NCBI RefSeq assembly: GCF_026210795.1
Contig: NC_089453.1
Location: 2,978,501-3,042,500, forward strand
Source of the DNA: Rhizophagus irregularis
Lineage: Eukaryota > Glomeromycota > Glomeromycetes > Glomerales > Glomeraceae
DNA length: 64,000 nt
Reading direction: 5' to 3'
The position numbers were made by a program, and so were the translations under genes. This document shows, piece after piece, positions 1 to 64,000 of this stretch. Numbering within the stretch: position 1 is the first letter of the stretch; every line of letters starts with the position of its first letter. The notes under the pieces were generated by a model. It was not told the DNA's origin, did no database searches, and saw only the letters and a list, made by a program, of their open reading frames with translations.

Positions 1-932
1 TCAAGCGACAACTGTAAACACCGGTAATAAGTAAGAATTTAACAATACCTTATTAATTTCATTTTTATTTATAAAGAACAATTTTAAAAATAATTCTGAT
101 ATATAAATTTCAAATAAACATAAGCATATTTTGTTAAAATACCTTGGGGTTCATTGTCGTTATTACACAGTCCTTTTAAATATAAGTTACGAAACAAACA
201 TTAGAATAATTTATAACATAAATTCAAAACAAAAGTTCTTATATTTTTTTCAAAAATTTCTTCTTTAATATCAATAATAAGTAAAAATTTAACAGTACCT
301 CTTTTTCCTTTATATCATTTTATAAGTAAAAATAATAGAACAATTTTAAAATTAATTCTGTAATTCTGGTATAAATTTCAGTTAAATATAAGCATATTTG
401 TTACAAATACCTGATAATCCTTTTAAATATAAGTTACAAGACAAACATTAGAATAATTTATAACATAAATTTTTTTCAAACAAAAGTTCTTATATTTTTT
501 TCAAAAATTTCTTCTTTAATGCCAATAATAAGTAAAAATTTAACAGTACCTCTTTTTCCTTTATATCATTTTATAAATAAAAATAATAGAACAATTTTAA
601 AATTAATTCTGTAGTAATTCTGGTATAAATTTCAGTTAAATATAAGCATATTTTGTTAAAATACCTGAGAGTAATAATAATCTTCATTCTTTTAAATATA
701 AGTTACAAGACAAACATTAGAATAATTTATAACATAAATTTCAAACAAAAGTTTTTAGATTTTTTTCAAAAATTTCTTCTTTAACGCCAATAATAAATAA
801 AAATTTAACAATACCATCCGGTCTTCATCCTTTATATCATTTTATAAATAAAAATAATAGATCAATTTTAAAAATAATTCTGGTATAAATTCCAAATAAA
901 CATAAGCATATTTTGTTAAAATTTAATCAATA
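1..932 (-). repeat. Tandem array of about 250-260 bp units carrying candidate mini-exons
   Basis: Between three and four diverged direct copies of a 250-260 bp unit follow the BTB-BACK exon 2 on its coding strand. A shared T/C-rich block recurs near 251, 501 and 762. Each unit holds two short segments bounded by AG on the left and GTATT or GTACT on the right when read on the minus strand. The clean ones are 815-829 (15 nt), 665-688 (24 nt), 550-558 (9 nt), 411-419 (9 nt), 299-307 (9 nt) and 143-172 (30 nt). All six lengths are multiples of three and none has a stop in phase 0, the phase in which exon 2 ends. The leftmost unit lacks one clear acceptor. They could be alternative mini-exons or merely intronic repeat units that keep splice-like borders. 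Confidence 0.7.
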
Positions 933-933
933 C

Positions 934-1918
934 CTGATATTTCGATGATGATGTTTCTGAACTATTGTTAGTTCCTTTACGAGGTTTTGGCTTATCAATT
1001 GGCTTGCTATCAGGATCCAAAAAGGTTTTTAATAAATCCATATATAATTCCTTTGGTAAAATTTTTTTATAAGGTACTACATTATAAAAAAATTCTTTAG
1101 AAGTTAAATTATAAAATCTAACAAAAGGAATACATTGATGTAAAGTATTCTTTAAAGAAGTAAAATCATCTTTTGAAAAATTGGAAGGATCTGAAGGAAA
1201 GCCAGGATTTTGTGCAAAGCCCCATTTAAGAACATTCTCCCATACTTGAATTTCAGTCATTTGAAGATTATCATTTTGAATAATTAAAATCAAAAGTTTT
1301 TCAGGAGTTGTAGAAAAATCTAATGATTTAAATATCTTATTTGGATTGTTAGATATTAAATTAGTACAATATTTTTGAAGTTCCAAGAAAGAACCTTTTT
1401 CAAAACTTGTTTGATATATCAAATTAAAATTCTGTTCCATCCAATCCGCTTTATTTTTGGTCAAAAAGGATTGTATATAATCGACCAATTCTTGAAGACT
1501 TAATTCACTGGCGGCAACCAAAATTTTGATGATATCTAAAGCATCATATTCTTCCAAAGATAATCTTCCCCCATAAATATATCTAAAATAAAAAATAAAT
1601 TAATTTCACATTCAAAAAAAAAATACGTTTATATAAAAGCAACAAGACTTATATTAACCTTAAAATTATTTGAAAAATTTCCGGTAAAATAATATTTGGT
1701 AATTTAATGTGTATCAAAGGTTCATCATTTCTCCTTTCAATAGTTGATAAAACTCTTCGTAAATAAGAAGAACGATAGTTTAAAATGTTCATATGAGCTC
1801 GGAATACTTTTACGTAAGGGTCATCTCCAACCTCAATAGTAATATCACAATATTCGTCATCATTCAAAATTTCAAGCAAATTTTGAGATAATTTCTGTAA
1901 TAGTTTATTATCATCCAT
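934..1918 (-). CDS. BTB-BACK domain protein, 5' two exons (continues leftward)
   Basis: Exon 1 is 1659-1918, intron 1583-1658 (76 nt, GT-AG), exon 2 934-1582. The ATG at 1916-1918 begins MDDNKLLQKLSQNLLEIL. Together the exons give 303 codons ending in phase 0. Residues about 20-90 form a BTB/POZ fold with the signature DDEYCDITIEVGDD and FRAHMNILNYRSSYLRR; residues about 87-240 form a BACK domain (RYIYGG across the splice, then LSLEEYDALDIIKILVAA, ending near KKILPKELYMDLL). Family knowledge: such proteins are usually Cullin-3 substrate adaptors, often with a C-terminal Kelch or TLDc domain. No such third domain is visible here; it may lie beyond the window edge. Exon 2 ends at KYQ followed by GTATTG; reading through adds five codons and a stop. 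A 1254-bp paralogue lies at 51747-53000 on the other strand. Confidence 0.82.
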
Positions 1919-1984
1919 TTTTTTTTTTATTAATAACTTGTTTAAAGAAAAGAAAAAAAATTGTGGCGAAAGAATTTAACGTTT

Positions 1985-2005
1985 AATGAATGGAACCTTA
2001 TATAA
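1985..2005 (-). promoter_or_regulatory. TATA-type core promoter of the BTB-BACK gene
   Basis: On the minus strand the motif TATATAAGGTTCCATTCAT lies about 70-90 bp before the ATG at 1918. The same motif lies about 70-90 bp before the start of the paralogue at 51747 while surrounding bases differ, which supports a retained core promoter. Confidence 0.55.
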
Positions 2006-2018
2006 GTGATCTACACAA

Positions 2019-3121
2019 TAACCGGATAACAGGGTAAACAATTGGTCCATTTATCACATGATAAGAATGGATTATACAAATTATTCACGAAATATTTTAT
2101 ATGAACAAAATATTTAAAATAAATATAATAAAGCTTGAAATTCCCTAATTGAAATTTACTTTTAACGATGTGAAAAGTTCTTTAGCAATTTCATAATTAT
2201 TGGCAATTTTGACTTGGCGTCCGGCGGTCCGGGTAAAAAAAAAAAAATTAGCCGATCTCTAAATAGATGATTGGCAAGTTACGCATCATATGATCAAGAA
2301 AAGTTAATTTCTTCCGCTATTTATTACCATGACTCACTTGATCATAAGAAACAAATTATTTTTATTATTTGGGTTAAATTCAAGATTACTATGAGACAAA
2401 TTGTAATGCTTGCCTCACTTTGAAACTTTGGTTTAAAAAATTGTAAAGATTATCATAACTCATGGGTAACTTATTTTTCATAATTTAAATTTACAAGGTA
2501 ATTTGCCAAACGAAGCGATTACTATAATAATTTTTTTTTTTTTTGATAAAAACAAACAAATAATAATATTTGAAAGAAATGCCAAGTACAAATTTTTGGT
2601 TCTTTTAGATAGCCTTATACTGCGGTTAATAGAAGATTCGATTAATAAGGATGCATCACTAGCGTCTCGGGTAATACAATGTTCCCTTGCCCAATAATAT
2701 GCAGACTCAGATGATCATGCTAAAGCGATTATTTGTTAATCACAAAAATGTAACCAAATTTGGAGGACAACATTATATTAGAATTGAAGGGCATCATCCT
2801 ACAGACTGTATAATGAAAATTAAATTCCTTTAAGCTTCAAAGCCATACCCATGCTAAGTGTGATCTAAGTTTAATTTTTAAAATTGTAATTCCTATTTAC
2901 GTTTACCTTAAAAGTCTGCAATACAAAGATAAATGATCGTCTATTATTACTATTTTTAGCCACACTATTTTTAGCTTACTTGCCGCAGTTTTTTTTCTGG
3001 GTAGCCACTCAACTTTGAAAAAAATATTTATATACAAATGGAAAAATCTAAAACTTTGAACAATAATAATTCTTTTGCAAACAATTTAACAAATAATTTG
3101 TTCAAGTAAAAAAAAAAAAAT
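2019..3121. other. Non-coding interval
   Basis: AT-rich sequence between the divergently arranged BTB-BACK gene and the first family relic. A 64-codon open frame at 2503-2697 begins at TTG, is homopolymer-rich and has no support. I see no RNA gene or mobile element here. Confidence 0.4.
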
Positions 3122-3800
3122 ATGAACCAAACTAATTCGCAGATTCAAAAACTTCTGATCAACAACAATACGATATTGATACACCTCTTTTATTTCATCC
3201 TAATAACAAATAATGGTTATTGGCATTATTATATTAAATGTAAAAGTATTTCTTATAATATGGTTTCATATTTATTGAATGAAAAAATGTTAATTTACAC
3301 GGGGTGTTCATACACGAGTCACGTGACTTTATTAAAAAGTTATGTAAAAAAATTTTTTTAATAAAAAAAGGAATATGCAATATGTGTATTTTTGTCTGTT
3401 CTGCAAGTTTACTTAAAACGTCAAAGTTGATTTTGAATGTCAATTTTGATTTATTTAACAAATTCTTAATTTTTTTCCTGTTTTCGTTAAATTTAATTCT
3501 GGCCAACATTTAATGATCAGCATAGAAAATTTACTTTTTTGGAAATCCGTGTTTGAACACCCCGTGTACAAATAGAAATTGCCTTATTGAATATATGTAA
3601 ATGAATATATTTTCTATTATCAACAAGAACATAATAATAGATTTTATCAGATTACCTGCGAAATAGTTTTCCCTTCTTTAATCACTAATTGCTTGAATGA
3701 AAGTTTTCATGGTGTTGAACTTCAACAGAATTTGCTACAAGGAAATTTGGTTTTTACTATGTATCAGAAAGAAGATCTTGGAATTTCATCTAGCTCGATA
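3122..3800 (+). pseudogene. Relic of the four-cysteine family (third subtype), split by a MITE
   Basis: The 5' part starts at an ATG at 3122. After a frame change it carries a block matching the family core, with HYYIKCKSISYNMVSYLLNE in frame at about 3225-3284. Reading is then broken by the MITE at 3298-3566. Family sequence resumes at about 3600-3780 with NEYIFYYQQEHNNRFYQITC and CLNESFHGVELQQN. The cysteines corresponding to C95, C140 and C151 of the 50432 copy are kept and the C123 equivalent is tyrosine. Reading frames are disrupted, so this is not a working gene. Confidence 0.7.
3298..3566. mobile_element. MITE with 15-bp inverted termini in the family relic
   Basis: The ends are inverted (TACACGGGGTGTTCA and its complement, counting the flanking TA), and TA lies on both sides, as for Tc1/mariner-type non-autonomous elements. 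No transposase is encoded. It interrupts the family relic between NEK and NEY. Confidence 0.65.
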
Positions 3801-5500
3801 TCTAAGCCAATACTTGTTAGATTAATAACCAAGATATTACATATATTATTTATCGGGAAAATCGATTTTATTTTTGAGAATAACATCTTTTACAAGCTTT
3901 TGTTCAGAGACAAGTTAATTAATTCGCCAATTCTTTTATGTCAATAAAACTTATTAATAAATTTTCATTTTCACATTAGAATAAAATCTAACGTTGTTTA
4001 TTTTTCGAATATGATTAATATACTTTAGAACTATCTACAACTACGATAGTTTTAAGATGATTAGTTTGTGATAAATAAGTTCCACATGATATCGGTCAAT
4101 AAATTATTTAATAGACGGAGACGTTTTATGACTATATATTTTTTTTATAATAAACCTTTGACAATAACTTTCATTTAATAGTGTTGACAATTAATAATTT
4201 AAAATATAAAGTCTTAGTGATGATATGATATATATTTACTACATATAAGCAATTTCACTAATTACTTTTTCAATTAGTATTACTCCCTCTTTAAATTGTT
4301 CACAAACAATAAAGTAAAATATTAGATTAAATTGTCCTTTGTGTGTAACATTGTAATAAATTTATTTACATATAAAAGTTCTTATCTGTTATGCATTGTA
4401 ACTTACCTTTAAATAGTAAAATGCAGTAAATTTACATTATGAAGATATATTTATATCATTAACAAATGATATTTACACATAATAATTGTTATAAATATGT
4501 CCGTTATCACTTTTTATATTTAATCGTCATTTGTTATTTTTTGTTATTTAATGCATAATGACTGCTGAGAAATAGTAAACCAAAAATTCAGGTCATATAT
4601 ATGGATAATTAGGTAATTTCAATATCAGCACCACAATTTTATGTTCCATATAAAAATTCTAATTCGTTATAGCCAGTACTCGCCACTGGTTATAACGAAC
4701 CGGAATTTTGAGCATCCGAACCGAACTTAGCCAGCCCCTATATATTAGTCATATAATATTCTATAACGAACAGTCATGTGACTATTACTAATCCAGGCAA
4801 AATTTATAGTTCCGGCCAGGATTATTACGAAAATTTCGAAATTATAATTCTGGCCAGCACTACAAATTTATCCAGAAGTTCGGTATATTAATATACCGAA
4901 CTTAACCTCCTGGAACGGAGGGTTCCAGTGGCGACTGTAATAATTAAAATAACCTTTTATAGCGAACTTACAATTAAAAAAATTCGTTATAACCTTTTAA
5001 TTTTAAAATTCATTATAAAAATTATAAAAAAAAATTTCGTTATAGTATAAAGAGTGAACTTTAAACGAATAAAATTTAATTTATTTATATACTACATATA
5101 TATTTTTTATTAATTAAAAATATAACTGATAAATCAACTGGTGACATTTAGTAAAATTCATATTAAATATTTGAATATATTAATTTCAAATGGAAAGCAC
5201 TAATTTGATTTTCCGATTCTGAAACTGCCAAGATTTTACAGATAATAAATTAAAGTGACTTTAATTAGAATATTCTTGTAAACAAAATTTTCTTAAACCA
5301 AGTAAAATAAAAGTAAACATAAAATATCTTATTTGTTGCTTATTTTCAAAAGTCACTTTTATATGTTGCAATAAATCAAACGGACGAGCAAATAAAAGTA
5401 TTAAAATGCATACAAAAAAAATAGTTCGAAATAGGAAGTAACTGAATGTATTTATTTATTTACAGCAAATAAAATACTTATTTTCATTCAATTTTAATAA
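3672..5500 (+). repeat. Segmental duplication 1, copy A
   Basis: From the 3' end of the family relic to about 5.5 kb this sequence matches 22353-25200 in the same order and orientation, strongly to about 4.67 kb and more weakly after that. Differences are a MITE present only here (4679-4937), an inverted block (3951-4079 here against 23575-23660) and sequence present only in the other copy near 24.45-24.58 kb. No gene is visible beyond the relic. Confidence 0.7.
4679..4937. mobile_element. MITE present in copy A, absent in copy B
   Basis: A 259-bp block is bounded by near-inverted ends (TCGCCACTGG at the left, CCAGTGGCGA at the right) and TA on both sides. Copy B near 24.31 kb has an uninterrupted site. 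It also contains an internal palindrome around 4880-4905. Confidence 0.55.
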
Positions 5501-6142
5501 GGAAAAAAAGATTTTATACACTTTTTTTTATATTTTTCGTGAAATAAATATTTTTTTTCTTATTGTGTAACATTTCTCACATTGATCCCGATTTTTTCTT
5601 TATTATTTCGCAAAGTAAGGCAAAGTACGTAATTACCTAAATATGAAAAATAAAGAATATATTTATAATAAAGAGAAGACCTAGACAGAGAGAAGATAGA
5701 CCTAAAAAAAAAGTCGAAAAAAAATAATAAACACACTCTCAACCACGTACCTAAAGGAAGATGTATAATGTAACTAACAATTTTGACAATTTTTCAATTT
5801 TTGATGGTTATCAGACGTATGTATCTTCGAAAAAAAGATGTAGCTAAGACAATTTTGGTATAACCCTTTTTATGTAATATTATGACTCATTTTTTTGAAG
5901 ATCCATACTGCAAATGAATCTAGTTACTCATCGATCTTTTTATGATCCATCAGATCCATCAATTGTAATACAATCATTTGACAACTGGCCAATATTAATT
6001 GATGTATATTGATTAAAAAAGATAAACCAAACATTAATTACCTTAATTTGCCATACTCTTTTTTAGAGGAATATTAATTTTTTTCTTTTACTTACAAAAC
6101 AACTTGTCAAAAAAAAAAAAATTTTCAATAGTTTAGTTTTTT
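5501..6142. other. Non-coding interval upstream of a family gene
   Basis: AT-rich sequence. The minus-strand open frame at 5560-5742 is low complexity and unsupported. Confidence 0.35.
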
Positions 6143-6156
6143 AAAATCGTTTTATA
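6143..6156 (+). promoter_or_regulatory. Shared promoter-like motif of the MNSQGQFS subtype
   Basis: AAAATCGTTTTATA lies about 32-45 bp before the ATG. The identical 14-mer precedes the starts at 28140 (28099-28112) and 50432 (50391-50404) at similar spacing. It contains a TATA-like core. Confidence 0.5.
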
Positions 6157-6187
6157 CACCTATATCTTAAGAACCGAATATTTAAAT

Positions 6188-6730
6188 ATGAATTCTCAAG
6201 GTCAGTTTTCTAATTCAGAAAACAACCAAAATCCTCTTATTTCTGCTTCTTTCAATCTACAAAACACTCCCGTTTCATCTAATGAAAGGCAAGAAAGTCC
6301 AACTGCCCCGAGCGAAACTTATATGACGCAGTCTCTTGACATTCAGTCTCAACCAATAGTTGCTAACGCATATGTACAATCCGATTCTTCCGTATATCTT
6401 CAAATTCAACCCGTTTATCCTACTATCTTTTTCTTTCGACCACCAAATGATTTTTATCATTATTATATTAAATGTGAAGAAATCTCAAACGACACCGTTG
6501 CATACTTATTAAATAAATCGTTAAAAGAACGTAATGTTCAATCTAATGAAAATAAATGTATTTTCTATTATCAGCAACAATATAATAACCGACTTTATCA
6601 AGTATCATGCGAAATTGTTTCTCCTTTCTTGGTCAATAATTGTTTGAATAAAAATATTCTTGGAGTTGAATTTCAACAAAACATGGAACAAGAGCATATA
6701 GTATTAACTTTTATCTTGAATGTCATTTGA
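6188..6730 (+). CDS. Unrecognised four-cysteine family protein, C-terminally truncated copy
   Basis: 180 codons from an ATG shared with two other copies (MNSQGQFS). The first about 78 residues are rich in Gln, Ser, Asn and Pro; the rest is the conserved core, with FFFRPPNDFYHYY, VAYLLNKSLKER, CIFYYQQQ and SCEIVSPFLVNNCLNKN. There is no signal peptide or membrane segment. Compared with the copies at 30.8 kb and 50.9 kb, 13 bases are missing within TTAACTTTT/ATCTTG near 6712, which shifts frame and replaces the last about 20 core residues, including LKKYLSQYLL, by ILNVI. The lost codons remain readable in another frame to about 6762. Whether the shortened protein works is unknown. I do not recognise the fold or function. 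Confidence 0.6.
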   Translation: MNSQGQFSNSENNQNPLISASFNLQNTPVSSNERQESPTAPSETYMTQSLDIQSQPIVANAYVQSDSSVYLQIQPVYPTIFFFRPPNDFYHYYIKCEEISNDTVAYLLNKSLKERNVQSNENKCIFYYQQQYNNRLYQVSCEIVSPFLVNNCLNKNILGVEFQQNMEQEHIVLTFILNVI

Positions 6731-6955
6731 AGAAATATTTAAGTCAATATTTATTAGGCTAAGCAATTTACTTTTTATGTACAAAGAAATGAATTTATAT
6801 ACAATCATTTTTCAACGACTTATTTGCTTTTTATTTGTTTATCTTTATTTATTTATTTTTTTTTTTTGATAAAAAAATTATAGGGTTATAGGGTTATATA
6901 TGATATTCAATGTGACTTTTTTTATTATTTATTTTTTACAAAATGTATTAATATA

Positions 6956-7071
6956 CAGTTCACCTTCTCTATAGTGAATTTTTACATAGTGAATAACTTG
7001 CTATAATGAAGAAAAGTTCAGGTACAGATTTTTTTTATATATAATAAAATGACTATAGTGAGGGTGAACTG
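6956..7071. mobile_element. 116-bp MITE with TA target duplication
   Basis: CAGTTCACC and its complement form the ends, flanked by TA. The matching places behind the sister genes (about 31052 and 51142) lack it, which marks it as a later insertion. It is of pogo/Tc1-like small-MITE style. Confidence 0.6.
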
Positions 7072-7073
7072 TA

Positions 7074-8228
7074 TAATAACATCAAGGTTTAAATAAAACA
7101 ACAACATTTTACTTGTTAATCCAACAGTTTAACATTACTTAAAAATAATTTTAAAATAATTACCGTATTGTTATTAACAATATTAATTGTAGTCGAGAAA
7201 ATATTAATTGTACGAAAAAAGCGCAGTACGCACAAAAACCTACATGTATTTATAATCTTTATTCAGCGTACTTTCTTTATAAATTACTTAACTTCCGCTT
7301 ATATATATTTATGAACGCGTATCTCGGAACAGTCCCGAGTGTAGAGGAATCCAATGGTAGTAAAAACACATTTTTTTGTGATAAAAGTCTGTAATATTTT
7401 ATTAAAAAAGAATTTCAAGCCAAGGCCCCGGCTGATTATCAATCATATGGACAAATAGGTTCAGTTGAAATTTAGGTTATTTATATTTTTTATTTTATTA
7501 ATTATTATCATTATTTTTCTTATACTGATAAATATTTAACTAACATTAATTTAATAATTATACAAGGAAATGCGATCGTATTTTTTACGCTCAGTATATT
7601 CGGCGCTTATAAAATATTTTTTTTCCAATAATAGAATCGTTTCATAAATTAGGATGAGATTGAATACGCTATAATAAATTATTTGTTGATGGAAATTTCT
7701 ATTACAGTCTAAAACTATAATTATTTATTGTAAGGATTTCGAGTTGGTAATAAAACTTTTATCGCCTTATTTATGAATAACTTTATTTTAATTTGTAACT
7801 CAACCTGTAACTCTTAAAATATTAATTTGATAAATGTTTATTAAAGCTATTATAAAAAAAAAATTGAACTTTATTATCTATAAACGAAATTGAAAAAATT
7901 TTTTTGTATTTCGGAAACCGTTATTAACATAGGTTCAGTTTCTGAGATGAGCGGAATAATTGGGAATTACACGAACATTCGGACATGAAGTCATCAAGCG
8001 TAGAAGTATATAGTCCTTCACACTTCGGAATAATAAAAAAAATGACAAAGTCGCCAAATGTGACGAATATGACGTGGCAAAATTGTCATACATTGTTATA
8101 AATACCGGTTATGAATGATGATCATAAACGATAAATTTCTTAAAAAGAATAAGCAGTATAGAGAAAACTCATAAAACCACCAAAAGAGAATTCTTTACCT
8201 TAATTTAAATAAAAATAAGTTATAATTC
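7074..8228. other. Non-coding interval
   Basis: Mostly AT-rich sequence with no coding pattern, RNA gene or element boundary that I can support. Confidence 0.35.
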
Positions 8229-8290
8229 GGTAAGTATTGACATAAATATTGCTTTAAAATATTTTTTCGTTCAAAAGTAATGCAGTTAAG
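8229..8290 (-). pseudogene. Short relic of the family C-terminus
   Basis: About 55 bp resemble, with gaps, the minus-strand 3' ends of the genes at 9758 and 34052 (TAAGTATTGAC and GTTCAAAAGT in the same order). It would be an eighth family trace, but it is short and could be coincidental in AT-rich sequence. Confidence 0.3.
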
Positions 8291-8319
8291 TGTCGTTTTG
8301 TGATTTTTACTAATATTTT

Positions 8320-10560
8320 AACGTGAATATGATTTCTAGATACTTAAACTTAATACAGCCAATTAATGTAATTATTTATAACAATAAGTTAATTACTAAC
8401 GTCAGTTACATTTGTCAAAGAAATTTAACTCGAACTCGTAATATTATCTATTATCTCAACTAATATACAGTATTTAATATAGCTTAATACGATCGACAAT
8501 AAAATTTTAACTGAATAATTATTAAAAGTAATTTAATTGTTTTAGCTGAATTATTAAATAATAAGTTTCGATTTTCATCTTTGTTACTGCTATATTTATT
8601 ATTTTTTCAAACAATACCGGATTATTTAAGGAAGTTGGTAATACATGACATATCTTTTATATATTTCTTATTAAGAATAGTTTTTCATTCAAGTATGCCG
8701 TTTTTGATATTCATTCAGACGAATACTGTGTTACAGACAGACGCCAAAAATTAAAAAAGTAACGTTACATTAAGGTTAGCCGTACTTTGATCATATACCA
8801 AAAAAAAGGGCGAGAAATCTTGTGACTCCATAGTGCAGAATAAAAACAACTTCATAAAGTAAATAATAATGTTTAACCTTACTATTTGAGTGAAAAATAC
8901 AAACAAAAAAGTCTCTAAAAACAAAAATCATTGCAATATTTTCAAAAATTTTTAATTACTGTACTTATTAACAGTTATATTATAAAAAGCCAACCGATAA
9001 ATGATAGCAAATTTATTTTATAAAACTTAACATTAAACCTAGTAAGCAATAAGAAAAATAAAGAATTTTGGGTAGAATTTTTGTAAATTCCATGAAATTC
9101 CTTGGAATACAGCAAAGCAAAAGGATTTTTATAATTAGAAAAGCTGGAATAAAAAAAAAAGGTTATACTGCCGTGGATTTTCGCCGTTGGACCATATAGA
9201 CGATTATATAATATCAATATTTAATTATTAAAATTTTGAAAAAAAATCTCCTTTTCCAAATTTGGTATGATTTATTTTATTCTCTTACATACTATATATT
9301 CTTATATATTTTTTTTTTGGAAGTGAACTTGTTTTTATTATGCGTCTTGACATCGTAAATTGTTTTATAATGAATTTTAGAACAAAATTATAGACTTATT
9401 ATAATAATGTATTACATATTGATGAAATTAAACGTTTAATGCTAATAAAGTTTATCGAGTAATGATTTCTTAATCTAAATAATGCCCGAATTTTTTTTTG
9501 AATATTTAGTATCGGATGCTTGTTGCGATTTAGGAAATGATTTAACTCCACGACGCGAACTATTAATGTGCTGAGATATAAATAATACAAATGTCATGCT
9601 TTGTTACTGCGATTCAAATACTATGTCACAAAGTAAACTGATGGAACAGAGTTTTATTAAATATATTTATAACATAAACTAATGATTTATTTAAAAATAT
9701 AATAAATAAAATAAAGATAGAAAGAAACCACAATAATCTACTATCAAATTTCCTATTTTACTTTAATAAGTATTGACTTAAATATTGTTTCAACAAACCT
9801 TCAAGGTTTTCTTTTTGTTCAAAAGTGAACGCTAATTTTTCATCCACATTCTGTTGAAACTCGAAACCAAGAAAATTTTTATTCAAACAATTATTAATCA
9901 ATAAAGGAGAAACGATTTCACATGATACCTGATAAAACTTGGCATGTTGTTGTTGATAGTAGAAAATACATTCATTTTCGTTAGATTTAACGTTATTTTC
10001 TTTTAATGATTTGTTTAATAAATAAGCAACAGTATCGTAACAGATTTCTTTGCAATTAATATAATAATGACAAAATTCGTTTGGAGGACTATAGAAAAAG
10101 GTAGTAGGATGAAAAGGTGTAGTTGCAAGTGTAGTTTGTAACGTATGAGTTACGTGCTGAGGATGAATATCCTGAACCGCAGTAGTAACGTGAAAACCGT
10201 TCGCATTCTTTTGTAGTGGAGAAATGGTAAGAACGTTGTTATATTGAGAATCAGGATAGATATTGGTAAATGAAGGCGGAAGGTTCTCCGAGTTAGAAGG
10301 TTGACCTGGATTCATATTAGGATATGGTAAATGAGAGTGTTTGAATTATATTGTTCGAAAAAATTTTTTTTTAAAATAAAATAAATAAATAAATAAAATA
10401 AAGAGTTGAATTTTTGATTAAAAATAAATTTTGTTAGTTATTGGGAATTATTTAAATTTTTTTTTTTTTATCCGGAAACAAAAAATTTAGTCAAACGAGT
10501 CATAGAAACCAATACAATGATCAGTCAATAGAAAAAAAATTAGACAATAAGCAAGGAAGT
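8320..10560 (-). repeat. Segmental duplication 2, copy 1
   Basis: This block, including the family gene at 9758-10315, reappears at about 31940-34880 in the same orientation with few differences. The other copy has about 615 extra bases (32083-32700) and small gaps. Apart from the family gene I see no coding sequence; the open frames at 8975-9217 and 9399-9590 are not conserved as protein. Confidence 0.75.
9758..10315 (-). CDS. Unrecognised four-cysteine family protein, MNPGQPS subtype
   Basis: 185 codons, intact. The N-terminal about 70 residues (MNPGQPSNSENLPPSF onward) are unlike the other subtype, while the core from HPTTFFYSPPNEFCHYY to the end is clearly the same: VAYLLNKSLKE, NENECIFYYQQQ, YQVSCEIVSPLLINNCLNKN, LGFEFQQN, LKQYLSQYLL. 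All four core cysteines are present. Conservation confined to the core suggests it is the functional domain and the N-terminus is a divergent, probably disordered arm. A near twin lies at 34052-34612. No signal peptide, membrane span or known catalytic motif is seen; the role is unknown. Confidence 0.68.
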   Translation of the reverse strand: MNPGQPSNSENLPPSFTNIYPDSQYNNVLTISPLQKNANGFHVTTAVQDIHPQHVTHTLQTTLATTPFHPTTFFYSPPNEFCHYYINCKEICYDTVAYLLNKSLKENNVKSNENECIFYYQQQHAKFYQVSCEIVSPLLINNCLNKNFLGFEFQQNVDEKLAFTFEQKENLEGLLKQYLSQYLLK

Positions 10561-11513
10561 AAAATTTTGCGACGGAAAACAAAAATCGCATCCAACACAG
10601 TATCCAACACACCTCATTTATATATAAATTCTGTGAATAATACGAATATTCTCATTCTCTTAGGCTGATATTTATGGAAAGTCAATGGCACTTATAATAT
10701 ATTGGTGATAATGTTAACGACTTAACGGTACAAAATACCTAATATAGACAACATAGACATATAATACATTACTGCGACATTTCCTTTGTTTAAATGGACA
10801 AACTGATAATATTTAAATTAGCGCATAAAAATAATGAAGACTGGAATTTGGGCGAATTACCAGGATTCAAACCATTAACCTTACTATTTTTAGTCATATT
10901 ACACATAAACAATTCCATTAAATTTGTTTATACCAATATACCAAATATTACAAATTTTGGGCGGTAAAAACTATATTTTGGTATTCTTTATATTTCCATT
11001 TTATATTAAACTGTTGAATAATTGAAAAAATATAAATATTTTTAAAATAATAATAAATGAATATATAAATAATAGAAAAATACTACGTATCACTTGCGGT
11101 GATCATCACCGGCTACATTTAATATTATATAATCATTTGTGATTTTTTTTTATTTGACGTAATGTTTATTACACGTGATATGACGATTTGATATTTACCC
11201 ACGAAACCTCTAGCGCACAAAGCCACGTTACTCCCTTTTTTTTCTATTCAAATATTTACACTCTAATCTATCCCAAAATTTTCGCAATCTATCTATTCAA
11301 TTTTTTACATCAATTTTCGATTTCGTAGCCATCCTGTTTGGATTACTGAAAGGTTTTTTTTTCGGATAAACTTCAACCTAAATAAAGCACTGTTAAAAAT
11401 TTGTAGTTGAGGTCAGACTATATTAGAAAATGCAGAACGGAGTACTCTTGGATATATCAAACAAAATTAACAGTTAACCTATTGATGATAATAACACAAG
11501 GACTGTATTAGAA
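10561..11513. other. Non-coding interval with a possible MULE terminus
   Basis: AT-rich sequence. GCGGTGATCATCACCGG near 11096 is inverted, with one change, near 20561-20577 behind the MULE zinc knuckle. The two may be ends of the MULE, but no 8-11 bp target duplication is evident beside them. Confidence 0.35.
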
Positions 11514-12227
11514 GTGCAAACTAGGATACTTAACGCGTCACCTAATAGTCAAGAAAGGGATACAAATGAAATTAATAATACAGACACAACTTTAAGCGTT
11601 AATGATACTTTCAAAGATTGGGATGCAGTTGAAATTGCTGTTAATACATACGCAAAGCAAAATGGATTTGTTGCTATAAAATCCCGTAAAGATATTGATG
11701 CTATTGACAAAACTATTGTTCGACGTTGTGTGTATAGTTGTTGGAAAGCCGGAACTAGTAATCCAAAGAAGGTGGAAGACATTAGCTTACACCGCGAAAG
11801 TGTTTCAACTAAAACAAACTGTCCATGGCAAGTGGCTTTCTATTATGGCAAAAACACTGCTGTAATACGTCTTACTAAGCTTGATAACAACCATAACCAC
11901 CAATGTGATCCAGTAACTATAGATCTAGCCCCTAAAAATTGTCATCTTCCTAAAGCAGTTTTTGATAAAATAGAGCATTACATTACTAATGGTCGTTTAG
12001 GAGCTGCACAGCAATATGATTTACTCACCAAAGAGTTCCCTGAATGTCACATCAAAAAAAAGAACTTATATAATGCAATCCAAAAATTTCGAGGTGTTCG
12101 AGTTCATGATGAATCTGATGCAGCTGTAATGCTTTCATATCTTATGAAGTTACGTGCTGAAGATCCAAATTATATTGTTGTTCCACGATTAGAAGGACCA
12201 ACTTTGCAGAAACTTGTAATTTTTTAA
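11514..12227 (+). pseudogene. MULE transposase, N-terminal fragment with FAR1-type DNA-binding domain
   Basis: A 237-codon open frame whose first codon here is GTG. Residues about 35-125 match the FAR1/WRKY-GCM1 type zinc-binding domain seen at the front of MULE transposases: WDAVEIAVNTYAKQNGF, RRCVYSCWKAG, CPWQVAFYY and NHNHQC. It continues through an IQKFRG segment and DAAVMLSYLMKLRAEDPNY, typical of the region before the catalytic core, then stops at GPTLQKLVIF. The remaining transposase appears from about 16.96 kb, so the gene has been opened by about 4.7 kb of inserted sequence. Confidence 0.75.
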
Positions 12228-13861
12228 GGTATCATTAAGCTACCTTAACTATACTGTCTATGAATCTTAAAAGTAACGTGACGGTCAAATTTTCTTAATA
12301 TATCATCCCAATAATGAAATAACATTTGGATGATATTGATATGGTCATGTAACGTTAATTTGCATGACATTTTAACTATACCGGGCAGGTATTTTTTACA
12401 ATATTGTGAAATTGTTAAGAAGACATCTTTTTAGCATGTTCACGGTATTCTAAATACATTTTTTATAATATACAATTATTTTTTAAAAGATAAAATACTT
12501 TTGCGTTGCTTATTGTCATACAATCAGAAAAAAATAATTTTTTTGAAATTATTTATTAATAAATATCAATATACTAATGCAGCTTTTAATTACAAATACA
12601 TATTCATTGCATAAAAAATTTTTTTAAAGCGAAATAAATCATAGAGCCAGTTTCATAGCAACTTTTGCTGAAACTCAACTATAACACTTCTAGCATGTGA
12701 CTATCATGTGATTATAGGGCCAATTGCTAGTGGAATCATAAACTTCGTAGCCACGCTCAATTAAGGCAATGTATTACTAGACCTACGCTAAAGATAACTT
12801 TAGCAAGGCTTTCTTTGTGAATTATAAGAAATTTCATACACTTTGCCAGCTGGTGGGATAGCTTATGACCTCTAACATAAAGTCTGATTATACAAATAAT
12901 AATAAATCCAGAATGTTTGCATTGCTAAGTAGAGGTTGTTTCAATTCTCTTGTATAATCATTATCCTATCAGAATAAATAATAATGTCAGAAAATTTATT
13001 AATGAAAAGTTTTGCTATTACGTTAAAGTTGTTATTTACCAAATGAAGTCCAACCTATAAAAAGTATAGTTAAGGTCTTCAAAGAATTTCTAAAAAGAAA
13101 AAATATATAAATGAGCAATTAAACATTCATTAAATTAAAATAAAAATAAATAAATACTTTCATTTTTATTTATAATCACTTGTTTTTTTTGAACTTTTCT
13201 TTTACGAGTTTGCTTTATTGGTAGCACAGTTTGCATTTATCTTAAAGAAAATGTCGAATTATTATTAAAGTTTAGTATAAAATTAGGATATTAATTTATA
13301 TTGATTAGAAGATTGCAAATACTAGGTAAATTATTTACAATATCTTCCTGTATTATTACTTGTTCTTTTTGAGCACTACTACGGGTTTGTCTTTTTTGTG
13401 CATGAATAATAAATATCTTTAATAAAAATTTATTGTAAAAGAAGTTAAAGGAATTTGATCTTTGCAGCTTTTTTTAGCTTTTTATAGAATAATAAGCTAT
13501 CAACTAATAAGATTATTGACTGCGTGATTATATAACAAATCATTGCATAAATGGTAAACAATAGTACTTGCGTACTAAGAAAAAAAAAGTTTAAAAAAAA
13601 GTTAAAAAAAAAGTTTTTAAAAAATTTCACATTTTAATATTTTTGAAAATATAAGAGCTTGAATATTTTTTGAAGATATTAATTTATTATACCTTTAACA
13701 ATTTTTAAATATTGATGATTAGAAATAAAACTACTTCATTACATAAAAAGCCATTTAATTTTCGCCAGAAGCCCATACTAAATACTTATCAGTTTACTGC
13801 AAATACTTTACAATCACAAAATATAATGAATATCCCATCACAAAATATAACATGTACTGTA
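12228..13861. other. Non-coding part of the insertion in the MULE
   Basis: AT-rich sequence with no recognisable coding frame. The open frame at 13445-13630 (-) is Phe/Lys low complexity. Confidence 0.3.
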
Positions 13862-14812
13862 CAGTGGCCTACAAAAAGTCAGTGAGTACCTGTAAAATAC
13901 AATAATCATTATGCAAATATGCTCCAATGTAAAGTTTTTTTTTTATTAATTGACCCACCTTTTGTATTATAAGTAAAGTTGATCACCAAGTTGAATTACA
14001 CCTACTCTGAAAATTACACGAACTTCTAATTAAAATTGATTTTTGTATTTAAAATTTATTGGAAAAAAATTAGATTTTTAATAGAAATCTTTTAGTATTA
14101 ATACAACGATAAACTAACTTATTTGATCATATTTTATTTTTTAAATAAATTATTTTCCATAATTTATAACATTATATGAAGTATCTATCATCAGTATTAA
14201 CGCAATGATCAGCAAGTTACAACATTTTTACTGGCATTTGCCGATCATTTGTAGATCACTACCAGATTATTTACCGGAATTTAGCAAAACTAGTGCATTA
14301 AATTTAGCCAAATTTTTTTTGTATGAATGTTGGAAATTTTGACTATTTGTTTCTAACTTTTTTATTATAATCATAATATAAGATCATGATTTATTCTTTA
14401 TTTAACAATTTACAAATAATTAATAGATGCCAAATATCTTTGCCAAACGTGTGTAACTTGCTAATTATTTTGTTAATGTTGATGATACTTCGTGATCATT
14501 ATGCTGTAAATTATGACAAATAATTTTATTAAAAAAAAATTAAGTGTTTTAAAGCAAATATTTTAATGCTAAATTATTACCATAGATTTCCATTAAAATA
14601 TCTAAATATTTTAATAAATTTCAAAATATAACAATTAATTTTAATCAGAAATTCATGTAATTTTCAGAGTAAGCATAATTCAACTTGGTAATCAACTTAA
14701 CTTATAATACAAAAGGTGAGTCAATTAATAAAAAAAAAACTTTACATTGGAGTATATTTGTGTAATGATTATTATATTTTACGGGTACTCACTGACTTTT
14801 TGTAGGCCACTG
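13862..14812. mobile_element. 951-bp non-autonomous mariner-type element with long inverted ends
   Basis: CAGTGGCCTACAAAAAGTCA begins the left end and is inverted at the right end. The inverted arms extend, with small changes, for about 190 bp. TA flanks both sides. The interior holds no transposase. The CAGTGGCCT terminus resembles that of the intact mariner at 25964-27347 (CAGTGGCCTG at its right end), so that family is a candidate source of transposase. Confidence 0.75.
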
Positions 14813-14879
14813 TACGAGTTTCTTTTACTTTATTATATGATAGAAATAAATAAATAAATTGTATAGTAATCACTACTAA

Positions 14880-16530
14880 TATGGTTTTTAAATAGGTCCA
14901 CATTTAATATATATAATAATAATAACTTGAACGAAGGTAGTGATCATTTAAATAAAGAAGATAACTTAAACAATAATAACGATCATTTGAATAATGATGA
15001 TAACAGTAATTTAAATGAAGAGAATTATTCGGTAACGATGACAGTGATGATCATTTGGATGATAGTAATTTGGATGAAGAGAACGATGATCATCATTTGG
15101 ATGATGACAATTTGGACAATTTGGACGAAGAGAATTTATGACAGTAATGATGATTTAGAAGATTTTGAAGGCAAGTATTTACAATTAACAAAAATTATGT
15201 TTCAAATATAATAATAACATTCATTTTAATTAAATAGATAATACTATCAATGAAACAATTGTTGGTGAAGCATTAAAGTCAGATAAGTTACTGCAAAATA
15301 TATGTGAATTTGGACCATACTTTAAAAGTATTACTGCTGCATTATTTTTTTGTTAGATCCAGAAAATACAGTATTTCTACACGTGCATATGATGAATTAG
15401 TTGATATATTGAAACATTCACAATTTCGTGTTGGTGATATCATCTCAAATATCTGATGATTTAGAAAATGGGGACAATATTTACCATTAATACCTATTAG
15501 ATCAAATATCAACTAAAAAACCCCATCAACAGCTTCTAATAGTAAACCCGCCTATTATTTATTAATATCAGATATAATCTGGTATGTTCTTAATAATGAA
15601 TTATTGTTTAATAAAATATACTTTGGGCCAGCTGTTGAAACACAAAAACAATCTGAATTCTGGCATGGTGAACTGTGGGTCTCCTCGATTTGGTAATGTA
15701 AATATTACAATAAAACAAGGTAATCAATCATATTTAATAAAAAATTTTTAATGGAAAATTAATAAATTATTTATTTTATATTTATTTTTCTACAGTTGAA
15801 TATCAAATCGGAAAGTACATATGCTATAAGACAATAATGGAAGAAAATTGGGACGTCTTTTAGCTATTTTGAATGATAGTAATAGCTATAAATTAAAGGG
15901 ACAACGTATACTAACTTATAATGAACTTTCAAGACAATTTCAAAGCAATTACCGACTTCAAAGAGCTCAGATTGATCCAAGGCTTTCCAGAACCTGCAAT
16001 GGCTTTGCCAATTTATCAAATAGCCTTACACGTATAATGAGTAACTGGTTTATTATTGAAGAACATCCAGAATCTGATGATAATGAAACAAAAGGTAACT
16101 AATTTTTTATTTATTTTTATGTATATTTTCTAATCATTTATTTCATTATTTTTTTAGTGCAAATGTTGAAAATATTATCAAATTATCTCTTAAACGATGT
16201 ATATTGGTACAAATCTCCAGAAATATATCTATTGATATATATAACATCATATTTTAATGAAATCATATTCAGATACGAATTATACAGCAGCTTTGATACA
16301 TAACCAAGTCTTTTTTTATGAAATTTCAACATATTTTATGAAGTTGTAAGAATTATTTACATACTGGTGATATTGTTATGATTCAAGAACAAATTATAGC
16401 GAAGCAATTTTTAGCCATCAAGGTAATAATGATAACCTTTATGCATTTGTTATTGTACAGCAGTGGTTTAAAGAAACAACTCGAACAAAACTGGGCTGTC
16501 CAATATATACTGTAAGTTGTGAGCAAAACT
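14880..16530 (+). pseudogene. Decayed transposase of CMC/Plavaka-like appearance
   Basis: Frameshifted fragments with introns. An acidic N/D-rich repeat stretch at about 14920-15180 precedes segments readable as CEFGPYFK, STRAYDELVDILKHSQFRVG, KKPHQQLLIVNPPIYYLLIS-like text in shifted frames, EFWHGEL and SPRFGNVNITI, then VEYQIGKYICYK and a 15848-16102 open frame. Near 16440-16520 it reads VIVQQWFKETTRTKLGCPIY. The order and style recall CMC/Plavaka transposases common in fungi. Assignment is from memory of style, with no alignment. It sits inside the MULE. Confidence 0.4.
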
Positions 16531-16964
16531 TATTGGTATGACGTGTTTTTGTAATAAATTTAATTAATAGAGCACATTTTATTCATGATTGTGACGATTA
16601 TTCTTGCATAAAATTTCACAATATATCAAACAATAATTATATAAGAAATATATACTATTTTAATGTTATTTAACAACATAGTTTAGATAATTTAAATGCA
16701 CTTTTACGATATTTTTACAATAATTATAGTGATATTTTTGCAATACATCTAACAACATAGTTTAGATAATTTAAATGCACTGTTACGATATATTTACAAT
16801 AGTTATAGTGATATATCTGCAACACATTTAAAATGATTTACCATGTATAGTAACGGACATGGCAGTATATCATAATTTTTTCCATTACTTAATGTTAACT
16901 TACTCGTGAATTCAATTGGTATAGTACCGTCCCGATTCTATTTAAACATCTAAATGACATTGGA
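16531..16964. other. AT-rich tail of the insertion with two direct copies
   Basis: A segment of about 70 bp containing AACAACATAGTTTAGATAAT is present twice (about 16670-16735 and 16750-16815). No coding signal is seen. Confidence 0.4.
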
Positions 16965-18433
16965 CAAAAATTGAAGTTTCTGCAAAGAACCAACGAACTT
17001 ACTGGACTTTTTTGGATGACTAGCCAACAGCGTAATGAACTTTGGCCTAAATATCATGATGTAGTTCACAGCAAAGACCAATCGATATGAAATGGTACTT
17101 TGCTTATTTGTTGGTATTGATAATAATTTCAAGACAAGAGTTCTCGCTCAAGCATTAACAAAATATGAAACACAGGCAGATTATAGTTGGATTTTACGAT
17201 GTACATTAGAAGCAACTGATAATCTTTCCGCCTCTTATACTGTTTACTGATAGTGATCCAGGAATGATAGCTGCTGTTCAAGTTGTTTATCCAAGGACAC
17301 GTCACTTACTATGCATCTATCATATTATTGAGAATGTAAAAAAGAAAGCTAAATCCAAGTTGCATGGTGAAATGATCAAGAGTTTTATTGAGGATTTTTA
17401 CCACATGCGAAATAGTATCAATTTGAAGCAAGATACAATGATATGCTTACAAAATATGAGCCATGCCGATCTTATCTTGAGAAAAAGCTCTATCCTAGTC
17501 GCAATTCATGGGCAAGATATTCTATTGCAAAAGTTTTTACAGCGGGAATAGAATCAACACAGCGCGTTGAATCTCTAAATGGGGTTCTTAAAAAGCATGT
17601 AAATCGAGGAACTCTATTAACGGAATTGGTAAAGGAGATAGAAAATGAGTTAGATAAGGAATCACAATATAATCGAATTAAAGATTATTATGGTGCAAAC
17701 CCGTCAAACGGACTTCCATCAACTTATGATACTATTTTTAAAGACATTGATTCTGTTTTAAAAGATTTTCTAGCACCTATTCCATTATCTCTTCAAAGAG
17801 CCCAAATGAAACAGGCATTATTATACCAAGGAACTTTAGTTCCTATTGAACAAATTAATGAATCTGATGAAGAACTTGGAAATATAATAGAACATATATA
17901 TGATAGACCACAAATTAGATTAAGAGAGCTTCTAATAGATATTGATGAAAAAGAAATTCAAGAAATATGGGAGGTTAATTATATTGCAGCATCTTCATCA
18001 ACAAAACCACATTATGTAGTGATATTTGGAGATATGACATTACTTTGTACATGTATGTATATTATCAACCAGGGATGCCATGTCAGCACCAGTATCGGAT
18101 TCTTCTCCAATCTAACAAAGCTGTTTTTCACATGGGTTTTATTCATACACGTTGGTTTGGATCAATACTACCTGAAACAAACAATTATATTACAATTAAT
18201 CAAGGAACTACAACTTATACAACAAATTCATTGCAGTATATTAATCAAATGCGAACTGCTAACACTTATACATCAATTATTAGAGAAAATGTCAATAAAA
18301 AGATCAAATTCGGTATTAGTGTATTACCATGTCAGTAGCAAAAACTAGTGTTCAGATTGCTATTTCAGAAGGGGTTACATCAGAGTTAACTGGACTTCTT
18401 AAGAATTTATTACAAAATACCGTCGAAATACTG
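16965..18433 (+). pseudogene. MULE transposase, catalytic core and SWIM zinc finger, frameshifted
   Basis: It continues the fragment ending at 12227. It reads NELTGLFWMTSQQRNELWPK, then, after frame changes and lost bases, FTDSDPGMIAAVQVVYPRTR (second catalytic Asp region), LCIYHIIENVKKKAKSKL and STQRVESLNGVLKKHV, which holds the expected catalytic Glu. A SWIM-type finger (CTC, then CQH about 12 residues on) follows near 18045-18085, across another frameshift. Several stops show it is inactive. It is interrupted at 18433 by the CCCTATAA element. Confidence 0.75.
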
Positions 18434-19937
18434 CCCTATAAAAAATTGGATACGTTTTTTATAAAGTTTTTATACGATTTTTTTTCCTTAGAAATAACGT
18501 ATCATAATAGGATACGGAAAAATGCACAATTCCGTATCACTAAAAATATGGTTTGGATACGGAATTTGCATGGAATTCATATGGAATTTACATGATTTGA
18601 TCACTGATTTTATCACGAAATTTATACGATTTGGTCACTGAATTTACTATTTGTATTACAGTTTACTATGTTTATTTTTTATTTTTTATTTAATTTAATA
18701 AAGTAAAATTAGATTTATGTAAATACAATTAAAGTACAAATACATTATGAAAATTCCCTCCTTATTAAAACCACCTATTGCAACCAAAATTATCTATAAG
18801 TTCAGGTTTATTTGGAGTCAAACAACCTAAAAGAACAAAAAAAAAATTGGAAACAAAACCCCCATATAGTATCTGCAATCGTCCAAGTCACCAAAGGTCA
18901 GCATTCCTACAAAAAAAGAAAGAGAACTCCAGAATGTCTGACCTACATAAAAGAAAAGAATTATGAGGCGTCTAATGAAAAGAAACCAAAACTACAAAAT
19001 AAATCCAAAACTGACCTACAAAAAAAGAAGACTCTGAAGCAAAAAAACTGAAACAACCTACAAAAAAAAAAGAATCTGAACCCAACTTACAAAAAAACAA
19101 GAAAATTTGAACTGACCTAAAAAAAGAAAAAAATCCTGAATCATCCTACAAAAAAAAAGGACTCCCAAACTGATCTACAAAAAGAAAAAAGAAACTGAAT
19201 ATTCTCACAAAAAAAAATCTGCTGGCCTATGAAATTAAATATAAATAAAAAAGAAACATTTTTTTAAAAAGAGGGGTAACGAAGTTAGGAAAGTTAAAAA
19301 AAAATTTTTTTTTTAAAGGGAGGACGTCAAAGTTAGAAAAATAAAAAATTTTTTATAAAGAGGAAATAGAAATAGAAAGAAGAATTTTTTTTTAAAAAAA
19401 AGAAGAGTGGGAATAAAAGAAAAATTTTTTTTTAAGGGAGTGACGAAAAAAAATTTTTTTTCAAAAGAGAGTGATGAAAAAAAATTTTTTTAAAGTGAGG
19501 TACGAAAAAAAAAAATTATTTTTAAAAGGGGGTGACGAAGGAAGAAGAAAAATTTAGAAAAAATAACAAAAATAAGACAAGAGAAAGAGAAAGGAAAGGA
19601 AAGACAGAAAGGAAGAGGAAGATCAAACTCATCAAAGTAAGGGTTTATATAAAAAACAAAAAACGTATCATAACAAAACAATAAACAATCATGTGATCTC
19701 GTGTTATGATACGGGATTTTTGTAAAATTATCTTCTAAAAATATTAAGTTTAAAAATTCCGTATACATTCCGCATGATTAATTTTTTCCGTATACATTTC
19801 TTATACATTAGTTTTTTTAAAAAATGTTCAAAAATGAATTGCTTATTAAATATACGGAATTTGTATACGGAATCTATAGAAACGTACAAAAAATGTATAC
19901 AAAACGTATCCTTTCTGTATACATATTTCTTATAGGG
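18434..19937 (+). mobile_element. CCCTATAA element, copy 1 (1504 bp)
   Basis: It starts CCCTATAAAAAATTGG and ends TTATAGGG, flanked by CTG on both sides as a 3-bp target duplication. The interior has repeated GGATACG/CGTATCC and GTATACGG motifs near the ends, a Lys-rich frame (18778-19051) and long A/T and A/G runs. The same element occurs at 20841-22352 (reversed) and 60736-62290. No transposase is encoded, so it is probably non-autonomous. A 3-bp duplication fits PIF/Harbinger or CMC-type transposition; which one is undecided. Confidence 0.8.
18812..19051 (+). CDS. Lys-rich ORF inside CCCTATAA copy 1
   Basis: 79 codons beginning MESNNLK. Parts such as SYKKRKRTPECLTYIKEKNY recur in the other two copies, but starts, stops and frames differ between copies. 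The frame is built from loose Lys-rich repeats. It may never be translated; it is listed because the sequence is shared by three copies. Confidence 0.25.
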   Translation: MESNNLKEQKKNWKQNPHIVSAIVQVTKGQHSYKKRKRTPECLTYIKEKNYEASNEKKPKLQNKSKTDLQKKKTLKQKN

Positions 19938-19957
19938 CTGGCTTGAATATGGGAGTA

Positions 19958-20205
19958 CATCAGGAATTTTTTTCCGTTTAAAATCCACATGGAAATCCAC
20001 ATCAAATACTGTGGAAATATGTGGAAATCTAAATAGTTCCAGTATTTTCCGAATACCTGTGACGAAACACGTGGTATTTTCGGCATAAGTCCACGAAATT
20101 CGGTGTGGATTCATGTAGGATATTGGGAATGTGTGGAATTCCACGTATTTCTGAGCAAACCCACGTGGAATTACATGGACCGACCCACCTAAAAACTTCC
20201 TGATG
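19958..20205. mobile_element. 248-bp MITE in the MULE 3' part
   Basis: CATCAGGAA and TTCCTGATG form the ends, flanked by TA. The interior is dense in CCACATGG/CCACGTGG-type words. Removing it and the upstream CCCTATAA element rejoins MULE sequence. Confidence 0.7.
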
Positions 20206-20428
20206 TAGTTCATTATGAAGAGCCTTCTGTTGATAGTAATGTTCCAAAAATCTCAAATCCAGAATATAATAAGCCAAAAGGATGTCCTCTGAAGCGTTAT
20301 AAATCATCAAAGAAGAGAGTAATGTTCAAAATGTATCGACTTCATTTAAAACGTGTAGTTATTGTCAGGAAAAAGGACATAATATTAGGGGATGCAAACA
20401 AAAAACTCATTCAGTTGCAAAAGAATAA
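20206..20428 (+). pseudogene. MULE C-terminal end with CCHC zinc knuckle
   Basis: It reads VVHYEEPSVDSNVPK, then after a frameshift CSYCQEKGHNIRGCK, a perfect C-x2-C-x4-H-x4-C knuckle, ending at TAA 20426-20428. Zinc knuckles close many MULE transposases. Confidence 0.7.
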
Positions 20429-20840
20429 ACGCGGTTTTTCGTTAGCAGATTTTGCATGTAAAATCACATGACTAAAAATAAAAACCAATAAAATATTTTG
20501 ATTTGAAACCTTATTTTATTATCTGTTATGATTTATTATCGGTTAATTTTAATCACGTGATACCGGTGATGATCGCCGCTGGTAATAAATAGCAAATTCC
20601 TAAATAATATTAAAGAAATTTATAAAATATCAGAAAATATATTTCATATACATATGAAATTGCTTCCATTAATTTTTGTTCCATTAAATGGAAATTTCGG
20701 AACATTTGATTAATTTAGTTAGTAAATTAAAAGTTATAAATAAATGATTGTTCTTTTTTTTTCTCGAATTTCCATTAACTAAAACAACAATAAAATTGAT
20801 TGATTTAATGGTTTCAAACAAGAAATTGACTTATTAGCAG
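20429..20840. other. Non-coding interval with possible MULE terminus
   Basis: It contains ACCGGTGATGATCGCCGC near 20561, inverted relative to 11096. Otherwise AT-rich with nothing recognised. Confidence 0.35.
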
Positions 20841-22352
20841 CCCTATAAGAAATATGTATACGGAAAGGATACGTTTTGTATACATTTTATGTACGTTTCT
20901 ATAGATTCCGTATACAAATTCCATATATTTAATAAGCAATTCATTTTTGAACATTTTTTAAAAAAACTAATGTATACGAAATGTATACGGAAAAAATTAA
21001 ACATGCGGAATATATACAGAATTTTTTAATATTTTTAGAAGATAATTTTACAAAAATCCCGTATCATAACACGAGATCACGTGATTGTTTATTGTTTTGT
21101 TATGATACGTGATCTTCTGATCTTCCTTTCTGTCTTTCCTTTCCTTCATTTCTCTTTTCTCTTGTCTTATTTTTGTTATTTTTTCTAAATTTTTCTTCTT
21201 TCTTCATCACCCCCCTTTTAAAAAAAACATTTTTTTTTTCGTAACTCACTTTAAAAAATTTTCTTTTTCATCACTCCTTTAAAAAAAAAATTTTTTTTTT
21301 GATTTTATTCTTTTATTCCCACTCTTTTTTTTTTAAAAAAAATTTCTTCTTTCTATTTTTATTTCCTCTTTATAAAAAATTTTTTATTTTTCTAACTTTG
21401 ACGTCATCCCTTTAAAAAAAAAATTTTTTTTAACTTTCCTAACTTCGTTGCCCCTCTTTTTAAAAAAAAATTTTTTTGATTTATTCTTTATTCCCCTTTC
21501 TTTTTTTATTTATATTTATCCCTTTTTTTTTATTTCATAGGTCAGTAGATTTTTTTTTGTGAGAAGATTCAGTTTCTTTTTTCTTTTTTGTAGATCAGTT
21601 TGGGAGTCCTTTCCTTTTGTAGGATGGTTCAGGATTTTTTTTTTTTTTAGGTCAGTTCAAATTTTCTTTTTTTTTTGTAAGTTGGGTTCAGATTCTTTTT
21701 TTTTTGTAGGTTGTTTCAGTTTTGTTGCTTCAGAGTCTTCTTTTTTTGCAGGTCAGTTTTGGATTTATTTTGTTGTTTTGGTTTCTTTTTCATCAGACGC
21801 TTCATAATTCTTTTCTTTTATGTAGGTCAGACATTCTAGAGTTCTCTTTCTTTTTTTTGTAGGAATGCTGACCTTTGGTGACTTGGACGATTGCAGATAC
21901 TATATGAGGGGGGGTTTTGTTTCCAATTAAATTAGACGTTCTTATGTTTCTTTCTTTTTGTTTTTTTAGGTTGTTTGACTCCAAATGAACCTGAACTTAT
22001 AGATAATTTTGGTTGCAATAGGTGGTTTTAATAATTTTAATAAGGAGGGAATTTTCATAATGTATTTGTATTTTATTTATTTTTTATTTTTTATTTAATT
22101 TAATAAAGTAAAATTAGATTTATATAAATACAATTATAGTAAACTGTAATACAAATAGTAAATTCAGTAACCAAATCGTATAAATTTTGTGATGAAATCA
22201 GTGACCAAATCATGTAAATTCCATATGTATCCCGTGCAAATTTCGTATCCAAACCATATTTTTAGTGATACGGAATTGTGCATTACGTTATTTCTAAGGA
22301 AAAAAATCGTATAAAAACTTTATAAAAAACGTATCCAATTTTTTTTATAGGG
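20841..22352 (-). mobile_element. CCCTATAA element, copy 2 (1512 bp, reversed)
   Basis: Same family as 18434-19937 in opposite orientation; the MESNNLKKQK frame lies at 21802-21984 (-). Its flanks do not match each other: the left neighbour (TTAGCAG) continues MULE-side sequence, while the right neighbour (CTTCTTTAATC) is mid-gene sequence of the four-cysteine family relic. That suggests recombination between copies rather than a simple insertion. Confidence 0.78.
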
Positions 22353-23430
22353 CTTCTTTAATCACTAATTGCTTAAATGAAACCCTATACATATCAGCGG
22401 ATTTGTTCACCCTCTAATTAACATGTTTATTTTAAGGTACTTTTGTTACACAAATTATTACATATGGCGCAGTAGGACCTGGGACGAACATTAAAAAAAT
22501 TTTATTTGGTTTTATTAATACAATAATTTGATAAATTTGATAAATAGTTCTTTTAAGCCAAAATACAATAAATATTATTCTTAGCAATACTGATAATATC
22601 TGTTGTGGAATCTCACTTTATACAATAGCTTCTAAATCTTTTTTGTGTAAAAATCAATAATACATATGCTTACAATTTGTTTGAATATAAAAGTTCCTAT
22701 TTTGTCTACAGCAAGATAAATAAGAATTAATAATATGTTTTGAAAAATGCAAAAAATGGACAATTTTATGAAAGTTATTACAAAAAAAAAATTTTTTAAA
22801 TATTAAATGAGTCTTAGAATACTTTTATAAATATTCATAGCTATTGTGTCTATATAAATTTTTATTTTACTTTTTGTTTTATTAAAACATACTTACTTTC
22901 TAATAATACACATTAAAAATACTATGCAGGTGAGAAATGGGTTTTTTGTTAACGAAATGGGTTTTTTTGTGTCTATTTTACGTTAAATAATTTAAGTTTC
23001 GCAAATGTAGATTTTCACTTGACTTATTATTTAGTCAAGTGATATTCAATCAGATGATTTCATGACATTACAAACCGGTTTTGGGTGACGGATATTATGA
23101 AAATCATTCAAAATTTAGCATTATGCAAAAGTGAACAAATCCGCCGATATGAAAAACGAAATGTGTTAAATTTGTTTTATATTTGTGCTCATGTGTAATA
23201 AATGTCTAAAAAAGCACCATTTTATTCGATTTATGTCTTATTACAAAAAACAAAATTAAACAAAATGGTGCTTTTTTAGACATTTATTACACATGAGCAC
23301 GAATTTAAAATAAATTTAACACATTTCATTTTTATAGGGAAAGCTTTCATAGTGTTGAACTTCAACAGAATTTGTTACAAGAAAATATTGTTTTTACTTT
23401 GTATCAGTTGAATTTCATCTAACTCGATAT
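22353..23430 (+). pseudogene. Relic of the four-cysteine family (third subtype), split by a MITE
   Basis: Only the C-terminal part survives. About 22353-22382 encodes SLITNCLNE-like sequence, the MITE 22383-23339 intervenes, and 23340-23430 continues SFHSVELQQN. It is the duplicate of the relic at 3672-3780. Confidence 0.65.
22383..23339. mobile_element. 957-bp CCCTATA-ended MITE with a strong terminal hairpin
   Basis: Ends are CCCTATAC and TTATAGGG with AAA on both sides as a 3-bp target duplication. A 25-bp end segment containing GCGGATTTGTTCAC is inverted near 23131-23155, and about 65-bp arms at 23160-23225 and 23262-23327 form a near-perfect hairpin. No ORF. Confidence 0.72.
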
Positions 23431-25200
23431 CTGAGCCAATACTTGTTAGATTAATAACCAAGATATTACATATATTGTTTGTCAGAAAGATCGATTTAAT
23501 TTTTGAGAATAATATCTTTTATAAGCTTTTTTCAGAGATAAGTTAATTCGCAAATTTTTTTATGTCAATCAAACTTATTTATCACAAACTAATCATCATA
23601 TTCGAAAAATAAACAACGTTAAATTTTATTCTAACGTGAAAATGAAAATTTATTAATAAGTTCCACATGATATCGGTCAATATATTATTTAATAGACGGA
23701 GACGTTTTTATGACTATATATATATTTTATGACTATATTTAATAAACCTTTGACAATAACTTTCATTTAATAGTGTTGACAATTAATAATTTAAAATATA
23801 AAGTCTTAGTGATGATATGATATATATTTACTACATATAAGCAATTTCACTAATTACTTTTTCAATTAGTATTACTCACTCTTTTAAATTGTTTACAAAC
23901 AATAAAGTAAAATATTAGATTAAATTGTCCTTTGTGTGTAACATTGTGCTTAATAAATTTATTCACGTATAGAAGTTCTTATGCATTGTAACTTACCTTT
24001 AAATAGTAAAATGCAGTAAATTTATTCTTATAGTTTATCATTTACATTATGAAGATATATTTTATATCATTAATACAAAAGACCTCTCTTGTAAATGATA
24101 TTTTACACATAATAATTGTTATAAATATGTCCGTTATCTCTTTTTATATTTAATCGTCATTTGTGATTTTTTGTTATTTAATGCATAATAATAAATATTT
24201 GAGATAGTAAACCAAAAATTCAGGTCATATATATGGATAATTAGGTGATTTCAATATCAGCACCACAATTTTTGTTCCATATAAAAATTCCAATTCGTTA
24301 TAGCCATTACTAATTAAAATATCCTTTTATAGCGAATTTATAATTAAAAAAGTTCGTTATAATTTTTTAACTTTAAAATTTATTATAGTCATGATTAGTA
24401 AGGGTGAGCTGTAAACGAATAAAATTCAATTTATAATAGTTTATGTGCGTCAGTCGTCGATTTACGTCAGATGACGTCTACATTATCAACCCGATGCCTT
24501 AAGTGTTTGGCCAGCATTACTAGGTAGCCGTCATCTGACGGTCAGCTGACACAAATCGAACAGTTGTCACACAACCACACAACATATATTTACTATTTAT
24601 ATATATTTTTTATTAAATTCTTTATACATTAATATGTAATGCTAAAAAATGATCACTTTAGTTATCGTTTGAAAGTCAAATTGATATTTGAATACATAAA
24701 AATATTTGAGATGTAAATACGAGTATGATTCGAATCTCACGACATTCAAATATTTAAATCTTTTTTAGTGTGCAATAAAATTATTATTTACTTATTAATT
24801 TACATAATTCTTTGTTTTTAAATCTATCTGAAGCGCTTCTCCAAAGAAGCAAAGGTGATCATCTCTTAATTCTAACTGAAAATTTATACTGTTATTGTAA
24901 TGAAAGACGATCAATCACTGGTGCACCTAGTAAAATTAAAATTCGTACTTAAATATTTATAAATATAATAAATTTTAATTTCAAACGGAAGCTCTATATT
25001 CTGAAACAAACAAGATTTCAGGGTAAAATGCTATAAAAGCATAAAATATTTAGCATTAACGTATTCTCTGATTATAAATTGTCAAATAAATAAAATATTA
25101 AAGATACAAATAATGTGTGCAAAAAAAGTTCGAAACTAGTAATACCTTTTATACATATAAAGCAATTAAGCTTTTTGGGGAAAGTATTTTGATCGAAATT

Positions 25201-25541
25201 TGAGACTTTCAAATAAATATTTTTCTTTGGTTACATTTCTCTGAATGTTTAGTATTTTAGACGTTATATAGTAGATTATTGCGCTACCCCCCTATAAATC
25301 ATCTGATAAAAAAATTATTAGATTACAGGATGATTACCGGATAAAAATCGGACAGTGTTGTCCTGTAATTGTCCTGTAATCGTCCTGTAATTAGGCCACG
25401 CAAACTAATATTTTCGGTTCACGTAACATTAAAATTTAAAATTGACCCGGGGACCCGGGTTTTATTTTTTATTAATAACAAATTTTTATTATAAGTCACG
25501 TGACTGATTAGTTTATAATTAGATGAATTTAGGGGGTTTCG
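25201..25541. other. Non-coding interval with short TCCTGTAAT repeats
   Basis: Around 25350-25390 the word GTCCTGTAAT recurs three times. Nothing else is recognised. Confidence 0.35.
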
Positions 25542-25556
25542 AAGATAATCGTTCCA

Positions 25557-25916
25557 CTACATAAAGACATTTACGAATCTGTATGGAAACAAAGATCTCA
25601 ATCATGGAAACTATTTAAACAAAGGAACGAACTCACTAAATCACATTTTATCAACTACCGTCGAGATCATACACACAATAATGACCCAGGACAAAAACAA
25701 CGACAATTGAGACGCTCAGATTTTAGAGATCTTAATACAAATCAAGGATATCATTGTCCATTTAATGACTCAAGAAGAAATATCGACTCAAATACATTAT
25801 GGATATACCTTACTTCATCCAACTTTTTACATAACCTTCCATGGCTATCAACGCTTGATAACGATCTATCGCAATTTCATTCTTATATGTTCAATAATAT
25901 TTTATTTCTAATTTAA
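25557..25916 (+). pseudogene. C-terminal fragment of a LINE polyprotein
   Basis: An open frame runs from the left target duplication (LHKDIYESVWKQRSQSWKLF) to a stop at 25914-25916. The Trp-x-x-Arg-rich start resembles the region behind the reverse transcriptase of fungal LINEs. The reverse transcriptase itself is missing because of 5' truncation. The class cannot be set from this piece. Confidence 0.5.
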
Positions 25917-25963
25917 ACCCACTGGGGATCTTAACAGTTTATAGCGATTACTGATATCACATA

Positions 25964-27347
25964 CAGTGCCCTGCCAAAAGTGACCGACCACTTGCGAGGT
26001 ATAAAAAATTTATAAAATCGTTACGAAAATTTAAACTTAATTTTCTCAAAAACTATTAAGTGAATTTTATAAAAAAATTGATTTATTCGAAAGGCAAAAT
26101 TTGAAAGTTTAAGGCTCATTTATTAATATTTTGTGGGGTTACCCTTGCTCTTTAATACAGCCTTAATTCGGTTAGGCATACTATTAACAAGATTTTGGAG
26201 TTTATGAATTCTGATTTTACCCCACTCCTCCTGAAGTACAGACCAAAGTTCCTCCCGATTTTTTGGTAGTGGTTTGCGCGCCCGGACTTGTCTTTCCAAC
26301 TCGTCCCATAAATTTTCAATGGGGTTCATATCCGGGCTCTGTGCAGGCCACGGTAGAGTTTCAATATCATTATCCCTTTTCCATTCCGTAGTAACCCTTG
26401 CTGTATGGATTGGAGCATTATCCTCCTGAAAAAGATACTCTTCTTCGTCACCTAAATCATCTATGAACCCAAGTAAATGATCGTCCAAAACATCTATATA
26501 CGCTGCAGCATTAATTCTTCCTTCTAACCTAACTAAAGGGCCAAGCCCATTATACGTAAAACATCCCCACACCATTATACCATCTTGTCCTGACTTAAAA
26601 GTTGGAATAAGGCACCCTACATCATATTTTTCGTGAGGACTTCGCCAAACCCACCTTCTACCACTTCCTTTGAAAAGTTCAAACTTTGACTCATCGCTCC
26701 AAATTATGTTTTTCCACTCTTCCCCCCAATCCTTTCTCTCTTTAGCCCAGGAAAATCGTTTCTTTCTATTAGCCTCAGTTACAAAAGGTTTTCTGACTCC
26801 AGCTCGCCCAAAAAATCCCTGTTCATGAAGATAACGTTGAACAGTCCTTACACTTACTTTTACATCGGCAGTTTGTGTAAAATTATCATGTAGTTCTTTA
26901 ATATTTGCTTGTCTATCCTTCTTAAGAGTTCTTAATAAACAACGCCCATTTCTTTCTGTTAGTATAGGTGGCCTACCTACCCGAGGTGGAGGCATCTCCA
27001 GTCCATCTTTTTTGTAAGCTTCAATAACGTCATGAATAGTCGTTTTGGGGTGGTTTAATTTCTCAACAATAGCTCGTTCGCTAATTCCACACTTCCAAGC
27101 ACCAACAACCTCACCACGTTCAAAAATAGAGAGCTCTTTGCGTTTGTCAGTCATATTTATTTAGGAAGTAGCTTTTTGAAAATTGACAATAATTACATTT
27201 TGAAGAAAATGTTTTGGGAGAGGTGGGAAAAAAAATTTGGCGCAATTTTATTAGTCCGTTACGTAAATAAACAAAAAACAAAATTGGTAATGATCGGCAA
27301 AATTATCGCAAAATCGCAAGTGGTCGGTCATTTTTGGCAGGCCACTG
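25964..27347 (-). mobile_element. Complete Tc1/mariner transposon (1384 bp)
   Basis: Inverted ends of about 33 bp with two mismatches, containing TGACCGACCACTTGCGA, flanked by TA. One uninterrupted transposase gene lies inside. The close ends and intact gene suggest a recent arrival. It lies inside the LINE fragment. Confidence 0.9.
26123..27154 (-). CDS. Tc1/mariner transposase, DD34E type
   Basis: 343 codons from ATG, intact and of the usual length. The N-terminal about 110 residues form paired helix-turn-helix DNA-binding domains (FERGEVVGAWKCGISERAIV near the start, VSVRTVQRYLHEQGF near 100-114) joined by an AT-hook-like GRPP at 60-63. The catalytic triad is D154 in WSDESKFELF, D245 in QEDNAPIH and E280 in NPIENLWDELE, with 34 residues between the last two. 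The enzyme would cut at the element ends and join them at TA. GC content is higher than its surroundings, consistent with a mobile origin. It may still be active. Confidence 0.93.
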   Translation of the reverse strand: MTDKRKELSIFERGEVVGAWKCGISERAIVEKLNHPKTTIHDVIEAYKKDGLEMPPPRVGRPPILTERNGRCLLRTLKKDRQANIKELHDNFTQTADVKVSVRTVQRYLHEQGFFGRAGVRKPFVTEANRKKRFSWAKERKDWGEEWKNIIWSDESKFELFKGSGRRWVWRSPHEKYDVGCLIPTFKSGQDGIMVWGCFTYNGLGPLVRLEGRINAAAYIDVLDDHLLGFIDDLGDEEEYLFQEDNAPIHTARVTTEWKRDNDIETLPWPAQSPDMNPIENLWDELERQVRARKPLPKNREELWSVLQEEWGKIRIHKLQNLVNSMPNRIKAVLKSKGNPTKY

Positions 27348-27635
27348 TACATATTATTTTCTTTTGTTTTTTTTTTTAGATTTACTTATTTTATTGGCCT
27401 CTTTTCTTTATCAGTAGCGTAGTTTTACTGTTAGAGTAGTTCTCCTCGGAGGGTGAGGTCTTTTCATCTTCGTGATGAAGGGATGCATGACCATCGCACC
27501 TCTGATAGATTGATATTTCACTACTTGTAGTTGTTTATTCCTATCATGTATTTTTCTCTGGTTACTCCTCTCTTTGAAATAAAATAAATAAATAAGATAA
27601 TCGTTCCAGTTTGTTACTAAAAATGCCTATAACAT

Positions 27636-27907
27636 GTACGAATAAGTTACAACTCTGTAACTTTAAAAGATTGGGAAGGTTTACCAGTTGAAAAAGAGAC
27701 AAAAATAAAGGATTTTTTTAATGATATATCAATTTTATGTTTGTCATCTAATTTCTGGGAAGCAGATTTTAAAGTAAAATTTAGTTCAAGCGTAGATCTA
27801 CAAAATAATACACGTGTGAAAACTACGCAAATTTACACCACTCGCGATGAAGTTCTGGAAAATCTGGCCACTGATCCCCTTTTGTTGTGGAAAAAAATAT
27901 TAAAATA
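27636..27907 (+). pseudogene. Unrecognised coding-like remnant without a start
   Basis: One frame stays open for about 90 codons, from after a TAA near 27631 to TAG 27905-27907. It has normal amino acid composition (VTLKDWEGLPVEKETKIKDF, then LENLATDPLLLWKKILK) and no ATG. Protein-like composition in AT-rich DNA suggests a former exon. I do not recognise it. Confidence 0.4.
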
Positions 27908-28098
27908 GATAAATACGTGTCGATCAAACCGATTTGGGATTAGCCCAAATAGTCAAAAAAGGACCATGATTTGCAATACCTGAACGGGTAAATACATAGT
28001 AAATCAGTAAATAGATATATAATCTGGTAAATTTTTTTTTGAGGAATATTAATTTTTTTTTTTCTTACTTACAAAACAACTTAATAAAAAAATTTTTT

Positions 28099-28112
28099 AA
28101 AATCGTTTTATA
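28099..28112 (+). promoter_or_regulatory. Shared promoter-like motif
   Basis: AAAATCGTTTTATA about 30-40 bp before the ATG, as at 6143 and 50391. Confidence 0.45.
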
Positions 28113-28610
28113 CAGAGCAGAAGTCAAGCATTTTTAAATATGAATTCACAAGGTCAGTTTTCTGATTCAGAAAGCAACCAAAACCTTCTTATTTCTACTG
28201 CTTTCAATCCACAAGACACTCCTGTTTCATTTCATGAAAGGCAAGAAAGTTCAATTGCTCTGAGCGAGATGCAGCCTCCTGACTCTCAGCCTCAACCAAC
28301 AGTTACCAACACATATGTACAACCCGATTCTTCCGCAAATCTTAGAACTCAACCCGTTCATCCTACTGATTTTTTCTTTCGACCACCAAATGATTATTAT
28401 CATTATCATGTTATTTGTAAGGAAATCTCAAACGATATCGTTGCATACTTATTAAATAAATCATTTTATTGGGCATCCCTATAGGATCATGTTATTTAAT
28501 TTCCGCTCAATATTGCTAACGCATTACGTCATTTACCAAATATCATTTACATTAGTTTAGCTTAATACTGTACAGCAATTTGAAAAACTGTTACTTAAAC
28601 TATATTAGTA

Positions 28611-30238
28611 TTATCTATTGAATACAAATGTACAATTATTGAAAATTGATCCGTTTCCTTTAAAAATATCCTGTAAAGTTTCAGTTTCATTTATTGTCAA
28701 TTTGTTGGATTTGTTAGAAAATGGAATTCGGCTTTCTTGATTGATTTCAGCTAATTTTATTAATAGAAATCAATAAAATAAAATAAAATAAAACAAACTA
28801 TTAATAAATTACCTTTAAAAATTTCGCGTGCACTAGTAAAAGTTGATTTAAGTTCAATTGGTGTTAATGCTTGCTTATCTGGCATTGAAAAATGTGGCAA
28901 AGGTTCTAAAACATCTAAAATTCCATATTGTATAATTAGTATATTGAAAATCAATTTAAAAATTAAAATTAAAACTCACCTGAGCCTTCCATTTGATCAT
29001 TATCTATAAGAACGTTCATTAAGTTGTTTAAACTAACATTCTGCATTTTTTCTTTAGTTCTTTCATAGCTAGTAAATCCTGAATTTGATTTATGCCGGGT
29101 AATTGCCATAACTTCATTGTCACTAGTACCAAGTTCTTTCAATATTCCTACTAAACTTTTTCGGGCGCTATGGTTGCTGATCTTTCGATTGCCAATATCA
29201 ATACCACATTCTATTACAATTTCATGTAAAAAATTTTTTAATCGCTTTTCACCAACATGAAACTTTTGAAACCAACGATTATAAATAATATAATCTATAA
29301 ATAAATAAATAAGTTAACTAATAAATGTCATATTACTGAAAAAAATAGCATAAAATGATAAAGTACATTGAACTCACCATCTTCAGACACATATTCTCTT
29401 AAATAGAATTCTTTATCGGCATTACCTGGTCTTTTAGAAAAATATTTGTTATAAGTTTCCATTGTCATTGGATGATATGGAATTCTTAATTTTTCATCAT
29501 TTAATGAGCCATTAATACCCCTTTGATTTGTTTTACTTCGAGGAATATTTACATCAAAACCCTGACCATCAGCTCTAAACTTAAAATGAGAATATTGTAA
29601 TGAATAGTGCTCACCACCTCTAAGAGCTAAGAATAATGCATTTAAAAAAAAGACTTTTTTTAACAATCCAGTGGGTGTGTCAATGTTTAATACTGGTGAA
29701 TACAGTATTTTTTTACATTCTTCAACAGAAAGACCATCAGCTCCTTGAACATTGGCCTTTCCTTGTTCTGCTACATGTTTCATTTTGCCATCTAATACAT
29801 CATATAATATTGGAAATTGTTTTCTTGAAGTAAAATCCATTGGAGATAGTGATGATAAATCATTTAAATGTCGGTTTAATGCATGTATAGCACTGAGGAT
29901 AGATCTAGCCTTGTATTCTTCACCAGAATTAGTCTTCATAACTGTTACGAAACTACAGATTTGACTTTCTAATTCCTTTCTATCAGTAATATCTATGCTT
30001 TTACCAGTAAATCCAGCTTTTTCACGAAAGTTTTCAAATTGGTGAACCCAATTTGCTGTGGATTTATCTGTATTTACTACTCTTGACTTCTTTTTGAAAA
30101 AATTTATTTCGTCTTCTGTAGGTAAATAAAACTTGAATAGAAAATATTGTATTAGCAAATTAATATAACAATATTTTGGTAATAATAACAACATACTTTA
30201 TCATTATTTATTTTATTTTTGTTAGTTTTTTCCTTCAT
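28611..30238 (-). CDS. Tyrosine recombinase (Crypton/DUF3504-like), five exons, 450 aa
   Basis: Predicted exons: 30197-30238, 29378-30131, 28980-29294, 28813-28914 and 28611-28750. All introns are GT-AG, all phases agree (0, 1, 1, 1) and the sum is 451 codons with stop. The first exon starts MKEKTNKNKINNDK. An N-terminal SAM-like core-binding region (NWVHQFENFREKAGF) precedes the catalytic domain. The visible catalytic set is R185 in LRGGEHYSL, a candidate K214 in PRSKTNQRG, H307 and R310 in NHSARKSL, H333 in ITRHKSN and nucleophile Y342 in GFTSYER. The C-terminal tail ends NNCTFVFNR, familiar from DUF3504/ZMYM-like relatives. It would catalyse excision or integration by strand exchange through a 3'-phosphotyrosine. 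All key residues are kept, so it may be functional. Confidence 0.85.
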
Positions 30239-30380
30239 TATTAAAATAAATAATAGAATAGGTTGAAAGAAAAAAATGTGTAAAGAAAAAGTAGGGTATT
30301 TAAAAAGTGTATATAAAAAAGAATGTGTAAAAGAAAAAACGCGTAAAGAAAAAATGTGTACAAATGAGTGGATTTAAAAG

Positions 30381-30460
30381 AAAGTTTAAATAAACTTTTA
30401 AACGCGTAAAGAAAAAGACGCGTAAAAATTGAAATTTAAAAGAAAGTTTAAATAAACTTT
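30381..30460. repeat. Two identical 18-bp palindromes in the recombinase element
   Basis: AAAGTTTAAATAAACTTT occurs at 30381-30398 and 30443-30460, each made of perfect 8-bp inverted arms around AA, about 140-220 bp upstream of the recombinase start. ACGCGTAAAGAAAAA-type words repeat beside them. They may be binding sites for the recombinase or a promoter factor. Confidence 0.5.
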
Positions 30461-30497
30461 TAAAACATGATCTTGGTGGTCTGCCACAATAAAATCA

Positions 30498-30642
30498 TTA
30501 TTAGGTAAGAAGTATTCAATATTACCATTTTGACCATCAACATTATATGATTGGCCATTGTGCCACTACGTGGCACAATAACGGCCAATCATTTAACATC
30601 GACGGTCATAAATCTTCATATTGAATACTTCTTACCCAATAA
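30498..30642. repeat. 145-bp subterminal palindrome of the recombinase element
   Basis: Arms of about 65 bp, with GTAAGAAGTATTCAATAT at the outside and GTGCCAC near the centre, pair imperfectly. The outer tip (TTATTRGG) resembles the element's other end. It could be the element terminus structure or a separate small MITE. Confidence 0.65.
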
Positions 30643-30902
30643 CTATATAAAAAGAACGTAACGTTCAATCTAATGAAAATGAAGGTATTTTCTATTATCA
30701 GCAACAATATAATAACCAACTTTATCAAGTATCATACGAAATTGTTTCTCCCCTCTTGGTCAATAATTGTTTGAATAAAAATTTTCTTGGGATTGAATTT
30801 CAACAAAATATGGAACAAGAACATATAGTATTAACTTTTGGTCAAAAAGAATATCTTGAATGTCATTTAAAGAAATATTTAAGTCAATATTTATTAGGCT
30901 AA

Positions 30903-31939
30903 GCAATTTACTTTTTATGTATAAAGAAATGTGCTTTTTATTTGTTTATCTTTATTTATTTTTTTTTGATAAAAAATATTATAGGGTTATAGGGTTATAT
31001 ATGATATTCAATGTGACTTTTTTTATTATTTATTTTTTACAAAATGTATTAATGTAAGAATTATTTGATTCATTATTTTTATTTGAGTTAACATTATTAA
31101 TATCATTAAAGTTATTGACAGTAGTAGTATTTACATTTTTTGAAAATGAACAAATTTTCAAATTTTACAAATTTTACTAAAACTTTGCGCAGTATCGTCG
31201 TATCGCAGAAAAATTTTGACAAATTTTAGTAAGGGGAATTTCTTGGAAAATTTGCAGCAGTTTTGGAAAGGTCATATGACCATGTAAATCAGAAGATCAG
31301 TACTAATTTTATTTATCGATTACCCGGGTGTATCCGATCTTAGTATAGTATGGATTTTGTAAAATAGTACAATTTTTGTTAGTACGTATGATTTTAAATC
31401 GTACGTACTACTTTGATTGTTAAATATAGAAAAATTGTACGTATGTAGTGAAAAAAAAAATCATACATACGTATATAAATCATACTTTTTTATCAGCCTA
31501 CCAGCCTCGTCATACACCTTTTTGATGGCGCTCGCTCCTTCTTTAAAATATGAAAATAAAAATTTAAATAAACATAATTATGTGTTGTTTCACTCGTTTG
31601 TACGTAATAAAAAAATTTAAATCATACTATTAATACATACCTATTATTATATATTGTGATAAGTATATATGTACCATAAAAAATCATACATACAAAGTAA
31701 AAATTCCACAAACATACTAACTTACAAAATTGTACTATACAAATATTATATACTCGTCCGATTATCACTCTAGTTAAATGAATAAAGTACGAATAACATT
31801 AATTTATTAATTTTTTTTTAACATTGTATTTAAAAATTTTGTGAAAAATAGATATTTATTTAATGAAATTAACTTTATTTCAATTATTTCTAATTTTATA
31901 ATTACTTTAGCTAAATGAAATAGATCAAATGGTCAAGAA
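30903..31939. other. Non-coding interval
   Basis: The first about 150 bp match the downstream regions of the sister genes at 6188 and 50432. Around 31376-31411 a palindrome around GATTTTAAATC with GTACGTA arms is present, and related TACGTA/TATGTA words recur to 31750. No coding sequence is seen. Confidence 0.4.
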
Positions 31940-34880
31940 CGTTTATGATTTCTAGATACTTAAACTTAATACAGCCGCATACAATTAATATAATTATTTA
32001 TAACAATAAATACTAACGTCAGTTACATTTGACAAAGAAATTTAACTCGAACTCGTAGCTTAACGATCGACAATAAAATTTAGGTATTACCTAAACGGTT
32101 ATATTTCCCACAACACTGTTTGTATATATATTAATACTATCAATGTTGTAAGTACGGTACCATCCTATTTATTTAAAAAACGCACCTGCAACTTTAGTTA
32201 TACAGTATAAACTTAAACAAATCGTAATATACATGTACTGTACATGTAATCTATTGTTAATTTATTTTATTTACTTGAAATTTTTTTTTAAATCATAAAT
32301 TTTTGGAAAATAAATTTCATTTCACATTTTTTTTTTACTTTTTTACTTACAAAAGGATCATATTCTAACGGTTCATCAAATTCTTCTAAATCAACAATAT
32401 CTTCAGATAAAAGTAGACATAATTATATATATATTTTTATAATAATAATAATAGTGAAGAAAAATTAATAAAGTGGAGAAAGAAAAAACTTTTTCGATCA
32501 ACAAACTCATTATATATAAAAAAATTTGATGATAAATTATTGTGAAAATGTGATCAAAACGTAAAATAAATGATCGCCATTAATTATTCGCTATGTTATG
32601 ATTTTAAATCGTACCTATACATAATTGATCGTACCCATAAATAATTGACCATACCTTTACCTTTCAAATAATATCGTACCTTAATTAAATACTATATACT
32701 CTAAAATTTTAACTGAATAATTATTAAAAGCAATTTAATTGTTTTAGCTGAATTATTAAATCGATTTTCATCTTTGTTACTGCTATATTTATTATTTTTT
32801 CAAACAATAACGGATTATTTAAGGAAGTTGGTGATATATTACATCTTTTATATATTTCTTTTTAAGAATAGTTTTTCATTCAAAGTATGCCGTTTTCGAT
32901 ATTCATTCAAACGAATACTGTGTTACAGACAGACGCCAAAAATTAAAATAGTAACGTTACATTAAGGTCAGCCATACTTTGATCAAATACCAAAAAAAAA
33001 AAGAGTGAGAAATCTTGCTTAGAATAAATAAAATTTCCAATTTCATAAAGTCAATAATAATGTTTATGTTTAACCTTACTATTTGAGTAAAAACTATAAA
33101 CAAAAAATGTCTCTAAAACGATGTTTTTCTAAAATCATGAAGACCAATGTAAAAAAGTATCAAAAATTTTTCAATTACTGTACCTACAGTATTAACAGAT
33201 ATATTATAAAAAGCCAACCGATAAATGATAATTTAATAATTACATTATAAATCATAAATTGATAAACTTGGTAAGTGATAAAAAATTTCGGACAAATCTC
33301 TCATGAAATTTTTATAAATTCCATGAAATTCCTTGGAATATAGCAAAGTAAAAGGATTTGTATTATTAGAAAAGCTGGAATAAAAAAAAAGGTAAAACTG
33401 CGGCTGAGGATTTTCACCGTTGGATTATCATTTTTCTTAACTATTTTGATGAATTTCCTTAAACATATGATAGATTATTATATCATACCAATATTTAATT
33501 AATAAAATTTTGAAAAAAAAATCTTATTAATTTTATTCCTTTACATACTGTATATTTTTTTTATATTTTTTTGGAAGTGAACTTGTTTTTATTATATGCG
33601 TGTTTGACATCGTATATTGGTTTATAATGAATTTTAGAACAAAATTATAGACTTATTATAAAAATGTATTGGTGAAATTAAACGTTTAATGCTAATAAAG
33701 TTTATTTAGAAATGATTTCTTAATCTAGATAATGCCCGATTTTTTTTTTGAATATTTAGTATCGAATGCTTGTTGCGATTTAGGAGACGATAGAAAAAAT
33801 AAACAATGATTTAACTCCACGATTACGCGAACTATTAATGTGCTGAGATATAAATAATACAAATGGTAATCTTTGTTCTCTTATTTATTATGCTTTGTTA
33901 CTGACGATTCAATACTATGGCACAAAGTAAACTGATGGAACAGAGTTTTATTAAATATATTTATAACATAAACCAATGATTTGTTTAAAAATATAATAAA
34001 TAAAATAAAGATAGAAAGAAACCACAATAATCTACTAACAAATTTCCTATTTTATTTTAATAAGTATTGACTTAAATATTGTTTCAACCAACCTTCGAGA
34101 TTTTCTTTTTGTTCAAAAGTGAACGCTAATTTCTCATCCACATTCTGTTGAAACTCAAAACCAAGAAAATTTTTATTCAAACAATTATTAATCAATAAAG
34201 GAGAAACGATTTCACATGATACCTGATAAAACCTGGCGTCATGTAGTTGTTGATAGTAGAAAATACATTCATTTTCGTTAGATTTAACGTTATTTTCTTT
34301 TAATGATTTGTTTAATAAATAAGCAACAGTATCGTAACAGATTTCTTTGCAATTAATATAATAATGACAAAATTCGTTTGGAGGACTATAGAAAAAGGTA
34401 GTAGGATGAAAAGGTGCAGTTGAAAGTGTAGTTTGTAACGTTTGAGTTACGTGCTGAGGATGAATATCCTGAACCGCGGTAGTCACGTGACAAACGTTTG
34501 CATTCTTCTGTAGCGGAGAAATGGTAAGGACGTTGTTATATTGAGGATTAGGATAGATATTGGTAAATGAAGGCGGAAGGTTCTCCGAGTTAGAAGGTTG
34601 ACCTGGATTCATATTAGGATGTGGTAAATGAGGGTGTTTGAATTATATTGGATACTAATTTTTGAAAATTTTTTTTTTAAAAAAAAAATAAATAAATAAA
34701 TAAAATAAATATAAAGATTTAGAGTTGAATTTTTGAATTAAAAAGTTATTTGGAATTTTTTTTTTGATATTTAATAATTAAAGAGTTTATTTAATTTTTT
34801 TTTTTATCTGGAATCAAAAACGACGAAAACAAAAATCGCATCCAACGCACCTCATTTTATACCTACAGAAAATCGAAAAG
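31940..34880 (-). repeat. Segmental duplication 2, copy 2
   Basis: Matches 8320-10560 in order and orientation. It includes the family gene at 34052-34612. An extra block of about 615 bp (32083-32700), bordered on both sides by AAAATTTT-like sequence, is absent from the other copy. Confidence 0.75.
34052..34612 (-). CDS. Unrecognised four-cysteine family protein, MNPGQPS subtype
   Basis: 186 codons, intact and nearly identical to 9758-10315; most differences lie in the N-terminal arm (for example NANVCHVTTAV against NANGFHVTTAV). One extra codon lies in the QQLHDARFYQ stretch. The core, with CKEICYDTVAYLLNKSLKE, NENECIFYYQQ, SCEIVSPLLINNCL and LKQYLSQYLL, is kept. Two open copies with differences concentrated outside the core are compatible with selection on the protein. 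Function unknown. Confidence 0.68.
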   Translation of the reverse strand: MNPGQPSNSENLPPSFTNIYPNPQYNNVLTISPLQKNANVCHVTTAVQDIHPQHVTQTLQTTLSTAPFHPTTFFYSPPNEFCHYYINCKEICYDTVAYLLNKSLKENNVKSNENECIFYYQQLHDARFYQVSCEIVSPLLINNCLNKNFLGFEFQQNVDEKLAFTFEQKENLEGWLKQYLSQYLLK

Positions 34881-36586
34881 TAACGTGATAATGTTAACGA
34901 TGACACGACAACGTATGCTTAATATAGAAATTCGGTTAAATTATTTCGTACCGAAAATCATTTTGGGTTAAATCTTTTCATGTGGGTTAAATCATTTTCA
35001 TGAAATCATTTCGATTTTGGGTTATTTCACTGAAAATCATTTTGGGTTAAATCATTTTCATTTCGATTTTGGGTTATTTCACCGAAAATCATTTCACCGA
35101 ATTTCAATTTTTTTACTGTAAATTTGATAATCCATAATTTATTAATTTAATATTTATCACCGTTTTCAAAATGATGTACGCAGTTAAATTTGAATAAAAA
35201 AAGAAGAAAACCGAAAACTGGACGAAAACTGGACGAAATATGGACAAAAAACGGATGAAAACTGGGCGAATGTTGGTATTCGAATATACAATCACAAATA
35301 AACTGCGTACACCATTTTGAAAATGGTCGATAATAGTTTTTTATTGTGAAAATAACATAGCAGAATTTTATTAATATGAATCGTTTTTTACCACTCATAT
35401 AAATAAAGTGAGATGACAAAATTCTCTAATAAAGAAGACCATTATTGGGCTTTCTTCGAGGAATAGCTCACAATATTTCATTTTAATTAATTTATATAAT
35501 TTATTCATTTTATGTATTAAAAGCATTAAGCATAAGTTTTTATTTGTTTTCATTTATAGAATTTCTATAATACAGTATATATAAGTATTTTGATTATAAG
35601 CAAAGCATTAAATATTATGAAATTATATGTTAAGTATAGAAAACAGCTAAATAAATAACATTTTACAATAAAACTTATTTATAATGATCTATTTTTTTTT
35701 GTATTTTTATTACAGAGAAATAATCCTGTCGGTGAAAGTAAACAACTGTAGGTGAAATGACTCCGTCGGTGAAATGACTGTCGGTATTCGGTAAGTTGAT
35801 TGTCGATTAGATGATTTTCGGTGAAATAAATGCGTCCCACCCGTAACACGACTAACACGTCGTATCATTAGTTATACATTTTATCATATAAATTATCAAA
35901 TACAATAAGAAATTTTGCAACATAAAGGCGATTAAAAAGTATTGAAAAGCATTATAAATAAATGGTTTAGAAGGTATAATATATCCCTGTACATAATTTA
36001 TGATTGAAAAAAAAATTTTGAAGTTAAACCGTCAAAATACAAACTTTTAATTTTAGATTTTAAATAATCATATTTTTTTTAAACATGTAAATTAAAGAAA
36101 CATTTTTTTCTTCTTTTGCGCAAAGATTTTTTATTACGTACTTTATGGATTTTTAATTTTTTCTTTTGATTAAGAAATTTAAATACATTTTAAATATAGA
36201 AGGTTAGTACAGTAGATCAACTAAGCTAACTATATTATAATCCACGAATGAATATAAAAATAGAGACTCTAATTAATAAATTATATAATCGAATAAATAA
36301 AAGATAATATATATTGAATAAATTGAAATAAGTAATAAATAAAATAAACATTCATCTTCAAGTTTTGCTAACATTAACTATTTTAATCGAAGAAAAAATT
36401 TTTAATTTCTAAATCCGCAGGAAGGCGATAAAAAATTTTTGAAGAAGAAAGGATAGCGATATATAATCTACTATTGACTTGACAAATTGGGAGTCTATTG
36501 AATAACTAATATAGTCAAGAACTATGAAGCGGCATAGTTCAACTGACCAATTGAACACAAAAGCTTATCTGTGTCACTTTCATACT
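34881..36586. other. Non-coding interval with direct and inverted repeats
   Basis: At 34930-35100 the phrases GGGTTAAATCATTTTCAT and TTTCACCGAAAATCATTT repeat. Their complements recur near 35720-35830 (GGTGAAATGACT, GATTTTCGGTGAAATAA), suggesting one element of about 0.9 kb with a smaller one inside (35154-35334). The rest is AT-rich without genes. Confidence 0.45.
35154..35334. mobile_element. About 180-bp MITE with TTATCRCC ends
   Basis: Inverted arms of about 32 bp contain TTTTCAAAATG and GTACGCAGTT. The terminal TTATCRCCGTTTTCAA-like sequence is similar to that of the element at 43217-44005, so the two may share a transposase. Confidence 0.6.
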
Positions 36587-38918
36587 GCAAATGATTAACT
36601 TTTTTATTTTTATTTTATTTTATTTTTAAGATATAGACTCGACTGGGGTCGAACGCTAAATAGGAATAAACATGGTCTAAAAGATCAATAAATTCTAAGC
36701 TAGTGATTTACCCAACCTCTCAGGAGAAGCCTGAAGGGGTCGTCTTGCCCATTATTCTATAGAACAATCAAGCATAACCTGGAGTCTAAAACGGACTATC
36801 AATTTTTCAAAACCAGTAAAAAAAGAACGAGAAAATAAAAAAAAGGAAAAACTAAAAATACAAGGGAAAGGAACAAAACGTAACAAAAGGTAAGTTCAAG
36901 TATATCACTGGAATCCGTATTTTTCTTTTGTCATAAAGACACCACACGTAAATACTGTCAGGTGTGGAATGGTGCATTATTTGAAGGTCCGGTGTTGTTG
37001 TACTCAATCAAGTGAGTTAATCATGTGACGGCGTAGGCGGGAATTCCACAACGGAAGGTCCTTCACTAGCCGAGAAGTAAGTAATGTCGCTCATGGTAGT
37101 GTACGAATCATTGTCCGGGGGAGGTGTACGCCGGAAATAGAGGTTCGAATCATTAAAGATTTGTTGATCCTTCTTTTTGATGTGGTAAGAAACGTTAGGA
37201 GGTGATTGTATACAATTCATCATGACGAATTTGGCATGATGTTGGCGGTATAGCTCAACCGCTTTGGAATAACCGTAATTGTATTGGGGGATCGAACTGA
37301 CATTATAGTGTCGTCTAATATTATAATCAAACAGGTTAATATTATACGTATCGTAATAATATGTACGCTGGTCTCCAACAAAACCAGCAGGTAGAGGAGG
37401 TAATTGTTTCTTGAGACGGTTGCGTTTTTTAGTGCGACGGATCCAATTTTTGATCCTTTGACATGCGCGTATTTGATTATAGTGCCTAAGACCGTTAGGC
37501 GAATTTTTGAAAGCGTCAGAAAGTTGTGTAGGTGCACGTCCTATGTAACGATCCGGGAGATGGTGGATGGTTTTAAAAACCATCTGTCCAGGGGAGTTAG
37601 GAAGTAAACGAGGTAGGATAGTCTGGTTGGAGTGGTTACGTCTGAGTGTAGACGTAATTAATCTATTCCATCGTGCCTGCTGTTGAGGTGAACGAACCGC
37701 ATCGAAACGTAACGTGCGGTATTGTTTGTAATATGGTTGAACCGTTTTGTTATCAATGCTAGGTAAATTTAAATCAACTGAGCGAAATCGTTTAAATTGA
37801 ACGACATAGCTAAGGCCGAGGCGATTAGAATGAATTTCTTTGTGGTTCTTTTTATTCTTGTGATGTCGGTTTACCGTACGGTTAAACTGTTCAGCGTAGA
37901 ACCTAGGCTCTACTGGATGACGGGTAGTAGTATGCGAGACCTGTCGGATCTGTTTGGGATGAGCTCCGCAACGCCAACGATTATTTGATTGTACGAAGGC
38001 AGGGGGGTGGATACATAGTGAGCCCACATTCTCACCAGGTGCAAAATATAGCGTGCCGCAAGGGAAATAAAAACCCAGGTAGATCACGTGGGGGCCGCAG
38101 CTGAACCGGATAAATGTTTTAGTTTTTCTATCGTTATTATCAGTCGATTCTAATCGATATCGTAGTGCTAGGAGTTTTTCTTTTAATAAATGGCGTAAAC
38201 GGTTAAAGTATTTGTTCACAGCATCCTTGTGAAATTGTCTATTTAAAGAAAAGACAAATGTGAGGTAGATTCCTAAAATGTAATTTAAATTTGGTTTGTT
38301 AGATGTAGATCGAAATGTATGACGATGATTTTTTGATAATTCAATATCATTGGTGTAAATCAGGTATTTGTCAATTTCCGTAAGAGGAAGATCGGCTTTT
38401 TCAGACAGCCGAAGAAGGTAATATCGTCCTTTTCTAGTATTGTACAAAGTTCCACTGCCACGAGTGTCACATGACAGGTAGGGCGAAAGCTTGGAAATTC
38501 TCATGGAAATGTTAAAAAATTTTGTAATAGGTTTGTAAAGACGTAAAATAGCCTGTGAAACAGGCGGAGGGGTAGTAGAGTCGGGTGAAGAGTCCATAGG
38601 CCGAGCTTGAGAAGGCTTTGTGAGTTTATGTCAGAGGAAGAGTGGTACTTCATAAAAAGACCGGTAAAAAAAAATTTGTTCCAACTTTTAACACGCAGGA
38701 CAACAGGGCAAGGAAAATGGACAAGTGACTCGAGAAAAGTAAATAATAAGGTAATAATAAAGTGAGTGTGAAAGTGTGGTAAGGTGGGAAAACTCTAACG
38801 AGACTAGACGGAGACAAACGTTTTTGTAAAATTTAAAAAAATTAACGCACGACGTTGTCAAAAAATTTATTCCTGAATTTTGTGGGAAAGAGTTTTTTCA
38901 AGTCGCAAATGATTAACT
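36587..38918 (-). mobile_element. LINE-style insertion carrying a single 526-aa ORF
   Basis: GCAAATGATTAACT occurs at 36587-36600 and 38905-38918 as a perfect 14-bp target duplication. The minus-strand 3' end closes with AAAATAAAATAAAATAAAAA. The 2304-bp body has clearly higher GC than its surroundings. It holds one ORF, roughly 300 bp of 5' and 420 bp of 3' untranslated sequence, and no reverse transcriptase or endonuclease. It is a non-autonomous element or a retrocopied gene moved by a LINE. Confidence 0.8.
37017..38597 (-). CDS. Unrecognised 526-aa basic protein on a retroposed element
   Basis: Intact frame from ATG (MDSSPDSTTPPPVSQAILRL) to the stop at 37017. It is Arg, Lys, His and Tyr rich. 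One segment has paired Cys/Gly motifs (FSCGPHVIYLGFYFPCG, then GSLCIHPPAF and WRCGAHP), followed by His/Arg-rich stretches and a strongly basic run (RRTKKRNRLKKQLPP). The C-terminus is acidic and Pro/Ser rich (SASEGPSVVEFPPTP). Composition suggests nucleic-acid binding, as in LINE ORF1 proteins, but no RRM, CCHC knuckle or reverse transcriptase is visible. No signal peptide. An intact frame in an inserted copy implies recent insertion or selection. Function not assigned. Confidence 0.7.
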   Translation of the reverse strand: MDSSPDSTTPPPVSQAILRLYKPITKFFNISMRISKLSPYLSCDTRGSGTLYNTRKGRYYLLRLSEKADLPLTEIDKYLIYTNDIELSKNHRHTFRSTSNKPNLNYILGIYLTFVFSLNRQFHKDAVNKYFNRLRHLLKEKLLALRYRLESTDNNDRKTKTFIRFSCGPHVIYLGFYFPCGTLYFAPGENVGSLCIHPPAFVQSNNRWRCGAHPKQIRQVSHTTTRHPVEPRFYAEQFNRTVNRHHKNKKNHKEIHSNRLGLSYVVQFKRFRSVDLNLPSIDNKTVQPYYKQYRTLRFDAVRSPQQQARWNRLITSTLRRNHSNQTILPRLLPNSPGQMVFKTIHHLPDRYIGRAPTQLSDAFKNSPNGLRHYNQIRACQRIKNWIRRTKKRNRLKKQLPPLPAGFVGDQRTYYYDTYNINLFDYNIRRHYNVSSIPQYNYGYSKAVELYRQHHAKFVMMNCIQSPPNVSYHIKKKDQQIFNDSNLYFRRTPPPDNDSYTTMSDITYFSASEGPSVVEFPPTPSHD

Positions 38919-39500
38919 ATTTTTAATAAGTACCGAAATTTTAATAAAAAGGTTAATCACGTGTTTATTTAACGCTCCCTGGTGATACCCGTAATAACCC
39001 GTTTATTTCATGGGGAGTTGGGGTTTTTTTCCCTGAAAGAGAAAAAATTTATAAATAATATGTATGATAAGTTATAATTAACTACGAAAATAATTTTTTT
39101 CTTTTAAAAAAAAAAAAGACCAAACTTCCACATTTTATATTAATACATATTTTTTAAATATAATATTGGTTCAATCTAAAGTCAATGTCTTCATTTCTGT
39201 TTGCATAAGCATTTATATATTAATTCAATATCTTGTAAGGTAAATAAAATAATCATGCTTTTTGAAGCGTGAATCTTCGAAGAGTCCAAATCATATGTGA
39301 TGCATTCATACGTTATCTTGTTTCTTGTCCTCTGAAGATTTTCATTAACTCAAATTATTTCGTGTAAATTATAACTTTAATTTGTTACTACAAGTATTGG
39401 AGATCCTAAATTCCACGAAACTTTGAATATTAGTTGATATTGGATATATTGGATATAAACCGAACGTTCCCTTTCTGCAAAATAAATAAATAAATAAATC
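38919..39500. other. Non-coding interval
   Basis: AT-rich sequence ending in a TAAA microsatellite at about 39480-39498. Nothing recognised. Confidence 0.35.
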
Positions 39501-39812
39501 TTACTTCGCTCTTTTTTTAAGAATAAATATTTTTGGCAATAATTTCTTACATTAGATTATCGTCTGCAATATACAATTTAGACTTTACTGACCTAAAAAA
39601 ATTAAATTATAATCACTTGATGTCATGATATAAAATTATTAGTACGAAAAATCAAATTATTATTATTATTATTATTATTTTTGAGCGACCGTACTAATTT
39701 GTATTACCGTACTGTACTGTACTAATACACTCAGCATTCCGATAAGTTCGTACTAAAGACTCCGTTTTACTTGACTTTCCATATTAAATTTATTATACAC
39801 GAACTTATAAAC
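39501..39812 (+). repeat. Direct repeat, left copy
   Basis: About 310 bp from TTACTTCGCTC to GAACTTATAAAC recur at 46871-47207 with high similarity in the same orientation. This copy has an expanded ATT microsatellite (about 39656-39680). The ends are not TG...CA, so they do not look like LTRs. Confidence 0.75.
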
Positions 39813-40082
39813 TCATATGAATAAAAAGATGTATATAAAGGTAAATACGTCATGATTAGGTAATTAAAAGCTACAATATAACCATACGTATTGATATTGT
39901 TGAGTAATTGATTTAATTGATTGCAGATATTGATATCATTTATACTTTTTCTATGATCATTGTACAACAAAAAAAAATAATATTTATACAGTTCTTTTCT
40001 TTTTTTTTAATACATGTCTCTCCTCCATCTCTTTCATACTTTTTTTATAAATACTTTCTTTTCAAATAGATATCTAACAAAT
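39813..40082. other. Non-coding spacer
   Basis: AT-rich sequence; the open frame at 39767-39970 (-) overlaps the repeat and is unsupported. Confidence 0.3.
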
Positions 40083-40395
40083 ACCTTTTTTTCACACGCA
40101 AATAAATACCTTTTTTTTTACGCGCAAGTGAATACCTTTTTTTCACGCGTAAGTAAATATCTTTTTTTCACGCGCAAGAGAAATACCTTTTGTTTCACGC
40201 GCAAATAAATACTTTTTTTCACGCGCAAGTAAATACCTTTTTTTTCACGCGCAAATAAATACAATAAATACCTTTTTTTTCACGCGCAAGTAAATACCTT
40301 TTTTTCACGCGTAAGTAAATACCTTTTTTTTCACGCGCAAATAAATACCTTTTTTTCACGCACAAGTAATTTTTTTCACGCGCAAGTAAATACTA
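40083..40395 (+). repeat. CACGCGCAA minisatellite
   Basis: About 13 imperfect copies of a 23-26 bp unit, roughly TTTTTTTCACGCGCAAGTAA plus ATACC. The conserved CACGCGYAA core is far more GC-rich than the linkers. It ends immediately before a candidate start codon. Confidence 0.88.
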
Positions 40396-40397
40396 AG

Positions 40398-40752
40398 ATG
40401 GAAAAAAAAGATAAATCAACATCAAGAACTGTATTTACTGTCTTTGGACAACATATGGGTAATGAGTTTCATAAACTTGTTTGTAAGTGAAAAACCATTC
40501 TAAATACTCCCGTCAGTTTAGACGTTTTGTGGTTCTTGCCAAATTTGGTACCTACTGTATTTACGATACTGCAATTTTATTACTGTTATCATTCTTCCTT
40601 TAGTTACGCATCGCGCTCCGAAAAACACCTTTATTCACGCTCTAGCTTCTGGTTCCGTTTCTTCTCATTCTCCTGCGGATCCCTCTTCTACTACTAGAGC
40701 TCCTTCGATAGGGGACAAGCTAACACTAAACAAGGCTAGGTCATATCATTAA
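40398..40752 (+). CDS. Possible two-exon small gene (77 aa)
   Basis: Exon 1 is 40398-40482 (MEKKDKSTSRTVFTVFG onward), intron 40483-40603 with GTAAGT donor and TTTAG acceptor, exon 2 40604-40752. Phases agree, and exon 2 has markedly higher GC and Ser/Pro-rich protein-like composition (SGSVSSHSPADPSSTTRAPS) before TAA. A further good donor (GTGGTAAGT) follows the stop, so the transcript may continue. No homology recognised; the call rests on splice signals and composition only. Confidence 0.4.
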
Positions 40753-40754
40753 GT

Positions 40755-41165
40755 GGTAAGTATAATTATAATAGTTCGCCGGATGGACGTATGTGTAGGT
40801 GTAACACAGCAGGGTTCACTGAAAGTCTTCCGGATGGTGAACTGTCATAATTGACATAGGGGTTTATGTGCTCGTAGTACGTACCATTTGCTACAGGCTA
40901 GTAGCCATCTGCTTTGGTGCACGAAGTCGTAGCTACAATGATGCCATATAGGTGATCCCCAAGCTGATCCATATGGAAGGGAAGGCCAGGTTCCCGTTGG
41001 AAATGACACATATCTCCTATGCCATGTCACTTACTTAGTAATTGTTATTGAATACTATATGAGTCCATTTACCATAGATCCTATGATGGCCACATGGGTG
41101 TCCTGGGGTTCCCTGCTTAGGCATAATTAACAGGGTGGTAAACCTCATATGGTATGAGGTGATAG
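40755..41165. other. GC-rich non-coding block of unknown nature
   Basis: About 410 bp stand out against AT-rich surroundings. No frame is convincing (the 61-codon minus frame at 40845-41030 is Trp/His rich and atypical). The word TCCGGATGG occurs twice within about 60 bp. It starts at a strong GTAAGT and is followed by TTTTGTAG near 41198, so it could be an intron-hosted RNA or part of an unrecognised repeat. Confidence 0.4.
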
Positions 41166-43216
41166 TGACTAAAAAATTTTGTAAATTTTGTAGGGCATGT
41201 ATCAATTCATTTTTTCTTTAAAATAGGTGTCTTAACGTTGGCGCCAGGTGAAATTCTTACTTCTTATGCAATTATGGTTATTAATCAGGGTAATTCTGAA
41301 GGGCAGTTGAAGATGTGAACTGGAATATAGATTTTTACTCCCATAGACAAATAGAACTTTTCAATTATAGAGTTTTTCTTCTCTTTTTAGTTTTATTTTT
41401 GGGTTTTTTTTCTTTTTATTTTTGTTGTTTTCTTTTTTCCTTTTAATTATAGATTTTACTATTTTTTCTTTTCCGTTTCTCATTCTGTTTGAGGTTACAT
41501 TTAATATCGACTTAAATATGTAGCTTTTTATTTAAATAAAAAATAAGATAATGATATCTTTATAATTAATTGGATTTGAAAATGTATATGAGCGTATGAA
41601 GATATAATGCTATATAGTGCGTATATATGATAATAAAGTACACAGACATAATTGTATTAATGTAAAAAATATATAAACAATGGCTATCATCAAGATATGA
41701 CTAAAATATATTTATTCTTTATTTTAGAATTTAAGCTGTATGTAATAACTCTATTCATATAAGAAAAAAAAATTATTTCGTAAATGTAGAAATATATTTC
41801 ATGAAAAAATTTTCAATAATTCAGGTTTGAATACTCTATATCGTTCTTTTTCTTCTTTTAAAATAAACATTCCATTAAACTAGTTAAACAATATTCTTGA
41901 ATATACCAACTTGTAGTATAAATAGATATGGTAATAATTAAAGCCTTAAATTCTTTGATTAAATATACACAAAAATCCATAATGTATCTGAAGAATTGTT
42001 AATCATGGCTGATTCAAATGATGTGACTTGTATAAAGTGAATAAGTGAATAAGTGAAACGAAAAAATTTGAAAAGATATAATAAAGCAACAAGGATTTTA
42101 AATTAAATCATTTTATTAAATGAATAATATAAGTATTTAAAAATATGAATACTTACTAACTCATTTAAAAAATGTTTTCTGATAGTATATTGAAAATACA
42201 CTTATTTGAACCCAATTTGTACGATATATGATGCTATTTCCTTTACATGTGTAAACTAAGAATGTGTTTATAGATTTAAAAATTTAACCAGGTGATATTA
42301 TTATTATGAAATAATCTTTTGTAGATTAAATGAAAAAATATCCTCAAAAGTGTAGTAATGTCAGTTGTATTTACTAATATTGAAAAATCATATTACTTTC
42401 GTACTTTTCGTTAAAAAAAAAGAAAATTTAATTATTTTTTGTTTTATTAATTGTAATCATAATTATATATCAACATTATGGTTATTAGTTCTATTTTTAT
42501 TAATAAAAAATTTATTTTTTATTTTTATTTTTTTCTAATTGAAAAAAAAATTTACTTTGTTAATTTGATTGTTAAATTGGATCTGTCCACATGATCGCTT
42601 TTCATAATAATTCCGCAGCTGATTTTTATTTATTAAAAAAATTTACCTATCACACTAATTAGAAACCGTAATAAATACCTGTTTTGTTGTTATTAGAAAT
42701 TTTCGATTCTCCCTAGTAAAATCCTGGTGCCTAAAATTTTGAGAGGATTTTTTTTTTTCATCATGTGGGAAAATCCAAAAAACTGAAAAATATTGTTTTT
42801 AAAAAAAAGAAATTTCGTCTGATAATTTTTTTTTAAAAAAACAATGACGATTCCTAAAAGACAATGATAAGAAGAATTCATTGTCACGATTAAATTATTA
42901 TTATAGCTTAATAAATTTTTATATTATATTTTTTTTATTACATTTACTTTAGTTTCATTTCGTATCTACGCCAATCATTTATGCAGCCTAATAAGCCAAA
43001 TGAAAACCTAAAAAACTGTAGCACCAGGGCGCAGACACATGATATTAGACGATCCACTTTTTTATGCAGGGTATGGTCAATACTTTTTTTTATAGATATC
43101 AAGAGTTCACGTTTAAAGGAGAGTTAGGACTATAAAATGTAAAGTATATGAAATGTGATTTATTTTGAACTTGTCATTTCAATAAAATCATGACATTCGA
43201 ATTTATAATAAATATA
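41166..43216. other. Non-coding interval
   Basis: A short open frame at about 41228-41320 (ending EGQLKM) could be a further exon after the GC-rich block. The rest is AT-rich with no gene or element that I can support. Confidence 0.35.
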
Positions 43217-44005
43217 TTATCGCCGTTTTCAATTTAGTGCGACCCCTAATTGTGTAACCAGATGTAAATCTAATTTGATTTCCCCGATTTCCTCTATTTT
43301 TTTTCAATTGCTTCTAATAAAAGTTTTTTGTTAAATTCATTTCTTGTAAATTTCCCAAGATTTCATAAACTTTTTATGACAAACTATACACTTGCAAAGT
43401 TATAAGTATGATATTTACCAGGTAAGAGTTGGGTTTCAAATTATGAAGTTTTACAGATTTCCTTCGATTTTCTTTTTATGCAAAAAGTTGTCTTAAAAGT
43501 TATACTTTCGAATAAAAATATTACTTTTATTTAATTATATAAAGTTAAACAAATGCTAATTAAGTATTTTTTTCATTTATATTTTAATAGGTTTAAGTTT
43601 TATTGAACAAACTATATATTTCACATAATTTATGCTTTAATTAGTATTATGTATATTTAAATGGTTATAACTATGTATAGTCATGTCAGATTAGGATAAT
43701 TTTAAAGTATTAGGACAAGCTTTGTTTGTTCTTTCAGAATATTAAAAATTATTTTAATTGAATCACAGGAAACATAGTTATTAATTTTTAAAATTGTACT
43801 TTTTTTCTTTTTTTTTTTCGTTCGAAATTAATCACGTGATACAGTTAATTTTATTGGCCATCAATAATTTCTCACTGTATGATCGCGTCATAACAATAAT
43901 TTTATTGGCTTTTAATGTTGATCATCACGTGAAAAATCTGAAAACCCGATTTCCTATAACATGATGAAAATTAGGGGGTCGCACTAAATTGAAAACAGCG
44001 ATAAT
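43217..44005. mobile_element. About 790-bp element with 34-bp inverted ends
   Basis: TTATCGCCGTTTTCAATTTA plus GTGCGACCCC at the left is inverted at the right with one substitution and one extra base. No transposase inside. The ends resemble those of 35154-35334. Confidence 0.7.
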
Positions 44006-45290
44006 TCAATAATATTGGATTTATCAAGTAATTAGCAAAAAATCTATGTTACAACCTAATAAAGGCCATGTGATTTAAATATCTTCGTTTATTGCAAGTT
44101 GATGATAAATTAACTTGTAAACAATCTATAATTTAATAAGTAAACTTACAAGATTTGTAATATTAATCAATGAAAACTAATAAATACGATGAATAATACA
44201 TAATTAATAAAAAAAAGCAGTAATTTATATGATGTAATAACAGTTTAGTAAAATTCCAGAAAGAAAAAATCAAAAAAATAAAATAAAAAATAACAAAAAA
44301 TGCTTATGCCTTTTTCCAATTTATTCCAATTTTTAATTTTAAATATGATATGTTATTGCTCGTGGTGATTGTCACACCTCACATCATGTTTTTTAAATCC
44401 TATTCATCATGAATCTCCAGTGCAATAAATGGAAAAATATGAAATGAGAAAAGTTTACAGAAAAAATGATAAAAATTATAAGTTTTATTATGCAATTTAT
44501 GAGAACTTGAGAATCTTAATGAAACTGCTTTTTAATAATTACTTGAGAAGCCAATTTATAGGGAATTCTATAAAATGGTTACATTATTTTGAATGAGATA
44601 CTCAATTTTTCTGAATTTGTGGCAGATTTCAACAATAAATCAGTTATTCTATTAATAATATGAAATTGAATTCCATTTTTTTTTTTGAAATGAATAATCT
44701 TGCCAAATTTCTCATGTTGGTAGGTTTACAAATGGTCTATTATAATGAGTCAGGTATTGTGAATGGATTTTGTAATAAATTACTATCAGTTAAAAATTCT
44801 TTTTAGAAAACATTTATTGGCAAATAAAACAGAGGAGTTTTTTTATCCAATGAGAATATTTAATTCAACAATAACTAAAATAAATAATACAAAATAATAG
44901 AAAGAATAGAAAATACTGCCAGCACATGTTTGCTTTGTTAAAATTTAATAACCTGTTAGTGTTATATAAATAAAATTCCTGATTTATTTTTTAATAATGC
45001 CAATAGATCATTATTTATTTTTCGGAAATTTTTCTAAATTTTTTTCTAATAATAACATTGATTTGTAATTATAGACACAATTAGGCAATATATATAAACT
45101 ATAAAAGCTTTAAAAGCTTACCATCCAAACTTTCATATTGTTTGAGTTTGCACTAATCATTTGATTTGTAATCATGGACATGATTAAACAAGATATATAA
45201 AGGCTTAAAGGCTTACATAATTGCTTAATAACCTATACTTTTATAAAAAAGAACCAAAAAAACTGATTTCTAAATATCTTCATCTTCAAC
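44006..45290. other. Non-coding interval
   Basis: AT-rich sequence with a short repeated phrase around 45070-45220 (two copies of a region with ATATATAAA and AAAGGCTTA). No gene seen. Confidence 0.35.
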
Positions 45291-46505
45291 TTATTCAAAA
45301 TTTTCAAGAAATCAACTTCTGTCAAATGATGTTTGTTCACGGAATTCATGAACCATATATTAGATATAACAGTAAGTTCTAAACTTGCAATCTATAGTAA
45401 TTTTCATTTAGGTCTCAAGCCAACTTCAACTTAGCTCTCATCATGTACAGTACTTGGAATCTTGAACAAACTGGTCGTATAGAGAATTTTTGGAGCAGAA
45501 CCATAACACCATAGTTGCCATATTCCAATTCAAATTGAGATGATCTTGATATTTCCTGGTCCTGCAATTTTTGATGGAGGCACAAAAGTTAAGCCAAGGT
45601 TTTGCTGAGTTGGAAAAAAAGGTGCATTTTTTTATTTTATAGAGAGTGGTTAATTCCTAGTTGGCTCTCATCCTGACTTAGAAAAATTACCACGCACTGT
45701 TACTGATAACCACTTGAGTTTTAGGTGTATGGCTGGGCACCCAAACTTTGTCATTGGTAAAAGACTGTTATTCCTTATCACTAAATAAAAAAGATGGTGC
45801 ACTATTAACCTTACTTTTTTTCAAACAGGTAGAATCAGAGTGGAACAGAAATGGTTTGCAGTAATACTAGAAATGTATAATTAAACAACTTAAAAGGCTA
45901 AGTAATTAGTGATGCAATGATTGTATAAATAATAATAATTAATTAATCAACTAAATTTTTATTATAGATTTCTGAATATTAAAGGGGTTCACGTACAAAA
46001 TTATTTTTCATGAAAGTCCTAACTGTATTCCAGAGGAGTTTAATCCTCAAAACTTTATTTTTGCAGAATTTGTAAAGAGGAAATACTATCTATCTTTATA
46101 ACTATGTTCATTGTGAATGCACTAAGCTTGCACTGGCATCTACACTGGTAGCTGGACGAAGAGAAAAATGAAAGATTATCCTGGAAGGGGATAATACAAA
46201 TGCCCAGAAAAGATGAGGGTACTGAAATACATCAGACTGCATTATGTCTTTGATATCTTTTACTGTACATTGATAAAAAGATACTATTACAGACAGGGAT
46301 AATGATCTCACATCTTGGCAGTACAAGTAATGATGAATTGAAAGCATTTATCACTGAAGTTTTTAGCATGAGGGCTGCAGAACATATTATTAAGTGGTTA
46401 CATCTAACCAGTAATGGATGTATTCCTGATGTCCTTTTACAGGAAATGATATATTATCAGGAGGATGATGAAATAGATGGTATTGAGTCTCTAGATCCAG
46501 ACTAG
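45291..46505 (+). pseudogene. Degenerate unrecognised gene
   Basis: Protein-like stretches in changing frames include LALIMYSTWNLEQTGRIENF, SHPDLEKLPRTVTDNHLSF, CMAGHPNFVIGKRLLF, then after a possible intron RIRVEQKWFAVILEMYN, and CTKLALASTLVAGRREK. The last part is an open frame of 67 codons at 46302-46505 (HLGSTSNDELKAFI onward, ending EIDGIESLDPD). Stops and frame changes show decay. It could be an old transposase or host gene; I do not recognise it. Confidence 0.4.
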
Positions 46506-46870
46506 CTTAGTTTAATTTATTTATGAATAAAGAATATTTTTACAATAAATATTTTATGACTATCATTATTAATAAAGTTAATAAATGACTAGCAGTCACA
46601 CAATGAGTTTGTTTAAATAGAAAAATTTAGTATTACTAAGTATATTAAAGATGGTTACAGTAGTCTTTTATTTATAATTAGGATTTAATATGGTAATAAT
46701 TAGCTAACAGAAAAAAATAAAATAAATATGTATTAAATTATATTTATAATATTAGATACAGTATTTACAGTAATGTAGCTATTTATATTAATGATTTGAC
46801 ATTTGAGTGTAAAATGAAATTAATTAATTTTTTAGAAGTATTTTGAAAAAACTTTATTATGAAAATACTC
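46506..46870. other. Non-coding spacer
   Basis: AT-rich; nothing recognised. Confidence 0.3.
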
Positions 46871-47207
46871 TTACTTCGCTCTTTTTTTTAAAAAATAAAT
46901 GTTTTTGGCAATAATTTCTTACATTAGATTATCGTCTGCAATATACAATTTAGACTTTACTGACCTAAAAAAATTAAATTATAATCACTTGAAGTTATGA
47001 TATAAAATTATTAGTACGAAAAATCAAAATTTATTTTTAAAGGTCTGTCTGAGTAGTACACAAAAATCAAATTATTATTTTTGAGCGACTGTACTAATTT
47101 GTATTACCGTACTGTACTAATACACTCAGCATTCTGATAAGTTCGTACTAAAGACTCCATTTTACTCGACTTTCCATATTAAATTTATTATACACGAACT
47201 TATAAAC
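46871..47207 (+). repeat. Direct repeat, right copy
   Basis: Second copy of 39501-39812. It carries about 45 extra bases near 47030-47070 and lacks the ATT expansion. Confidence 0.75.
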
Positions 47208-47853
47208 CATTTCTTTGTCACAGATGAACTAAAGAACTTATATATAATGACTTTATATACAGTGAATATGTATGATATATCCTCTCCTTAATGCTGGCAA
47301 ATCAGCGTTTGATTCTGGTCAAACTTATATATAACCCTCATGTAATCAGTATCTAACAAAATATCCCAATACTTAAATTAGGTTCACCATATTAAAGGTT
47401 TTAGACGTTTATTTCTTACAAGAAAATTTATTCTTTCATTTTTGAAAGCTTTTATTCAGTTATTTATACCGTAGAGCACTGACAATAGTACATGGGTATT
47501 TTATAAATTCACCTCTTAATTTGCAAATACCTGGGTATTATTATCAGTACTCTAAACATGGGTATCGAAACCTCCAGAAGCATTTCCGAAAGTTTCAGGT
47601 TTTGGTATATACGAATAAAAACTTGACCCGAAACATAAACTCTCACCGAATCCCGAAACCATTTCCGATATCTGAAACATATCCTGATTTTCCAAAACGA
47701 ATCCCAATTTTCTGATTTTTCAAATTTTCTATAATATAAATTGATCAGTTGATCACTAGACAGATTATGTGATACAGTGAGTCGGTGATAACTGATAATC
47801 TCTTTTTCCTTCGTGTTTGTTAACTTCGTTTTATAACTACAACTCTCTAAGAA
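47208..47853. other. Non-coding upstream region of the BED fragment
   Basis: At 47540-47720 the words CCGAAA and CGAAACC recur. No gene; the open frame at 47521-47715 starts at TTG and is unsupported. Confidence 0.3.
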
Positions 47854-48084
47854 ATGTCTGATAATAGTGCACCTTCAACTTCAAAAAAATTAAAGTCCAC
47901 CAATTCTGGTGGACGCACAAAAAAACCTATTTGGAGATTTTTTGAACAAGGGGATGAAGTAGATAAGGGACATTATGCTGCAACATGTTCAGCTTGTGTC
48001 CAAACTTTTCGACCTGGAAAGACTGCAATAATGGAAAAACATATAATTAATTGTTCGAAGGCGGACCATTCACCTAAGAAGTAA
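47854..48084 (+). pseudogene. hAT-type BED zinc finger fragment
   Basis: 76 codons from ATG. Residues about 24-68 form a BED-type finger: KPIWRFFEQ, then C-x2-C (CSACVQ), then H...C (MEKHIINC). The Ser/Thr-rich basic leader (MSDNSAPSTSKKLKSTNSGG) is like those of hAT transposases. The catalytic region and dimerisation domain are absent, so it is a decayed transposase front or a small domesticated BED protein. Confidence 0.6.
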
Positions 48085-48292
48085 AATGATCGACAGTTAC
48101 CTTTGGCGTTCAGTGATACCATATTTATAAATAGTTTAAAAAAAAAAAAATATTTATAAATAGTTAGACAAAAAAAAAAATTATTTATAGCTAAACATAA
48201 ATAGTTGAACAAAAAAAATATTTCTATTTTTTTTTCAATTTTCGAAAAGCATAAATTTAAATTCTGCAGTAATAATTTTTTCGTACCCAACA
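48085..48292. other. Spacer with A/T tracts
   Basis: Two copies of an ATTTATAAATAGTT-like phrase; nothing else. Confidence 0.3.
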
Positions 48293-48671
48293 ATGTCTAA
48301 TAACGCTGAACTTGTTAGCAATTCAAATGATTGGAATAAATGGATTGAAGAAGCGATTTCTAAAAAACTTATTAAGTATTATGAGTATAACCAATTTTAT
48401 AATATTCAAGAAATTGGTTCTGGTGGTTTTGGAAAAGTTTGTCGTGCTAATTGGAAGAATTCTCATAAGCGTTATGCAATAAAATCTTTTTTTAATATTA
48501 ATGATGCTATAGTCAAAGCATTAGTTCATGAGGTAATTATAATGTCAACCACTTTTCATTATTATTATAATTTAAGTTTTTTGATGTAATAATTTATTTA
48601 TTAACTAGATTCAACTTCAACGTGAGAATACCTGCTCAGATGGTCAAATATGTATTTTTTTAATACGTTAG
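48293..48671 (+). pseudogene. Truncated TKL-type protein kinase, N-terminal lobe only
   Basis: Exon 1 48293-48532 gives 80 codons with the glycine-rich loop IGSGGFGKV and the ATP-binding AIK. The GT-AG intron 48533-48608 is followed by IQLQRE, which matches the usual next exon of this kinase family (compare VKLLREVDYHENI at 57678-57741), but then sequence diverges and stops at 48669-48671. The catalytic loop, Asp-x-Gly segment and C-lobe are missing. It resembles the kinase at 58039 at the front, including the WNKWIEEAI leader. Confidence 0.75.
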
Positions 48672-50390
48672 AGGTTGGAACCGACCGAAAAAACTTCAAC
48701 CGATTAATAATCGATTAACCAGCTACCATAATCAAATAATAATCGATTAATTAATCGGTTAATTTATAATAAGATTAATTGGTTAACTAACCAGTTAATA
48801 TATAAATTTTAAATTTATAGTAAGTTTATTTATATTTTAACAACTTATTGAAAAGATATATTATTAATACAGAGATACTAACTACATAAAACTACGTATA
48901 CACATTCAACTAGTAATACACATCCTTTATATTCTAATAATTTAACTGTCATTAACATTTTATAATTTTTCGCGTAATATACATGACATAATTAATGTTC
49001 CGAAATATATTTATTTATACAAATAATCAATTACAAGAAATATTTATAAATAGCGTTAAAAAATAAAAATATAGAAAATAAAAATTTATTAGACTAATAT
49101 ATACTAACGCTAAGCTTTTATCGGACTTAGAAGATAATTTTAATTTTTTGTTTGCTGCTGCTGATTACTAGTTGTTGATTCCAAAAATTACGACATTGTA
49201 ATGTAAGATGAAAGCTTTGACGACCCAGATAAAGATTCTTCAAACATTCCTATAGTTAATATATTCAGAAAAATCATCATTCAGTTGTTATCATCCATGT
49301 TAAATAGCCACTCTTAATAAAATTTATTTAAAATCAATTTAATTTTTTTATTTTTTTTACATAAATCTATCGATATGACTAATAAAAAATGTTTGTGAAA
49401 CTGTTATGTTTGTAATTTAACTAAATTAACTGATTTTAAGGTACCTTAATCGGCTATCTTTGAATAACGAATGTTATTTGGAGTTAGGACTGTTACTTTG
49501 AAAAATTAGTATGTTTAAAGTCGCTTGAATCCATTAGCATGAAATAATGAAATAATGATTAATAAGGATAGTTAGGGATTAGTATCCAATTTCCAAAGTA
49601 AAATTCTTGGATAAACTACTGTACTACGAAAGTACGAAAATATTTGCTAAGGATATTTTCATTCGTCGTAGTTTCTTGGCCATACTACATTGATTGTGTG
49701 GATCGTAATTGCAAAGAGTTTTATTTTTTTAGATAGTTCGAAAGATTACTTAATCATATTATTATGTTTAATCTTTTCAGATATTTTAACAAACTTTAAT
49801 ACGATCAAAATTAGAAACCTCCAAGATAAATATTTCTTTGAATAACATTTCTTTGAAAGTTTATTTTAAATATCGTATAGTCAGTCATATTAAATGAACG
49901 TAAAAAATCCGCGTTCATAAAGGCTGTTAATTTTAAGATTTTAAAATATACAAATAAAAATAAATACAAACAAAAAACATAAAACCTCACGAACTGTATT
50001 TAATTGTGGCAAACAAAATACTTTGATAAGAATAATTAAGTAATCCACAAATTTAGCCTTCTTTTCCTTTTTCATTCTACGTACGAGTCATGTTAATCAA
50101 TTAGTGTAACAAATTACCTGACAAATATTACACGGGTACAAAAATTAGTCATACATAAAAAAAATAAAATCTGGCTTAACATCTTTAAACTAGTCGTGAA
50201 TAGTAAGAATGTATGTACAATTTGCCTTAAACGACAATGTTTTGAATATCATAAGTCTTTTATACGTTGCAGTTTATATATGATATCATATCACATTAAG
50301 CGGTTAGTGTATATCAATTATAAAGATATAAATTGAGTATAGTTTTTTTAGAAAATTACTAATTTTTTTCTCTTAATTACAAAACATTTC
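48672..50390. other. Non-coding interval
   Basis: At 48690-48800 ATCGATTAAT/TAATCGGTTAA words repeat in both orientations. Nothing else recognised over about 1.7 kb. Confidence 0.35.
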
Positions 50391-50404
50391 AAAATCGTTT
50401 TATA
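50391..50404 (+). promoter_or_regulatory. Shared promoter-like motif
   Basis: AAAATCGTTTTATA about 28-41 bp before the ATG, as for the sister genes. Confidence 0.5.
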
Positions 50405-50431
50405 TACTATTACCTCACGAATCATTTAGAT

Positions 50432-51016
50432 ATGAATTCGCAAGGTCAGTTTTCTGACTCAGGAAACAACCAACATCCTTTTATTTCTGCCTCTTACAAT
50501 CTACAGGATACTCCTGTTTCATCTCATGAAAAACAAGAAAGTTCAACTACCCCGAGCGAGAATGTGTCGCAGTCTCCTTACTTTCAGTCTCAACCAACAG
50601 TAAACAACTTATGTGTACAACCCGATTCTTCCGCAAATCTTAAAACTCAGCCCGTTCATCCTACTGTTTTTTTCTTTCGACCACCAAACGATTATTATCA
50701 TTATCATGTTATTTGCAAGGAAATCTCAAACGATATCGTTGCATACTTATTAAATAAATCATTAAAAGAACGTAGCGTTCAACCTAATGAAAATGAATGT
50801 ATTTTCTATTATCAGCAACAATGTAATAACCGACTTTATCAAGTATCATGCGAAATTGTTTCCCCTCTCTTGGTCAATAATTGTTTGAGTAAAAATTTTC
50901 TTGGAGTTGAATTTCAACAAAACATGGAACAAGAGCATATAGTACTAACTTTTGATCAAAAAGAATATCTTGAATGTCATTTAAAGAAATATTTAAGTCA
51001 ATATTTATTAGGCTAA
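50432..51016 (+). CDS. Unrecognised four-cysteine family protein, full-length reference copy
   Basis: 194 codons, intact. Residues 1-75 are Ser, Gln, Asn and Pro rich and probably disordered. The core at 76-194 has FFFRPPNDYYHYH (80-92), VAYLLNKSLKER (103-114), ECIFYYQQQ (122-130), YQVSCEIVSPLLVNN (136-150) and a C-terminal KKYLSQYLLG. Cysteines 95, 123, 140 and 151 are shared with both intact MNPGQPS copies, so a zinc site or disulfides are possible. No signal peptide or transmembrane segment is visible. The start is fixed by the shared MNSQGQFS. The family has two expressed-looking subtypes and one decayed subtype in this window. I do not know its function. Confidence 0.75.
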   Translation: MNSQGQFSDSGNNQHPFISASYNLQDTPVSSHEKQESSTTPSENVSQSPYFQSQPTVNNLCVQPDSSANLKTQPVHPTVFFFRPPNDYYHYHVICKEISNDIVAYLLNKSLKERSVQPNENECIFYYQQQCNNRLYQVSCEIVSPLLVNNCLSKNFLGVEFQQNMEQEHIVLTFDQKEYLECHLKKYLSQYLLG

Positions 51017-51656
51017 GCAATTTTTTTATCAACGACTTATTTTATTAACTTCTTTTTTTTTTATAAAAAAGTATTTATAAGGTTATATATATGATATTCG
51101 ATGTAACTTTTTTTATTATTTATTTTTTACAAAATGTATTACATACATATATATATATATATATTCAAGGTTTAAATAAAATAATAACATTTTATTTGTT
51201 AATCCAACAGTTTAACATTATTTAAAAATAATCTTTAATAAATAATTATGTACCGTATTATTAACAATATTAATTATTAGTCTATTAGTCGAGAAAATAT
51301 TAATACGCACAATCAGCGTTGTAATCATTGGCGTGAAGCTGATAATTTGTGGTGTATTCAAAGAATTTTAATTTAAGAAATTATTTGATCATTAGTATAT
51401 ATATATTGTATTTGAGAAACTTGAGAAACTAGACAAACTACGCATTTTTTATTATTTTTCTTTTTGCAATATACAGTATATTTTATATTTGGACATCAAG
51501 CCATAAGCGATCCAGAAAAAATTTCGCAATGGCCAGCGATTAGGAACAAAAACAGGCCTAGCATTTCTTAATATAGAAATTCGCAGCATCGATCATTTAT
51601 AATTCTGCGAAATTTTTTCGGGAACCATAAGTCGGCTTTTTTTTTACCCGGCCCGG
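51017..51656. other. Interval between family gene and BTB-BACK gene
   Basis: The first about 230 bp are shared with regions behind the sister genes. A TA microsatellite lies near 51149-51164. No gene. Confidence 0.4.
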
Positions 51657-51676
51657 TTATATAAGGTTCCATTCAT
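51657..51676 (+). promoter_or_regulatory. TATA-type core promoter of the BTB-BACK paralogue
   Basis: TATATAAGGTTCCATTCAT, identical to the motif at the first BTB-BACK gene, about 71-89 bp before the ATG. Confidence 0.55.
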
Positions 51677-51746
51677 GTTAAATTCCCACAATAAATTTTA
51701 TTTTTTTTTTACTAAAAACGTTATCTGTTATTAAAATTTATTAAAA

Positions 51747-53000
51747 ATGGATGATAAGCTTTTACAAAAATTATCTCAAAATTTACTTGAGATATTGTAT
51801 GATGACGAATATTGTGATATTACTATTGAAGTTGGTGATGACCCTTACATAAAAATATTCCGAGCTCACATGGTCATTATTAATTATCGTTCTTCTTATT
51901 TGCGAAGAATTTTATCAACTAATAAAAAGAAAAATGATGGGACTTTAATACAAATTAAATTACCAAATATTTTACCAGAAATTTTTCAAATAATTTTAAG
52001 GTTTGTTGTTTTATATAAAAAATTATTATTTTATCTTTTTTTGAATGTGAATTAATTTTTTTTTTATTTTAGATATATTTATGGGGGAAATTATCTTTGG
52101 AAGAATATGATCCTTTAGTTATCATCAAAATTTTGGTTGCTGCCAGTGAATTAAGTCTTCAAGAATTGGTCGATTATATACAATCCTTTTTGACCAAAAA
52201 TAAAGCGGATTGGATGGAAGAAAATTTTAATTTGATATATCAAACAAGTTTTGAAAAAGATTCTTTCTTGGAACTTCAAAATTATTGTACTAACTTAATT
52301 TCTAACAATCCAAATAAGATATTTAAATCTTTAGATTTTTCTACAATTCCTGAAAATCTTTTAGTTTCACTCATCCAAAGTGATAATCTTCAAATGAATG
52401 AAATTCAAGTATGGGAAAATGTTCTTAAGTGGGGTTTTACTCAAAATCCTGATTTTCCTTCAAATCTTTCCAATTTTTCAAAAGATGATTTTAATTCTCC
52501 AAAGAATACTTTACAAAAATGTATTCCTTATGTCAGATTTTATAATTTAACTTCTAGAGAATTTTTTCGCAATGTGGTACCTTATAAAAAAATTTTACCG
52601 AAGGAATTATATATGGATTTATTAAAAACTTATTTGGATCCTGATGATGAACCAAATGATAAACCAAAACCTCGCAAAGGGATTAACAATAGTTTCAAAC
52701 TATCATCAGAAACATCATTACAATATCAAGTATTTATATTTATAAGAAAATTTATGTATATGAAGTAGAAAATCAAAAGGTATTGTTTAAATTATTCAAA
52801 TGTTTGTCTTGTAACTTACTTTTATTTGGATTTATATTATAACTTATAATTCTTGGTTTAAGAATTTTACTACATCAGATGGTACAGGTAGTGATGTTTG
52901 GATTAAGGATTTTTCTATATCAGATGATATAGTTGTTACGGAAGTTGGTGATGATGAAGTTCCTAAAAATTGGGAGGAACAATTAAAAGAATTTACATAA
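51747..53000 (+). pseudogene. BTB-BACK paralogue with a one-base frameshift
   Basis: Exon 1 51747-52000, intron 52001-52072, exon 2 52073-52729, probable intron 52730-52862 and last exon 52863-53000, which encodes NFTTSDGTGSDVWIKDF onward to EEQLKEFT and a stop. Exon 1 carries the BTB signature DDEYCDITIEVGDD; exon 2 carries the BACK region and ends in QYQ. Compared with the gene at 934-1918, exon 2 lacks one base just after GGGGGA near 52089-52090 (GGGGGAAATTA against GGGGGAAGATTA), so splicing in the conserved position leads to a stop about 15 codons later. Everything else stays in frame. It may be a young pseudogene or an assembly error. Confidence 0.75.
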
Positions 53001-53992
53001 TTCTAATGTTTGTCTTGCAACTGATTTTTAGAGGCAGAGTGATTAATATTATACCGAGGTATTGATTAAATTTTAACAAAATATGCTTATGTTTATTTGG
53101 AATTTATGCTAGAATTATTTTTAACGCTTACCCTATTGTCTAAAGAAATGTTACTATGTTCCTTTTAATATTTACAGTGAGTTCAGGTTTATTCAAGCCT
53201 CCAAGAGTTGGTGTTTCTATAAAGAGAAGTTTCAAAAGGAAGTAGTCTCAGTACTCTACAAAAAAAATCGGTGTCCCACAAAAGGAAAAAAGTCCTGCCC
53301 CGCGTCCCTACTAAAAGAAAAGAGATGACATCCTATAAAAAAAAGAATTCCTGTTCCAGCACTCCCATAAAAAAAAAGTCATGATGGTTGACTTACAAAA
53401 AAAGTCAAGCATGCTACAAGAAAGCAGAAAAAAACAGATAAAATATAAATAAAAAATTTTTTTTTTATTAAAAAGAAAAAAATAGGTAGGATAAAAAACT
53501 ACGAAGCGAAAATAAAAGATAGAAAAAAATTTTTTAAAAACTAAAGGGAGATAAAAATATTTTTTTTTTAGAAAAAAGGACTAATATTTAGCTGGCTTCA
53601 ACAGTACAGTTGCGGTAAGCTATTAGATTTTCTTTTTTGAACGGTTGAAGGTGATGAAGTTCTAGTGGTTTTACGTCATGTCTTTGTTATTTTTATCGTA
53701 TGGTATATATTTTTAAACGGCTTTCCTTTAAAATAATAATAGTAGTGTTTCTTTTATTTATTTTTATTTTGTTAAAAAATAATGCTTTTGTTTGCCATAA
53801 TAATCTTTCATTAGTAAAATTGATAACTGATTTAATTTATTTTTATTTAAATAAATGCAAAATATCACTTTATTGTTTAGTAAACTGTTTGATGTATAAA
53901 TTTCTTATCCTATTTCTAAAATATTAATTCAATTTCATAAACGTTTGGAAAAACGAAAGCATCAAACATAAATTATTCTTCTTATTTTATTC
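53001..53992. other. Non-coding interval with a diverged CCCTATAA-element interior
   Basis: At 53178-53600, GAGTTCAGGTTTATT followed by Lys-rich A-runs resembles the interior of the 1.5-kb elements (AAGTTCAGGTTTATTTGG at 18798) but lacks their ends. The open frame at 53700-53927 is hydrophobic low complexity without support. Confidence 0.45.
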
Positions 53993-56900
53993 TCAAATGT
54001 TATTTTTTAGAAAAAAACCTCGTTCAGACAATTTAAGAATATCTGGGTCAATTTCCAACTCTTGTAAATTATAATTTCGTATATATTCAACAATTTTATT
54101 ACATAATACATCCCAATTTTCTGATTTGAAATATTCATCCTTATATTTTTCTTCCAAGTAGTCTAACACCTTCTTTCTTGACATTTTTCGGGCATTATTA
54201 ACGTAATCATCATCATCATCTTTTTTAGCAATATCTGGAATATCCACGTGAATGACACCATTACATGAATCAACTATTTCAGCAACTAATTTATTTTCTT
54301 CGCGCATTTGTTTCACGTCCTTTTCACACTCTCCTTTATCTCTAAAGTTAGAAAACTTAGTTCTCACAATGGTGATATAATCAAGAATACCACTTTTAAA
54401 AATAGAATCCTTAATCATATTAAATGTGTTTATTTCGTCTCCTGTAAATCTACCATCAATCACATATAAAACATGGCTTATCCCCTCTGGCATTGAAAGG
54501 ATTCCTTCTGCTATTTTAAATAAAATATTCTCGGTACTTAGTTTAGAACCTCCAACTGCAATAGTATCAACTACGCGAAAATTTTTCGCATTCCATTCAA
54601 AATCAATCTTATTAAAACTTTTAGTTTGACTAACTGTGTAAGCGCTTTCCTTGAAATTCCTAGTGTCAGTTAGAACATTAACCAATGTGGATTTACTACC
54701 ACCAGTGCGACCAACCATTAATATATTCCTGAAGTTTTCAATTTTTCGAGTAATAATCAAGTGTTGTTTTTGGTCAGAAGTTTCTACCTCGATAGATTTG
54801 GGACAATAACTTAGGTCAAGACTAGTTAATTTACTGCCAGTACAATCAAGAAAGTCTAAGTTGGAACAGTTACTTAAATCTAATTTATTTAATTTTTTAT
54901 TATTTAAACAAATGAGTTTTTTGATATTCGGACAAAGATTAAGACTTAATTCCTCAATTTTAGTATTCGAACAATTGAGCTCACCAAGATCACTAACTTC
55001 TAACTCAGCTAACCTCTTAGTTGATGAACAATCTAGCTTAGTCAATTTTGGGCACTTTCTTATAGATAAACTCGTAAGTTTAGGAAACTTAAAAAATCCA
55101 GTAATCTGATTAAGTTGAGAACAATCACTTATTTCTAAATAAGTTAACCCAGATGGTGAACAATCAAACATGGTTAGATTTGAACATTCAATAATAGATA
55201 AACATTCAAGTCTAGGAAATACTGACAAGTTAAAAATCTTTTTGAATTGAGAACAATTGCTTATTTTCAAACTTTTCAGACTAATTAACTTAGTTAGCGA
55301 ACAACCATCCGTGGTTAGTTTTGGACAATCTCTTACAGATAAACTCGTAAGTTCAGTAAGTTCAGACAAGTCAACCTTATTAAGTTGAGAACAATTATTT
55401 ATTTTCAAACTATTTAACTTAAGATCCTTCAAACTAATAATTTCTAAATTATTAAAGCCTTCTATTTTTAAAAAACCTTCTAAATTTTTAAACTCGAATT
55501 CTAGTTTTGTAAATTCGAATTTTAAAAAACTAATTATGCTTTTGCTACCATCAATAACTATCTCTTTCTCATTCGAGTATTGAGTATTAAACTTTTCTTG
55601 TTCTTTTGAAATTTTTTGTTTGCCATCTGTAAATTGATTTAAGTTTATAAATATTTTATTTTCAAAAATATTCACATTAATATAAATTACCTTACCTGAC
55701 ATTTTTGATTGAACAACAGATGTTTGGTATTGTGAGCTCGAATTGCTCTCAGGCTTTACGTTAATATCTAAATCTACTGATAACTTCTTATTTATATCCG
55801 TAGTTCTTTCACTTGATTTTGAAATTGATTTATAATTTTTTTCCAATTTATGCTTATCTAGTATAATTAAACTAAATTCATCAGTTTTTCTTTAAATTCG
55901 TTGTTTACATTAAATTATTTTGTATCTGTATTTAAAATTTTATATACCTTCAATATCAGGACTTGACTTTGGTTCACCATTCTGATATTCTTGAGATGAA
56001 CCCTCAATTGGTTCTTTTTTACGACTATCTTTAACGCGTAAGCCGTTATCATCAATACTAAGATGTGGAGATTGTAGATCTGCAATTTCTACCAATATCA
56101 GTAACAGATTATTAGTAAAAATTCATTCTAATACTAATCAATATTATTAAATTTACTTACTTGTAGTATTTGCTTTTTCCACTACAATCTTACTAAATAA
56201 ATCATCACATTTTTCTAATTTGTAATATTCTTCCTGACATTCTTTCTCCAAATAGTTTAGTAATATATCTCTTGACCTTTTCCTTGCATCTCTATTAACA
56301 ATGTTTTCATCTTCATCACAAGTAAATATTGGAGGATTTTTTATGCAAATGGTATCATTGCATGACTTAGCTATTTCGGCGATTATATCATTTTCTTCAA
56401 GCACATTTTTAAAATTATCAAATTCATTTTTAACAATAGTAACATATTTAAGAATACCACTTTCAAAAATAACTTGTTTAAATAACTTAAACATTGCCTT
56501 CTCTTCTGTCGTAAAACTTTTGTCAACCACAAATAAAATTTGACTTATCCCTTCTGGCATCAAATGTCTCATTTCATCATAAACTTTCTTTTCAATTGAT
56601 TCAAATACAATTTCAATCACATTATATATTGATCCATTCCACACGAAATTTTTTTTCTGTAAATTTTTAATATTGTTAATTGTATATCCATTTTTCCCAA
56701 TATCATCAGTACCACATAATACGTTGGATAATGTCAAAGCACGCCCAACTATGAGCAAATTTCCTAGTTATTAGAATAATTGAGTTTGGTAATGTTCAGT
56801 ATTGACATTATGTAGTAAAATTTACTGTTATTAACAAATTATACTTACTGGGTTTTAGATAATTAGAAGAAATATAGAACCTGTCAATATCCGGATTACT

Positions 56901-58039
56901 ATCGCGTGTATTAGGTGGTGGATATTGTGTATCAAAAGGATCCTTAGGGTTTAATCGAATTAAAATTTCATATACCTCTTTAATATTGGGCCTTGTTTCT
57001 GGTTTGTCATCCCAACATTTTTGATAAAGTTCTTGATAATTTGGAGGTGTACCCTCAATTGGATCTTCTCTAAGATTTTCATGACTAATGCGAAGAGCTA
57101 ATGTATTATCATGTGAATAATTAGAAAAAGGAGGGCGCCCACTTGAAATTTCCCATAATAGAACGCCTAAACTATAGATATCGGACTTCTTGTCTTTTTT
57201 ATACTTGATATTCTTAAGAAGTTGTGGTTCAGTATATTCAATCACCCCCTTTCCATTACCCAGTGGATTACTATCTTTCAACTTTTTAGATAATCCAAGG
57301 TCTGCGATTAATAATTTTCTATTATTCACTAATATATTTTTTGAGTGCTAGAAATGATTGTACAGTATTTATTAAAATTATCTTCAAAAACAAAAATAAA
57401 AACAAAATATTATTAAGTAAATACTCTTTTACCAAGTCTCTATGTATTATTTCTTTGGAATGTAAAAATCTCAATCCATTAGTAATATCCAATGCCATTC
57501 GAATTTTATCATTCCATTCTAAGGAATCAAATCTTTTTTTCAAATAATCTCTTAAATTCCCTTCATTAGCATATTCCAACACCAAAACATAATTCTCAGA
57601 ATCTGTTAATTTTAAACATAAATTAAGTTAGACTGAATTGTATAAATAAATTATTTAAAAAAATTCTTAACATAAACCTTTTGTTATTCCCAGAATACGA
57701 TTTATGTTTTCATGATAATCAACCTCACGTAGGAGTTTTACCTAAACAAAATGAATAATAATATTAATATTATATATACATACACCAAGATAATACAACA
57801 TAAAAAGTGATTTCTACCTCATTAACAAGCTCATCATTATCCTCATTAATTTCTTTTGAACTTTTATTAAAAAGAATTTTTAATGCGACCACTAATCCCG
57901 TTTCAACAAAATTCGCTCTACTCACTTTACCGAAAGCTCCACTACCAATTTCAATGATTTGACTAAATTTATTATATTCAAAATAACGAATGTGCTCATT
58001 ATTTATCTCTTTCTCAATCCATTTTTTTACCGAAGCCAT
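53993..58039 (-). CDS. Kinase / degenerate AIG1 / LRR / AIG1-GTPase fusion protein, seven exons, 1187 aa
   Basis: Exons: 57818-58039, 57678-57741, 57433-57602, 56849-57347, 56161-56763, 55948-56088 and 53993-55857. All introns are GT-AG, every phase agrees and the total is 1188 codons. Residues 1-about 290 are a TKL-type kinase: IGSGAFGKV (31-39), K54 in VALK, HRDLHSKN (149-156) with D151, DLG at 168-170 where DFG is usual, and EPQ at 192-194 where APE is usual. Residues about 319-520 resemble an AIG1/GIMAP-type GTPase (LLIVGR, LSNVLCGTDD, MPEGISQILFVVD, FTTEEKAMFKLFK) but lack the P-loop Gly-Lys-Ser. Residues 690-930 are leucine-rich repeats with a CSQLN or CPKLT cysteine every 20-25 residues. 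Residues about 940-1150 are a second AIG1-like domain with GRTGGSKST (Ser for the usual Gly before Lys) and DTIAVGG. The start is the ATG at 58037-58039. It probably acts in cytosolic signalling; the partner and trigger are unknown. It could be two genes mis-joined at exon 6. Confidence 0.75.
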
Positions 58040-58144
58040 TTTGTCATTCAAGTAATAATAATGAAATTTTATTTATTTTTAATTTTCTTAAAAAAAAAAA
58101 CTTTTTTTAGCAGCATGAATTCTGATCAGGATATTTTATTTCAT

Positions 58145-58163
58145 TGCATGCATGATGCATGCA
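58145..58163. promoter_or_regulatory. TGCATGCA palindrome upstream of the fusion gene
   Basis: TGCATGCATGATGCATGCA is a palindrome with one central mismatch about 105-125 bp before the ATG. ATGCAT recurs at about 58184 and 58212. It is a candidate factor site; no factor is known to me for this lineage. Confidence 0.4.
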
Positions 58164-59361
58164 CAGTTAGCCCGTAGCCTGTTAATGCATAAATGTTGCA
58201 ATTAATTGCAGATGCATCTGTATATTAGCCATGTTTGGGTTACATGTTGCCAATCTAATATCAGCCAATCTATTGTCATGCTGCATTAATCAATTTTGGC
58301 TTGGCCTAGTTTCATTGAATATTTACCTCGTTATTTAATAATTTTCCAAATTAAAATTATCAAGTTAAAAAAAAAAATAATTAAAATTATCAAGTTAATA
58401 AAAAAAAAATTAAAATTATCAAGTTAAAAAAAAAATTAAATTAAATTATCAAGTTTTGACCTAAAAAAAAAGCTTGTTATAATTATAATAAACGATTTGG
58501 CATTTAATATTAAAAGCCGCGCCACTAAACATGTTTTTACTCCTCTTGGCACTTTATTTTCTAATAAATTTCAGGAAAAGAGGTTAACTTCAAGATATCG
58601 ATAATTGAAATGTGAAATTTATTATCTGGAGCGAAGCGGACATTATACAAAATTGACTGTCGACCATCATGCATGTGGAGTTCTGGTTGTTACTTTGTCA
58701 CGGCAATTAAAATAAGTAAATGAAATTAAAAAAAAAGGTTATTATAATTTGTGATAAAACACTGCATAAACACGGCAATAAAAAAAAGAGTGCATATAAC
58801 GTACTGCTTGGTATATGAAAAGAAACCGAATACTCTGTTCTATTGTTATAAAGATTTAAAATGATAAGGGTTCAACGTACGGGGACGAGAATTTTACTGA
58901 GTCAATATGTCACATAAAAAATAAATGTGCACGGCAGACAAAGATATTCATACCAGCAGAACAGGAATAACACTAACTTATTGAATCATGAACTAAATGA
59001 GAGAATACTGACCAAATAACATTTCTTGTTCGTCGATCGGTTCAAGTTTTGTCCTAAGTTATTAATTCATCGACAAAGATTTTAAGACTCCTTTATTGGT
59101 CATTTTTAAATTTTAAGAAAGCGTGAGCCGTTCTGTGTATTTATATTCCATGTAAAAATAGGTTTCGACTAATATCCTGATTTAGGATATAAAAGATAAA
59201 GAGTTAGAGAATTTGTAGTTAATACGGCAAAGAAAAAATGAGAATTTTGGGTAGAATTAATTCTTTTGAGTATTCCGGTTTTTGGCATACTGCAAAAAAA
59301 AAAAATAAATAAAATACTTTTGGTGAAGTTAGAATTTCTGCTTTTTAGCTGACAATGAACT
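58164..59361. other. Non-coding interval with a short tandem repeat
   Basis: At 58350-58455 about four copies of TTAAAATTATCAAGTT separated by A-runs. The rest shows no coding signal. Confidence 0.5.
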
Positions 59362-60518
59362 ACTAACGCTCGGCAGGTAGTAAGTAAGTAACGGAAATTG
59401 GCTAAGTAAGTAACGTAAAATTACTGTTTTAGGCCAATTTACGTTACTCCCCTTATATAAGGCACGGAACGTAAAGTCAATTATATTTACTTTACGTTAC
59501 TCCCCTTATATAAGGTACAGAATGTAAGGTAATCGGTTAAACTTAAAATTTTATTGCGAAAATATTTTAAAAATTTTTTTGCAAACACATTTATTAAAAT
59601 AATCGATTTATTTATTGAAATTTTATTTGCAAATATTAAATTTAAGTCACACATCTTCGATTTTAACGAAAAAAATCACTGTATTTATTTTAATGTAGTG
59701 ATACAAATAAAAAAACAATAACAATAAATAAAAAAGATAAATAAATTACAATGATCAAGAAGAAAAATGCTAATAAAAAAATGAAATAACAATGGAGTAA
59801 TGGAAAGAAGAAAGGGAGTAAAAAAGAGTAATGAGAAGTGATAGGAAACAAAAAGGAGAAATAGGGCATGATGGGAGATGAAAAAGAGTGATGGGAGATG
59901 GGAGACGAAGAGGAGTGATGGGAGACGAAAAAGAGTGATGAGAGACGAAAAAAAGTGATGAGGGACAAAAAAGAAATAATAGAAAATGAAAAGATGTAAT
60001 AGAAATAATGGGAGACGAATAATGAGGTGGAAAATGATGAGGGACAAAAAATAAAAAAATGATCATGATAAGAGGTTGGGTAATGATAGAAAACCAAGTA
60101 AAAAATAAATCATAAAGTAAAAAAAAATGAAGTTAGTAAATAAGATAAAAACAAAATAAAAAAATAAATAAAAAATAAAAAACATACCTTTATTATTTAT
60201 AGAACTGAAAGGACTAAGATAACTAAATAAAAAAATGAAATAAAATTAGTGAAAAACGAAATATGAAACAGAAACAAAATAAAAAAAATAAAAAATGAGT
60301 AAGAAACGAAACTACAGTATACTGAAAACGAGATTCGATAAAACAAATAAACATGACGCGATCATGTGGAAAATATAAGGAGTAACGTAAAATATTAACC
60401 AATAAAATTTACGTTCCGTACCTTACTATATAAGAGAAGTAACGTAATAGATCATGTGACTTTACGTTACTTACTTTGTCAATTTCCGTTACTTACTTTC
60501 TATATATTCACTAACGCT
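59362..60518. mobile_element. Fold-back element with 9-bp direct flanks
   Basis: AGTAAGTAACGGAAATTG and AAGTAAGTAACGTAAA near 59380-59425 are inverted near 60440-60500. ACTAACGCT lies on both sides (about 59362 and 60510) as a 9-bp duplication, typical of MULE-type transposition. Near the left, CTCCCCTTATATAAGG occurs twice. No transposase is present. Confidence 0.6.
59803..60060 (+). repeat. Purine-rich GATGGGAGACGAAAAAGAGT minisatellite
   Basis: About ten imperfect copies of a 16-20 bp unit with GATGRGAGAYGAAAAAGAGT consensus inside the fold-back element. The strand asymmetry makes long Phe/Ser/His open frames on the other strand (59685-60097) that are not genes. Confidence 0.75.
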
Positions 60519-60735
60519 GGGGTGTATTAGACCCTTGAATTTAAATACGTAATGATATAATAAGAACAGTTTATTAGAAAAAATTTATCATTATTACTCG
60601 CATACGAAAATTTACAAAAATCTCTTCGCGTGAAAATTATTATTATTACTTATATAAATTATGAAAGTAATAATATTATTTGTTCGAAAAAAAAATAAAT
60701 AAAATAAATAAATAAAATAAAATATGATAATAAAA

Positions 60736-62290
60736 CCCTATAAAAAAATTGGATACGTTTTTTATAAAGTTTTTATACGATTTTTTTCCTTAGAAATAAC
60801 GTATCATAATAGGATACGGAAAAATGCACAATTCCGTATCACTAAAAATATGGTTTGGATACGGAATTTGCACGGAATTCATATGGAATTTACATGATTT
60901 GATCACTGATTTTATCACGAAATTTATACGATTTGGTCACTGAATTTACTATTTGTATTACAGTTTACTATAATTATATTTACATAAATCTAATTTTACT
61001 TTATTAAATTAAATAAAAAATAAAAAATAAACAAAATACAAATACATTATGAAAATTCCTCCTTATTAAAACCACCTATTGCAACCAAAATTATCTATAA
61101 GTTCAGGTTCATTTGGAGTCAAACAACCTAAAAAAAAACAAAAAAAGAAACATAAGAACGTCTAACTTAATTGGAAACAAAACCCCCCTTCATATAGTAT
61201 CTGCAATCGTCCAAGTCACCAAAGGTCAGTATTCCTACAAAAAAAGAAAGAGAACTCCAGAATGTCTGACCTACATAAATGAAAAGAATTATGAAGCATC
61301 TGATGAAAAAGAAACCAAAACAACAAAATAAATCCAAAACTGACCTACAAAAAGAAGACTCTGAAGCAACAAAACCGAAACAACCTACAAAAAGAAAAGA
61401 ATCTGAACCCAACTTACAAAAAAAAAAAAGAAAATTTGAACTGACCTAAAAAAAGAAAAAAATCCTGAACAATCCTACAAAAAGGAAAGGACTCCCAAAC
61501 TGATCTACAAAAAAGAAAAAAGAAACTGAGTCTTCTCACAAAAAAAAATCTGCTGGCCTATGAAATAAAAAAAGAGATAAATATAAATAAAAAAGAAAGG
61601 GGAATAAAGAATAAATCAAAAAAAATATTTTTTTAAAAAGAGAGTAACGAAGTTAGGAAAGTTTATAAAAAATTTTTATTTTTCTAACTTTGACGTCCTC
61701 CCTTTAAAAAAAAAATTTTTTTTAAGAGGAAATAGAAATAGAAAGAAGAAAATTTTTTTTAAAAAAAAGAAGAGTGGGAATAAAAGAATAAAATCAAAAA
61801 AAAAATTTTTTTTTAAAGGAGAGAGTGATGAAAAAAAAAAATTTAAAGTGAGGTACAAAAAAAATTTTTTTTTAAAAGGGGGGGTGACGAAAAAAGAAGA
61901 AAAATTTAGAAAAAATAACAAAAATAAGACAAGAGAAAAGAGAAGGAAGGGAAAGACAGAAAGGAAGATCGGAAGATCAAACTCATCAAAGTAAGGGTTT
62001 ATATAAAAACAAAAAACGTATCATAACAAAACAATAAACAATCACGTGATCTCGTGTTATGATACGAGATTTTTGTAAAATTATTTTCTAAAAATATTAA
62101 GTTTAAAAATTCCGTATACATTCCGTATGATTAATTTTTTCCGTATACATTTCGTATACATCAGTTTTTTTAAAAAATGTTCAAAAATGAATTGCTTATT
62201 AAATATACGGAATTTGTATACGGAATCTATAAAAACGTACATAAAATGTATACAAAACGTATCCTTTCCATATACATATTTCTTATAGGG
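60736..62290 (+). mobile_element. CCCTATAA element, copy 3 (1555 bp)
   Basis: Same order as copy 1, with ends CCCTATAA and TTATAGGG and AAAA on both sides (AAA as a 3-bp duplication). It keeps a longer Lys-rich frame (61113-61331, MESNNLKKNKKRNIRTSN onward). The sequence AAGTTCAGGTTCATTTGGAG starts this shared interior near 61098. Confidence 0.8.
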
Positions 62291-62621
62291 AAAATGAAAG
62301 TTACTAATACAAAAAATCAAATTACTCATTCATATTCAGTACTCATGAATAAACTTCTTCGTAGTTTAAATGTTCTTGCAGTATAGATTACTTTTTTCAT
62401 ATTTTCTATTCAAAGAATCAACATAATAACTATTCTATAATATTTGTACATAATGCAACATTAAGAATAAATATAATTGGTTTTAATAATGATGATAAAT
62501 TACATTTACGAAATAAAGCTATTTAAGACGAATTGAATTAAAATGATTGAGGTTAATAAAATGAGAGAAATTCTAAAATTTAAATATTAAATTGATAAAA
62601 ATTGCGTAACTTTTGAATATA

Positions 62622-62732
62622 CAGTCGGACCTCTATATAATCACTCTCCATATTGTCACATCATATAAAATTCCTCTATATAGTCACCGATTTTTGCGGA
62701 ACCAATTAGGTGACTATATAGAGGTCTGGCTG
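62622..62732. mobile_element. 111-bp Tigger/pogo-like MITE
   Basis: CAGTCGGACCTCTATATA at the left is inverted with changes at the right (TATATAGAGGTCTGGCTG), flanked by TA. Such termini are typical of pogo/Tigger MITEs. Confidence 0.75.
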
Positions 62733-64000
62733 TACTTTTTGTGTCTATAGGCCATAGTTTAATGGCTAAATTAGGCTAGCATAATATAAATAAATCTTTA
62801 AAATGACATAATATGAAAAAAGATCTTTACGCGAAAATATATATTTTTAAGTAATTATTAAAGATACTGTATCGAGTAAACTGGAATATTTCGTAAATTG
62901 ATCTCTCTTAATTAAATCATTATACTGAATTATTTATATATAATGAATTTTCTACGAGAAAAAAATAAAACTTTTGAGAAAAATTTTATTGTTTCAATGT
63001 ACTACAAATACAAGAGTTAACGAACTTTCACGGTCAATTAATCCAAGGTTATGTAATTATTATATCCATTAATTTTTGTCAATATTAGTACATGATATTA
63101 TAGCGAAAACTATTTATCTTATCCATGCAACTATCGGTTTTTTGAATTTGTTTGGTATTCTGTTTCAGTCCAGAACATGCAGTATATTGATTTTTGTCAA
63201 CATTCAAGTTTAGTTTAATATTTTGTTAAAAAAAAATTAAAGTGCTAAGGAGTAATAAATATTGTAACTGACTTTATTTAATATATAATTTTATCGGAAT
63301 TTTCTCGAGAAGTAATTGATACTTCCCTTCGAATGACTCAATATAAGAACGGAATTAAATTTCAACTTTAAAACCTTAAATTTCTTCTTTAGGTACCGTA
63401 CAGTATAAAGCGGTATATCCGACATTATCTGTCATTATAGCACTAAAAAAAAAGATTTCAAACCCCAAATAAGTATGATTATTCGACAAATAAGAAAGTA
63501 TTAATGTTTTGCAAATTCTGATTACAAGTGTTGTCATTGGTAAACGAAGATAAATTTCTGATCATGTGACAATTAACCAATCAATACTTTTTTCGAAGGG
63601 TTTAATATGAAATTTAAATAATGATATGGAAATTTTCATTTCGCCACTTTAAATTATATTCTCCGTACCAAAAAGTTTAAGATCACATGCGATTTTTTAA
63701 AAAAATAAGTTTTTTTTTTATCATTAATCTTTATTGGATTCTAATAAATGTATATAATATTTTCATTCCTTAATGAATACTTTTTAACTTTTTATATATA
63801 GATTTAATTTCTTTTTATGTTTTATATTATAATTTAAATAATTTAAAATAAACAAATTTATCATTTTAAAAAAACTGTATACACTGTATGTACAACCACG
63901 TACAAAAAAAAAAAAGATCCACAATGAAAAATTTTTTTTATGCCGAAAGATGATCATTGCTCAATTAACTTTACATAATAAAAAAATTTTTTTTTCTGCA
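62733..64000. other. Non-coding interval to window end
   Basis: AT-rich sequence; no gene, RNA gene or element boundary that I can support. Confidence 0.35.

Follow-up and report, generated by a model that had tools for sequence, protein, structure and literature searches.

A predicted kinase–GIMAP–LRR gene of Rhizophagus irregularis with altered GTP-binding motifs

Gene model and predicted domains

The window (the whole 64,000-nucleotide stretch of Rhizophagus irregularis DNA that was analysed) carries on its minus strand a predicted gene whose product would combine a protein kinase domain, a GIMAP-like AIG1 domain (AIG1a), a linker, leucine-rich repeats (LRRs) and a second AIG1 domain (AIG1b) (Table 1). 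The original prediction had described seven exons that stay in phase for 1188 codons, and this was borne out: the spliced model comprises 3564 nt, equivalent to 1187 amino acids plus a stop, with no internal stop over the 1187 codons. The consensus splice sites were likewise confirmed, all six introns being GT-AG and 72–90 bp long.

Table 1 Coordinates of the predicted gene and its features in the window.
Feature	Position	Strand	Basis
Whole gene, kinase–AIG1a–linker–LRR–AIG1b	53993..58039	(-)	Seven exons, 1187 aa
Exons 1–3	58039-57818, 57741-57678, 57602-57433	(-)	Spliced model
Exons 4–7	57347-56849, 56763-56161, 56088-55948, 55857-53993	(-)	Spliced model
Protein kinase domain, exons 1–4	56964..57958	(-)	Pfam PF07714 2.5e-53 and motifs
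AIG1a, GIMAP-like domain, exon 5	56161..56763	(-)	Similarity to relatives' domains
Linker like duplicated kinase C-terminal tail (EPIEGSSQEYQNGEPKSSPDIE), exon 6	55948..56088	(-)	Alignment
Predicted deletion scar	55826..55835	(-)	Flanks align to paralogue L001 at 4259 and 3054
Leucine-rich repeats with recurring Cys, exon 7	54749..55483	(-)	Pfam LRR models over cut-off
AIG1b, GIMAP-like GTPase domain	54257..54730	(-)	Pfam PF04548 2.3e-17

The HMM search proposed with the original prediction found the kinase, the LRRs and the C-terminal AIG1 domain above cut-off when run with Pfam on the joined protein. The kinase matched PK_Tyr_Ser-Thr over residues 30–280 (181.5 bits against a cut-off of 23.1) with its motifs intact (G-loop IGSGAFGKV, VALK, HRDLHSKN and DLG); it is a putative member of the TKL group, the label used in the original prediction. 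Five LRR models exceeded their cut-offs within residues 714–853, placing the repeats between the two AIG1 domains as had been proposed, and AIG1b scored 63.5 bits (cut-off 27) over residues 943–1100. The exon 5 domain, which had also been called AIG1-like, is weak when taken alone (E 0.011, 15.5 bits) and clear through its relatives, being 74% identical to the corresponding domain of the closest paralogue, L001, and 42–62% identical to seven others. Run against solved structures, a profile of nine AIG1a-type domains gave 13 matches at E 0.01: EngA, a GTPase, ranked first and GIMAP7 second, and GIMAP2 and GIMAP5 were also matched. Exon 5 is thus assigned to the AIG1 type because of its relatives, its own Pfam score lying below the cut-off of 27.

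Several observations bear on whether these parts form a single gene. An in-phase join is by itself weak evidence for one gene, because many shuffled sequences also connect: exons 4 and 5 were joined in phase in 219 of 500 shuffles, exons 5 and 6 in 232 and exons 6 and 7 in 206, and exons 5 to 7 together in 498. The real splice-and-codon scores were matched far less often, by one shuffle in 500 for exons 4–5, two for exons 5–6 and none for either exons 6–7 or exons 5–7 together; these scores use splice weights that were chosen manually once the window introns had been viewed, and so favour the window somewhat. A gene finder that used the same weights, and whose codon scores were derived from 11 long frames at paralogous loci, predicted one gene of 1165 aa in the window without a homology bonus, departing slightly from our model where exon 2 ends and where exon 5 starts; with the bonus, it gave exactly the 1187-aa model. 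Without the bonus, it recovered the window, L001, L002 and L011 as whole genes and L003, L005, L010 and L025 in part, and modelled L007 and L008 without a kinase. It may also over-join, since its L004 model consists of two LRR-AIG1 units linked through micro-exons. With a different intron 6 acceptor the last two exons would not stay in phase, a reading that was rejected; the acceptor that ends at 55858 keeps the phase, and an aligned AG is present in L001, L007 and L008, of which the L008 model takes this AG and the L001 and L007 models take later acceptors. The single gene-finder gene and the Pfam matches on the joined protein support one predicted gene with the order kinase, AIG1, linker, LRR, AIG1 in one polypeptide, as originally claimed.

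A paralogous family and the second kinase

Searches of the genome (146,748,485 bases in 32 contigs), in which only the best candidates were scored, gave 91 matches to AIG1 at E 0.01 (the window included, and several being pieces of one gene). Exon 7 gave 66 matches at E 1e-6 and exon 5 gave 46 at E 0.001, both counts again taken from the best candidates scored and including the window and gene pieces. We examined 29 loci around AIG1 matches, together with 14 loci around kinases close to that of the window. An upstream kinase match was found at 9 of the 29 AIG1 loci, where homology-guided models joined it to the AIG1 part in one frame; at the other 20, no kinase was found ahead of the AIG1 part within the stretch examined. 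The predicted order of the window gene recurs in L002 (1140 aa) and L003 (1258 aa), while in L001 (1461 aa) AIG1a and the LRRs are separated by a second kinase. Homology-guided models gave kinase-kinase-LRR-AIG1 for L007 and L008, kinase-AIG1-AIG1 for L010 and L011, and, for L005 and L025, kinase-AIG1-AIG1-AIG1 with a partial kinase where the stretch ends. L006 and L009 are LRR-AIG1 genes, without an upstream kinase over about 2.6 kb and about 3.9 kb, respectively. These predicted arrangements support the existence of a family in which a kinase head is joined in one frame to AIG1 domains, LRRs and sometimes a second kinase. A cluster of LRR-AIG1 and kinase-AIG1 genes lies near one end of a 5.26-Mb contig (G000:C10:16500-180500 and 642800-649500).

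The 14 kinase loci gave no match to AIG1. Among them, L031 has the order kinase-kinase-LRR, and L037, L038 and L042 carry a second kinase. An MLKL_N match lies downstream of the kinase in L034 (27.8–28.0 bits against a cut-off of 27) and, below that cut-off, in L039 (26.6 bits). The predicted 1270-aa product of L034 (L034:351-4663; G000:C1:1228300-1233000) comprises, in one frame, a kinase, the MLKL_N four-helix domain, a long unassigned part in which MACPF is weakly matched (19.6 bits, below the cut-off of 27.5) and LRR-like sequence. Across the genome, MLKL_N gave 71 matches at E 0.001 among the best candidates scored, 61 of them over cut-off, and none in 14 control genomes. L032 and L033 (G000:C18:840000-845500 and 826500-832000) encode near-identical predicted stand-alone kinases of 337 aa, perhaps through a recent duplication.

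Trees were built for the kinases (32 rows, kinases of this genome only) and for the AIG1 domains (23 rows). The kinases of the window and L001 are sisters (100/99), as are those of L002 and L011 (100/99). In the AIG1 tree, by contrast, AIG1a of L002 groups with the window, L001 and L003 (100/99), and the L011 AIG1 domain groups with L010 (100/99). Because the two trees conflict, the kinase and AIG1 parts appear to have had different histories, which suggests that modules were swapped among family members.

Pfam found one kinase stretch in the window chain and two in that of L001, so that the window gene is without a tandem kinase. The two loci align over 58093-55835 of the window (78% across 2448 columns), and alignment resumes at 55826; between the two corresponding points L001 carries ~1.2 kb that encodes its second kinase domain. 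The upstream flank of this scar also aligns with the sequence that directly precedes the second kinase of L007 and of L008, and its downstream flank with the sequence that follows this kinase in L001 and in L008. A single clade (100/100) unites the second kinases of L001, L007, L008 and L031, and in the trees of the kinase and of both AIG1 parts the sister of the window is L001; loss is for these reasons simpler than repeated gain, and by parsimony the window copy would have lost its second kinase through an in-frame deletion of ~1.2 kb from an L001-like form. The reading frame is kept across the deletion. A run of GAAAAA occurs in both flanks in L008, which would fit a microhomology deletion; in L001 none was seen downstream. 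The linker of the original prediction is present and needs to be reinterpreted as a scar, exon 6 resembling a duplicated kinase tail and the start of exon 7 joining the flanks of the second kinase. After this tail, the intron donor that is GT in L001, L007 and L008 reads AT in the window, where the model takes a GT 22 nt upstream, adjoining a 2-nt gap. In the second kinases of L001 (L001:3120-4234) and L008 (L008:2749-3872), HCD stands in place of HRD, which is present in L007 and L031.

GTP-binding motifs, constraint and alternative readings

The P-loop of a working GTPase, GxxxxGK[ST], is found in neither of the two window AIG1 domains. In AIG1a, GK[ST] is missing and the sequence reads VGRALTLSN (56749-56723), with a 12-nt gap relative to L001; in AIG1b it reads GRTGGSKST (54715-54686), with GGSKS where L001 has GGGKS. 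Outside the window, 45 AIG1 matches were surveyed, and GK[ST] is kept in 42 of the 43 that cover the P-loop (the exception being in L026), compared with 0 of 2 in the window. Because the searches behind this set tend to find typical domains, degenerate copies may be under-sampled. The G3 switch motif of AIG1b is DTIA (54574-54548), and not the DTIG of L001, L002, L004 (frame at 4154), L006 (frame at 2629) and L007; G3 is also degenerate in several other family members. Changes of this kind in the P-loop and switch would be expected to impair GTP cycling. With both P-loops damaged, we infer that the window copy cannot cycle GTP normally, and it is probably not a working GTPase switch. Of the second AIG1-like GTPase that had been predicted, the domain assignment stands (2.3e-17); with GGSKS and DTIA, the domain may not be a working GTPase.

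When the window is aligned with L001, 24 of the 26 gaps in exons are multiples of three, compared with 5 of the 12 in introns; the two exonic exceptions lie in exon 6 (56031, 1 nt) and exon 7 (55674, 10 nt, where the L001 model has an extra intron). dN/dS between the two ranged from 0.44 to 0.97 by segment. For the kinase, we counted 10 synonymous and 29–42 non-synonymous changes on the window branch (9–12 and 24–34 on the L001 branch), and the branch counts of AIG1a and the LRRs lean the same way. For AIG1b, the window branch has 14–17 synonymous and 22–23 non-synonymous changes, and the L001 branch 6–10 and 23–24. Constraint on the window copy is thus present but weak, given the dN/dS range and the kinase branch counts, and decay is possible.

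The exons could instead belong to two neighbours, a kinase-AIG1 gene (exons 1–5 or 1–6) and an LRR-AIG1 gene in exon 7 that begins near M619 (55702). Exon 7 could be such a separate gene because L006 and L009 are LRR-AIG1 genes that lack an upstream kinase match; a TATATAAAA motif at 55946-55938, and a stop reached two codons beyond the last whole codon of exon 5, are also consistent with this division. Against it, the distance is 303 bp from exon 5 to exon 7 and 459 bp from exon 5 to M619, and the same two parts lie 50–74 bp apart in L002. Two AIG1 domains share one open frame in L010 and L011, and the part of exon 7 that precedes M619, its first ATG, aligns with modelled coding sequence that follows the second kinase of L001 and of L008. 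Together with real junction scores that were matched by at most two of the 500 shuffles, these points make two genes unlikely. A protein of the Roco/LRRK type would contain the same three kinds of domain, LRR, GTPase and kinase, and is highly improbable here, since neither Roc nor COR was matched by the window protein at E 0.01, its GTPase is of the GIMAP type and its kinase comes first.

A further reading, doubtful yet deserving more weight than either of these, is that the window copy is decaying, with an open frame and no selected role left after the loss of the second kinase and both GTP sites. Damage to both P-loops where nearly all of the other domains surveyed are intact, the missing kinase and the weak constraint all argue for it. 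Against it stand the 1187 codons without an internal stop, the mostly frame-keeping exon gaps and the intact kinase motifs. AIG1b, moreover, is no less constrained on the window branch than in L001 and seems the more constrained there, which is a poor fit to simple decay of that domain.

Known systems and a proposed role

GIMAP-type GTPases are associated with immunity in both plants and animals, the repertoires of NLRs are variable and clustered, and Roco/LRRK proteins combine LRR, GTPase and kinase. The window protein resembles GIMAP/AIG1 GTPases (PF04548) in the Pfam score of AIG1b and in the GIMAP matches of the AIG1a profile, and is unlike them in that its AIG1 domains are fused behind a kinase and around LRRs and have damaged P-loops. 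It differs from Roco/LRRK proteins in its N-terminal kinase and in the lack of a Roc-COR match, so the contrast drawn in the original prediction held. Pfam likewise found neither NB-ARC nor NACHT in the window protein at E 0.01 (in L002, there was one weak NB-ARC match of 16 bits against a cut-off of 23.5). As the defining domains of both groups were tested and not found, the window protein falls outside the NLR and Roco families. L001, L007 and L008, with two kinases in one predicted chain, recall the tandem kinase proteins of plants; the window copy differs from these in having one kinase, with AIG1 and LRR parts attached.

NLRs have a tripartite plan (PMC10197012), and the window chain is like them in joining a signalling domain, an NTPase-type domain and repeats, the NTPase here being of the GIMAP type. 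The same host group, Glomeromycotina, has an expanded AIG1 family that includes AIG1-Hint (C46) proteins, in which the partner is Hint rather than kinase or LRR (PMC8778642). One R. irregularis AIG1 gene, which need not be the window gene, is reported to be up-regulated when isolates coexist (PMC7490403). The accessible parts of PMC7490403, PMC8778642, PMC12258605, PMC8647823, PMC10234402 and PMC10197012 describe no kinase-AIG1 fusion, and no description of a kinase-AIG1-LRR fusion was found in the literature searched, which included few subscription papers, no bioRxiv preprints and some sources in part. A prokaryotic source of the AIG1 part was not supported by a ten-domain contig scan, which yielded 54 pattern matches and no confirmed relative; the scan used two short peptide patterns only, so absence is not demonstrated.

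The reading that we favour, at slightly better than even confidence, is that the window copy is a member of a kinase-GIMAP-LRR family that has lost its second kinase, that the family is NLR-like, and that the GTP switch is impaired in this copy. By analogy, the family would work like an NLR, with a kinase output, a GIMAP-type switch and an LRR sensor, an arrangement that recalls the immune receptors of plants and animals. The LRRs between or beside the AIG1 domains may bind a ligand or a self/non-self protein, upon which the GIMAP-type domains would change state and oligomerise with GTP. Clustered in this way, the kinase at the N terminus could then phosphorylate downstream targets. The window copy itself might serve active paralogues as a partner or decoy that is kinase-competent yet switch-dead, or it might be an open-frame copy in early decay. 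We infer, in line with the original prediction, that its product would be a cytosolic sensor or signalling protein. A link to cell death is circumstantial, because it draws on the similar kinase that adjoins MLKL_N in L034 and, with a match under the cut-off, in L039.

The predicted family would bear on the recognition of self, partners and parasites by multinucleate mycorrhizal fungi. A broader and tentative proposal, which we consider on the whole improbable, is that arbuscular mycorrhizal fungi have an NLR-like repertoire of their own, in which a GIMAP-type GTPase takes the place of NB-ARC or NACHT. The kinase would be the usual head and the LRRs the sensor, while recombination in gene clusters would exchange modules, second kinases and MLKL-type four-helix domains among them; copies with a dead switch, like that of the window, might act as partners or decoys. 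A shuffled kinase-GIMAP-LRR family, with relatives that carry MLKL-type domains, offers concrete candidates for such recognition and, if the proposal is true, would extend GIMAP-type GTPases to receptor-like fungal proteins.

Elsewhere in the window, two adjoining open frames on the plus strand (51747-52765) matched BTB (5.9e-11) and BACK (6.9e-9) and probably represent one BTB-BACK gene.
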